NCBI GenBank assembly: GCA_021292105.1
Contig: CM037870.1
Location: 45,526,576 to 45,590,575 of the forward strand
Direction of reading: 5' to 3'
Length of the DNA stretch: 64,000 nucleotides
From: Anadara kagoshimensis
Taxonomy: Eukaryota; Mollusca; Bivalvia; Arcoida; Arcidae
Part shown: piece by piece, positions 1 to 64,000 of the stretch
Position numbering within the stretch: the first letter of the stretch is position 1
Layout: each line of letters opens with the position of its first letter
The notes under the pieces: generated by a model
Told to the model about the DNA's origin: nothing
What the model saw: only the letters and a program-made list of their open reading frames with translations
The model's database searches: none
Position numbers and translations under genes: made by a program

Positions 1-369
1 AATGCATTTCATTTTCAACATAGGATTTGCTTATATTAAAAACCATTAACTGAAGTTAAAAATCATATTTCAGGTTAAATAATCTAATTATATGGCAATT
101 AAAAGTTGAACCAGTTTACCCAGGTGTCATGTTTGTTAATGTCATCGTGTAGAACAAAAATTGAGAATAAAAACACATAAAAAGTTTGTTTCATTTTAAC
201 AAAATTAAAAATATGGTGCAAAATGTTTAAAAATGTGTTAATTTCAATAGTTATATAGTGTAGTTGATGACCAATGTTCAAGCAAGGAGAATATGTATTA
301 TATTGGGGCATCACCAGCTATATTTGAAGTTGTTGAAATTTATGTGAAGCACTTACAAAAATGTGTAAT

Positions 370-735
370 GAGGCCTACATTTTTTGTTATACACGTTCCA
401 TATCTAACTTGATACATGGGGAACATAAATTATAAGAATGCATGCCTCTAAAGTAGTTCTAACTCCTATTTCTAAATGCTTACAACTTTGAGAAAGAACT
501 GTCACTTGCTGATTTTTTTTTTACCTGTCATGGACAGACTTGCCCAGGGATTGATCATGAGGCCTAGTTGTCGACTTTGATACATGGAAATATAAATTAT
601 AAGGTTTTATGCATCTAAAGTACCACCTATTTATATTTATAAATGCCTACAACTTAGTGTAAGAACTGTCACTAATTGCTGCTTTTTTCATGTTGTTGAC
701 AGACTGGCCCTAGGATTGAAGCCACAACTTTTTAC
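370..735. repeat. Tandem duplication, unit about 189 bp, two diverged copies
   Basis: Copy 1 begins at 370 with GAGGCCTA and copy 2 at 559 with the same word. Both contain TTGATACATGG, AAATTATAAG, TCTAAAGTA and AAGAACTGTCACT in the same order. The copies differ by many substitutions and small gaps, so the duplication is old. Confidence 0.7.
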
Positions 736-2119
736 TCATGGAACAAATTACCATAAACTGAACTACCATAGTGTTAATTTATGCACAAAGGTGTACATCG
801 TCGAACCATGCATGCCATAAACATATATATTGCTGAACTTTGAAAAAAAAGCAGGAAAATGATAAAAAAAAGAAGATTTTTAGTCGTGAAAATTAAATTT
901 TTTGTTTATTGCAACAGAAAGGAAAAGCATGTAATTTGATAATATATATTCTTTAAATGTATAAGTATGATGATAAAAATTTGAAAATGTAATAACCCTT
1001 GTGATGTAATTGTCAAAGCTTATGATAAATTATTTTTGTTAGTTTTTGTTTTTGTTTTTAAGTTATTCTTTTTTTTAATTTGATATCATGTGTCACTACT
1101 ACATCCATGTTTTGAATATTCAGTGAAAAAAGGGCAATCACAATTTAAAAAAAAATTAAGGTAAAAAAAGGTATAGTGTAAGATTATCATATTAATTTAA
1201 AGATGCAGATAGCTGTAATTTTACAAACAAAACGGACAGTCACTAAGGCCTGCATGTACATGGTCACAGATCACGAGTTCTCTGAAGTGTGAAATATAAG
1301 TGTCTTTTACTGTGTAGTATAACATATAGAGGTGTATTCTATAGAAGGCATTGATTAGCATTATAAAGGGAACAGTAGTGACTTTGTATTAACTTTTTAT
1401 TTTGTTCATGGCATTGTGCTATTGACTGTTAAATACCATACACAAGTGATTATATCTGGGTCACAGCTCATGTGTTTCATCTATTTTTCCTACCCTCGGC
1501 CTGCAATTTTGGATTTTTTCTTCTTAATTTAGGAATTTATTGAAATGATTTAGTTAGTGGATATTTATATGGAGAACTAAGGAACAGACACGGGTTGATT
1601 TTAAACATGAAAAAATGTAAGTAGATTTTTTGTTTTATATATAGATTTTGACTTATATTACCTATATATACATATCTTATATGATATCTCAGGTATGCAG
1701 TTATTCAATTCCTTTAAACTGTTGACAAAAGGATTTAATCTACATATCATGAATATACTATATATGCAAAAACACAAATATGAAGTATGACGGAAAGTCA
1801 CTATTTTTTTTTTTTTTTTTGTCGAGTTTTAAATGATATTTTCTGAAATTACTAGTAATATTTATAAAATTTCTGAACAATTTTAAGCATATTACATGTA
1901 TATATCTACGTTTCTTGTTTTTCAAAGTTTTGAGTAATATTTTCTGAGTCACTCATAGTTATATTTTCTAAATGAAGAATGACACTTCCCAGATTTATAT
2001 AAATTTACCGGTGGTTCTGTGCATGTTAACATACCAATACTTACCTGAAAAATTGAAATTATATTCATGGTAATATGAACTTTTTATTTTTTTTTTAAAT
2101 TAATTTAATTGTTAAAGAT

Positions 2120-2226
2120 GGGTGGTAATGTGGTTTTACACCTCAGTCAAGATTCATTCACATTATATATAGACAGTTCTGATATTGTAGAGGAAACTGG
2201 AATGCCTGTAAAAACACTGACCAGTG
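2120..2226 (-). mobile_element. SINE A relic, 3' half
   Basis: Read on the minus strand, it contains the family A core (CCTGTTTCCTCTACAATATC-like) and the tail TCTTGACTGAGGTGTAAAAC with few changes. The tRNA-like head is missing. Confidence 0.65.
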
Positions 2227-2439
2227 GAAATGAAACTAAACTAAACCTTGAACAGGGTTTTTTGGGTTTGTACATTATATATAACAACATTGATTGAACA
2301 GATAGTTCCAGTCAATTTAATGTCACTTTTTACTGAGTTTAAGACACTCAGGAAATTATTGATACTGACCAAATCAAATTCTGTTTTATCAAAATGTATC
2401 CATGTTGTGTGTAAATTTGTTTGATGTATATGGACCTGT

Positions 2440-2605
2440 GAAGTCTGAAAAATTGAAATATAGTAGGTTCAGCCCACAGTCTCTCAGCTTGGAGAAGCCT
2501 GCACAATTGAAATGTGGTAGGTTCATTCGGTTCAGTCTCGATCAGCTCGGCAAAGTCTAAAAATTAAAATATGCTGGGTCCAGTTCATAGCCTCCAAGCT
2601 AGGCA
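2440..2605. repeat. Three degenerate tandem copies of a roughly 60-bp unit
   Basis: The words AAAATTGAAATAT, GTAGGTTCAG and CAGTCTCTCAGCTTGG recur three times with substitutions. No coding sense. Confidence 0.6.
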
Positions 2606-2999
2606 AACAAAAAATGTTGGTATACATGTATTAGAAGTAAACTGACACTCTGGGTGACAATCTACTTGATAGGAATCTTAGGTTCAACACACTGGATTTT
2701 ATTTTTAATCTTACTGACCAAACGTCATATAGGCAGTACTTACCAGTAAAACTTTAATACTAGTTGGAATGTTAAGTAATTATTCACTAAAATATTTGAT
2801 GCGTCTCTTTTTCTCACATATTGTTTAACACATTTAACTAAAACTTCAAATTTACTAGTCCTCATGTTCTGTATACAATGTATATAAAGCATAGTGATGG
2901 GTTGCTGTATTTCAAGTGTATGGTAAAAGAATAGTACCGATATATCACTACCTAGTTCCAATGCTATATAAAGACCTGGTAGGGTTGATCCTGTGAACA

Positions 3000-3014
3000 C
3001 CCCCCCCCCCCCCC
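3000..3014. repeat. Poly-C run
   Basis: Fifteen consecutive C residues, a simple repeat. Confidence 0.95.
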
Positions 3015-3296
3015 ACTTAGAAAGTCATCAGCCTAGCAGTTTGGCTACAGTAGTGGTCATTAGTATGACAGAAGTTTTCTGTGACATCATTGGTCTAGGT
3101 ATTTTACAACAAAACCTTGGTGTAATGTCCCTTTATTTTTTTTGTGACTCTCCTTATTACCAAATTTTTTTAACCTTATTATTTCCACCTGTTTTTCTTT
3201 ATGAGTTTGCTAGATTTGCTTCGAGCTTATTGTCAAAAAACCTTTAAAATAACACCATAATTTGATTTGACACTAGTATAAATGGTGCAATGTTCT

Positions 3297-3460
3297 TTCT
3301 AGGATTTTTCAGAAGTTGCAAAAGTTTTCAAAAACTTTCCTTTAAAACACTATAACTGCAATATTTCTGAATTCATGGTCCATTAGGGTCCTAACAATGG
3401 GGTCATTTGACAATATTAGGGATCAATGTCCCCATGCTCCCTCTAGAATGAACATGCAAT
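3297..3460 (+). repeat. Dispersed repeat, copy 1 (pairs with 17405-17575)
   Basis: Both places carry TTCTAGGATTTTT followed by CAGAA, AAACTTTCC, TAAAACA, CAATATTT and ATTCAT in the same order and spacing. The copies are clearly diverged. The type of element is not recognised. Confidence 0.6.
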
Positions 3461-3941
3461 GCAGTGATGGTGGTTGTAAATTAAGTACTGGTATATATAA
3501 ATTTACTGAGTATCTTAAAAGGATACAAGTTATAGAAATTTAGAACTTTAGATGTGAAATGAAATGCTACACAAATAAGTACTCATGTTACACATTATTG
3601 AAGCAGGTTGCTTATGAAATGATATCCCATTACATATACAGGTAGACATTTTACTTATATGTCACACACCTGTAAGTAATGACATACCTGTAATTACAGG
3701 TAATTTGACTGCAGCTTCAGAGTTTTGTGCTAGTTATCTTTCTGATTAAGTCATTTTACTACTACTTAATGATATAATGAATAGATAAAATTAGTGGAAT
3801 CTTGTCTTAAAGGTTACTGTGGTTTGTATAGAGTACAGGCTTAAAAGTTGAATAAATGGTTTAAAAAAACGCATTTTTCTGAAAAAAAACGGCTCCTTGA
3901 AACAAAACATCTCTAGTAATGTTAATTGACAAATGAAAATA

Positions 3942-4120
3942 CAGTGAAACCACAATTAAATACCCCTTGATAACACCCCTCTTATCACCACAGTATTTTG
4001 AAGTCCTCAAATCCACACTTTTCAAGCTTTCCTTTTAAACCCCCTAGATTTATCACCAAACTCCTTTATAGTACCAAAATTTGAATGAACAGATGGGTGC
4101 AATGAATAGAGGTTTAACTG
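3942..4120. mobile_element. MITE with CAGT ends and TA target duplication (179 bp)
   Basis: The left end CAGTGAAACC mirrors the right end GGTTTAACTG. TA dinucleotides flank both ends (3940-3941, 4121-4122). CAGT...AACC ends at TA sites are typical of Tc1/mariner and pogo/Tigger non-autonomous elements. There is no coding capacity. Confidence 0.75.
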
Positions 4121-4229
4121 TATGTTATTTCTTAAAGTTTTTTTTTGTAAGGTTTCAGAAATACTCCTGAAAACTGTTAAAAGGTGACTTCATCAATACT
4201 TGGAAAGTACATTATTTTGTTCAAATTCA

Positions 4230-4430
4230 GCCACCGGTAGGTCTTTGTATAAGTGAAATGAATGAGCCGTGTGTGTGTGGTATTGTCACATACTGGCCTT
4301 CAAAGACAAGGGTTGTGGGTTCTCAGATGGTTTTCATCTCAAAAAGCTCAATACTGAAATAGTTTTTTAGATGAAACTAAAAACTTAGTTCTTGTGTCTT
4401 AACTGCATACTAAAGACACTTCTATATATG
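4230..4430 (+). mobile_element. Possible SINE relic
   Basis: GGGTTGTGGGTTCTCA resembles a decayed B box. The later TTTTCATCTC recurs at a similar place in the relic near 16.2 kb. The similarity is short, so this is tentative. Confidence 0.3.
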
Positions 4431-4529
4431 GTAGTTTGATAAAGAAAAGGACTCCTCCTGCTACTACAGAGAATACTTACAACTAGAAATCAGAAACAAT
4501 TAAAACAAACTGAGTAAGATAAGAAATGC

Positions 4530-5119
4530 CAGGGGTTCAAAATTCCCAAGGTCCGAGGTCCGGGACCTTCTGATTTAAATTTGGGACCCTTGAAATTTTT
4601 ACTGTAAAAGTCCAATGGACCTATCGTTTTTTGTCGGTACCCGTTTTCAGAATATTCCTTTTCTATGTTTAAAAAAATCTTTTAATCAGTCAGTTTATTT
4701 AGAAATATTAGTGACATGTCAGTTTTTGTTGTCCGACCATTTCTGGAAATAAAAATATAATGCGCAGCTTGCCTGACAACAGTTCAGCTTCTTGATCACT
4801 TGAGTGTTTGTAAGTAATAAGCATTGATATATACAGTCATTTAAGAATGTAAAAGAAGTTGATCAACATGAGTTTATTTGATTTCGGTGTGGCATCGTGG
4901 TAATGTGGTAAAAAGAAATACCATTAAATGTGTAATAAATAGAATCCATAGTTATTATTTTTCATTTCTTTAAATTAGATATTTTTTTCCGATATGGCAT
5001 AATTACACACAGACCTTCCAATGTTGATATGGGACCTTCCAATCTCAATGTGGGACCTTCCAAAAATAAAGTAAAAAAGTCCTGGACCTTTCATAGTAAA
5101 ATATAATTTTGAACCCCTG
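4530..5119. mobile_element. Non-autonomous DNA transposon, 590 bp, ends CAGGGGTTCAAAATT
   Basis: The left terminus CAGGGGTTCAAAATT is matched exactly by AATTTTGAACCCCTG at the right. AATGC occurs on both flanks (4525-4529, 5120-5124), a possible 5-bp target duplication. CAGGGG-type ends are common in hAT elements, but those make 8-bp duplications, so the superfamily is unresolved. The interior repeats GGGACCTTCCAA near the right end and has a partner near the left, GGGACCTTCTGA. Confidence 0.75.
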
Positions 5120-5843
5120 AATGCATGTATAAGGAAAATATTTTTTGAATGGGAAATTAAACAAATCCAAATCAAATCTCTTACACTTGTGTTTTAAGCT
5201 AATTCACATAGCCTTCAATACATAATCATCTTTAAATAGATTACATTCGTACTTAAGGGTAGTTCAAAGGCATTGATATTTTAGGGTCTTAAAGAGTTAC
5301 ATTTTAAATTAACTTCCAAGATTGATCTAATTTATTAAAGAATAAGTCAGATTTATAAATAATCCCACAGTAATACCAGATTAACAATGTCTATTTTAAG
5401 TTTAACTTCAAATTCCCATAGGAAAAGAGGTATTTTCATTTTCTTTGTCTTCCCAGTGCCGTTCATTTTTCTGTAAAGTTTTTATTTCAATGTTTTTCAT
5501 TTTGTTCAGTGTATTCATAGTAACCATTGTTTTAAGTCATTAACCATACCAGCATTGTACTAACAATATGTACATGTATCCCTGTTCTTGTCATTGAGTT
5601 CAGGTCTTTCTTTGTGGCCAAGTGTTGGTATACAGATCACAGTTCCTGGCTCTGCCTAGGTTCAATAAACCTATTCATGCAACAAGGAAGTTAGTGTGTT
5701 GTTCTAGACACTCCTACTTTAACCACTATCCCTGACTGGATACCCTTTATCTAAATCAAATATTATTGACTGTGGCCTAAAACCTCACTACTCTACTGTT
5801 TGTCTTTGTTGCAGAAGACTAAATTGTCTATTATTTATTAGTA

Positions 5844-6011
5844 CAGTTCAACCTGTCATAAAGGCCACCTCTATGAGGACCACCTGCTTATAAAGGCCTG
5901 TAGAATTGTATCCCAATTGCTCTTTATTTATACTGTTTGAACCTGCATATAAAGGCCACTTTTACTGGTTCCCTTGGGTGGCCTTTATAGACAGGCTGAC
6001 AGGTTTGGCTG
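5844..6011. mobile_element. MITE with CAGTTCAACCTGTC end, TA target duplication (168 bp)
   Basis: The left end CAGTTCAACCTGTC is inverted at the right as GACAGGTTTGGCTG. TA flanks both ends. The inner word ATAAAGGCCAC occurs at both sides. The same GTGGCCTTTA word is in the MITE at 58748, so these two belong to one subfamily. Confidence 0.75.
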
Positions 6012-6398
6012 TACTTATGAGTAGTCATTTGTGACTTTAGTCCTACATTTATTGCTTCAAAATTGACGTCCAAATTATGATATTGGGATCATGAAATTAT
6101 CAAGATGGCAAGTTACAATGCCAGTATGTTCAAAACTGTGCAGATGTGTTGGTTTTTTACTGGATTTTACAGGAAAATTTGACAATGATTTGTGTCCTAT
6201 AGGGATTTAAACCATCTTGACCTTTGATCCAAGTTAACAATGGTGCAAATCACACAGCTTCTAAAAAATCATCTTTTCAAAACCTGCACACACAATGGTT
6301 TTTAACAGTGGAATGAGTCATACTCTGTCTGGTTAGTCTGCGGCTTGCACTTGCATAGTTTGCTAGAGGCTATTCAGTATGAATTTCATATGCATATT

Positions 6399-6461
6399 AA
6401 AAGCTCTGTCAAATAATTAAATGGTACACAAGGCTCTGTCAAATAATTAAATGGTACACAA
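6399..6461. repeat. Exact direct duplication of about 31 bp
   Basis: GGCTCTGTCAAATAATTAAA and the following TGGTACACAA appear twice in a row with a single change at the start. Confidence 0.85.
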
Positions 6462-7078
6462 CTGAATCTAAAATCAGGAAAATTGTTAAGATTTAATGTG
6501 ATTTAATGGTCATTCAACATAGATGGGGTCAAAGATCACAGAGATAATGTTATACAAATGACTAGCACTCATATCCAACAGGACTTTCATTGTTGGGAAA
6601 ATTAAAAGTTGATAAAAAAGCTGCATGGGGTCAGATTTATTGCTTTCCCAGGCCATTACTAGGATTGTACACACCTCTTGTTCATATCAATTTATTTATA
6701 CCCAGTATTGTACATAAAACTGTATACTTGAGTGACCAGGTTATTGGCACATATTGAACAGGCAATTAAGGAAATTTGATTGGAAATAACAGTTTGTTTT
6801 CAATGAAAATATAAAATTTTGTCAGACAAAATTGAGGAATTTTTTAAATTAAAAATATAATTTAATGTTGCATTCCCAAAAAATCTGCCATTCCTTCATG
6901 AAATTGTTAAAATTATCATTTTTGAGAATCAAAATGTAATACAAGCATATTAGTTAGTCAGATATATGTCTTTACATTAGGAACCCCAAAAATATGAGAT
7001 CATTGTTGTAAGATTTTAAATATGATTGTCATGTGCATACATTCATAAGACAAATATGATGTTTAAATAATTTTGTTG

Positions 7079-7300
7079 GTGCTTGGTGATGAAGTCTCCT
7101 AAAAAGTGCATTTACAGTCACAGTGCCTCTTCATACCTCAGGTTCGAATACCACTCTTTAAGACTTCAGATCATATGCAAATTGGTGGTGATTTTCTCCT
7201 GGCATTCATATTTTTCCTCTCATCCTAGAACTGACTGCCATGATTCATGAATTAGTTAAAAATCTTGACTGGTGCGTAAAACACCATTACTCCTGCTTCA
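7079..7300 (+). mobile_element. SINE A, nearly full length
   Basis: It has the tRNA-like part with B-box GGTTCGAATACC, the core with GGTGGTGATTTTCTCC, and the tail AATCTTGACTGGTGCGTAAA followed by ACACCATTACTCC. It is old, with many substitutions. Confidence 0.7.
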
Positions 7301-8253
7301 AACCTTTCCCATGCATGTCAACTGGAGTGTTATGATGTGTTAGTCTTTCTGTCTGTCTATCCTGTGTATATGACCCTTTCTGCACTGCTGGCTGAATGTC
7401 TTTTTTTGTTTTGTTTTGGTTTTTTTTTTGTTATTGCTCTGTGAATGCCTTATGAAATATGAAATTGTGTTTTCATCAGCAGCCAATTTTCTCAATGTTG
7501 TAATTATAACACCTGTTTAATACAATAAATGTTTTTACAACATTCCTATAATTGGATGTTAAAGCATGTTCTCACTTTATAATATTTGAGGCAAATTGGG
7601 CCTCATTCACAATTGAAAATCATGTCACCAGGGCGATTTTTACAATTTGAAAAAATAACTAAAAATTTGTTATAATTGGACATAATAAATCAAATTAGGA
7701 ATAATTTCATTTGAAAATCTAGAAGAAAAAAAAACTAATTTATATGAGTAATTAAGTTCACAAAATATGTTTTCATCTGCCTTTACAGTTTTGAACAATA
7801 ACAGTAGTTCAATTTCCACAATGGTTCCTGGCCCCACTCACAAAAGATTGAGAGACAGCCCTGTAAACTCTAGAGTTGATTAACCAACTTTAGACCCCAT
7901 TTTAACCTCATTGATTATTTCCTTTTATATACTATATATATATTGATCAAATTGATCTATTAAATAAAAAATGAAAGAGTTTTACAAATTTTTTTGTACC
8001 AGACAGTGCCATGATAATATTTCTTGATCCAGGGAACATTCCTTAGCTTTGGTATATAAGTGATTTAATGTCGTGACATTACAAAAACCATGAACAAAAT
8101 TGATGCTTCATATATTAATTGTTTTTCAATTTTATTTTTTATAATACATAATATATAAAGACATTCATACTTCTGATGTTATCATTTTGTTAAATATGAA
8201 ATGAAAATTTAAACACCAAGGACTGAAATTTATACAGATGGATCTTTTATTTA

Positions 8254-8413
8254 GGTTCAAAATCCAGAGTCACATATTCTTGTGTGAGATTTAAGTTTGT
8301 CAGATGGCTTGCATTTGTAAGATTTGGATATGAATTTTTCTGGGAATACATCTCAAAATTGACTTCCTCTGTATAAGAGGGATATGCTTGACTGTGACAT
8401 AAAACACCATCCC
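8254..8413 (+). mobile_element. SINE A relic abutting the minisatellite
   Basis: GTGTGAGATTTAAGTTTGTC, CTGGGAATACATCTC and the tail GCTTGACTGTGACATAAAAC follow the family A order. The tail passes straight into the 49-bp minisatellite. Confidence 0.6.
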
Positions 8414-8990
8414 AGCCTACCAGACAATCAACCAACCAACCCCAAACATCCCAAACCGACCAACCAAGCAACCTACCAGACAACCAACCAAGCCACCTAC
8501 CAGACAACCAACCTACCAACCCCAACCATCCCAACACCAAGCAACCTACCAACCCCAACCATCCCAACACCAAGCAACCTACCAACCCCAACCATCCCAA
8601 CACCAAGCAACCTACCAGACAACCAACCTACCAACCCCAACCATCCCAACACCAAGCAACCTACCAGACAACCAACCTACCAACCCCAACCATCCCAACA
8701 CCAAGCAACCTACCAGACAACCAACCTACCAACCCCAACCATCCCAACACCAAGCAACCTACCAGACAACCAGCCCATCAACCCCAACCATCCCAACACC
8801 AAGCAACCTACCAGACAATCAACCCATCAACCCCAACCATCCCAACACCAAGCAACCTACCAGACAATCAACCCATCAACCCCAACCATCCCAACACCAA
8901 GCAACCTACCAGACAACCAACCTACCAACCAAACAACCTGCAGACAACCATCCTACTAGACAACCAACCCACCAACCAAATGATCTTCTA
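8410..8990. repeat. Minisatellite, CCAAC-rich, unit 49 bp plus a shorter 33-bp form
   Basis: About nine units contain ACCATCCCAACACCAAGCAA and then CCTACCAGACAACCAACC. The first copies are a 33-bp form lacking the CAGACAACCAAC part, and flanking units are more degenerate. Because 49 is not a multiple of three and the array has no stops on one strand, it yields a long Pro/Thr/Asn-rich frame on plus and a Trp/Gly/Leu-rich one on minus. Neither is a gene. Confidence 0.95.
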
Positions 8991-9061
8991 TGTACAAAAT
9001 TAAAAGCAAACATGGGGCAGTAAAGTGTGTTTGAATAACTCGCTTCTTGATGTAAAATGGG

Positions 9062-9292
9062 AGCCTTGAAGGCCGAGTGGTTCTAAACCACACACTTACA
9101 GATCACAGTGCCTCTCACCGCCTAAGTTTTGAATTCTTCTTTGAAGAGATCCTAGTCTGAGAAAGTTTGTCAATTTGCTTGCCGAAGGTTGGTTTTCTCT
9201 AGGCACTAGAGTTTCTCCACCATTGCAGAACTGACCACCTTGATATAAGTGAGAGAATCTTGACTGGGGAGTAAAACTCCATGAATGTATTT
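9062..9292 (+). mobile_element. SINE A, nearly full length
   Basis: The head has GGCCGAGTGGTTCTAAACCA, an A-box-like region, and then CACAGTGCCTCTCACCGCC. The core GAGAAAGTTTGTCAATTTGC and the tail TCTTGACTGGGGAGTAAAAC follow. This is one of the better-preserved copies. Confidence 0.8.
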
Positions 9293-9957
9293 CACTCTTC
9301 ATGTTATTATTGATCAGACATATTTATGATAACAGGCTGGCTTCCAACTGAGTAACAGAATGGTTTAAATAATTTAGGCAAGTTGAACAACCCTTCATGT
9401 TTACCTGTATTCACTTAACCTCATTAACATACATTCTACAAAATTTTAGCCAATTATAAGTTTTAAGAAGATTTATTTTAGGTGTTTGTACATTTAAATA
9501 CTGAACTCAAAAGTTAAAAAAAATGTGGTGTTCAATTCCTAACATAACATGTCATTGATAAATTCATTATAACTTCAATTCTTAGTTGAATCCATATATA
9601 AAATATATATAGATTAAAGACCCTGTATTTATTTATGATTAAGTATTGTCAGTATAAAAATTATGTGGTATTCAAGTACTTGAAAATGTAGAAGATCTTT
9701 TATGGAGAATGTATTTATTTATTTTTTAAATTAAGGCCTAGTTTCAGTAAAATAACCATCTTTGAATATTTGCAAGAGAGCAGTGTTTGTAGTAATTGCT
9801 TTGATAATTTCTGAATATTGAGGTACAAGTACCTGTCAAGTTTAATACATGTACAGTGATGTTAGTTCTGGTGAATTATTCAATTATTTTACATGAAACA
9901 GAGGAGTGAAGTAATAGTATTTGACACCTTGGTTAAAATTGAGGCAGACTTTCACCT

Positions 9958-10050
9958 TCTGGTTTATTGACGCTTCAAGCTCTGGGATGGTAGAGAAAAC
10001 TGCAGTGCCCAGAGAAAAAACCCAATCTTCAAGTGATTGACAAATTTTTT
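9958..10050 (-). mobile_element. SINE A fragment, core only
   Basis: The minus strand reads GGTTTTTTCTCTGGGCACTG then CAGTTTTCTCTACCATCCC, the family A core, without head or tail. Confidence 0.6.
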
Positions 10051-10168
10051 TGCTTAGTATACGCCTGTAGGTAATCTACCTGTTACTTTTGATACATAAT
10101 GGGTCTAAAACCTAGATCTCCAGTCATACCTATAATATTAAGTAAACTCTATTCTTATAAAATCATCA

Positions 10169-10373
10169 GAATTTTGAGATTTGCACTTGTTAGAATTTCA
10201 GATAATTTTCTATTCCATGTTCGTTTAGCCTGGGTGTACACAGGGTCTCTATAAACAGGTTTGACTTTAGACCAGAATTTTCAGATTTGCACTTGTTAGA
10301 ATTTCAGACATTTTCTGTTCCATGTTCATTTAGCCTGGGTGTAGAAAGGGCCTTTATGAACAGGTTTGACTTT
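10169..10373. repeat. Tandem duplication, unit 107 bp, two copies
   Basis: Both units run GAATTTT, GATTTGCACTTGTTAGAATT, TTTAGCCTGGGTGTA and end CAGGTTTGACTTTA. The end resembles the right terminus of the 58.7 kb MITE subfamily, so a MITE half may have been duplicated. Confidence 0.75.
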
Positions 10374-11150
10374 ATACTTTACTGAGAGCTTTACTAAGAA
10401 TTACCTATATATAAACATATTTAGTGACATTTTGAAGATATCATTGTTGAAGGATTTTATAACATAATCTTCCTATATAGCTTTTCTTAATGTATGACAT
10501 TGAGAGTTTAACCTAGGCCATCAAAATGTCCTTTTGTATTTGTTTTTTATTCTTTAAAGGATGAATATTTTACACTCATGTGACTGTTTTATTTGTCATA
10601 TAACTCCTTATATGCCCTAACCACTGTAAAATCCTCATGGTTTTAAAGGCAGGTATAAGAATGTGCACAAAATCATGAATTTGCAGATACACGAACATGT
10701 AGTAAACAAAAAATAAAATTTTGTGAAGTTATTCAAATAAAACAGTACCTGAAGATCATATACCATAATTGATTCAATTTTTCTGTAATGTTCAGATTTC
10801 TAGTGGTCTGAAATTTTATTTTTTTTTTTTCATCATTTCTTTTTTTTGGCTGATTCCAAATTTTATATTCTATATGTTTTATATAAGTCTGTTAATCAAA
10901 TGTGAATATATGTCAGAAACTATTTAAACTTTGATAATGCACATTCTACAAGCACTGGCACTTTGGATGATCTTCTTTATTAATTTGCATACATTTCAGT
11001 AATGATAAAATAATATTAATATATTTATCTGGTGTACTGGGAACATCTGAGTTATGATGGCTGGGGGAGGGGGGGTGGGTGGATGGGGTGGGTTTGAGGT
11101 TCCAGCAGTAATTGGTGATATTGTGACTGATATTGTGCACCTTTATATAG

Positions 11151-11240
11151 TGTACACCTGTAAACAGTGGGGACCTGTAGATGAATTATATTGTTTGCAG
11201 TATCTTACTGATTCCACAATATTTTTGTCCAGTCAGCATG
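11151..11240 (+). CDS. Internal exon 1 (first visible) of the plus-strand gene
   Basis: This is an internal exon with donor GTAAGA at 11241. The last codon is CAT and a single G is left over, which pairs with the GG opening the exon at 14180 to give Gly. Residues include WGPVDELYCLQY followed by LTDSTIFLSSQH. They are varied and globular-looking, unlike the poly-Gly reading just upstream. The 5' boundary is uncertain: an acceptor TATAG at 11146-11150 follows the best pyrimidine stretch, but an AACAG ending at 11167 would start the exon in phase 0 at the Trp codon. I recognise no named domain. The evidence is the donor, the matching phase and the residue composition. Confidence 0.6.
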
Positions 11241-11521
11241 GTAAGATTTTATGATTATCAGCTGTAAAGTGTAAATAGTGACCACATACTGACCACTTAA
11301 AGTCTCTCAGCTGTGTAAACACTGACTTAACATATACCTGGTATCAGTTCTTTAGCCACCTTTTACAGACCTAGGCCTGACCACAATGGAAACTTTTAGT
11401 TATTTGTGCCTTGTTCACTTAATTAGGCCTTGATATGCATTCCCACTCACACTTGTGTTTGTTCATTAAGAGATGCTGGTTCCCATTAATTATAATGCCA
11501 ATTATTTGTTTGCAGTTTCTT

Positions 11522-11558
11522 CCCCTCCCCCCCCCCCCCCTCCCCCCCCCCCCCGCCC
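11522..11558. repeat. Poly-C tract with single T and G interruptions
   Basis: Long C runs separated by a T and ended by GCCC; simple repeat. Confidence 0.95.
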
Positions 11559-11685
11559 TGTTTTGTTTGCTTGTTTCAAGGGTTTATTGAGATTATAAAC
11601 ACCTGTAAATACCATATCCAAAGTTCCCAGATTTTAATCCAAATCTGTTCCTGTTGCAAATTAAGGTAAAGTCTCCATTTGACTC

Positions 11686-12012
11686 TTGGGCCCTGGGTGG
11701 TCTAAAGCACACACTTGCAGATCTCAGACCCTCTCACACTCTAGGACTGCGTCTTCTGTATCACAGCACCTGTCGCACTAGGATTGCGTCTAAAGCACCG
11801 TCTTCTTATATCACAACACCTCTAACTGCCTAAATTTGAATCCCACTCAGGCAGATCCTGGTGTGAGACAGTTTGTTAATTTGCTTGCCAAATGAGGTTG
11901 GTTTACTCTTGTTATTGTGGTTTACTTCACCATCTCGGAACTGATTGCCTAAACATACCAAGTAAATTACTTTTGACTTGGGTGTATTATACCATTACTC
12001 GATCCCATTTCC
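11686..12012 (+). mobile_element. SINE A with an internally duplicated head
   Basis: GGTGGTCTAAAGCACACACT starts the head. A second GTCTAAAGCACCGTCTTC and two further 'CACAGCACCT/CACAACACCT' words follow, showing internal duplication. The B-box region is AATTTGAATCCCACTCAGGC. The core has GTGTGAGACAGTTTGTTAAT. The tail is weak (TTGACTTGGGTGTATTATAC). Confidence 0.7.
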
Positions 12013-12757
12013 CTCACTAAAATATTTTGACTGGGGTGTAAAACAACACTTATAAACTCCACTTCATTACCCTAACCAGTACCTGTAATTATTTTTCTTT
12101 GACATGTAATGGAATTATCATAATTGTGCACTCATTATGAGTATTTACAGTCATACATTATAAGTGTTACGGTAAGTTATGAATCTATTACAGTATAGAG
12201 AACTAAACAATGGGGTAGTATCATTATACATTGTAGAAATAAAAGAAAATTGTAGTACTTATATCAATAACTAGACAAAAAAGTCATTGTGGTAGGACAG
12301 ATAATGAAGAAAAAAGAGCACCTGTGTCATAGAAGTGGTATTGAATAATTTGCTATCGGGATTTTGAAGTAATTATTTCCCAGGCATTTAAATTGTTTTA
12401 CCTGTTAAGAACACAGTGTGTAAACAATTTTAACAATTCATAGGTATGGTGTAAAGGTCTTATTTACAACACCATTCAAACCACTAGTCTAGATTAAAGT
12501 TCCTATATTGACATATTAATGCATTTAGCGTGTACTACTGCAGTGCTTTCAAATTTGAAATTTTTTTGGCAACGAAACAATTCTAGAGTATTATATTGTG
12601 CATGACATTTAACTTGAATTTACACTTTAGATAATGATTGATTGTCAAAAACACTTGTATTACATGATAAGTTATATAGACCTATTTATAAATATATGAG
12701 TCCAAAAATCACTTACTAACTTTAATAACTTGATTTTCATATGATTTTGATTTCCAA

Positions 12758-13575
12758 ATGTCATTGGGCAAACTTGATTTTGATTTTCTTGTTTCACTGG
12801 ACAGTTTGATTTGATTTTATTTTTTTGGGTTTTCTTTTTGTGTCGATGGGCAAACTTGGTTTGATTTTATTTTCTTGTGTTAGTGGCCAAACTTGGTTTG
12901 ATTTTTATTTCCATATGTCAATGGGCAAACTTGATTTTGATTTTTTTGTGTCAATGGGCAAACTTAGTTTGATTTTGATTGTCTTCTGTCAATGGGCAAA
13001 CTTGGTTTGATTTTGATTGTCTTGTGTCAATGGAAAACTTGGTTTGATTTTGATTTTCTTGTGTCAATGGGCAAACTTGGTTTGATTTTGATTGCCTTGT
13101 GCCAATGGGCAAACTTGGTTTGATTTTAATTTTCTTCTGTCAGTGGGCAAACTTGGTTTGATTTTGATTGTTTTGTGTCAATGCACAAACTTGGTTCGAT
13201 TTTATTTTCTTCTGTCAATGGGCAAACTTGGTTTGATCTTGATTTTTCATATGTCAAAGGACAAACTTGGTTTGATCTTAATTTTTCATATGTCAAAGGA
13301 CAAACTTGGTTTGATCTTGATTTTTCATATGTCAAAGTACAAACTTGGTTTGATCTTGATTTTTCATATGTCAAAGGGCAAACTTGGTTTGATCTTGATT
13401 TTCAATGATTGTCGAGGGAAAACCTTTGTTTGTTCTTAGAATTTCATATGTCAATGAGCAAACTTGGTTTATTTTTGATTTTTATATGTCAGTAGACAAA
13501 CATGGTTTGTTCTTAGATTGTCCTATGTCATCGTACAACCTTGGTTTGATCTTTATTTCCATATATCAAGGGAAC
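12758..13575. repeat. Minisatellite, unit 37-39 bp, about 21 copies
   Basis: The core of the unit is TGTCAATGGGCAAACTTGGT followed by TTGATTTTGATTTTCTTG. A sub-block at about 13238-13400 consists of nearly identical 39-bp units ending GATTTTTCATA, so it was amplified last. Units at both ends are more diverged. Several short frames on both strands arise from it and are not genes. Confidence 0.95.
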
Positions 13576-14179
13576 AACACCGTCCATATATGAACTATGA
13601 CACTACATTAGATATGTCCATATTTAAACAATGACTGGACATTAGATACATTTAAATTAAATCAGATATATGATGTGACTGGTTGCTGAAGTCCAATACA
13701 CCATAAAATCCAATACAGGCCCTATACATAGTAGGTACAGATCAATGGTTGATTAATATTTCTCTTTTATAGTTTTGTTTATCATAACACTGTATTGGTT
13801 ATTTTGTTTACCCCAAAGATAATATATCCCTTCCTGTTCAATAATTGCCTGAGAATATAAAAAAAGAAAAAATCTATAATTTTCTGATCAATGCTGTCAA
13901 TATTTAACTTGATATTAAAGAGTCGTTTTATCATTCTATAGCATTTAATGTTTGATGTTTCTTTGTCAACACCTCCGTATTTCTCATGGACAGTGATTTA
14001 GTTATTGTCCAGCTGGGGAAAAAGGATCTTCCTGACTTTAGAGGGAATGAATGACTTTTTATTGGCATATGTATGGAATGAAGTGAGAATGAGTGTCAAG
14101 TGTCTCTTCTGCTTGATGGAGTGAAACTCCTACACAGTGACATCAATACTAAGAATTCTCTGTTTGTCTCTTGTTACAG

Positions 14180-14273
14180 GGTATTCAAACTCAACACTGC
14201 GGAAAATATGTGATGGACAAAAGTTTAAGTCCATCTTACCAGATATGAGGAAGATTGAAGACAAAAACATAAA
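14180..14273 (+). CDS. Internal exon 2 of the plus-strand gene
   Basis: The exon is preceded by TTGTTACAG and followed by GTAAGTG, both near-consensus splice sites. It starts with two bases that complete a codon and ends with two bases of a Lys codon completed by the next exon. The 94 nt encode YSNSTLRKICDGQKF and then KSILPDMRKIEDKNI, a charged, soluble stretch. The other two frames contain stops or do not fit the neighbours. It lies in otherwise non-coding DNA 2.9 kb after the previous exon and 5.7 kb before the next. Family not recognised with confidence. Confidence 0.8.
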
Positions 14274-14727
14274 GTAAGTGTAGAAATCTATGAAATTGTT
14301 GTCTTAAAGGGTTATTATATTTTTATACTATAATTTTTTCACCAATTTACATGTATTATTCTATGTTCTTGTTTGGTTGTGTTGGCTTTTGGCTTGCTTG
14401 TCATTTATCTTTCATTTTCAAATCTCTATTTTTATTTTGAAATGTTTATGAATTTTTTTAAATGATTGTAACAAAATTTATTCTGTGATCAAGTTTATGG
14501 GTCAAATTAAATTTATTTGCAGATTTTCTTCATCATTGACTTATATCTATATACATGTAGATTGATTATGTCATATAAAATTGTAGCTCATCTGGAAATA
14601 TGTACCGGCATTGTTTTGGTTGAGTTTGAATCATTAATCCAATGAAATTTTTGGGCAGATTGTATTGAATTTGCAAATATCATGCACAATAAGATGACAC
14701 AATTCAAGTAGTTTTCATACATGTTCA

Positions 14728-14955
14728 GGGGATCTTGATGGCTAAGTAGCCTAATGAGTGCACTGATGGTTTACAGTGCCTCTCACCCTTCTAGATTTGA
14801 ATTCCTTAGGCAGATTCTAGTGTGTGAGGAAGTTTATCAGTTTAGTGGGTTTTTTCTGGGTACCGGTACTCTAATTTTGTCCACAATCCAAGAACTGACT
14901 GCCTCGACACAAGTGAAAAAATCATGACCTGATCATAAAACACCATTACTCCACC
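14728..14955 (+). mobile_element. SINE A, first of a tandem pair
   Basis: It begins GATCTTGATGGCTAAGTAGC, then ACAGTGCCTCTCACCCTTC and a degenerate B box (GATTTGAATTCC). The tail is ATCATGACCTGATCATAAAA and then CACCATTACTCC. Together with its left flank (CATACATGTTC at 14716) it is repeated at 14961. Confidence 0.75.
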
Positions 14956-14960
14956 CTACT

Positions 14961-15213
14961 CATACATGTTCGGGGAGTCTTGATGGCTGAGTACCAGGTA
15001 GTCGAATGAGTGGACTGATGTTTTACAGTCCCTCTCTAACCCTCTAGATTTTAATTCCTCAGGTAGATTCTAGTGTCAGGAAGTTTGTCAGTTTAGTGGG
15101 GTTTTTTTCTGGGTACCAGTACTCTAATTTTGTTCACAATCAAAGAACTGACTGCCTCAACACAAGTGAAAGAATCATGACTTGATCATAAAACACCATT
15201 ATTCCACCCATCT
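14961..15213 (+). mobile_element. SINE A, second of a tandem pair
   Basis: The flank CATACATGTTC and the whole SINE recur 245 bp after the first copy. A third CATACATGTTC begins at 15214 without a SINE. This is a segmental tandem duplication that carried the SINE, not two insertions. Confidence 0.75.
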
Positions 15214-16149
15214 CATACATGTTCAGAGATGTGTGGGTCGACAGCTGAATGGTCATGGAAGAAGATGAGGCTTGATTCAGTGGTTCTGAGTTAGAGCTGC
15301 AGGTGAACTGTGTGGCTTGTGTAGACATAATGCTTTAAATTCCGTCCAGGCAATAAACAAGTATGGTAGAACTGACAAAAATGTTGAAAATCACATCCAG
15401 GGGTGGAGGGCAATTTCTAAGATTTGAAGTGTTGAAATTATTTTTTTAATGTCTGAAAAGTAAGTTATTTCATTGATTTCAAGTATATTGTTCACTATTT
15501 TTAAGCGTTATGACCATTGAAATTTGAATAATTATTTGGATTTCCTTCCACTCCTTATTTTTACTTATAGCTTCTGTTGGAGTAAACAAATTAGTCAAAA
15601 TTATATACACAGGTGTGTAAGTTTTAAGGTAGACTCTAATTTGTACCTGTATTTATTTTTAATTAGATAATTGAATGTAGGTGAAAACAGTTGATTGAAC
15701 ATTCCGTTAAAGTTCTAATCAATACCAAACTGCCTCATGGAATCGATTTGTGTAAAGTTCAAAGCATTCCTAGACACGGATTTTAATTGTCAGTGTAAAA
15801 TATTAAATAATTGCACCAGAGAAATGGTCTCACTAAGGAAAAATAAAATAAAAATAAAAAAGCAATCAAGTTTGAGTTTTAAATGATTTATTGTGATAAT
15901 GAATTGGTATAAGAGATTACCTTTCCTCATATCTTCAGTAGAAGGTGACTGTTTATTACAAGTCATATAAATGTTGATTTCTACCAGGGGAGAAAAAGGT
16001 GTTAAATGACCACATAAAAGTAGATTGTTTATCTCTTTGTGCAGTAACCTTGGGTTTTTGAGAACAGAAAAAACAAAACAAAAAAAATCAAGTTCATTAA
16101 TATGGCTTGAAGCTATATTGGTCAAGTTGTGCCAAGGTATTTGTCTTCA

Positions 16150-16450
16150 TACTGCTGGGGGCTCAATGGATTGAATTTAATGACATGGCTACATGGTACT
16201 ATGTCACTTGCTTTCAAATTCAAAAATTGTGGGTTCAAATCCAAGATCTACATGGAAATTTTCTTAGGTGATTTTCATCTCCTGTCCATTTTAATTCTTT
16301 GGTCTGAGGAATGAGAACTGAAATAAACGTGGTTAGTGTGGTATGAAAAACAGTGCTTACTGCACATTGCTATGTAAGTGTACTTCAAAGGCATAAATTT
16401 CTGCAATCACATTTAGCTTGTGGAATTTCGATATACTGGTGAGTGAAATT
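16150..16450 (+). mobile_element. Probable SINE B relic
   Basis: A B-box-like TTGTGGGTTCAAATCCAAG sits about 70 bases after a possible A box. A downstream GGCATAAATTTCTGCAATC resembles the GGCAAAATTTCTGCACCTT of the SINE B at 52.4 kb. Strongly decayed. Confidence 0.4.
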
Positions 16451-17151
16451 AACTTAATGAGGAATATAATTCCATTTCACACACCACCAGTCAACTGCAT
16501 GTGAGACAGGCAGTTTAACCTGCTGATAAGATAGTAAAAAAAACAACAACAAAAACAAATAAAATAACAGCGAGATTGATTGGTTTCTTATCAAAAATTA
16601 AAAAAAAAAAGTAATTTCTCTTTCAAAAATCAGACAAATTATCCAGCTGTTATATTTAAAATCTTAAAATCTAGCGAAAGTAAAAATAAAAATCCTTTTA
16701 TTCAGTAAGAATTATGCTTTAACATCAGACATGCTGTCAAACATAGAAAAGGCTAAATTGTGCCGATAATCAGCAACAACACAAAAAAGAAATTATTTTT
16801 AAAAATATGACAGTCTAGCATTCATGTTTTCAGAACTAACAAAAGTGAAAAGTTTTATTTTTTGCCAGATAAACAGGTTTTTATCTTGGAAGATCAAGTT
16901 TTAAGTTGTTGTAATCAGAATTATAAATCATTATTGATGACAAAGAGACAAAAAATGTGTCTAATATTTAACCCTTATAATACCATACTATCTGACAACA
17001 CTATTGTACTCTTGGTGATAATCTATATAGCAATAATATATATCATACCCCCTGGATAATTTATATTTCATTAATTATTCTTTGATCTGTCATTGATGGG
17101 AGGGGATGAAAGCTGATTTTTAGCCTGTAGTTATTAAGGTTTAAGTTTGAT

Positions 17152-17165
17152 GCCCCCCCCCCCCC
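17152..17165. repeat. Poly-C run
   Basis: About fourteen consecutive C residues after ATG. Confidence 0.9.
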
Positions 17166-17404
17166 TTTGACTGTGAATATTTATGGATTTAACAGATTCT
17201 GATTACAAGGTGTAATGGGTAGTGTGAGAGTTTTGATTACATGGATGTTATAGCTAGGTGTTAAATTAAATACATTGGATTGATTAATTACATTTACCTG
17301 TTTACTTGGAATAAATCTGTAATGGTAAGAGTTTATTTATCATTAATTTATAGCTTAGTAATAACAGCATGCTCCATGTAATTTTTCTGTATTTTTGCAG
17401 TTTT

Positions 17405-17575
17405 CGTTCTAGGATTTTTTCAGAAAGGTAATTTTCTTAAACTTTCCGCTAAAACATCATAACATCAATATTTTTGCATTCATATTAAATATGGCCCTCT
17501 AAGCCCCAATGGGATTATTTAGCAAAATAAGGTGTCAAAGGTCCTGTGGTCCCGTATAAAATAAACACTGTTTTG
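17405..17575 (+). repeat. Dispersed repeat, copy 2 (pairs with 3297-3460)
   Basis: It shares TTCTAGGATTTTT, AAACTTTCC, CTAAAACA, CAATATTTTTG and ATTCAT with the first copy in the same order. It ends where both become unrelated, after GGTCC/GTCCC. Confidence 0.6.
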
Positions 17576-18136
17576 GGGTTATTTTTTACCTCTTTTAATT
17601 GATTTGAATTTTAAGAATTGTTGAAAAAGACCAATAGTCGCTATATCAAGCTAAGCGGGACTTAAATTACATGTTTAAAATTTTGAGTGCTTGGTCACAT
17701 TTAATTCTCCACATTTACTGACAACAATTTTGCAATCTGTACATGTTTCTAGTCATTAAGTCGAATGATTATGCATTTCTAGACTTTTTTATGGCCAGAT
17801 TAGTAGAATCTTTGTTATCTATTACATATAAATCTGTTTACTCTGGTAAAATTGTCATAGGTTTATACCTGTAAAGGTCAATATAAATGTAAAAAAAGGA
17901 GTGTTAATCAGCTTTGAAGAAATTTGACATGTTGATAAAAACCTCATGTATTGTTTAGGCATAAACTGTAATAAACTAATACATTCTATGTTTATCTATT
18001 ATAAAAGTATCACCTAAGTAAGTAGCTTAGCTGTAAGTATTTAAACCATAGTGACGCATATGACAATAAGAGTTATCTTTCTTTGCTGCCAAAAATCAAT
18101 TTTTCTTTTAACTGTATTATAACATAATATGGTATA

Positions 18137-18163
18137 GGGTACAAAATCTTAGATTTTGTACCC
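18137..18163. repeat. Perfect 27-bp palindrome
   Basis: Arms GGGTACAAAATCT and AGATTTTGTACCC are exact complements with one central T. It could form a hairpin in RNA or DNA. It could also be a head-to-head remnant of an insertion. I see no flanking duplication. Confidence 0.9.
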
Positions 18164-18689
18164 AGATATAAAAGTGTTTCCTGCAATTTGACATCACCTG
18201 TCGATTATGTCACATGATTGTTTGGTGACATCATTCCACATAGTTTCAGGTCACACTGATTTTTCTTTTACTCAGAAATCATAAATTCATGCTGGTCACA
18301 TTACTAGATTTACAGACACATGTCTTGTCATGGTAGGCATAGCGAGTGGAGAAATCTTTTTAATATTGCCATTAGGATACTTCATAAGTGTCTTATATTT
18401 ATCTATTTGGGACCCTAGGTGGTCTGAAGTGCAGGGTTTTTGTGTAATAAAGGGATAATACCAAACAAGCTGGTTCACTGTTAGGATACAATGGGGCCAA
18501 CAATACGCCTTTATACAGTGAGCTGTAATAAAAAGAAGCCTGACCAGTTTCTGATATTGTTATCCTTCATCAGAGGCAATGATGTTTAGCATATGTGTCC
18601 AGTTTTTATACCAGAATCTTGCTGGATATGTATCCAGTGGGCGTTGATTGGTTAGAGATAGGTTTCCTTCATGTCTGTGCTTTTTAATG

Positions 18690-18880
18690 TATTACAGTGC
18701 TCTCATTGCCAAGATTCCAATTTACACTTAGGACAGATTCTAATGTGAAATGATTCTAATGTGAAATGATTTGTCAGTTCACTTGCTAAATGGATGTGGT
18801 TTTTTCTGGACACCCAGTTTCCTCCACTATCCAAGAACTGACAACCTTGTAATAAGTGAAATAATCTTGACTAGAATGTA
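18690..18880 (+). mobile_element. SINE A with small internal duplication
   Basis: ATTACAGTGCTCTCATTGCC, GATTCTAATGTGAAATGATT (partly doubled), CCTCCACTATCCAAGAACTG and TAATCTTGACTAGAATGTA follow the family order. Confidence 0.7.
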
Positions 18881-18892
18881 CAGCTATCACTG

Positions 18893-19145
18893 TTATTATA
18901 CCCTCAGACACAAAAGTTATAGTGGGTATATAGGAATACCCTGATCATCTGTCTATTTCTCCATCCTTCCATAATCTAAATATCATATCTGCTTCATATT
19001 TCCCATGTCTATGGTCGGATTTTGATAAAACTTGGTACAAATGTAAAACACCAAGACAAGGTGCATAGCTTGAAGTTCAAGATCACAAAGTCAACTCTTA
19101 GAATAACAAAGAATAGCATTGTTGGGGATGGGGTATTCATCTCTT
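18893..19145 (+). repeat. Dispersed repeat starting TATTATACCCTC
   Basis: It begins TTATTATACCCTCAGACAC and continues GTTATAGTGGGTATATAGGA, CATCTGTCTATTTCTCCATC, then AAACTTGGTACAAATG. This arrangement (TATACCC, mirrored GGGTATA, TCTGTC-rich, then AACTTGGTAC) matches, from memory, a family frequent in mollusc and other marine invertebrate genomes. Its class is not known to me. Confidence 0.55.
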
Positions 19146-20005
19146 AAGAGGCTGGTCTTGTTAATCTTGATTTATGAATAATAATTACAATGTAGGTACA
19201 TGAAAAATAAAACTATTTACGAACAGGCAGACCATTGTTCATTATCTCTAATAAATAGGGAAAAATGATCATTTTGAAAATGAGAGTAAGATAGATGGTT
19301 TAGAAAGAAATTATTTTGATAAATTTACAAGTACTGGTAGTCATTTAAAACATAATTTAATCCCAATTCTCTATCAATGTCCTGTTTACAAGACATATAT
19401 CAAGATAAATTTTACAAGGAATGTTTTGTTTAAATCTTTAAAATGGTTATATATCATTTAAATTGAGCAAGAAAAACCAGGTCATTCAAGTACAAAATGT
19501 TAACATACACAAAGATGTATTTGAGAAATGGTTAAAATGCAAATAAAGTGTTTAGACATTTTAATTAAAAAGGCTATTATAGAATGTTTTGGCAATTTTC
19601 CGTTTTTGACAGAATTAACAAATTCAGAGAGAACTCTTTACTGTATTATGAGTACTGCTTTACATAGCCGGTCTCATGTACTTGATTTTAGATTGTGTTC
19701 TATATCGGAAATTACCATATGAAATATTTGTATGTATAAATTTTAAACATTTTTTATTTTATTCCTAATATATTTTGAAATATGTGGTTTACCAAAGAGA
19801 GACAATTCATAGTTTTTTTTAAAAATTAAGCAGACCAGTTTTTAACAGTTTTTCAAAATACAGAGGAAATGTAGAACAGCTATATCTGTACTATAGTGTG
19901 ATTAAAAGAATCTGCATCTGCATATGAGTGTATGACAGCTTGTTCTCTTTACTCACAATATTTAGAGTTCATTGCTGATTTCACATTATTTTCCTTTATT
20001 TCTAG

Positions 20006-20069
20006 AGTAAACATGCATCAGAGAAGAGGGAGACTCATTGAAGTATATGATGGAAGATCTTGGCCTGTG
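20006..20069 (+). CDS. Internal exon 3 of the plus-strand gene
   Basis: The acceptor is TTTCTAG and the donor GTAAGTC. The first base completes the split Lys codon of exon 2, and the exon ends exactly on a codon. The 64 nt encode VNMHQRRGRLIEVYDGRSWPV. The other possible acceptor, two bases downstream, brings a stop into frame. The pattern of basic residues followed by a hydrophobic strand and 'VYDG' resembles the first strand of ubiquitin-fold Ras-association domains. That is an inference from pattern only. The next exon is 33.6 kb away. Confidence 0.82.
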
Positions 20070-20228
20070 GTAAGTCTTTTTCAAGTAAATCTTCAAGCTA
20101 GCTGCAGCAGTTATGAGGATTTTTAAATTTAAGGCAATGCTTTCATTACCAAATGTGTATTAAGAAAGCGCCTACAATGACATGCTCTCAAAAATGTATG
20201 TGGACAGTGCCAAGTCAACATAAATTTA

Positions 20229-20382
20229 CAGTAAAACCTTGTTAAAATGCCCCTGAATAACTACCCAACACATTGATTTAAAGCCCAAAATATTTTTCTT
20301 TATAAGCCTTGCTCAAGTTAAAACCAAATCCCTTTATAATGCCAAAATTGGACTGACCAAATGATGAATCAAGGTTTCACTG
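20229..20382. mobile_element. MITE with CAGTAAAACCTTG end (154 bp)
   Basis: The left end CAGTAAAACCTTG is inverted at the right as CAAGGTTTCACTG. TA precedes the left end; the right flank is AA, so one side of the target duplication has mutated. The left end is identical to that of the MITE at 58286. Confidence 0.7.
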
Positions 20383-20580
20383 AACTTCTGAGTAATTATC
20401 TGCTTTCATTTTCACTTTAACACATTTTATTAATGTTTGGAAATTCTGTATATTACAAATGAATATCAAATTAGAACATACCAGTTGTCTCCCTTAGAAC
20501 TTACTAGTAAATTTAGCTAGAGTTGCCATCAGCATTAAAAAAAGTTGCTTTTGGCAATGAAATTGTTAACAAGTGATTGT

Positions 20581-20584
20581 TTAA
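20581..20584. repeat. Left TTAA target-site duplication
   Basis: TTAA immediately before the left terminus of the 5.3 kb element, matched by TTAA at 25878. Confidence 0.85.
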
Positions 20585-21039
20585 AGGTCACCGGTCACCA
20601 AAAACCGAATTTTTTTTAGTGCTATTTTCCGAAAGATTACATAATAAAGAGTCGATTTAGCCACAAAAAACATTTTTTAATCATTTCTGTCATTAATTAC
20701 AGCGTAAAATAAGGTCCTAAAACTGTTGAAAAACAGTGTTATCTCCCTTTGGTAGTAAAAGGGCATAAAACCGGAAGTGACACAGAAGGTGTTATCCCAG
20801 CTATTTAGGAACTGAAGCTTGTATAGTGAACTGTATTTATTACCCAGATTTATCAATAGTAACTTCTCATTTTTTTACATATATTTGTTTATTTTTAGCA
20901 TTGGTTATATCAATTTCCTTCAGAAAAAAACCCAACAAAATATAAAAAAAACGTAATAATAAATACATAAAGAAAGAAAGAAAGAACTGTGAAGTATGAT
21001 AAACTTTTACTATTACTTTTACAAAACATAATTTTACAT

Positions 21040-21470
21040 TTATTTATTTATTTTCATCATTTCTTTTGAAATTTATTTATTATTTATTTATTTATTTATT
21101 TATTTATTATTTATTTATTTATTTTTATCTAGTTATCACAATAAAATAATAAAAAGAACACAAATTTTCGTTTTTTATTTAAAATATTATTCATATTAAT
21201 TTGGAGTTATTTATGTATTTTCATAATTTCTTTTGAAATTTATTTATTTATTTATTTATTTTTATCTATTTACCAAAAAGAATTAATAAAAAGAACAACA
21301 CAAATTTTCGTTTTTTATTATTTATATAAGTTTTCATCAGAGACATATAAAACCCTGTTTTCATTAATAGTTAATATCATTTTAATTATTTTAATATCTC
21401 TTTTTGTTTTTTTTTATTTATTTATTTACTTATTTATTTATTTTTTTATTATTTATTTCGGAGAACTAAT
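21040..21470. repeat. TTTA-rich microsatellite blocks
   Basis: Runs of TTTA/ATTT repeats occur at 21040-21125, 21236-21262 and 21413-21460. Between them CACAAATTTTCGTTTTTTAT occurs twice (near 21160 and 21300), so a segment of about 140 bp is duplicated. Confidence 0.85.
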
Positions 21471-21479
21471 AATAAATGG

Positions 21480-21500
21480 GAGAGAGAGAGAGAGAGAGAT
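21480..21500. repeat. AG microsatellite
   Basis: About ten AG dinucleotides. Confidence 0.9.
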
Positions 21501-21747
21501 TCTAACAGGAAAGAATATGCACTTTAATTTTTGTATAACAAGCAATTTTTGAGTTCTTTATACAGGAGTTTGTAGGTTTTTTTCATCTTCTCTCTAAAAA
21601 CAGCTATATTATGACCTCAAATTGTCCGAGACCTGTAGTTTTTTTATACAACGAAATATCAAAATACGGGTTAAAAAATAACTTCTCATTGTCTCTCATA
21701 TGAAATATTTCATTCCAGGATAAACGTTTATAAACAATTTCCGATTT

Positions 21748-21750
<3 letters not shown>

Positions 21751-21776
<26 letters not shown>
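21751..21776. repeat. AAT microsatellite
   Basis: About nine AAT trinucleotides. Confidence 0.9.
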
Positions 21777-21778
<2 letters not shown>

Positions 21779-21931
21779 AAATTGAAGTTTATGTCAGTGC
21801 GTAATTTTAAAAAAAGTCTTTATGTTTGATTCTGTTTAAATTTATTTCAGTGTTTCCATGATAAAATTAATAAAAAACTATTTTAAAAATTGTCATCATA
21901 ATACCAATAATACTAATAAAAACTAGAGATT

Positions 21932-21951
21932 GTAACTGGGATACCAGTTAC
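21932..21951. repeat. Hairpin GTAACTGG-GATA-CCAGTTAC
   Basis: Perfect 8-bp arms with a 4-base loop, just before ATGATTCCCCACC at 21954. That motif recurs in the hairpin at 24867. The two may mark the ends of an inner element. Confidence 0.8.
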
Positions 21952-23085
21952 GTATGATTCCCCACCATCCATAAATTATCTGGTGAAAAGACCCTAGCAG
22001 GGTTAGCGCTGGGTTGTAAAAGTCTGTCGTCAAGGAAATCGCCAGTTGTAAAATTTTGTTGCCAATTTCATTACTGTGTCGCCAAAAAGGGTAAATCTTG
22101 TGATTTTCACGTCACATGCGTTTTTAATGTTGTGTATATATTGCCTTGATGAACAATTACATTTTAAAGGCAGATGTGTATAAAGAACATTTGTACCGCG
22201 CCGACCTAATAAACTAAAAAAAATCATACCTTGATTGTTTTTTTAAATTTCTTTGAAAGTTAAAGTAGATTTGAATTAAAGTTTTCGGTTGAGAAAAATC
22301 GTACATTGGAAGGCCTTCTCGGCATAGGAAGTGACGTTTTCAATGAATTTTATTGAATAAGAAATCTCAGGCCTCTGATTTGGCGTCGCCGCGTGTTACA
22401 ATGAATGAACACGTATGGGAGGGATTGCGCTGGGCATCGCTTACTGCGATTTTTTTCTTTAACTAGCGACAAAACCCGGCGCTTTGCGATTTTTCTGGCC
22501 ACAAGTTTTCAAAGTTCACCGGTATCTTGGTCACCAGTAATTAACAGGTGGATACACATTGAAGCCAGTGACGGATTGGCAAGTGTCACTGAATAAACAC
22601 AGTAATTAACGACTGAGTTAAGATCATTGTCTTAGGTCCGAATGTAAGACCTTCTAATGATGGGCAGGTAGATCCAAGTAATATTGGAGCGTGTCGACAC
22701 TGCCTGAGGATATACCCAGGTGCCCTCCCGATGTCGTCAGACAGTATAAACACCCATGGACTCGGAATTATTGTAAAATCCAAAATAAAATATAATAAAA
22801 GTTACCCTTTGTGATGTTTATTTAATATTTTTTCTAAAAAGTTTATTGATTAATAATCGTGATTCAATGCGCAATACACATCATAGGAGGCCATCTGTTT
22901 GTATTTTAATTACGCGACTTATATCGGTTATTCCTATATGTTTGAGGATCATGATCATAACGATACATCTACTCAAATCGAAATGATACAAATGGTCCCG
23001 TCAGATCGCTATGTATTTCTATGTAAAGTTGTTAGTTAATTCGATATGCCGAATTTGAAGCAAATTTTCAGTCCAAATTACGAAA

Positions 23086-24103
23086 TACCGTATAGCGGGT
23101 TATTTTCGCGGAGTGTAAATTTTGGCGTATTTTGGTGGTAGCATTAAAATCGCCAAAACATTTATCGCCAAAAAATGGAACAGTCAAAATTTATTACCTC
23201 AACAATATCTTACACTGTGACAAAGTAAATACAGTAGAAATTCGATCGCTCGAACGACGATGCCCTGAATACTCCGGATAAGTTATCTGCCGGTCCCGTC
23301 CAAATCCCTATTAAATCATATGTAAATAAACCTCGATCGCTCGAACTACAATAGCTCGAATACCCCCGCTCGTTTGAACAATAAATAATTTTCGGAGGTG
23401 TAAATTTGGTGAAAATTCAGCTTCTTTCGCTCGAATACAATTTTATCAGAATGACATGTGGTCAGTCAATGTAAACAAAACACAAGCTGATTTCACCGAA
23501 AGTAATAGAGCGAAACGAAATAACTCGCCTGGAACATCGAGTGTTACTCAAGATTAGTAATTAACCATGATCAGTTCAGTAATCTATTAATCCGATTACA
23601 ACCCACAGTTGCGTGATCGGTAAAACACCTGAGTCCACACCAGATGATTAACTTTTTATCTCATCATTAAATATTCATATTCTGTTATTTACATGTCATG
23701 GGAATGCGCGCGGCAATGTGTATTACCGGCAGTTCCGGTGATTATTAATAACCGGCCATGTGCTCTGTATTATAACGAAAATAAAGTAAGTTTATTTTAT
23801 ACAGTTATATCATCAGTTGTTGTTATTTACTTTCACTTTCAACCAAATTTATTAAATTCAAATGAACTGTCCATATCGATAGATTTGCTGTTCGGAAGTT
23901 CAACATTTTATTTACAAACGAAGTTTGAAAACTTCGAGATATTATTGTGAATCTAACAGCAGTTTTCTATTGTAATAAAAATCGTCAAAATAAAAACTTG
24001 TAATGTTTTAATCGCTAAAATAAATACGACAAAATTTACAACTGACTTTTTTTGGTCAAAAACGCCAAAATTTAGCCCCGCCAAAATAACCCGCTATACG
24101 GTA
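23086..24103. mobile_element. hAT-like non-autonomous transposon, 1018 bp, 8-bp target duplication
   Basis: The left terminus TACCGTATAGCGGGTTATTT is exactly inverted at the right. The 8-bp TTACGAAA precedes (23078-23085) and follows (24104-24111) the element. The interior has paired subterminal words (GCCAAAA-type) and a central section with several 'GATCGCTCGAAC' words. The central section resembles sequence captured from a Tigger-like end (CAGTAGAAATTCGATCGC). No transposase is encoded. An 85-residue frame at 23693 is chance. Confidence 0.9.
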
Positions 24104-24176
24104 TTACGAAAATTCCCATGTTTAAATCGAAGTGAACTTTCAGTCCAAATTACGAAAATTCCTATGTTTAAATCGA
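24104..24176. repeat. 46-bp direct repeat next to the hAT-like insertion; second copy is an unoccupied target
   Basis: TTACGAAAATTC(C/T)CATG... occurs at 24104 and again at 24150, the latter preceded by an intact TTTCAGTCCAAA. Joining the left flank (ending 23085) with the right flank (from 24112) reproduces this intact copy. Confidence 0.85.
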
Positions 24177-24817
24177 ATAAAAAAGACACAAAAATATTTT
24201 ATCTTAAACTTGAACAATACCTGAAATAATTGTCCATCTCTTATTTGAAAAGTGTTAATAGTAACAGAGTGGCGGCTTACTCGGAAGATTCATTTCCGAC
24301 TATAACTACAAATTTTTGTACTCGACATACCGGTCATTAGGAAAGTGTCAGTCAGTAAAAGGAGACATTTCAATGGTGTAAACTTAAAAAAGTGGGCAGT
24401 CTTCTACTTCCACAGTCAGTGATTAACAGAAAACCCCCAAGCCATTTGATCTATCAAGGCAAATTGTATACACCATTCATCTCATTGTGTAAGGTTTTAT
24501 GTACAGGCGTGTGACGTGACAAGCTGTGGTTTTAAAAATCGCCAAGTTTTTAACGGTCACTAATCGGATTAACTCATAGGTGAAAGCATTGGCTTTGTAT
24601 AATTAAGGTGTCGTAACCAGCTTATGTCCATTCAGAATTGGTTTCCCCGGGTATTTAACTACGTATTGATTTACACCCACCCACCCACCTTCAAGATAAC
24701 GAAAATAAACGCGTCTTGATTATCTACACAGACAACAGATTATTGGTAGCAAATTTCATCTAAATCCATCAAGCCGTTCCCGAGATATACTGCAGCATAT
24801 GGTCTTGAGAAGAAGAA

Positions 24818-24848
24818 TAATAAGAATAATAATAATAATAATAAGAAG
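24818..24848. repeat. AAT/AAG microsatellite
   Basis: AATAAT runs bounded by AAGAAG, directly after GGTCTTGAGAAGAAG. It looks like the simple tail of a repeat. Confidence 0.85.
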
Positions 24849-24866
24849 AAACAGAACGAAAACAAT

Positions 24867-24898
24867 ATGATTCCCCACCTTCGGTGGTGGGGAATCAT
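24867..24898. repeat. Strong hairpin ATGATTCCCCACC / GGTGGGGAATCAT
   Basis: Thirteen-base perfect arms with loop TTCGGT. An adjacent copy of one arm lies at 21954. Confidence 0.9.
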
Positions 24899-25877
24899 AA
24901 TAACAATACGCCTAATTATAGCTCGGATTGAAAAGTGATACCAGTGGGATTATGCTTAAAAAATAACGTCTAAACACAAGTGAAACTTTCTTTCATTTAT
25001 TCACAATAAATTAATATCGTTTAAAGTGTGATTTACACTCCGTCACATACCAGTAATTAAAAGATTATCAATATGCTACATTGGGAAACATCCTGTTTAG
25101 AAGTAGACATCTACCTGTAATCAACAGAGTTCCAATATGCAACATTAATTGCCACGTGTGTACATCTTTATGATATACCCGGTAAATATATGTTATCTGT
25201 CATTTTTGATAGATTCTGAAAATCGAATAAATTAAAGTTAAATAAGATTGGTTGATTTGAACAATAGGCATACAAGTCTCTGTTTGAACGTATGATTGAA
25301 TTGCGAAATTAAATTAATTTTAAAAATTAAAATTGATTAAAATCGATGATTTTTTTTATATGACAAAATTCATGCATAATAATTGGAATAGTCTCAAATG
25401 ATTATATCACTCTTATTTCCCTGACTTGTCTCGTAATATTGAATCTGAATACATTCAAAACTGCATGCAGGTCTTGTCTAAATCTGGCTTTAATTTGTTT
25501 TGAAATTTGTGAAAAAAATTGTTTATCGTTTATTGTGGTATTATTATATCCAAACTTCACAAAATATATCATTTTGACTTGAAATCAAACTTTAAAACCC
25601 TTCAGAATGCCACACAAACCCCCATTTAACATATAGATACATATATAGGTAATGTGTCTTTCCTCAGCAGCTTAACACCATGTACGTCATCAATTAGATC
25701 GCAGGAAAGTTACGAGCGGTGTCGGAAACTACCGAGTATTAGCAGTTCGTTCAGGTAAGGTTTTAGTGTATTACAGGTAACTGTAAGGTGTGGGAAACCG
25801 CCAGACACATCAATATTGATCATTCTACCCATTGGAATGCAAAATACAAAATTGATAAATTTGGTGACCGGTGACCT

Positions 25878-25881
25878 TTAA
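25878..25881. repeat. Right TTAA target-site duplication
   Basis: TTAA directly after the right terminus; partner of 20581-20584. Confidence 0.85.
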
Positions 25882-25984
25882 TGATACAATTGCACACATA
25901 ACTCCTATGTATAATGTACAGAGCATTGTAAGATAATTAACATATCACTTCATATGACTTTCATGATACTCATTGTACTTTAAT

Positions 25985-26185
25985 GTGGTGGCCTTTGTGG
26001 CATTACTTACAGATTACAGTGCTTCTCACTGCCTAGGTTCGAATCCCACTTAGGATAGATACCACTGTGAGAAAGTTTGTCTGTTTGCTTTTGGAAGGTC
26101 TGCGCTTATCTCTGGCATTCCTCCACCATTCCGGAACTCTCTACCTTGATAAAAGTGAAAAAAACTTTAGTTAGGCATAAAATTC
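25985..26185 (+). mobile_element. SINE A, nearly full length
   Basis: It has ACAGATTACAGTGCTTCTCA, B-box GGTTCGAATCCCACTTAGG, core GTGAGAAAGTTTGTCTG and CCTCCACCATTCCGGAAC. The tail is decayed. The B box is intact. Confidence 0.75.
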
Positions 26186-26222
26186 AACTTATTCATCATA
26201 ATTCAATGTTCCAATAAATTGT

Positions 26223-26224
<2 letters not shown>

Positions 26225-26269
<45 letters not shown>
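26225..26269. repeat. CT microsatellite
   Basis: About 22 CT dinucleotides, starting about 40 bases after the SINE A tail. Confidence 0.95.
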
Positions 26270-26272
<3 letters not shown>

Positions 26273-28845
26273 TTCATACCTGCAATCATGCATTGCATCT
26301 TGATCTATTATGCTGACAATTTTTATTTTTAACAATTCAACTTAGAAAGGATGTGTAGATTTAATTAAAAGATTATAAAGTTTGTGCAGTTTTTAGTTTA
26401 TACTTCGATATTCAGAAATAAAATTTCTTTCAATTTTTAATTCATTTTATTTGTTAACTTTTTTCCTTTATCTCTCTGTTATTTTGCACACATTGCAATT
26501 ATTTTCTGTTATTATTGTAATTCTTTCGATATATTTTTGAACTTGGAATGTAGACGTTGTGTTTACTTTTTAAACTTGAAATATTTTTTAAACAGATTAT
26601 GCAAATATACTTAAAAGATTTTTTGGGCTTAAACTAATGTAAACAGTTGTTGAATTTCTTTGTTCCAACTGTTCAAATCTTCTTATAATTTAGATATATC
26701 CAATTTAAACATACCACAACAAAAGACTTTAATAAATACACAGTTTATTTACTCACATTAATATTTAGTTTTCAAATTCAACAGATCTGTTAGGACATTT
26801 CCTCTGCACTCTTAAAATTCTTGCCCAAATTCTTAAAATTTAAAAGACCCGCAATTACTATTCCAATATACCATTCCCAATGATTACCGGTAATATTTTT
26901 AACCCTATACAGTAGCCCATCCCAGCTTCCAAAATCCCAATTTGTTTATCATATATGAAGTGGTTGGGTATATATAAAAAAGGTGATCTTAAATGCGAGA
27001 CAAAGTAATGTGTTAAGTGAATTTTCTAGACCCCAAAAAAGGGCAGGGAGCAAGAATCTTAAAAGGGCAATCTGTAAACATATAGAATTTGAAATACACA
27101 TAGGGCACGATTCAATCATTTAATTTGATGAATTCGACTTATTTTAGGTTCATGATGACACTGCATATTGTTATCTCAAAGTTTAAAATTGGTAATAAAA
27201 GTTTAAAGTTTATAAAATGGACCATCTTATAACAGGGTTGCCTCCCTTGATGGGATTGATAGCGAGACAGCTAGTGTGCAACCTTTAAATCTTGTTTTAG
27301 ACTTTTAAAAAAAAAAAGTTACTAGTACTTTCAATTTTATTAAAACTGGGTAGATTTTTTATCGATATTGTATAATAGAATAGAACTTATTAGTGAATTA
27401 AATAAATAAATACATAATATCTGATTGTAATTTAAACAGCAAAAAGACAATATGTCTTTCAACATTGTTTCTTAATATCAATACACATACATGCATTTAA
27501 TGTAGAGATGAATGATGTCTTTTTGAGTTCGTTACATTGCCCTGAGCTCTAAATATGCAACAGCTTGGAACAGAGAATATAATTAATGATAAGGAAGGTG
27601 ATATTAAAGTCTTAATTATGTAGAAAGCATGTTAAATGACCTGCATTTTATACAATTTATATCAGAATGATTTTTACATATATTTATCATTAAGAAATGA
27701 ATGATTATTTGTCGTGACATGCTCTAAAAAGAATAGACGAGCATGTCCTGAATTCAAACATTGGTTACCGGTAGTTCTTCAAAGAACGGATGGATTGTCC
27801 AGTCAGTGGTCATAATATAGATGTAGCTTAGGCTATTTATAAATGAATTTGTATACCTAAATACAATTGATACAGAAATATATGGTAAGTGCATTCTGAC
27901 AAGGAACAGTGTATGGTGGGGAGGGGATACTATTATATACAGTTTTACAAAAGAAAAAAAAAGAGCCAGGGGTTTTGTTTTTGAAAATTGAATAAGTTGT
28001 TATTGATATATGATGAATATGTATAAAGATAATGTGATTGGTCTTTCACTTTTAGTTTTGATATTTATGGAATTCCCTTCAAAATGAAGTCAAAGGTCAA
28101 GATTATGGCTTGTTGTTTACCCTGGTTCTTTTGCGACTACTTCAGCTATTTCTGAAGATAATTCATGGCAAGTTTTGATTTTGGAAGTATTTTATTGCTT
28201 GTATATTGTGACTGTATGAATTTTAGTCTTGGTATTTTTTAGAATGACTTTGAAAATCAGTTCATGGTCACAAGCTGAGGCCAAAGCTTTAGATCATGGA
28301 AACTGCTAATAATAAGTTGCTGTTTGTCCAGTTGAGTGATACAGGACCTTTTGTTTTCTTGTTACTCAATTCATTTCATTTTTTATCTGTTTGTGAAATT
28401 GTGTGATGTATTGTACTTGAAAGATTGAATCATAAGGTTTAAGGCGATTATTTACAATGTTATTAATTAACACCTGAGAAAATGTTCATTTACCCCAATG
28501 TAAAGGTGAAATAACTGGCTCATTACAATAAACTAATATACCCAATGATGTATGTGCATCTTAAACATTTTGTAAGGTGGCTGATGGCTTTACTCATCAT
28601 GCTTACAAAGAAGAGAAGGTAAAAGTGTATATTTTCATGTCAGGCTCATATGACTCAAGGTTTGAAAATAGATGTGACTATTTTCTAATGTCAAAGGTGT
28701 TTGAATAAAGTCTAATTAAAGCACTAAGCTCAGTGTCACTGTAAATACCACAATTCATGATAAAGAAGTTTTTATCCTTTCTTGAAGATATCACATAAGG
28801 ACCATAGGAAACATTAAAAATTTTTAGCAAGGGCCTATGGTAGTA

Positions 28846-29065
28846 CAGGTCTGTCGAAGTTTAAACACCAAGCTCACTAATTAAGTGCCTGTTCGGCAGC
28901 TCATTTCATCCTCTGGTTAGCTATATGCTAACAGCAGCTGCAATCTATCTCTCGACAGATTTTTGGTCACTAACTATCTATGTCTCAGCCACTCGACAGC
29001 CTATGGTAGTTTCGGTAGTTTCGACTCCTTTTTGTTTCCTCATTGTTAAACTTTGGACAGGTCTG
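28846..29065. mobile_element. MITE with CAGGTCTGTC end, TA target duplication (220 bp)
   Basis: Left end CAGGTCTGTCGAAGTTTAAA against right end GTTAAACTTTGGACAGGTCTG-type sequence gives imperfect terminal inverted repeats over about 20 bases. TA flanks both ends. Inside is a small palindrome, GTTAGCTATATGCTAAC. Confidence 0.65.
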
Positions 29066-29754
29066 TACTGTACCTCTATTACTTGATGTATTACAATGTA
29101 TAAAGTCAGTAATTATATGACATGTTTAATCTTTAGTATGTAACTGTCATTCCTGCTACATCACTGTAAACTCCCAGGTAACAGGCTGCCACAGGGATGA
29201 TAAATTTACCCCAGTTTTATCAAATTTTCAATGTGTTCTGATTTAGGAATAGATATTAAAGTTTTAAACCAGCTGTGAATGGTATGTATTAACTGACAGT
29301 TTATGGGTGTATGTGGTTACTTATCACAAGGGTCACAAAGGACTGATCATCAGTGGTATTGATAAACCCTCTCATTGGAATTTCTTAATCTACTGGTGAC
29401 ATCAATCATCGTAAATTTTGTCAGTCTAATCGCTTTAGAATCATTAATATATGCAGGTTGTTCCTTCTCTTGTCTTATATCAGAGTTTGTGTACATATTT
29501 GACATGCATTCTGGATTAAGTTTTCAAAAACAGGTTTTAAATTTTATGTTATAAAGCATAAAAAGTCAAGTTAAAACAGTGGGCATACTTTGTACTACAT
29601 CAAGGTATTAGCTCACTAGACTGGCAGTTTAAAACACCTATAGGCAGTAGGCACAGTACATATGGGCAGTGTCTATCACTAGCTTGTTGGCTTATCAAGC
29701 GCTGGTACTACTTATCCAAGGTTCGCTGGTACTGTGACTAAGAATACAATACTT

Positions 29755-29885
29755 CCCTTTGGTGGTCCTAGTGTGAGAAATTGAAAAGTTGTCAATTTGC
29801 CAAATGTCCATGATTTTCTCTGGGCAGTCTGGTTTCCTCCACCATTCCAGCACTAACCACTTTAATATAAAAGTGCTAAAAAGTG
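29755..29885 (+). mobile_element. SINE A fragment, core
   Basis: CTAGTGTGAGAAATTG, TTTTCTCTGGGCAGTCTGG and TTCCTCCACCATTCCAGCAC, then CACTTTAATATAAAAGTG. Head and tail are lost. Confidence 0.65.
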
Positions 29886-29940
29886 ATAACATACATTATA
29901 TAGCTACATATTGTATGACTGATTGGTCTTCTGAGATGGA

Positions 29941-29960
29941 ATCAATCAATCAATCAATCT
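29941..29960. repeat. ATCA microsatellite
   Basis: Five ATCA-type units. Confidence 0.8.
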
Positions 29961-31145
29961 GTTGGTCGGTCAGCCGATGAGCAGTGATAAAAATATTCTT
30001 GGCCATCAATTTTAATTTAGTTTTTCTTAATGTTTAAAAAAAAATCCTTCACCACAGTAATCAATTTGTATTTCTTTAACAAGAAATTTAATTTTTGTGT
30101 ACCGATAATTTAGTTTCTTGTTTTATTTTACTTAGAATTAATAACCAAATTATAATAATGCAACATAAATGAGATTATTTTACACTTTATATAATACCTA
30201 TATATGAAAAATTGAGTTGCCAGAATTGCTTCAGGATAAAATGTATCAAACAAATTTATAAGACAAAGCCAAATAACTTGATAATAAATAATCTTTCTTG
30301 GCAGTGTTTTCACGGACAAACAATTTTTCTTGTGTATAGGGGTCTCAAATTTTCTCAAAATAGACTGACATTTTGAAGGTCTAACTCTGGTGATATTATC
30401 AATAAACACCGGAAAATCTTAATTAAATATACATTTGTATAGCTTAATACTATCTTTTAAATTCCATAAACATTTAAATTTATATTTAAAGACAATCTAG
30501 ATTTAAATACCTATTAGGATTCACGGTATATACCTGACAAAAGACCTCCGTTACAACAGTGATATTAAATTGAAATGGACTATAACTTGAAATATGAGCC
30601 AAAAAAGCGGAATGAGGGCATAGGACCTTTTGACAGAATAAATGGGTAGTTTGTCATTCATTAAACATACACAGGTCCTCTCTGCTCTAACAAAGAACGT
30701 AAAAACTTACCCTGTGTAAAGAGGTTTTATTGGAAAACTTTCAAACATACCTGAAACTTTTTATTCTGTGAATTTTGATATTTGGTATATTTTGGATATA
30801 TATTTACCACCAGTATTCTGGTTGGAATCAGGTAGATTTAACAGGTGTTTACAGTAGACAGGTAAGTAGTTATAAAGGTGAAGTCATCACTATACATACA
30901 GGTGGAAAATTTGTTTTTATGTGTTCATATTTTTTTCTAGTACAATGTCATGACCTAAAGTTATAAAACTTTTACATGTATTTTTAGTATATGGGATTTA
31001 TTATAAGAAGGTTTTTTTAATGTTTACTGCTGAAATCAGTCTTTGCTAAAAAAAAAATTGCATAAATTTAGTTTTGTTTTAGTTTAGTTTAAATGAATAG
31101 ATTTATAGCCAAATTGATAAATTGACGAATAATTTTAAAAAAAAG

Positions 31146-31180
31146 TACAGTGTAACCTCTACAACTAGAGCCATATGAGA
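31146..31180. mobile_element. Fragment of a MITE end
   Basis: TACAGTGTAACCTCTACAAC resembles the left termini of the CAGT-type MITEs. No right end was found; the SINE A at 31210 begins soon after. Confidence 0.35.
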
Positions 31181-31209
31181 CTTTGATTTTATTTTGAGTT
31201 AAGTGGAGT

Positions 31210-31375
31210 TGAGTGGAGTTACATTGTTTTATGCCCTAGTCAAGATTTTTCACTTGTATATCAAGGCAGCAGTTCGGGGATATTTTAAGAAACCAGGGTT
31301 CCCAGAGAATACTACTGACAATTAGCAAGTGAACTGACAAACTTTCTCACACTAGGATCTGCTCCGACTCCCTAG
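31210..31375 (-). mobile_element. SINE A, minus strand
   Basis: It reads ATGCCCTAGTCAAGATTTTT, TATATCAAGGCAGCAGTTC and GAACTGACAAACTTTCTCAC then ACTAGGATCTGCTC on the plus strand, the complement of family A tail, core and mid-section. Confidence 0.7.
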
Positions 31376-32009
31376 ATTGTTAAGTAAAAAAGTTTTTATG
31401 TTTAAAACAGAGATAGAACACCATTCCTCGCATACTGTCTGTTGTTTTGTGAGTGCTGAATTATCTTGACAATTATACCTTAGAAAGAAAATTTTCCATT
31501 GTATGCGAAAAAGTTTTCTGAGTTTATTAAATAAATGAGTTTGTAAAGGCATTTTTCTACATTCACGAAAGAATTTAGTTTGTAAAAGCATTTTTCTCTA
31601 TTAGGGCTGATTTTTCAATGCAATAAAGAGGGAAACACCCTGGTCTCATTTATTGGTTCATTGATAAGCTCTCTTACTGGACAATAAAGGTATAAACATA
31701 AAGTAAGGTGCAATTTAAGTGCTGTTATAATTTTGAACCTTTAATGCAGGGATTACCCAGTGAAATAAAACTGATATGAATGAACATTGACAAAGACAAC
31801 AACAGTTTTAAGTAAACACTGTAAAATTAGTCAGACCCATACATAGGGTTGTTTAAATACCAGTGAATATATTTGATTATAAACAATCAGGTGAAAAAGG
31901 AAGGGCAAGTTGAATGATGACCAGTTATTTACAAACAGTAGACAAGTAAACTAGAAAACAATGTTAAACATTTGGCCATATTTCAACATTAGGATGTCAT
32001 TGTCTGTAG

Positions 32010-32215
32010 GACCTCTGTAGTAGGCCTTGGGAAACCAGTGCTTTGATAGTAAAGTTTACTCATTTCACGGCCTAGATCAATTTCCCAGGAACAGTTCCTA
32101 GACTGAGAAAGTTTGTTATCTTGCTTTCTGAAGGTTAATGTTCTTTTTTTTAAGTTCACTCATTTCCAATAATCACTTTAATATGATTGAAATAACCTTT
32201 AATGTGGCATAGAAT
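32010..32215 (+). mobile_element. SINE A relic
   Basis: CTAGACTGAGAAAGTTTG and CTTTCTGAAGGTTAATGTTC match the mid-section. The rest is much altered. Confidence 0.5.
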
Positions 32216-35200
32216 GCTGAAATATCATTTTATCTATCCACCCTTAAAAACTACTAGTAAATTCTGTTTTAGTCTAAATGCAAGGCTATTATAATGCAGA
32301 TGTTGTGCAAAGTATAATATTTTTACATAAATGCAAATTCATTATCATAAATAGTTTTACAAAAACATAAGTGACCAATGAATTGTGTGGTTTGCCAAAG
32401 CATGGTAGGGGACAAAATCTTCCATAGGAGGGGGGCAGTGTTGTATGAGAAACAAAGTATTTTAAGAGGAATTTATTGAATTCAAATTGAGTGCTAATAA
32501 CCTAGCAGATATTTATTGATCATAGTACTCAAGACATAAGAAAAGGTGATAGCAAGTACCACTTAATGGTACCACTTAGTTAAAGTAGATTTAGTAGTAC
32601 AGTAGGTGTACCAGACAGGTATATAACTGTAAAATAAAAGTACGGGTACTATAGGTATATATTAAGGGTACACCCAGGTAGGGGGAGTCTACAAGTAAAG
32701 GTGACCTTGCCTCTATACCAACCTATAAATAAATATTTACTAAAACAACTACTTGATTTTTTAAATATTTATTTTTTCTTTTCTGGTTAAAAGCACTTGT
32801 GTGGATTATTTTTTCTTAAAAATATTAAACTTTTCCCTACTTTTAAGAGTATTTCATCACAGTTAAGAATACTTGTGATTCAACTACACCTTTTTGCGCC
32901 CTCATCATTTAAATAAATAGGTTAAAACACAACAGGTGTTTCTTAACAAATATTTAATCCTTATAATAAGATTGTATTTATATTTCTACCCACAAATATT
33001 CCTAAAATAAATCAAAATGGCTTTTAAAAGGTTTAAAATGTACTGGGTACTATTTAATTAAAGTATATGTAGATAGCAAATTAATGGGTAGACTGTATTA
33101 GTATTTCATACTCTAGTGATATTTCTAAATGATCAGGAGTCTTAATAATTCCATTAATTGGATTCTTAGGGTCCATTTATATGGATAATTCTGTGGGACC
33201 TGTGGATCATTATGACCATGCAATTTCGCTAAAGCACAGGTAAGTGTTAATTTCAACAATTTTGTAGGTTTTGTTACATTTCATGATCCAAAGTTGAAAG
33301 AACACTGTATTTAGCCCCACAAGAGTTTATACCATTTCTAAAGTGCTTTTGTATGTCCCATTTGGGTCATGACACCAAACCAACTATTGAAGACCAAGAA
33401 GACTTTTTTTAATAGTTTTGCTTAAAATTGAAAGAAGACTAAAGAAAGCTAAACCTTTCCATGTACAATTTTGGTTTGCAAAATAAGTTTATATACAATT
33501 CTACTTATTTGGAGGGCTATGGAGAACCTAGTTGCTTACTGACATTCATCAATGATTTCATATTGACCAATTAGATGAATATCTCCTGTTGTAGCAGCTG
33601 TGGTAATTCCATTTTCAAATGTAGCAGTTTAAATCAGATATTTCAATCTTGGGTATGAGTTAACGGCCCATTCTTTGGTGAGGTCTATCAGATATTTGTC
33701 TGAATATTTTAAGTCAATACACCTTTTAAAAGGGGACGTCTAAATTGGGAAAGTCATGCTTATAATGCCCATGAGATTTGCCAGGTATGCCATTATTTGA
33801 AAGGGATATTTCCTATACTATAACAAATATTTTCAATGTTATCTTAGGTTTGAAAGCTCTGTCACAGATCCAAAAGCTCAACACAACAAACACATTAATT
33901 TGTAGTTTAGTGAAATTAACTGCTAGGTGTCAGCTAAGTTGCCAAAAACTCTAAATAAGCAAGTGTTTAAAACAGTATACAAATTCTGTGACAAAATCTA
34001 TAAATTCTTATCAAATCAGTAAAATGCAATTAACCAGGTACAAGTTTATTAACACAACTACCTGTCACAATTCTGTTACAACAACCAGTGACTCTATTTT
34101 AGTTTTAAATGTAAAGCACTAAAATGAATGAAATTAAATAAGTTTTAAGATGTATTGAAAGTCTTTTAAGAATTACGACCAGAAACCATTTATCACTGTG
34201 GTCTTATCAATGAGATTTTGAATTCTGATAATTGTGTCATAATAACTTATTATATTTGTAAATCACAGGTAGTCATGTCATAAATCATACTTATCATTTA
34301 AGTTGTAGTGAATGGCTATAATCTTGATCTTAAGTGAAAATAAAAAAATTTAGACCAAAAAAACTTTTATTTTGTGGGTAAAAAAGAAAGTTATTTATTG
34401 GTACCTACAACATAAAGGAATTAACTTCCTTGTGGTTAAAATTGCATTCCACAATTTAAAGTGTAAATGCCATAAATTTTCATAGATCAGAACTTTGAAT
34501 GTGCATGTCTCATTAATATTAGGTAACAGTGTGCTTAGAGTGATTTCCATTGATAAAAGTGGGATATATAAAATGGCAATTTGCATTAATGCTATATAAA
34601 AACTATGGTAAAAATTTGATGGCCTATACATATGACTTTGTCTTCAAAGGATTTAATTTATGGCATTTGAAATGATTGCATAGAAACCCTAAAAGGGCCA
34701 AGTAATGAGCTTCTGTTATTTATGCCATTCCAGATAATGTTGTTGGAATTCTACTGAAAAAGGGTTCAAAATATAGTCCAGTCCACAAGAACCAGTCTGC
34801 TAGCCAGAGAGACCTGTTACTAGACTTCCGTTCATGCATGTACCATCCAGTAGAATTTAAAATCCTTTGACTTAAAAAGCCTAAAAATGACAGAAGCTAG
34901 TTTTGTAAATTAAAAAAATCATATTTTTAAAAAAGAAGAAATATTAAGTTACTGCTAAGCATGTATCTGGCAACAGCCAACAAAACCAAGAACATGAAGC
35001 AGTACAAGTTGATGAAAGAAACATTCAAACAATACAACATATTTGGACTCAAACTCAATGTAAAGACCTTGGTTTCCATTTATGAGGGTATGTCACGATG
35101 TTAGATCCAGAATCTGTTAAATCCAGAATCGGCCATCACACTTTGCTGTTTAGACACTTACAGTCAGAGTGAAAACATGGCATTTGCAAATTACCAGACA

Positions 35201-35442
35201 TTAGCACTGTCACTCACAAATGAAAGGCAGAAGTAATAGATTCTGAGTTGGCTACTGCCAAATGACTTCATTTAAAATGACTCCATTGTTAAAATTAGTT
35301 CCCATACATTAATGGTGCTCTGTTTATTTTGTTTAGGAAGAAGTCATTAAATCAAGAACAAATTATAAACTCTTTAGTGTCATGGAGATAAAAAAACATA
35401 ATTAGTTTTACATGTTTAAATGTAATTAAGGTGAAAATGAAG

Positions 35443-35517
35443 AGTAAACTGTCTACCTTGACAAAGTTAGGTATGTTAATTAAAAACCTGTTAACTGTGT
35501 CAAGGTAGATTGTTTAT
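35443..35517. repeat. Short inverted repeat, about 75 bp overall
   Basis: TAAACTGTCTACCTTGACA is inverted as TGTCAAGGTAGATTGTTTA with two mismatches. An inner pair (GTTAATTAA...GTTAAC) adds to the fold. It could be a tiny MITE or a hairpin. Confidence 0.7.
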
Positions 35518-35710
35518 TACGGAGAGAATATAAATGCTGACAAAATTAATTAAATTTAATGATATTGTTTACTTCATTAACACAACCAGTATTTTGGTAA
35601 TTGAATTATTTAGTCTTAATTTCATGAACATATTTTGTTTTAAAATGACACAGAATTAGGGTATTCTTCTGTTTTATCCTCCTTCAGATGAGAACCTTAA
35701 ACACACATGT

Positions 35711-36059
35711 CCCATGTCAGAGGAGGTATGGCTCAATTTGGCCTAGTGCCTCATGTCAGAGGAGGTATGGCTCAATTTGGCCTTGTGCCTCATGTCAGAG
35801 GAGGTATGGCTCAATTTGGCCTAGTGCCTCATGTCAGAGGAGGTATGGCTCAATTTGGCCTAGTGCCTCATGTCAGAGGAGGTATGACTCAATTTGGCAT
35901 AGTGTCTCATGTCGGAGGAGGTATGGCTCAATTTGGCCTAGTGTCTCATGTCAGGAGGTATGGCTCAATTTTGCGTAGTGTCTCATGTCAGAGGAGGTAT
36001 GGCTCAATTTGGCATAGTGCCTCATGTCAGATGAGGTATGGCTCAATTTGACATAGTGC
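35711..36059. repeat. Minisatellite, unit 39 bp, nine copies
   Basis: The unit is CATGTCAGAGGAGGTATGGC followed by TCAATTTGGCCTAGTGCCT. Copies 1-5 are almost identical and copies 6-9 vary, one lacking two to three bases. Since 39 equals 13 codons, the array yields two long repetitive frames on the plus strand. They stop at or near the array edge and are not genes. Confidence 0.95.
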
Positions 36060-36476
36060 ATTATTGAATTGCAGAATTATATGGATTTCTGCAATGTCAC
36101 CTACACTATGTGACATTTCAAGATATGGTAAGCATATAATCTTTGACTAAAGCAAAAAGCTATTTCATTCAACCCCATTTGAATACATTTGTCTGTCAAA
36201 TAAACTGTACCTCAAAATAAGCTGTAGTCTTGTTGCACTAGACACAAGCATATTAAAGAACCTCCCCTAAAAAAAAGAAGATGGCTCATTTAGATCAACT
36301 GAACCAAAGGCTATGGGAGGTTATTGTTATGATCTTTTGTTTATGTTATGTGTATTGATGTGTATTATGTGTCATACATCATCCCTGTCTTTATCAAGGC
36401 CATAATGACTTTAAATTATAAAACCTGTAAACATCTTAGCATAAATCAAAAGGCCACTAAAGCAGCACTTTGAATA

Positions 36477-36495
36477 CCACCACCACCACCACCAA
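36477..36495. repeat. ACC microsatellite
   Basis: About six ACC units. Confidence 0.85.
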
Positions 36496-38470
36496 CTAAA
36501 CTGTATCAGTATCCAGATTATATCAAGTTCAGTTTAACTACCTGTATCCACTTAAAATCAAGGGAAGCATTATGCAAAAATTTATGGAAGAACATTTTTA
36601 TACATTTTTGAAAACTTATGTTTGATCAGAACAGATTTACACCAGTGACTGTGAAATCTGTAACTAAACTGATGTGGATATTATAGTGTGCAAAGGTATC
36701 CCCTGCACATATGTCAGGTAGGCTATACTGTGAGGTAGGCAATAACGGAGGAACTAATTTGAAATATAACATAATTATTGAAGCATGATAAAGTGCAGTA
36801 AATACCTTTACACATCATTAAAGTATGACACATATCATATTGTGAAATTTAAAATGAATTTCTTTTATAAACCTTTACAGTATCAAGATATATATGCATT
36901 AGATATGGTTTTTGTAACTTGTATGTGTTTATTTGGGTGGGCTATGGATGTCACATGTGTGTTGTTAGATTAGGAGTTTGATGAACCTATTAGGTATATA
37001 TATATCTTTTATTGTTTTACATATGTCATTTGCCGGTACTTGGTGACCTTTGTCATTGAATTATGTCTGGGGTTAATAATTATTTATAATTATTTTGTCT
37101 CCCAAACAAAGCAGAGGACTAGTGTTTACTTCATGTCTTCTGCCAACATTTCTTGAAAACTATTTAACAGATCTTTATGAATCTTCACAACAACAATCTA
37201 TGGATGGAATAGATATGCCATTTTGATCATGCACATGGTTTTTCTCCATTTGGGTTTGTTTGGTACTACACTTTTGAAACCACACCCCATTTCATTTATC
37301 ACTTGTTTTGGCCTTTGAATGTTGCAGTGTGGTTTTTAGAAGGAAATATATTTCGCATTTCTTTACCAATGTTTAGGTCTGAATGAATTTCAAGAATACA
37401 AGATACTTGGTAGAGCTCACTAAGAATTTTTTTACTCTAGGATTCTTAGCAGGTGCTCAACTGGGGTGTAAAATACCATTCCACTTCTACTGCTTTGGTC
37501 AGTTGTATGTAGCACAAAAGAGCTTGTATGATGTGTTATATCCATGAAGCTATGCTACTTTCGTGACAGCTTGATCTTATAAGATGGATCTCATAAGATG
37601 GACAAGATGTGCAAGCTTCAATAACACCGTTCTCCTGACATTTTCTATATGTATGACAAAATACTCTTGGAAATCCTTAAGAGTAAACCCTTTTCCCTAT
37701 ATTATTATATTCAAATATTTTGTTTGACTAACTGACATATTAGGTGCATTAATTCAACAAGGATATAAGTTAATTCCCTTGTTGTTTTAAGTTTTGTACT
37801 AATTAAGAGACTTTATAACTTTAGCATTAATGCCAACTTTTTAACCCTCTTCCTGATACTTTGATGTTTGAAGTGTATTACCATCTGACATATAAACATG
37901 TCTATTGAAGATTTATTTTGTGGTTATCAGTATTTTAAATCTTGGCATTTTATCAGCATTTAGGGTACAACAACATCATTAATGCATGCCTGCCCTCTGT
38001 AACTATATTTGGTGGTTTGGTATCTCATTAATTCGTTAAAGCTCCGTGTTACATCATTGTTACATGATCACACATGTGAATACAGGATTACGATTATGTA
38101 TATAACATTATGATTGATGATAGGGTATAACTAAAGTCTGTTTTACAATTTACGACCCTGCACATGATTTACGATTTACAATCAAATGTTTACCTGATGT
38201 TACCTGTACACATGCAGGTAACTTTGTTTCTCGTTAGTTAGTACTCTGTGTGTGACAGGTGTTGAGTAATTATTGCAGCAACAGGTAGGAGGATGCTTTG
38301 TTATATTTATAATTACTTTAGATAATTTTATGAATCTTCAATTTTTTGTGTTCTGTAAGTTTAACTCTGACATTTAATTTAAACCGGTTGTATTACTTTT
38401 CCTTGGGATAAATTTTACAGTTGAATTAAGTTGAAGTATCTGGTATACTGTAGTATTGGTGGTAGTAGTA

Positions 38471-38486
38471 GTATATATATATATAT
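38471..38486. repeat. TA microsatellite
   Basis: About eight TA units. Confidence 0.85.
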
Positions 38487-38751
38487 ACATGTATTAATAA
38501 TTCTACTTGGTGCACATGTTGTTGTAGCTCATGGTGTGCACATGTGCTACACTAGCTGGGTGATTTGCTGTATCCATACATATAAACTCTTTTAGTCTTA
38601 TACTAGTTTGGCGATTTGATGTGGAGAAATTTTATCTTGTTTGATATTTTTACATATAAGTTAACCATTTTGCTTTTTTTTGCTATGAGTACAGTCATCA
38701 AAAATTCTTGAAAGATCCAAGATAAATTTCTGAATAAGAGAACAGTGAGTG

Positions 38752-38950
38752 GATTGGAGTGATGGTGTTTTACATCCCAGTCAAGATTCTTTTACTTATA
38801 TCAAGACATTCAGTTCCTTGGTGATAGAGAGAATTGAAATAACAAGAAAAAAAACCACATTGACAATCTAGCATCTGTTGCTGAGTGAGATTTAATGTGG
38901 TGAGAGGTGCCGTCCTCTGTATGTGAGCACTTTAAACCACTTAGCCCCAC
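38752..38950 (-). mobile_element. SINE A, minus strand
   Basis: It reads GGTGTTTTACATCCCAGTCA, ACTTATATCAAGACATTCAG, TGAGAGGTGC and ACTTTAAACCACTTAGCCCC on the plus strand, running from tail to head. The core is AT-altered. Confidence 0.7.
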
Positions 38951-39188
38951 CCCTTTTATTTTCATTATACTCTATTTTTTTTTGTCAACAGTATGACGTA
39001 TCCGGTACATGTATAATTTACTGTATGTATAAATTTTGATTAGAAGTTCTTGATTATCCAGATGTTTTGAGATTTTGACTTTAGCTGGATTTGACCATTG
39101 AATTAAAGAATGTATCATAGGTTCCAATTGTTCAGTTTCTTAGTCAAGCACTGGACATTATTAAGTAAAATTTGCTTAAAAATGAATT

Positions 39189-39211
39189 CTAATAATAATA
39201 ATAATAATAAT
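39189..39211. repeat. TAA microsatellite
   Basis: About seven TAA units. Confidence 0.85.
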
Positions 39212-40233
39212 GTATATTTTGTTATTCTGGTTTAAATTATTCACAGAAGTTGGCTAGATGCTCTATTATTAAAGGGAAACAACTCCTTATACCTTAGCCA
39301 TACACATTTTAATACTAATTGTTTAAGGTCAGTTTTCTTATCAAAAGAAGATAAGTTTTCTTTTATCATTAAAACCTTGTAGACAGGATCTAAGATAACA
39401 GTAAAATGTTGTCCTGATAAAGCTGTGATAAAGCCATGCTGACACTGAGTGGTGGAAGTGAATGTAAATATTTATTATTTGACTTCCTCCTCTATACATA
39501 ATGGTAAGAACATTGTTATCATCTGTTTGATTATCCCCAGTCAGCAGGTGCCCCTCCTATATGTTGTAACATAACATATGGGGTAGACAAGGATACTTCT
39601 ACTCTTTGATTAACATAGAATTATGGTCACATTAATATGCACATAAAACACACTTTTGATGATTATCAATGTTTTCCTATATATTTAAATTCATGCATAT
39701 GTTTTGAATTGCTATACCAGTAAGAATCTATTACAAGAGTACCTTACCTAAAAAAGTTTATGTTCAGTGCTTTAACTTATTTTTTTTAACCACCATCCTA
39801 CCTTTTTTAAACAAACACAGCATATTTGGGTCTGTTAGAAACTGTACTAAGGTGCATATAGTCATCTATGGTTAAAACCACCTTAATCTGTATTGATGAC
39901 TTCATTGTGACTGACTAGATGAACATCTTCATCCAAACCAGAGATGATAAAAGTTTTAGATAATATTTTTATGCCAACTGTGCTAAACTCATTTTTCAGA
40001 AACCCTTTTTTTTCTTGTACTTTACAACAAAAACATATAGTGAAGGTTGTTTGGGGAGAAACATCACTAAACTGTTATCCAACATTGATCTTGTTAGAAT
40101 ATTGTACCTACTCATGACATATACCAATAGATCAAACTTGTTCTTTTAATGATATTGCATAATTTATTGTAGGTAGCCCAGATAATCAATAGAATTTATT
40201 ATACTTAGAAAGTCGTACTTAGATAGTCGCTTA

Positions 40234-40284
40234 GATTATGATGTTAACAATGTGAATGATATGATGTTAACAATGTGAATGACA
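40234..40284. repeat. Direct duplication of a 23-bp segment
   Basis: GATGTTAACAATGTGAATGA occurs twice, 23-24 bases apart. Confidence 0.8.
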
Positions 40285-40339
40285 CCAGATGTTAAATACA
40301 ACCATTGTTTTCCAACATTAACTGACTGTCAGTATATAA

Positions 40340-40690
40340 TAACCACTATGGTTGCTCATTTGGTAAAGAGCTTGGTTCATATGTAGTAGGTCATGGTTTG
40401 AACTCCTGCAGGGGTCTGGCCAAGATTTGAAAATAAGTAATGAATGCTCTTTCACCAAACTTTTAGCATTTAGAAATGAAAGTCACTTGGTTCTTTGGAA
40501 GAAATCTTAAAAACTGATGCTCAAACAGTCCCTGCACATTACCCTGAGCTCACTACAAAGGTCAAAATTTCTGCTGCTTCACCTATAGTTGATGATGAGG
40601 TCAAATTTCTGCAACTTCACCTTTAGTTTGTGATGTTATCACATATACCGGTAAGTGAAACATTCTTGACTGGGACGTAAAACCCCAATC
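40340..40690 (+). mobile_element. SINE B
   Basis: The tRNA-like head has GGTTGCTCATTTGGTAAAGA (A-box position) and GGTCATGGTTTGAACTCC (B-box position). The body has TTGAAAATAAGTAATGAATG, AATGAAAGTCACTTGGTTCT and CAAAATTTCTGCTGCTTCAC. The tail ATTCTTGACTGGGACGTAAA is the same as in family A. It is diverged from the copy at 52407 but colinear. Confidence 0.75.
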
Positions 40691-42371
40691 AATCAATCAG
40701 TATATAATACAAATAAGTATTTAGCTTCTACTATATCGAGCCATCCAGTTTAACCTTATTGACTTTCTGTTGTAATGTGTTACAAGTAGGCTCAATCAAA
40801 GTCCTGTTTCAAATGTGGGATTGACCTTGGTCAACCACATGTCAGAGAGCAGTTTACCTTGGCAGTAATATAGACTTGGATTGTTACATGCCAACCCTTG
40901 ATAATTGAAAATATCCCAAGTTTAGATTTAAATACCAAAAACGTTAATATGTCACACACTTTGCAAATACAAATAAAACTGTTTTATTAGATAGATACAA
41001 TTTATTTCTTTAATCTTGATAAAGTTGAACATTTTCCAATTTCATAAGAAATCTGAAGTAGTTAAAATTGTACTTATACTTCAGAGGAACCTAGCAGCAT
41101 GTAAGAGTATATTTAGTAATACTTGTGAAATCACCTTATTCATGTTAAATTCATTTCAAGTTTTGATTATTGATTCATAATATATATGTACATCTTTGAA
41201 CCTCATAGAAGTCTAACCCCTGTACACTTAGCTTGTACCTATTTTATTGTGAAGTACTGTATTTAAATAATTTTGTAGAAATTCTGTTGGTAAATAAAAC
41301 CACACAAATAATAAAAATATTTTAAACAGAAAGAGCCATCCCTGCAATTGCATTGCAGATCTTAGCAGAAAGGCACAATTTTGCCAAAAATAATATCTGG
41401 TAAAATCCTTTCAGATGGATTGCAGCAACAACAACCAAATGTCTGCTTTGTCTTGGGGTTTTCAAGCAAGACACATGAACAGGGCTTAAAAGTTGTAACC
41501 ACGATAAATTAGATGCCATGGCAACTAAGTTTGTCAGTTGGTGAACAAGTTTTACCCATAAGTTGCTGACATGGCAGCTGCTTTTAAGAGTGATCAAAAT
41601 TCTCCATGTTTGCTGATTTCTTTTTTTTCTAATAAATTTTGCATATTGACAGTATTTGGCACTCCACAGACAATTTTTACTGCCGTATATTGAATGACGA
41701 ATGTCATACAGAACAGTTATCATATTTATTGATGTTCTCGATAGGTTTTGCAACACAAGTATGCTTGAGTCTGTTTAAAATCATAGTTTAAAACAGTAAG
41801 CAAGGGGGGATATGAATTCCCAGACACTTTAAGTTATATACCAATGACAAATTGTAACAACTTATCAACTTAATTAGTAATAGGATAGTTGCCAAATTGA
41901 GGCTTTCAGCATTGTCCTTCCTCATGAGGTTTCAATTTTTGTGAAATTTGGCAAATTAAGTTGACAGGAATTTCCATTAGATTCTGAACACTGGATTAAA
42001 GTAAAGTGTTATTTGCATGTAGGTGTTTTATATACATTGTATATGTCTGTAATAACAGGTTCTGTATGTATTATTGATAATTCTTCTCTCTTTACCATCC
42101 TCCCTAGTGGCCAATAAACATTACAATAATACACATGATCGAACCGTATAAAAGATATGTTATAATGGTATAGATTATGTTAAAATAATGAATATTTAAT
42201 AATTCTAGTAAACTGATATGTTTTTGTTTTAATTCTGACAATACATTAGCGATATGTGTAGTATGTCTGGTTTTAGGCCATGCGTAATAATTATAGGGTT
42301 TTAGAGTTGTTTCTTAGTCTAAAACACCATTTACAATTTTGGTTAGGCAGACAATGCTTAAATATAGAAAG

Positions 42372-42598
42372 GGATCAGAGGATAAGTGGTCTAAAGCACA
42401 TGCTTGCTGATCACAGCATCTCTCACCTCCTAGGTTTATTGGAATTCCACTCTGGCAGACCAGTGCAAAAAAAATGTTAGTTCACTGGTGGTTTTCTCTT
42501 GGTATTCTGGTTTTCTACATCATTCTTAGAACTGTCGCCTCAACATATCTTAAAGAATTTTGGCTGGGCCATAAAATAACATTACACTACTCTTAAAG
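42372..42598 (+). mobile_element. SINE A
   Basis: Head AGTGGTCTAAAGCACATGCT, GATCACAGCATCTCTCACC, core TTAGTTCACTGGTGGTTTTC and TTAGAACTGTCGCCTCAAC. The tail is ATTTTGGCTGGGCCATAAAA. Confidence 0.75.
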
Positions 42599-42762
42599 TC
42601 AGACTACCAAAGGTTCTTTAATTTCATCTAAAGGACAGTAATTATTTTATTGGACAATAAAGCTAATTGTAAGTTGGTTTTGTCTGCCCCTAATGACAAG
42701 TTTACCCAAATTAATATTCAGCTTCCTATCTTAAGACCTTAAGTGTTGATATATGTATATCA

Positions 42763-43060
42763 ATTTAGTTTGTCCTTATGACAGCTTTTGTTTTAATTGA
42801 TATTCTGTTCCATGTCCGGAAAATTTGGTGCTAAAATTTGATCAGTCCTGGACCACCAATTAGTCCCTATTATCTTGGGATTCTGGTGTTGATATCAAAT
42901 CAGTTTGTCCCAGATGACCTATCCAGTTTTAATGGATATTTAATCCTATGTCCAGGAAATTTAGTGTTGAGTCCCAATGTATCCCAGATGACCATTCCAG
43001 TTTTAATAGAAAGTTAAACTCAAGTCCTGGGAATTCAACGTTAATGTCAAATGTACTGTG
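42763..43060. repeat. Degenerate tandem array, unit about 85 bp, three copies
   Basis: Each copy has a TTTGTCC/GTATCCCAGATGACC part, CAGTTTTAAT, a TTAA(T/A)CCTATGTCC part and GAAATTTAGTGTTGA. The copies are strongly diverged. Confidence 0.65.
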
Positions 43061-43160
43061 CAACAAAATTAACTAATCAGGTAATTAATCCACCTTAGTA
43101 GCCCTTTAGATCTCTATCCCTTAAGTGGTTTGTGATCGATTCTTGGTTCACTTGTTTTAT

Positions 43161-43222
43161 GGTGAAGTCAGGGCTAGGTTGTCGGTCATATGATGAAGTC
43201 TAGGCTAGGCTGTCGGTCATCT
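43161..43222. repeat. Direct duplication, unit 31 bp
   Basis: GATGAAGTC(T/A)(A/G)GGCTAGG and TGTCGGTCAT occur twice in a row. Confidence 0.8.
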
Positions 43223-44207
43223 ACCTTCCTATATTTTTATTACTTATTTTATGTTTATTATATATATACATGTAAATTCATTGTGACCTAATAACAAGTG
43301 TGTCATGCACACTCATCTGTTATATTTTGTCATGTCAACAACAGACAAAACCTGAACTATAAAATCTATTTTATTTATGAGTTTCCCTCCTTAGGGTACC
43401 TCAAATGTGTATAATTCCCTGGACTTTTGTATGGAGTATTGTTTATCTTGTTTCAGGCTTTGAAACAATATGTAGAGGGACTTTTCATTTAATAGGGTTT
43501 GTTTTATTTTTATCTTAATCATAACAGAAAATAAAAGCATGTCTGTTTTTGGTGTTTCAAGAAAGATTCTTGAAATTATGTGTACCATAGTACAATGTAA
43601 AACATTTTAAGAAATTTAAAATCTTCATAAATAAATGGTTATAACAAACAGTTTTCCACTGTAAGATCAGTAGGAATTTTGAAACATTTGACTCTTTATT
43701 GTAATTTGACATGTTGGCCATCATTTTCATTCAATTCTTGTATGCAATCTTCAAAAAATGGGTAATTTGAAGCGTTTCTTAATTTGTGATATTTTGGTAT
43801 TGTTTTGGTAATATTGTTGGTTATAATGTCCAACAGATTGACAAGTACTGTAATAATATATGATTGAGCTCTTATCTCAGAATTTTGTAAAAATGACCTG
43901 CTGTATTAGTAGTCTTCCATAGTTTACTTCATTAGAAAAACAAGCCTCTTCTTCTGACGACAGTCCAAGACACTTGAAACACTAGGAAAATCCCATAGAT
44001 TATAAAACATTGATAATATAGTGACACCCTCAGAGTTGTCTATCAGTTTTATCTATTTATAATAACCAGATCTTCAGTCAGGCCGAGTAATTGTGTAAGA
44101 TGGAAGCAAGCCTCAAAAGTAATTATTGAGCTAATCATTAGAGGCCATAACGAGATAAATGATTGTTAATAATTAAAGCAGGCCTACATCTGTTACATGT
44201 CTCTGCG

Positions 44208-44525
44208 GATATGCTGGGTAGGAAGGAAACTATAAAACCTGGTCCTGTCAGCAACTGGCTTCTGATCGAATCTGGTCAATATCAATCAGGAAAGTGTGAA
44301 TGTGTAACAGGTTTTTCTATTCCATGTCATAAACATTTAGAATTGTATTTTAAATTTTGGATTCTGGGAGCTAAGGACTTACTGTTGATGACTGAACATT
44401 AACAGACTTCTATAAAAACTGCATGGTCAATATTGATCAGAAAATTGTGCATGACATGTGTAACAGGTTTTTCTGTTTCATTTCATAAACACTCAGGATT
44501 GTATTTTAAATTCTGGAATCTGGTT
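44208..44525. repeat. Old tandem duplication, unit about 170-190 bp
   Basis: GGTCAATAT, TGTGTAACAGGTTTTTCT, TTCATAAACA and ATTGTATTTTAAATT occur twice in the same order. It lies just before another duplication. Confidence 0.65.
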
Positions 44526-44547
44526 TATGGTTGGACTTTATAATTAA

Positions 44548-44891
44548 GCAGATGATCTGTCCAGTATTTCAGTCGGAAATTGTCCATCTGCATCTCGGCT
44601 GTTCCATTGATAAGTCATAAACAGCAAGGATTTTTATTTTCAAATTTATGTACATGTATTCATTTTAAATACATTGTATCTATTTAACTGAGAAAATTCA
44701 TAATACCTGTGTGTGCAGATGATCTGTCCAGTATTTCAGTCGGAAATTGTCCATCTGCATCTCGGCTGTTCCATAATAAAGTCATAAACAGCAAAGGATT
44801 TTTATTTTCAAATTCATGTACATGTTTTCATTTTAAATACATTGTATCCATTTAACTGAGAAAATTGATATTCATAATACCTGTGTGTGCA
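44548..44891. repeat. Tandem duplication, unit 167 bp, two close copies
   Basis: GCAGATGATCTGTCCAGTAT, CTGCATCTCGGCTGTTCC, TTTAAATACATTGTATC and TAATACCTGTGTGTGC repeat in order 167 bp apart. There are a few substitutions and a short insertion in copy 2. Confidence 0.9.
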
Positions 44892-46362
44892 TATAATTAA
44901 CAATGGATAATTAATTACTATGGATTAATCAGCATAGATAATTGATTGTGATATTCTTGATGTGTAATTAATATATACATGAAGTTCTCAGAAAAAGAGG
45001 TTTATTTAAAAAAAAAAATATAACCAGACAACATGTATACTTTTTGCTTACGTAGAATACAGTGTGGATAACAATTAGTGTATCATGCCAAGGAAGCTAC
45101 TAATAAATTTTTGAAATTAATCTAGACATCACGGAGGATATAATTCCTGCTCAGGAGATAGGTACATTTAAATATCGTGTGTAGATAACATTTGTCAGGA
45201 TTTACGATATCCGATTCTACCTTTTCATCGCTGATCACTTTCCTGTGGATGAAAGTTCAGACTGCATTTGCAGACATTAAGGATCATCATAAAAACAATA
45301 TTTTGGAACATAGTCAAGTGATATGTTTATTTGTGAGAAAAACTACTTAAGCCTAAAATTTTATTTCATGGTAACTGATGTATGTGTGTAAAAATAAATC
45401 TGGAATATTTTAGAATTAAAAAAAAATAAAAATCTTCACAAGGCTAAAGGGTTTTGTCTTGTTACCTGCGGAATTATATGGTAAAAATTAATAGCAAAGC
45501 TTAGTGAACCAGGAAAAAATATTTTTAACTACCTCGTGGCAATTATTTATGGGAAGTGACTCTTAATATTTTATAAAAATGTATCAGATAAAATTATAAA
45601 AATTCTGTAAAATATTGAGAATTTATTCACTCAAACAGTGCAGTGTATCATTAGTATATTTTAACAACTTTGGACTGGATTTTATTTCTGGAAAATTGAG
45701 AAAAAAGAGTACATCTGAGAATTAATGATATGATGGATTAATTTACAACAGTTACCTGACATAACTTACCTATATACACAGGTAAACCTCATGTTTATGG
45801 AATTCCCAAAATCTTAATTGGATAGTTGACAAATCAATCAGTGTAGTAATTGGAAAAAAACTGAATCATATACCTACAGTGTATAATACAGTTTTCATTA
45901 AGAGTTTTTTATTTTACTGCACCAGTACAGGTATAAATAACCACACAACAGGTAAACAAACATTGTTTACATGTAGATATTGGTTTTATGTTAAAACTAG
46001 GATATTATAATTGACTGAAGGTGCCTAGCTCATAAACGCACAGACACGTGCTAAAATCAGGATTTGTTGGTTTGGTTGTACTGTACGCTCTCTAACTTTA
46101 CGGTCAGGTGTTATAGTGAAGTTTTAGAAGGTCTTGTTAATGGATGTTTTTGTGTTAATGTTTTTATGACTTTTATGTATAGAAGATAAAAACTTGTTAT
46201 GTACCTACATGTTGAACATGTGTAAATAACACATAGGTACAAGGTGTGTGTAGTAAGAATTTGGTAATGACATGGTGTGGATAGTATATACAGCTAACCC
46301 TAGTCATGAATCTCATTCATCTACCACTACAGTTCAACAACAACACAGTCAACAGGTTGGTA

Positions 46363-46440
46363 ACACTATTTATTTATTTATTTATTTATTTGTTTTATTT
46401 ATTTATTCATTTATGTTCATTTATTCATTCATTCATTCAT
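46363..46440. repeat. TTTA / TTCA microsatellite
   Basis: TTTA units pass into ATTC units and then poly-T. It follows 'CAACAGGTTGGTAACACTA'. Confidence 0.9.
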
Positions 46441-46557
46441 TTTTTTTATCTTTAGAGAAATTCAATTCCTATTTTTAGGGGAGGGGACATGATGGTTACT
46501 TGATGATTACTGGTATAAAGTATTTGGATTTACAAGAGATTAATAGATAAAGTTAAA

Positions 46558-46802
46558 GTGGAGTGGTGGGATGGTGTTTTACTCCCAAGTCAAGATTCAT
46601 TGACTTATATCAAGGCAGCCAAGTTTTGGATGCTAGACTGGGGGAAACTGGAGTACCCATAGAAAACAATTGACCTTCAAAACAGCAAAGTGACAACTTT
46701 TCTCTGACTTAGATCTGCTCAAAAGGGGTTCAACCCTATGTGGTGAAAGGCATTGTGATCCGTAAATGAATGCTTTTGACCACTCTACCACTGAGCCCCC
46801 AA
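46558..46802 (-). mobile_element. SINE A, nearly full length, minus strand
   Basis: The plus strand reads GGTGTTTTACTCCCAAGTCA, TTATATCAAGGCAGCCAAG, GACAACTTTTCTCTGAC, AAAGGCATTGTGATCC and GACCACTCTACCACTGAGCC, covering tail, core and tRNA-like head in that order. Confidence 0.8.
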
Positions 46803-47470
46803 AATAAACTGGAAAGTGAAGAAAGTGATATATGTGATAATGTTTGGATTAATGGAAGGATGAATTAACAAGATAAAGAGAGGTGTAAATGGTGGTGAAT
46901 ATCTGGTTGTGGAATGACCATACACTTTAATTGTTTTAATACTGAATATATAATTTTATAATGACCAAGAAAGAAATGTTTTAAATTATTACTGCGGAAA
47001 TACAACTTTTATTAGACACAGTTTACCAGTCATACAGGCCTTAATCATTTCATGTTGGTAGGAACTTCATAAAACCCATACACATGGCAGATTGTAGTTT
47101 ATGTCTCAACTCCCTTCATTGAAGCTGTGGAGGCAGTTGTAAGACCATCATGAATACATTTGACAAGACTTGGGTCTTGCATTTCCAATGTACCGAACAT
47201 CATCACCATTTAATATTGTTTAAAGTTCTTTATTTCACAAACCATATTCTAGTTCAGTTATACTTTTACATTTTTCACAGAAGCTTAAAATGATTGAATA
47301 AGCCATAGAATTTTACAGATGGTCTTCTCTTTGTTAGGATATTCCTGGTCCATGCAGCCAGTAGGGTAGTGCATACAACTACATATGATACTGTATATAA
47401 ATTATAATTACGGTAACGCAGAATACAGCAAAACCTATTTTCAAGATGGGGAAGTCAAAATTTAAATCTT

Positions 47471-47474
<4 letters not shown>

Positions 47475-47501
<27 letters not shown>
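47475..47501. repeat. AG microsatellite
   Basis: About thirteen AG units. Confidence 0.95.
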
Positions 47502-48024
47502 TCTAAGTCAGTCAGGTAATAATCATTAGTTTCAGATAGGGTGTTGTTGCTATAATTTGTGACAGTTTTTGAGTTATAAGTGACAACTGGAGTATTTGAC
47601 AAGAGGATTTATCAGTCCTATAGATTACCAGCATTCCATTAGTTGATTACTTAACGACCCTCTAATGAATTAAACTGCCTTTGTAGTATCAGTCAGATGT
47701 TCATTACTAGGTAGGTTATATTCTATATATTGCTATGTAAGTAGGTTTTACTTCTATATTGTTGTTATGGTAGTACATTTTACTTACTACTTTATAAGCA
47801 GTACCAGTATTACACTGTCAATATGTGATGGTTTTATGACTGACAAGAAGAGAAAAAAATGAATATGTGTATATCTATCACATTCAATACATTCTAGTTA
47901 TACATGTATAACTTTTTGAATGATAAATGTAAGTTTTTCAAACCAGTAGGTGTCTTGACAATTTTAATGAGGTTCGGTATTGTACTATATGATAATAACT
48001 AGAACTTTAAATTTTACAAGTTGT

Positions 48025-48170
48025 GAGAAACATGTGGCAGACTAAGTCTAATATATGGCTTATGTCTGGATTGCTTAGTCGGTAGAACAATTCCCCCTAA
48101 TATACAGAAGGTCTTGGGTTTAGGTCATGGTTTGGCCACTGCATTTTTCCCTTTACCTGTTACAGTAAGG
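48025..48170 (+). mobile_element. SINE C, copy 1
   Basis: It starts ATGTGGCAGACTAAGTC. The A-box position is GCTTAGTCGGTAGAAC and the B-box position GGTTTAGGTCATGG. It ends TGGCCACTGCATTTTTCCC and CCTGTTACAG. Confidence 0.65.
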
Positions 48171-48254
48171 GGCTTGTCAAACTCTTGGAAGTGGCTGACC
48201 AACAGCTTGGTCCCAGACTGGTACCTAGTGGTTGGATTAAGGTACCGGTAGTTG

Positions 48255-48375
48255 AATCTGAAAAAGGGTATCCTAGTTAGTTGGTAGAGCATCCCACCAT
48301 AGTGTTGTGAAGGTCCCAGGTTTGAGCCCAGGTTTGGCCACTACATTTTTTCCATTTCCTGTTACATATATATTA
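48255..48375 (+). mobile_element. SINE C, copy 2
   Basis: It has CCTAGTTAGTTGGTAGAGCA (A box), AGGTCCCAGGTTTGAGCCC (B box) and GGCCACTACATTTTTTCC, then TTTCCTGTTACA. It is close to copy 1 and in the same orientation. Confidence 0.65.
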
Positions 48376-49189
48376 CATGAGGCGTATTTCTTGAATTATA
48401 TTTTACAGGAAACTCTAAATTATATGGTTCCATATATCCATCCTCGCAATTATAAAGAGGCATGCAGTACATGGTACATTCTGTAACAGAGCATTCATAA
48501 ATTACGGATATATGAAAAAACGGAGGTCATTATTCGAACAATGCAAATTGAAATAACAAAAAATAATGTTTACAGCTAATTAGGTCCTGATTATTACACC
48601 TTTGGTGATTTATGAAAATTAGATGACAGACTTTGTTTTGACTCTGGCAATTTATACCAATTACCCAATCCCAGTTCTCTTAAAAATGGGAATAATTCTA
48701 TTGATATAACAGCAATCAGACATTGAAATAATTATGTTATCGGTATTCCTGCAATAATTATGCATATCTTTGAACCTTAGACAATTATATAATTGATTGT
48801 AATTATTGTACTATATTTAGTTTGGGTTCTGGTAAGTTTTTCAAGTACAAATATTTTTATAGTTTTTTCATGTTTATGGAAGCTGTTGGTAAATTTAGTT
48901 CATTTGGCATTGTTTCAAAACATTACGGAACCCTAACAATACACCAGTATGTAACTTGATCTTGGATTGGCCAAATTGGCTCCAGGCATAACCAGATATA
49001 ATGAATATTAAAATATTTTAATATCAAGTTTTACATTTTTCAGAACAATAGATTCATAAATAGATTCAAATATTTGTCAAAAATTATAGCTTGAACAAAT
49101 ATTGTTGTATATCTGTTCTTTAATTAACAGATTAGCAGATGTTCTTCATGTATATAGATTTGATATACAACGTATTGGTTTATAATACC

Positions 49190-49365
49190 TATGTTTCCAT
49201 TCCTGGTAGCCAAAATTGCCATTGGCTACTAATTTTTGTGAAATTCTTTCAAAAAGTTACCTATTTTAACAAATTTGTGAAAAATTACTTTAAAAAGTAC
49301 TATTTTTCACAAATTTTGGAAATTTGGCTACTAATAATTTTAAAATTGTGGAAATAGTAATACCC
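49190..49365. repeat. Inverted-repeat-rich segment
   Basis: GTAGCCAAA and its complement TTTGGCTAC, plus ATTTTTGTGAA-type and TTCACAAATT-type words, occur in opposite orientation. It could be a decayed MITE; ends and target duplication are not clear. Confidence 0.4.
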
Positions 49366-49835
49366 ACACACATTTCAAGTTTTCATAGGGATTGGCTTTT
49401 CACAAGTTTTTGTTTTATATAACTGTTGCTCAGGTTTATTGCAACCTACATAATAATAGACTAAGATTTATTCAGATATCCAAGATATGGTAACCATTGA
49501 TTAGGCCTACATTATTTTTTAAAAAAAAATACTATATTAAAGTAGCTTTCTGTAAAAGGCAGCTTATCGTTAAGGATAATATTTTTACTCAATAAAGTTT
49601 CCAAACTTGACACTGTGATGTTTTTAAGCACAATGAAGGGGAACTTCCAGATATTTTATGGTAGAAAAGAACCAGATACACATTAAAAAATGCAAGAATC
49701 AAATAGCCCAATATTATAATAGGATTGTTCTTATTGTTCATCAAGTACAGTTATGCTTCAGATACAATCATTGTTATGAATATTTATATAGAATTATAAG
49801 GATGTCAGATAAAAATCACATCTGTATGATACAGA

Positions 49836-50131
49836 GGCAAAGTGTAAAATGTAAACTAGATTCGACTCTTGGATTGGATTGGAATCTTGGACTGGAATTT
49901 ACTGAAGAAATTTCATGTACTGGTATTTGAACTAAAACAAAAATTACATTTCAAAATAAGTCTCTGACATTCCAGTTCAGGAATCCAATCCAAGAGCCCA
50001 GTAACAGAGTTTAGTCCAAAGTCAATCTAAGAGTCCAATCCAGTCCACATTTTATACCAAGAATCCAATCAAATCCAAGAATCCAATGCAGTCAAAAGAG
50101 TATAATCCAACCCACGTTTTACACTTTGCCC
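49836..50131. mobile_element. hAT-like MITE, 296 bp, 8-bp target duplication GATACAGA
   Basis: The left end GGCAAAGTGTAAAA is inverted at the right as TTTTACACTTTGCCC. GATACAGA occurs on both flanks (49828-49835, 50132-50139). Inside are several AATCCAAGAATCCAATC-type units on the right arm, with complementary GGATTGGATTGGAATC on the left arm, so the whole can fold on itself. It covers part of a 90-residue frame, which is therefore not a gene. Confidence 0.85.
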
Positions 50132-50462
50132 GATACAGACTTACAGAGAGTTGTAAAGTAGTCAGCTTTATCTTCATGCCACTTAAACTTTATCTCCATT
50201 AATCTGATGGTCAATATATTGACTGGACAATGTCCAGGGGCTACAAACATTCAAATAAGAAGCACTTGAAGAAGAATTTTATCTGTTTGATATGATAGAA
50301 ACAGTTCTGGCTGCTTCAGTTTAGTTCTGGTAGTAATTAACAAGTGAAGAAGATACTTTAACAAGGGAATAATAGATTGCTTGAAGTATGGCATCTCTAT
50401 CTTCTCAACCTCCCTTAACCAGCTTTTGTGACTGAATAAATCTTCACCATACATGCTAGTAG

Positions 50463-50463
<1 letters not shown>

Positions 50464-50501
<38 letters not shown>
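50464..50501. repeat. CA microsatellite
   Basis: About 19 CA units. It gives a Cys/Val run in a minus-strand frame. Confidence 0.95.
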
Positions 50502-50508
<7 letters not shown>

Positions 50509-51118
50509 CAAACATGGTAGCTTGACTGTTTTACTCTTTTCTGAGTAAATATGTTTTATTCAGAACTCTATTGAATACACTTTTAAGGATTCACTAGGTA
50601 TCGCCATGCACCACCCCATGCATGTTGATTCCCTAGTTTTGTTCCTATTTTAATTTCATATTTGTAAAAGTAAACGGGTTGGCCCATGTACTATGTGATG
50701 AATACCATTTAATGTTTGTGCAGAATGTTTTTGAAAAATGTATGTTGTAAATTCCTGGAATACATAATTTCTATAGGAAAAATTTCATATCCAATGGAAA
50801 TAATTATAATTGTTCCCCATGCACAAACTGTAGGAGGTATCATGACTGTGTTACACTGATAAATTCTATTGCCATTTTCTGATTTAAACAAGAGAAACTT
50901 TACTTGAGCTTGTTAGCTTGACCATCAGTAAATTGATCTGAGGTATATAAATGTTATAAACCTTATGCTGCTATACTTGTAAATTTTGTATTTAGGAAGG
51001 CATGTTGTATCTGTTGATTCACATGTATGTTATAATTGTAGTATTGATTTTATGTGAAAATCATTGTTAATAGTAGAATACAAGTCATGATTGTCAACTC
51101 TGATAAGTAAAAACAAAA

Positions 51119-51178
51119 TAACTCTGTATCGATCGGCGGGAAATCAGTTTACCGGACGGCCTGCGATAGAGTTACAGT
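51119..51178. repeat. Short CpG-rich segment with inverted ends
   Basis: TAACTCTGTATCG is mirrored by CGATAGAGTTA 45 bases on. The inside is GC-rich (GGCGGG, GGACGG), unlike its surroundings. It could be a very small MITE. Confidence 0.5.
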
Positions 51179-51727
51179 TCTCTAACGATAAATGGCCTAA
51201 TTATGATTCAGACAAATAGTCAAAGTCATGATAAATATTATGAATAAATATTACATTGTTATGTTGGTTATTTTGTGTTATTGTAAATATTTAAATTTGA
51301 AATCCATTATTATCTGTATATTTAGAACTGTGTATTTGAACACTGAGGTATCTAAATCGATATGAGATCGTTATTGGTATAACTAATATTGGAATTTGAG
51401 ATATTTTGTAATTGAAATGTTGTGTAACAATGTTTGATGACTTCAATGTTATTTTAATCAGTTTAGTTATATTATGGTATGTGTAATGTTTTTGTATACC
51501 AAGGTTTGCTTGTTAAAGTTTCAACAATTTTTTACTGGCATTAAAGAAATAAATGCAGTATTGGGTGTGGGTTTGAACTTGGCACATTCCACACTATATG
51601 AAGTGCCCTACCAACTGTGCTTCCTAAAACATTGGAACATGTGAAAACTCTTTAGTAAACTGAAAACCTGTCAAAACTGTCAAAGCTGAACTACTTTATT
51701 GAAGACATAATTACAAATAATATTGTT

Positions 51728-51850
51728 TGGGCAGATCCCAAGGCTGAGAAAGTTTGTCAATATGTTTTCCAAGGGTCAGCAGTGTTTTTCTGGGCATTCT
51801 GGTTTCTTCTACCATCCCCAGAACTCGGGCGTTAAACAACATTCCTTATC
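51728..51850 (+). mobile_element. SINE A fragment
   Basis: GGCTGAGAAAGTTTGTCAAT, TTTCTGGGCATTCTGGTTTC and CCCCAGAACT. The tail remnant GGGCGTTAAACAACATTCC follows an internal deletion. Confidence 0.65.
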
Positions 51851-51939
51851 CACACAAAATCTTCAGTTTTGAAGGTATTTTGTTTAGATTGTTATAATAG
51901 TCAATATATTTGATCTACAAATTGAATAATTGTTACTGG

Positions 51940-52112
51940 GTTCCTGACCAGAGAAAGCTGTATATGAAGAATTGGTATTTGTAACAGGAAATAGAAAGAA
52001 AAAAAACAGCAGCCAAACAGAGACTCTGAACACTGGACCTTCCCAATACTATCATGATGCTCTACTGACTGAGCTACCCAACTACCTGTCAAGTTTAGTC
52101 TGCCACACATTT
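51940..52112 (-). mobile_element. SINE C, minus strand
   Basis: The minus strand starts TGTGTGGCAGACTAAACTTG and has TGGGTAGCTCAGTCAGTAGA (a good A box), then AGGTCCAGTGTTCAGAG (decayed B box) and CTGTTTGGCTGCTG. It matches the start at 48025. Confidence 0.7.
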
Positions 52113-52406
52113 ATAGCTCTCTTTTAAACATTTTATGTGTATAAGTAAAAAGCATACTGGAATGTAGGTTAATTATAAATCTATTAGCCAAATGATGCAC
52201 ACTGTTTTCAGTGCTATACCATGTAGCTTAAATGCTTTGATGTTACTGTTAGGAATAACCTCGGGACTTTTTACGATGATACATTGAGTTGTTAAGTTTT
52301 AATATGAATGAGTACCTCATCATGTAAACAGTAAATGATTTGATGTTGTGCTGAACATCAAGATACTTTACTTATTTCAGCTTGTTCATTATTAATATTA
52401 ATTAAC

Positions 52407-52742
52407 CACTGCAGTAGCTCAGATGGTAGAGTGCTTGCTCCATAAGTGGGAGGTCGTGGGTTCGAACCCTGGCCGGGTCTGCCCCAAAACTTAAAAGTGG
52501 GTAGTGACTGTTCTTTCGCCAAGTACTTGGCATTACAAAATGAAAGTCAAAGTTCTTTCGGATGGTAACTTAAAATAAACGAGGCCCTGTGTTATGGTAG
52601 GCTTGGCACGATAAAGAACCCTGCTGTATAATGCCATTGGCGCAATGCACAGGCAAAATTTCTGCACCTTCGCCTATAGCTAGCGATGTCCTGATATAAA
52701 TGAAATATTCTTGACTGGGACATTAAACACCATTACTCAACT
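52407..52742 (+). mobile_element. SINE B, well preserved, with intact pol III promoter boxes
   Basis: A box TAGCTCAGATGG at 52415-52426 and B box GGTTCGAACCC at 52459-52469 are near-perfect. The body contains GGGTAGTGACTGTTCTTTCG and GGCAAAATTTCTGCACCTTC. The tail ATTCTTGACTGGGACATTAA then ACACCATTACTC equals the family A tail. The acceptor stem does not pair, so it is not a functional tRNA gene. Confidence 0.85.
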
Positions 52743-52994
52743 ATCACTCTTGTTCATTATTAAGGTTCTTAATAGTCAGTTTGTGGTTACTTACAGAATT
52801 TAAGTCAATCAGTCACTTTATAGAGAAGTTTAACAAAAAATCCTGATCATTTCAGTTGATTACATATATAACTAAAAATAAAACTTAAAAGCATACTGTT
52901 AAACACTCAGTAAAATATTCATTAATGAAAAAGGGTGGTTGAGGTGGGTTGGGATAGGGAGGGGAGGGGGAAAATCATATAGTAATGCAACAGT

Positions 52995-53197
52995 TACTTT
53001 ATAAGAAGAAACATTCACGAGGAAGAAATATTTGCAATTTTCACGGTGACACTTGTACTGCGAATATATCTTCTCAGTGAAAATTATTTATTTTATTTGG
53101 TTCATTTTTCCTACAGTCGGAACCGTGAAAATTTTTTACCATTAAATAGTCAAAACCGTGAAAGTTTTCTATCGCTAAGATTTCTTCTTTTACAGTA
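52995..53197. mobile_element. Possible MITE with diverged TACTGTAAAAGAAGAAA ends
   Basis: Left TACTTTATAAGAAGAAACAT and the complement of the right end TACTGTAAAAGAAGAAATCT share most bases. The interior has two CCGTGAAA words. No clear target duplication. Confidence 0.5.
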
Positions 53198-53682
53198 AAA
53201 TAGATCTTGTCAAAATCTTAACAGCTTATGACCAGTAAGTTAATGTAAGGTCAACTAGCCAATCATTTGATCTTAAGTCGTTTAGAGTAGCAGTAATGCA
53301 GTAATCAGTGGTTTTGTTAATGGGTGTCCAAATTGAAATGATTTTTTAAGTGAATGGTCATTAACTTGGAATGTGTTTAGCAGGCACATAGGTCAGTGAA
53401 GGGCCAAACCTATCATATTTTATCTTGTAGGTTCAGTTCTTATTAAAACTGAACTGATTGGATTACTAGTACTGTAACAGTTGGATAATTTCAGGTAGAA
53501 TATATTTACACCAGATTCCTTTAAAAGATAGAGTTTTCATAATTCACAAAAAGTGTCATGCTTCATAGATGAATTTCCATAATTCGCAAAAAAATATTCT
53601 TAAAGTAACAGACACAATCTGTTTAATAACACATTACGGCTAATCTGTGATTAATGATTTTTAACTATTTCTGTATTTACAG

Positions 53683-53830
53683 GTAAAATCTGGGAATGTT
53701 TATGTAGCACCTGATGACAGTGTTGAAAATGTGAAATCTACGATCTTGTCAGCATCCGCAACACAAGGCAAAAAATCTTCTAAAAAGAACTCAAAACATG
53801 CTTTAGCAATTGGAACAAGTTTTGGTCATG
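53683..53830 (+). CDS. Internal exon 4 of the plus-strand gene
   Basis: The acceptor is CTGTATTTACAG and the donor GTGAGTC. The 148 nt start on a codon and end one base into the next. The first part encodes VKSGNVYVAPDDSVENVKS, which continues exon 3 as a plausible second strand and helix of a beta-grasp fold. A Lys/Ser-rich loop follows (GKKSSKKNSKH) and then LAIGTSFGH. The reading frame carries no stop over the exon and runs into intron stops on both sides. If the fold guess is right, this is the middle of a ubiquitin-like or Ras-association-like domain. Confidence 0.85.
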
Positions 53831-54087
53831 GTGAGTCTCTTTTAGCTTTTCTATTTTTAAAAATTTGTGATATAATTTTTCATATGTATGTTGCCTTATA
53901 ACAATAATCATAACAACAGGTTGATGAACATCGTTATATTCAATACAAAATGTAGCTGCTACATCAGTGTATATACCCACTCTCTGTAAATGTGACCATA
54001 ATTGTTTGCATGTCTACAGAAGATTCAGAAAAGCATATGTGAAATACTATTGTATTATTCCATACCTTCTGATGTGCAAAAGGAGTG

Positions 54088-54302
54088 TCGTGGAGTAATG
54101 GTGTTTTACTTATGGTGGAGGAAACTGGAGTGCCTGGAGAAAACCATTGACCATCGACATGAACTGACAAACTTTCTCACATTAAGATCTGACAAACTTT
54201 CTCACATTAAGATCTGTCCTGATTGGGATTCAATACAAGGTGGTTAAAGGCATTGTGGCTGGTAAGCATGAACTTTAGATCACTTGGTCACCGAGGCTTC
54301 TA
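54088..54302 (-). mobile_element. SINE A, minus strand, with a small internal duplication
   Basis: The plus strand shows GTAATGGTGTTTTACTTATG, GGAGGAAACTGGAGTGCC, a doubled ACAAACTTTCTCACATTAAG and AGGCATTGTGGCTGG. The Tyr/Leu-rich frames over it are shadows. Confidence 0.75.
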
Positions 54303-54606
54303 ATCAAATTATGGATATCTATAAATAATGTCTTCTATAAATACATGTGCAATGACTTCCAGTTATCTGATAGAAGTTCGACTGTATTGTGTATTATTCT
54401 GTGTTTCATTAACACCGATGTTTACCAGTGTAATCACCATAGATTTTTATTGATATCATTTTATAACCGGATATATTAGATCAGGTGGATCAAGTATGAT
54501 CGTTAACGAGATCAGATACTGGGTTATAATTTGAATAATCGCTTAAAATCTATCCCTTAAAGGTTTAACGTTTATTCAGAAATGTGTAAATATGAATGCA
54601 TTCTAT

Positions 54607-55925
54607 TCATTTGTTCAAATCGCAATCTACGATTATCTATTTAGCATGTACACCTGTCAATGAAAAAATCTAATATTGTTTCTCTGATTAAAGTATATAT
54701 TGAGGCCTCTGTCGTATTTGTTTTTATCCCCTCTGGTGGTAAATCACATTAACCTATGTACATTGAAATAAATAAATGACAATTCTTTATGGAAATATAT
54801 CAGATAATTGGCTGATAATACACCCATGCAAAGGAAATATTAGGATTTTTCTTCTTATTTGAGTTGTCAAATCAAAGCTTTTGTTTGTTTAAAATGGTAA
54901 ATTTGTGTATTTTATTTACACTTAAAATGAAGTTTCTGACACATTTTTTTCTCTTTTTTTATTTATCTTTCATTTTGAAAGTTGTTGCAAATTGTATAAA
55001 TTGAGAACTAAGTAAACATTTCTTTTATAAACGCTGTGTGAAGTCAAAGTCTGGTTGAGATGTCCCCTGGGGTAACCCATTAGTATGCCATCCTTTGTTT
55101 CATAGCTACACAACCTAGCATTTAAAAAACATCTTGCATAAATATATTTTAGGGGATACTTTTAATGTAAAATTACTTTTTAAATTTCCTTCAAATCTGA
55201 GTTGATAATTTTTGTCAAAAAAGAAGAAAAATTAGGTTTTTGTAAGGTTAATTTTTTTTGCTCAAAATGTATTCTTCTGGATGCGCTTTTGCAAATTTGC
55301 ATAAGGTTGAAAGGGGCCACTTAGGGGTTGACACCTTGTCACTTGTAATTTATATAAATGTCATATATCGTGATAATAGCCTAGATATTTTTGAGATGTG
55401 TTCTTTAAGAATTGTTAGGATTTTTTCATGTTCAAATGTTCAATTCGGATTTATAATTTGCAATGGAGATGAAATGCTGGAGAAAAATGTTGGATTTGAA
55501 AATTAATTTAGTTCTTATGAGAGAAGACTTGTGTAAGAAATTTTATTTTTATTTTTAAGAAAAAACTTATTTCTCACTAGATCTATTTCATGTCAGGCAT
55601 TGTATTTATTTATCATACTTTCAAAGTTTGTAAATATAGAACAGGCTTGCTAATCAAATTTGAATTGTTTCTATTAGAATTTATCTTTTGCTTTAAACTT
55701 TTGCATGTAAGGTGATGTTCAGAAAGAATTTAAAACATAAACTTATTTTATCATTTTAAAACAAATGAAATTGCATTGCTAGGGACATCGAGTCACTTGT
55801 GGGGAAAAACTTTTTTTGCTTTATTGACTGAGGATTTTTGCGCTTTAACTAATGTAACAAGAGACATTGGCTTTATAAGGTCTCATTGAAAAAAAAATCA
55901 AAGTAGCACAAGAGATGAAAACTAC
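54607..55925. repeat. 1319-bp tandem duplication, copy 1
   Basis: It starts TCATTTGTTCAAATCGCAAT and ends GAGATGAAAACTAC, where copy 2 begins at once. An 82-codon frame at 55258 is repeated unchanged in copy 2, but it shows no splice sites or motifs. The content is AT-rich and unrecognised. Confidence 0.95.
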
Positions 55926-57243
55926 TCATTTGTTCAAATCGCAATCTACGATTATCTATTTAGCATGTACACCTGTCAATGAAAAAATCTAATATTGTTT
56001 CTCTGATTAAAGTATATATTGAGGCCTCTGTCGTATTTGTTTTTATCCCCTCTGGTGGTAAATCACATTAACCTATGTACATTGAAATAAATAAATGACA
56101 ATTCTTTATGGAAATATATCAGATGATTGGCTGATAATACACCCATGCAAAGGAAATATTAGGATTTTTCTTCTTATTTGAGTTGTCAAATCAAAGCTTT
56201 TTGTTTGTTTAAAATGGTAAATTTGTGTATTTTATTTACACTTAAAATGAAGTTTCTGACACATTTTTTTCTCTTTTTTTATTTATCTTTCATTTTGAAA
56301 GTTGTTGCAAATTGTATAAATTGAGAACTAAGTAAACATTTCTTTTATAAACGCTGTGTGAAGTCAAAGTCTGGTTGAGATGTCCCCTGGGGTAACCCAT
56401 TAGTATGCCATCCTTTGTTTCATAGCTACACAACCTAGCATTTAAAAAACATCTTGCATAAATATATTTTAGGGGATACTTTTAATGTAAAATTACTTTT
56501 TAAATTTCCTTCAAATCTGAGTTGATAATTTTTGTCAAAAAGAAGAAAAATTAGGTTTTTGTAAGGTTAATTTTTTTTGCTCAAAATGTATTCTTCTGGA
56601 TGCGCTTTTGCAAATTTGCATAAGGTTGAAAGGGGCCACTTAGGGGTTGACACCTTGTCACTTGTAATTTATATAAATGTCATATATCGTGATAATAGCC
56701 TAGATATTTTTGAGATGTGTTCTTTAAGAATTGTTAGGATTTTTTCATGTTCAAATGTTCAATTCGGATTTATAATTTGCAATGGAGATGAAATGCTGGA
56801 GAAAAATGTTGGATTTGAAAATTAATTTAGTTCTTATGAGAGAAGACTTGTGTAAGAAATTTTATTTTTATTTTAAGAAAAAACTTATTTCTCACTAGAT
56901 CTATTTCATGTCAGGCATTGTATTTATTTATCATACTTTCAAAGTTTGTAAATATAGAACAGGCTTGCTAATCAAATTTGAATTGTTTCTATTAGAATTT
57001 ATCTTTTGCTTTAAACTTTTGCATGTAAGGTGATGTTCAGAAAGAATTTAAAACATAAACTTATTTTATCATTTTAAAACAAATGAAATTGCATTGCTAG
57101 GGACATCGAGTCACTTGTGGGGAAAAACTTTTTTTGCTTTATTGACTGAGGATTTTTGCGCTTTAACTAATGTAACAAGAGACATTGGCTTTATAAGGTC
57201 TCATTGAAAAAAAAATCAAAGTAGCACAAGAGATGAAAACTAC
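55926..57243. repeat. 1319-bp tandem duplication, copy 2
   Basis: It is nearly identical to copy 1. The differences I noticed are one A/G change (GATAATTGG against GATGATTGG) and one-base length changes in homopolymer runs. The end joins unique sequence at CCAGAAAATTCC. Confidence 0.95.
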
Positions 57244-57314
57244 TCCAGAAAATTCCTAAGTCATGCTAGGGTTTTATCCTACAACTCTGTTCTTCAAGCA
57301 GAATAACAGTTAAT

Positions 57315-57482
57315 AGTGTTAAGAGTGTTTAACACCCCAGTCAAGATTCTCTTTCACTTATATCAAGGCGTTGAGTTCTGGAATGGTGGAGGAAACTGGA
57401 GTGCCCAGAGAAACCACTGACCTTCGGTAAGCTAACTGACAAACTTTTTCACAATAAGATCTGCCCAAGTTGCATTTGAATC
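57315..57482 (-). mobile_element. SINE A, minus strand
   Basis: The plus strand reads TTTAACACCCCAGTCAAGAT, CACTTATATCAAGGCGTTGA, TGGAATGGTGGAGGAAACTG and CTGACAAACTTTTTCAC then ATAAGATCTGCCC, a good match to the family. The head is lost. Confidence 0.8.
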
Positions 57483-58025
57483 TTTTGTTTATATTTGAGA
57501 TGTAGTTATAAAATATTTTATAATCTGGACATTTTGGACATGTGTTGTTTGTTGACCGATTACCATCATGTTGACCATAGTTTATAATCAGATTAAAGTT
57601 ATATAGATAAATCTAATTCATCATGCGTTGAACCTTCATAATTAATTCATCCATGTTGTCACTTATGGCTTTGTACTCAGAAATCATATACTATCCATAT
57701 TTAATGTGACTTGTCCAGTAAGGTGTCAGAGTGATCTATAAGTATTAGTATAGGTAAGTCATGACTGCCGGAAGGTAGGTCCATTGGGGAATATTTATTT
57801 GCAGCTATTATTTTTCATGATTGTTTCCATCAAAATTATTTCACAATGATAAATTTTTGTGATAACACTTAGTAACACTGTTGGTTTTTACAGTACCCAT
57901 ATCAATGTACAAGCAATCAAAATTTTAGAAATTCATGTAAATGATGTAGTTTGGACACACAACTCTTAACATAGGAACCCATTGACTGTATCACTAGATC
58001 ATGTCACCTGATCAGACTAATATAC

Positions 58026-58054
58026 TGAAAGATTTTTTTTTTTTTTTTTTTTTG
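58026..58054. repeat. Poly-T run
   Basis: About 25 or more T residues; possibly the tail of a minus-strand retroposed sequence, though none is recognised beside it. Confidence 0.85.
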
Positions 58055-58285
58055 AGAATATGGTACCTTGATACTCATAACATGATACCCTGATGCCCAC
58101 TACAATTTGTGCTGAATTTTTGTGTCGCAGATAATAGAAAACATTTTATGGTATAATATGGGTTTTACAAGAAAACATTCAACATAGCAATTCCTATCCA
58201 AAAGAAATTATACAAGTGCCTGGCAGTTTGTTCTACACAAATGTTGTGGCATGCATTGATGAACCCATGTAACTATACTGATATA

Positions 58286-58461
58286 CAGTAAAACCTTGAT
58301 TTATCATCACCATTTTGTTATGTGAGATTTTGTTCTTATCAGGGGGTTTGACAATAAGTTTGGGGAGGTTTATAAAGAAATAGATTTTATTTTACTTCAA
58401 AATAGTGTGTCAAATGTAAAATTGTGTAGATATAGAGGGGTATTAAAATGAGTTTTTACTG
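58286..58461. mobile_element. MITE with CAGTAAAACCTTG end, TA target duplication (176 bp)
   Basis: Left CAGTAAAACCTTG and right GTTTTTACTG are inverted. TA flanks both ends (58284-58285, 58462-58463). It shares its left end with the MITE at 20229. Confidence 0.75.
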
Positions 58462-58538
58462 TATTGGAATGTGTCATATTGATAGGTTTATATAAATTTA
58501 TAATATGTTTTATATTGTGTTTTTGTTATATTTTGTAG

Positions 58539-58648
58539 TTCATGCATTTCTGAAGGATTCAGATAGTTTACTGCAAGAGATAGAGAAAAACAGAGCCCAG
58601 GATAAGTGTTTAATGCTGATAAAGAAACCAAAATCATCATCAAAACAG
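58539..58648 (+). CDS. Internal exon 5 of the plus-strand gene
   Basis: The acceptor is ATTTTGTAG and the donor CAG/GTAATA. Two opening bases complete the Val codon started by exon 4, and the exon ends on a complete Gln codon. The 110 nt encode HAFLKDSDSLLQEIEKNRA, an amphipathic and probably helical segment. It is followed by QDKCLMLIKKP and a Ser/Lys-rich end. A hydrophobic strand with the LMLIKKP pattern could close the fold begun in exons 3 and 4. No catalytic motif is visible. Confidence 0.83.
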
Positions 58649-58747
58649 GTAATACATCAACAATTAATCCCATCTCCTATAGTTGTATTGTTATATTCTT
58701 TTTTTTCAAATTCTGAGATATGCCTATTATGATTATAAATGGTAATA

Positions 58748-58909
58748 CAGTCAAACTTGTCTATATAGGTTACTCAAGGAATCCATTAAAAGTGTCCTTT
58801 ATATACAGGTTCAATTAACATAAATAAAAAGCAATTTGGATAAATGTTGACTGGCCTTTAAAAGCAGATGGCCCTTTTATAAAGGTGGCCTTTAAGGCAG
58901 GTTTGACTG
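58748..58909. mobile_element. MITE with CAGTCAAACTTGTC end, TA target duplication (162 bp)
   Basis: Left CAGTCAAACTTGTC and right CAGGTTTGACTG are inverted. TA flanks both. The inner GGTGGCCTTTAAGGC places it with the MITE at 5844. Confidence 0.75.
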
Positions 58910-58934
58910 TATATTTGTTTTTTGCCCTTTTGTG

Positions 58935-59045
58935 GAAACATAGAGGTTTCCTTTGGGCACTCCAGTTTCCTCCACTATCAATCAACTGATCTTGATATAA
59001 GTGAAAAGCTTGACTGTGGCATAAAAACCCTATAACTCCTCTGGA
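58935..59045 (+). mobile_element. SINE A, 5'-truncated
   Basis: CTTTGGGCACTCCAGTTTCC, CTTGATATAAGTGAAAAGC and TTGACTGTGGCATAAAAACC. Only the core and tail remain. Confidence 0.75.
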
Positions 59046-59409
59046 CTCAACTCGGCAAATATATTTATGATTGATTTTAGTCATGTATGTGAGGGTTTAC
59101 ACATTGATTTTAAAACTGAACAGAATAATGACTTGTAATATTTATTGTAATAAATTTGAGTCATGTACTTTAAAATGACATATAGATATAGAGATATTAT
59201 GTATCTATTTTTAAGATCTATATACAGTTTTATTAACATCTGTGATGATCATAAATTACTAACTAAACGTACCAATTAACTGATACAAATACACGATTAG
59301 TATTTTAATCAAACATCTCTTGTCACAATGACATATGGTTAAAAATATCAATATTATACTCCATATGACAGGTCACATAGCTTGATTTAAAATACAAAGT
59401 ATTAAATTT

Positions 59410-59870
59410 TGATGTCTCATACGACAAGGCATTTTGTCAAATTTCCGTCTGGATGCTCAAAAGTCTTGAATTGAAATATTTGTCTTTTTCATTCGTCATA
59501 TTTGTCAAATTTCTGCTTTTGTGCTCAAAAGTCAACTTGAAATGTTAATCTTAATAATTCCACATAAGACAAGGCACATTTGTCGAAATACTGTCTTGAT
59601 GCTCAAAAGCCTTGCATTAAAATGTTAGGTTTTTTTATTTGTCATATTTGTCAAAATATTTTACTTGATGTTCAAAAGTTGAATTGAAATATTAATATTT
59701 ATAATTCCTAATAAGACTAGGCATATCTTCAAAGCTCACTGTTTCATAGTTTTAAACATCTCAAATTAAAATACTAGTATTTTTTTCATTCTGAACAAGA
59801 CAAGGTATTTTTTCAAAGGTCATTGTTTGGTAGTTTTAAACATTTTTTCATTCTACACAAGAGCAGATAT
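59410..59870. repeat. Degenerate tandem array, units about 80-95 bp
   Basis: The words GACAAGGCA, TTTGTCAAATTTC, GATGCTCAAAAGTC and TGAAATATT return about five times in the same order with many changes. Confidence 0.7.
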
Positions 59871-60479
59871 TATTAAACATCTCTTTCACATTGACATATG
59901 ATCATGATATTGACATGAATTCAGATATATAAAAAAGTTTCTATTCACCCCATAATACAGAGCATACAATATAGTTTTTTCAAATATCTCTGTTACGATG
60001 CATTCAATGTCTTGAATATTTTCTGTTGTTGCTGTTACCATCAACCTTCACATGAGGTTGAGTTTTATGTCAATTTTCAAATTCTGACCATTAACTTACC
60101 ACCTAGGTTGAAACAGCAAGACATATCATCACACGACGTAATTCTTATTTGATTTAATTGCCAACACAAATATTAACCCAGACTTGGGCAGTGCTGATTA
60201 CTATTATTCTCAAACATTTAAATGCATGTATGATTGATATTGATATGCCAGCTATATAACTGCAATAGAAAAAAACGACTATTTTAAGATGTTTGAGTTT
60301 CAATTACCACCCAGGGATTAGGTGATTTTTAGGTTATAGTTTGATTGATATACTTAACATGCTGTATGATAAATGTTCAAATTTTCCCGATACTATTAAA
60401 TACTGGTAACTTAGATATTCTCATTTCCTCAAAATAAAAAGATTGAGTAGTTGTTTCAGCTCATTTGTTTAAAAAATCT

Positions 60480-60690
60480 GATAACATACCCCAAAGTTAC
60501 CGGCTGCATTTAAAGATGATGGTATGCCCCCTGTGTAACTGCCTTCATCTTATACCCCCAGTGTGACTATTTGCATCTAAAACTGATCACATACCCCTAG
60601 TATGAATGTTTGTTTCCAAAGCTGTTCTTGTACCCCTAGTGTGACTGTCATCATCCAAAGTTGAAGTCATACCACAAGTTTTCATGGCTG
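60480..60690. repeat. Degenerate tandem array, unit about 40 bp
   Basis: ATACCCC(T/C)AGTGTGACT and a following GCATC(T/C)AAA word recur about five times. Confidence 0.7.
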
Positions 60691-61017
60691 CATCCAATTT
60701 AGCAGATTCCATGACCTCATCCACATGTTTTTATACACATCAAATCTTTATATAGGGATTCTTTTTGGCTGAAATATGAGACATAGCAACCTTAGAAATC
60801 TGGTCTTAGTTGACAGGTATTCTTAATATAGAGGTAGTCACTATAATATGTTTTACTTCCAGGCATCTTTTAATTATGATAAAACATCTTAGTAGGTTAC
60901 CTTACCTTATGACCAGCATTCCGAAGATTAAATATTGGGGTGGTGCAATATTTTTAAAATAGTTGTAAATTTATCTTTTATATTTTAAAAGTTGCATTTT
61001 TATTTTTGTATTTCTAG

Positions 61018-61125
61018 ATGTTGAAAGCACAGAGTTGGGCTAATTTGAGTGTATCAGACTCACATCTTTATCAACAGCTAGATGGAGGGTACCACACAGA
61101 CCACAGGCGTCATCCTAAATATAGG
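61018..61125 (+). CDS. Internal exon 6 of the plus-strand gene (last visible)
   Basis: The acceptor is GTATTTCTAG. The donor is the less typical GTTAGT. The exon is 108 nt, exactly 36 codons, and in phase 0 at both ends. It encodes MLKAQSWANLSVSDSHLYQQ and then a Gly/His/Arg-rich end (DGGYHTDHRRHPKYR). The Met at the first position is internal, because exon 5 ends in phase 0 just before it. The gene must continue, since no in-frame stop is reached, but I see no further exon before the right edge. The next intron therefore probably extends past the window, or the last exon lies undetected. Confidence 0.75.
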
Positions 61126-61164
61126 GTTAGTAGATATACTAGTGCTGTCTATGCTATGAAATTT

Positions 61165-61325
61165 CATTGTGTTTTTGACCCATAGAGAACCACCAACCTT
61201 CTGCAAGCAAATTGACAAACATTATCACAATAGGATCTGTCCCTAGTTGGATTTGAACCTCGGCAGTGAGAGGCACTGTGATCCATATTTGTGGGGTTTG
61301 GACCACTCTACCACAAATGTCCCAG
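61165..61325 (-). mobile_element. SINE A, 5' half, minus strand
   Basis: The plus strand reads CAAGCAAATTGACAAACATT, CAATAGGATCTGTCCC, GATTTGAACCTCGGCAGTGA, GAGGCACTGTGATCC and GGACCACTCTACCAC. It keeps the tRNA-like head with a fair B box, while the 3' half is missing. Confidence 0.75.
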
Positions 61326-62531
61326 TAAGCAGATACTCTGATCATACTAAGAAAGTCTTGACCACCACCCGACAGACAGCAAATTTTAACTGCTTAAGCT
61401 TCTACTGATCTATTAAGCGTCTTTTTCATGATCATCAATACAAGAATTCTTTCGTTAAAAATAACTTTTGATGTACAAAAATTATAATTTTAATTATCTG
61501 TATTTATAGTTAAGATCATTTAAATTTTTTACTACTTTACCTAGAAGTAGCTAGATTTTATAATGACCACATTTCCATATTAATAAAAGATAAGTATATT
61601 AAGTTTTAATAGTGCTTCCTTGATAGACTGTGGTAAAGTCCATCATTTTTATGCTGGTTACTCTTCTGTAATAGCCCAAGAGCTAGTGGGGTTTGAAATA
61701 TGTGTCAATGGCCAAAAGCTTTGAAGGTTGTTTCTGATAGAAAAATGTCTGTAGTTTTCGAATTTGGGCGTCTTGTGAATGAACTCGTTTCCGATTTTTT
61801 TTCAGACGCGAGTTTTTACACTAGAATCGCATTTTTCAGCCGGTTTTTCGGTAATTTGATAATTCTGCATTATGGACGCGATATGGCCTTAAAATGTCTT
61901 ATTACTGATGCGGTTATCAAGAATTATGATCATTGTTGACATTTAAGTTAAAAACTTCTTGATACATTTCAGATTTTTTTTTAAAATAACTATTTTAGGA
62001 AAAAAATAGACCAAAAATTTTGCGTTTTTAATATTTTGCCCTCTTTTATGTCTTATAAAAAAATAATAAAAGCATTTAAGTGAAATGTTTTACCATATTG
62101 TCACAGCCTAATGTGTTTTGCATTCAATAAAAGTAGCTGCATATCATTTGGTAGGAAATTGCGGCACCCACAGTGGAAAAACTTTCCCCTACCCCAAAAA
62201 TTGCAAATTTCTCAAAAAATCGATCTTTACTACAAATTTTGCTATTAGTTGCCATACTGATTGTTATACCGTGTAAGCTTTAATACTTGGGTGACAACAT
62301 TGAAGACCTCTAACTAAAAACTTCTTGTTAAGCATTCAATCTCAATTTTGTGGCCAATTTTAAACAACCGAGTTTTGCGTTTTTACTTAATCTTTATTCG
62401 TTAAAGTCTTGTAGCGCATTCAAAAAAGCCTGATTATCAATATACTATTTTATTTAGAATCCCTGATGTGTGTGCTTTATTGTGCAAGTATAATGTGTAA
62501 CAAAATCGTCACATTAACCCATTACCCACGA

Positions 62532-62537
62532 TTTATT
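62532..62537 (-). promoter_or_regulatory. Candidate polyadenylation signal for the minus-strand gene
   Basis: TTTATT on the plus strand reads AATAAA on the minus strand, about 110 bases after the stop codon of the nuclease-like frame. The spacing suits a short 3' UTR. In an AT-rich genome this hexamer is common by chance. Confidence 0.4.
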
Positions 62538-62646
62538 CTTCCCCTACCCCAATATGCTAACGATATGCGAATTCACGGGATATACTGTGTTAGTGCTCTT
62601 AGACAGGCTGGTTCAAAATAACTCGTATTCATTCAGAATTATAATT

Positions 62647-63999
62647 TCATTCATCATCAGTGTCTTCACTATCACTACTGTCGGATTCACGTACATCCTC
62701 ATCTTCTCCCATGTCATCCTCTGTAAAAGTTGTACTGTCCATCTTCAGTCTTATATCTTTCGGAATCTGTTCACCTTCAAACCAGTGAATCGCATACTTG
62801 TTATTTTCTTTTTTCCATCCATTTTCTTGTGGAGTATTTAATGTAGGACAACTGCAATTGGCATGTTTCCAAAAATATGCAACATATTCTGTTCGGAGGA
62901 TTTTCTGAACAAGAACACTTTTACAAGGAGGTAGTGAACTCGGATCGGCTCCTTTGAGCTTTTCTAATGGGTCAGTTTGATTTGTTGGAGCGTATTTCTC
63001 TCTGAAAATGGCAAATCGTGCCTCATTTACTGTTTTAATGTTTTTTTTGCCATACATTTCACAGACAAAAGATTCCATTACCTTCATATCTCTTTCATTA
63101 ACTCTTTGATTTGTTCCAATATTTGAGAAAACGCTTCTGAAAGTTGCACTTTTTTCAACGATATTATAAGGCCTAATTTTACCTTTTCTAAGAAATGCTG
63201 CAGTATAATCACATCCAGTGAAAGCATGGATAGCTGGAAGAACTTGGCACATTTCGATCCCAATTTCATTGGACAGTTTTGTTAGATCAATAAATCGCCT
63301 AGTATTGGTGCCGTCAGTGCCTGAATCCATCCATATGTTTGCATGTATTTGGTGACAATGATACAATAAAATAACCATTACATCCGTGTCATTTGCTCTA
63401 ACCACTACGTTAGGAGAATCGGACCTTGAGGCAATGTATTGCACATGTAAGGTGATCCTGGTATCTGCCTCCTCGTGGGTACAGGCAAGATTGGACACTT
63501 CACTGCACACTACTGTTGCATCATTTTCGCAATAGAATTGATGGCAGTGGTCCTCTGTTGCATAATATAATGTATGGCCTGCAAGAATGTCAGCATAGTT
63601 ATCATTCTTCCATTCTTGTAGCAAAAACGATAGTAATGACCTCTTGAAATTAGCAGATTTCAAAGCTGAACGGAAATCATGAGGTCGCTTTTGTTTTGGG
63701 CCCATTACTACAATATCTGGTCCACTGCTCTCTCCTCGCATATCTCTTTCAATATCTTTGATGGATGGATGGACATATGTGTCACAAACAAAGTGTATTT
63801 CTTTTGCCAGTTTACATAATAGCTTGAGAATGGTTTTGGCTACACCTTCAAAAGTATCTGGTAGGTTTGACAGCAACTGTATAAGGAACATGGCATCAAC
63901 GACATAAGCATCAATTTGATTTGCAGCTGGAGGATCAGAATGAGCCTTGCTCTCTAACATTTTCATAAGTATTGATTTGTCGGTTTTATTCATATTCCC
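62647..63999 (-). CDS. FEN1/XPG-like (PIN-fold) nuclease-family protein, 5' partial
   Basis: The frame is intronless and open to the window edge. The first Met at 63993 gives 448 residues, but two codons upstream are also open, so the true start is probably outside. Motifs in order, counted from that Met, are Asp33 in VVDAMFL, Asp71 in FVCDTY, HEEADTRI at 173-180, Asp202 and Asp204 in NDTDVMVI, and FTGCDYTAAF at 258-267. They match the spacing and order of the acidic metal ligands of the FEN1/XPG 5' nuclease fold (N region, I region, GCDY-type helical motif). The last 30 residues are Asp/Glu/Ser-rich. The C-terminal half between 290 and 410 is unrecognised. I recall large families of such proteins in cnidarian and mollusc genomes, usually unnamed. 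The base composition and the lack of introns suggest transposon carriage or retrocopying, but this is inference. Activity is untested. Confidence 0.75.
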   Translation of the reverse strand, partial: GNMNKTDKSILMKMLESKAHSDPPAANQIDAYVVDAMFLIQLLSNLPDTFEGVAKTILKLLCKLAKEIHFVCDTYVHPSIKDIERDMRGESSGPDIVVMGPKQKRPHDFRSALKSANFKRSLLSFLLQEWKNDNYADILAGHTLYYATEDHCHQFYCENDATVVCSEVSNLACTHEEADTRITLHVQYIASRSDSPNVVVRANDTDVMVILLYHCHQIHANIWMDSGTDGTNTRRFIDLTKLSNEIGIEMCQVLPAIHAFTGCDYTAAFLRKGKIRPYNIVEKSATFRSVFSNIGTNQRVNERDMKVMESFVCEMYGKKNIKTVNEARFAIFREKYAPTNQTDPLEKLKGADPSSLPPCKSVLVQKILRTEYVAYFWKHANCSCPTLNTPQENGWKKENNKYAIHWFEGEQIPKDIRLKMDSTTFTEDDMGEDEDVRESDSSDSEDTDDE

Positions 64000-64000
64000 G

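What the first reader, a model, noticed from the sequence alone, without database searches (positions are those of the whole stretch)
62647..63999. Intronless FEN1/XPG-like nuclease-fold protein with all acidic positions in place
The order Asp33, Asp71, HEEAD at 173-177, DTD at 202-204, GCD at 260-262 parallels the metal-binding residues of flap endonucleases, yet the rest of the protein is unlike FEN1. The acidic tail and CpG-richer DNA suggest a recently spread, possibly transposon-borne, family. This is the best candidate in the window for an undescribed system.
Basis: partly seen in the sequence, partly recalled or inferred. Interest (0 to 1): 0.75.

Follow-up and report, generated by a model that had tools for sequence, protein, structure and literature searches.

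The report
Transposon enzyme's EXO1/FEN1-like nuclease end
The stretch is the tail of a large enzyme made by a recently multiplied jumping gene; this tail is predicted to fold like the DNA-repair nucleases EXO1 and FEN1, and jumping genes of this kind, called AcademX, are already known to carry a nuclease.

The parts
61669..61671 (.). 3-bp target site duplication (TAA on the + strand), left copy; the right copy lies beyond the window at 68727-68729 in window numbering
   Evidence: 28 of 28 copies with both ends read have an exact 3-bp duplication
61672..64000 (-). part of the transposon inside the window (complete element 61672-68726, 7055 bp, runs off the right end)
61672..62583 (-). terminal inverted repeat on the 3' side of the ORF, 912 bp, 97.8% identical to its 913-bp partner outside the window; terminus TAGCCCAAGAGCTAG
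62647..64000 (-). 3' part of the 1545-codon transposase ORF (residues 1096 to 1545 and the stop codon; the ORF starts at 67284 in window numbering, outside the window)
62830..63981 (-). FEN/XPG-superfamily (EXO1/FEN1-like) nuclease domain, residues 7-390 of the 450-aa frame
63895..63897 (-). first conserved acid, Asp33 of the 448-aa frame
63781..63783 (-). second conserved acid, Asp71 of the 448-aa frame, in the motif D-x-Y-x2-P-S-I-K-D-x-E-R, aligned by profile to EXO1 Asp78
63463..63477 (-). HEEAD motif (residues 173-177 of the 448-aa frame), acids of the presumed FEN-type metal site
63382..63390 (-). DTD motif (residues 202-204 of the 448-aa frame)
63208..63216 (-). GCD motif (residues 260-262 of the 448-aa frame), aligned by profile to EXO1 GCD ending in Asp225; followed by a conserved GK turn
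62647..62706 (-). acidic, predicted disordered C-terminal tail with the stop codon

Best explanation
It is the C-terminal nuclease domain of the single long transposase of an autonomous DNA transposon of AcademX type. Shown: the element's limits, long TIRs, 3-bp TSDs, about 200 near-identical copies, one intronless 1545-aa ORF, an EXO1/FEN1-like predicted fold with conserved acidic sites, and an upstream region with RNase H-like order and conserved D477, D642 and E890. Inferred: the N-terminal Cys/His clusters bind the transposon ends; the DDE domain cuts and joins 3' ends across a 3-bp stagger; and the two-metal FEN-type nuclease cuts the 5' strands, either finishing release of the donor element or trimming the 5' flaps left where the element joins its target, so that the gap closes as an exact 3-bp duplication.
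Against: No curated Academ sequence could be compared here, so the superfamily name rests on architecture and TSD. The sequence match to EXO1 is not significant on its own (E 0.35). Foldseek TM-scores to the Xrn chains are modest (0.43-0.47 by query length, rmsd 7.7-10.7). No solved transposase matched the DDE region clearly (HzTransib E 0.35), and an invariant D886 (49 of 49) beside E890 leaves the third catalytic acid open. pTM of the two-domain model is only 0.61, so domain packing is unknown. No activity is shown. Of the 94 scored copies 30 have the 1549-codon frame open and one 1570; the other 63 have shorter frames.
Confidence: 0.88

Rival explanations
1. The C-terminal domain is a 5'-3' exoribonuclease of Xrn type that acts on RNA, for instance on host transcripts or small RNAs that silence the element, and not on transposition intermediates.
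For: By Foldseek the best matches are Rat1/XRN1/XRN2 (7 of 7 with E <= 0.001), and the XRN matches cover more residues (309-330) than the EXO1 matches (253-264).
Against: By VIA-align EXO1 ranks above XRN (15.1 against 13.6; FEN1 at 14.1 is tied with XRN). The G-C-D-Y motif and the motif around Asp71 match EXO1. The domain belongs to one polypeptide with the DDE region in the long relatives that cover 96% or more of the query.
Confidence: 0.1
2. It is a host DNA-repair gene of the FEN1/EXO1 family, captured or duplicated, that happens to be repeated.
For: EXO1/FEN1-like fold with the acids in place.
Against: It is part of one ORF with the DDE region inside TIRs and TSDs, and long relatives named as aphid, scale insect, sawfly, ant and tunicate proteins share it.
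Confidence: 0.02
3. It is an element of another superfamily with 3-bp TSDs (PIF/Harbinger or EnSpm/CACTA) that took up a nuclease domain.
For: 3-bp TSDs, 12 of 28 of them TAA or TTA; a weak Foldseek match to Transib, a member of the clade named CMCT.
Against: Termini are TAGCCC..GGGCTA, not the CA..TG that CMCT elements have in most cases (PMC12730594, passage). A single ORF with a nuclease and 3-4 bp TSDs is the published mark of AcademX.
Confidence: 0.08

Closest known systems
AcademX lineage of Academ DNA transposons (Kojima 2020, recalled and seen here only as a citation; described in a passage of PMC10045372)
   Same: Eukaryotic DNA transposon with a DDD/E transposase and a nuclease, 3- or 4-bp TSDs; Academ is reported amplified in bivalves, curated elements averaging 5565 bp (PMC10294476, passages)
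   Different: This family is 7055 bp with about 0.9-kb TIRs and 3-bp TSDs in 28 of 28; no reference sequence could be compared
AcademH lineage
   Same: Same superfamily by the literature
   Different: Carries a helicase and makes 9-10 bp TSDs (PMC10045372, passage); here 3 bp and a nuclease
Human EXO1 and FEN1 (FEN/XPG superfamily)
   Same: Predicted fold over residues 7-390, seven acids, a Lys/Arg pair after the second Asp, GCD followed by a GK turn and helix
   Different: 11-13% identity in the structural alignments, part of a 1545-aa transposase, own C-terminal extension and acidic tail
XRN1/XRN2 (Rat1) 5'-3' exoribonucleases
   Same: Best Foldseek matches; same core fold
   Different: The motifs that align by sequence are those of EXO1; no RNA-directed context
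Pfam DUF6589 (PF20231)
   Same: Weak match at residues 654-893, within the DDE region; precomputed for several relatives
   Different: Score below Pfam's cut-off in this protein; no paper of the library holds the name

Membership tests
AcademX (Academ superfamily) | DDD/E transposase domain | tested here: met
   Conserved D477, D642, E890 in RNase H-like order in the model; inferred from order and conservation, no solved transposase matched clearly, and D886 is an alternative third acid
AcademX (Academ superfamily) | nuclease encoded by the element | tested here: met
AcademX (Academ superfamily) | 3- or 4-bp target site duplications | tested here: met
   exact 3 bp in 28 of 28 copies with both ends read, of 29 tried
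AcademX (Academ superfamily) | terminal inverted repeats | tested here: met
   912/913 bp at 97.8% in the window copy
AcademX (Academ superfamily) | sequence relatedness of the transposase to curated Academ references | not testable with these tools
   no Academ reference sequence found in the collections; paper not held
AcademH | helicase domain and 9-10 bp TSDs | tested here: not met
   Pfam scan of the 1545-aa protein lists only DUF6589; TSD 3 bp
FEN/XPG nuclease superfamily | FEN core fold | tested here: met
FEN/XPG nuclease superfamily | seven acidic metal ligands | tested here: met
   the pairing with EXO1 residues is shown by alignment only for D71/D78 and D262/D225, the rest is by order and recalled FEN1 motifs
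FEN/XPG nuclease superfamily | structure-specific nuclease activity | not testable with these tools
   needs purified protein
EnSpm/CACTA | CA..TG (CACTA) termini | tested here: not met
   termini TAGCCC..GGGCTA

The most novel reading that the evidence does not exclude
The element brings its own EXO1/FEN1-type enzyme to complete transposition: the DDE domain joins 3' ends and the fused nuclease cuts the 5' strands, which sets the 3-bp duplication and frees the element from host flap-repair factors. That independence would help explain a burst to about 200 near-identical, mostly full-length copies. This would be a DNA transposon whose second-strand step is done by a repair-type nuclease on the same polypeptide.
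Probability: 0.3. Interest if true: 0.55.

Novelty: new member of a known kind. Interest (0 to 1): 0.3.

Why it matters
It adds a confident structural model that places this transposon nuclease nearest EXO1/FEN1 and XRN, with its acidic sites strongly conserved. The very low divergence (6 substitution columns in 8 copies) and 30 of 94 scored copies with the full frame suggest recent activity, so the family could serve to ask why a DDE transposase carries a flap-type nuclease.

Tried and rejected
Considered and rejected: a single-copy host FEN1/EXO1 gene (copy number, TIRs, TSDs); a stand-alone nuclease gene (the ORF has another 1095 residues outside the window); AcademH (no helicase found, TSD too short); EnSpm/CACTA (termini).

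Led nowhere: Pfam on the 450-aa frame (0 families) and on the 64 sequences of A1 (at E <= 0.1, scattered weak hits, among them DUF6589 in 6 and NYN_YacP in 3; no XPG family listed); PDB by sequence with the single protein (one chance-level hit); viral contigs (16 pattern matches, none a relative). Literature: 'academ transposon' or 'XPG nuclease' (61 papers, the 20 listed are on repair); Academ with XPG (0 papers); DUF6589 (0 papers); transposon with flap endonuclease terms (2 papers, listing only, neither on this). Foldseek and VIA on the two-domain model were filled by the nuclease, so the DDE domain's nearest solved fold was not properly tested. The library lacks the 2020 Academ paper; absence there says nothing about priority, and no search here shows that this particular family is unpublished.

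Full report
What was checked. A search of the window's own genome (1.115 Gb, 36 contigs, organism not named) gave 94 scored matches out of 941 candidates, all 94 listed at 100% identity over the whole 450 residues. Of the 94, 30 lie in a 1549-codon open frame, one in a 1570-codon frame and 63 in shorter ones. The window frame is therefore only the C-terminal part of a larger protein, cut by the window edge: the ORF has 1545 codons from its first ATG.

The element. Comparing nine copies showed a shared unit of about 7.05 kb at 99.7-99.9% identity to L011 (the window copy was only partly in that comparison). Its ends are inverted repeats, 912 and 913 bp at 97.8% identity in the window copy, which spans 61672-68726 in window numbering. 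Ends were looked for in 29 copies. One 3' end (L014) did not match the exact motif and that copy was dropped. Of the other 28, 28 have an exact 3-bp direct duplication and 0 a 4-bp one; TAA and TTA make up 12 of 28. An exact 31-bp terminus occurs 205 times forward and 204 times reverse in the genome, 0 and 0 in the reversed-pattern control. Only the first 100 places are listed there. I count 96 of them in 48 convergent pairs, 47 of which span 7.02-7.07 kb and one about 5.4 kb; 4 are unpaired. Of the nine copies, the eight with both exact termini differ at only 6 substitution columns, each a singleton, and 20 indel columns (11 in or near homopolymer runs) in 7057 alignment columns; 7 of 8 keep the 1545-aa ORF and one (L018) is frameshifted. 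The dropped L014 has 2 mismatches and 19 gap openings against L011. This is the pattern of a very recent burst; some single-base indels may be assembly errors (inference).

The rest of the protein. The 1101-residue model of residues 400-1500 (49 sequences, 48 of them hits; pLDDT 88, pTM 0.61) shows two strands, a partly disordered insertion with helices, then strand-helix-strand-helix-strand, a long helical stretch and a further helix. D477 lies on the first strand, D642 just after the fourth and E890 in the late helix; all three are conserved, and D886 beside E890 is invariant in 49 of 49. I read this as an RNase H-like DDE transposase with a helical insertion. It is inferred, since Foldseek gave only a weak match to HzTransib (E 0.35). 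Pfam DUF6589 matches residues 654-893 below its cut-off. The N-terminus has conserved His/Cys pairs (H86/C89, C137/C140, H193/C196, each in 28 or 29 of 29 rows), probably zinc-binding (inference).

Comparison with the known. PMC10045372 (passages seen) states that in the Academ superfamily AcademH makes 9 or 10 bp TSDs and AcademX 3 or 4 bp, and relates this to the helicase and nuclease they encode. PMC10294476 (passages seen) reports bivalve-specific amplification of Academ and a mean length of 5565 bp for its curated elements. That the AcademX nuclease is called XPG-like, from Kojima 2020 and earlier Repbase reports, is recalled; that paper is not held. Architecture, TSD, TIR and nuclease all fit AcademX; direct comparison with a reference sequence is missing. 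I file it as a new member of a known kind.

Mechanism. Shown: anatomy, conservation, predicted fold. Inferred: end binding by the N-terminus, 3'-end chemistry by the DDE domain, 5'-strand cutting or flap trimming by the EXO1/FEN1-like domain, followed by closure that leaves 3 bp duplicated. The main alternative for the domain is an Xrn-like role on RNA, which the Foldseek ranking does not exclude but the EXO1-type motifs disfavour.

Verdict. The claim of an undescribed system fails. Interest 0.3.

Noticed in passing
G000:C18:23757118-23760621: A second, distinct relative of the transposase in the same genome (the best match of hagfish protein P0047, above the window family's copies; one internal stop), so the genome hosts more than one lineage.
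   Followed up: no
L010:781-3333 (right of the window): An 851-codon open frame without a Pfam family, on the + strand about 55 bp past the element's end; with a splice-like exon near window 61019-61127 on the same strand it suggests that the element sits antisense in an intron of a host gene (inference).
   Followed up: partly
P0002: A long relative (50% identity over 97% of the query) is filed in a MAG of Candidatus Thiodiazotropha, a clam symbiont (recalled); most likely animal host DNA in a bacterial assembly.
   Followed up: no
window 8416-8977: A 49-bp tandem repeat (11.5 copies) that overlaps a 191-aa low-complexity frame; probably not a gene.
   Followed up: no
L010:6934-7933: A run of 1000 N in the genome, which explains why long frames were listed in all six frames there.
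   Followed up: yes
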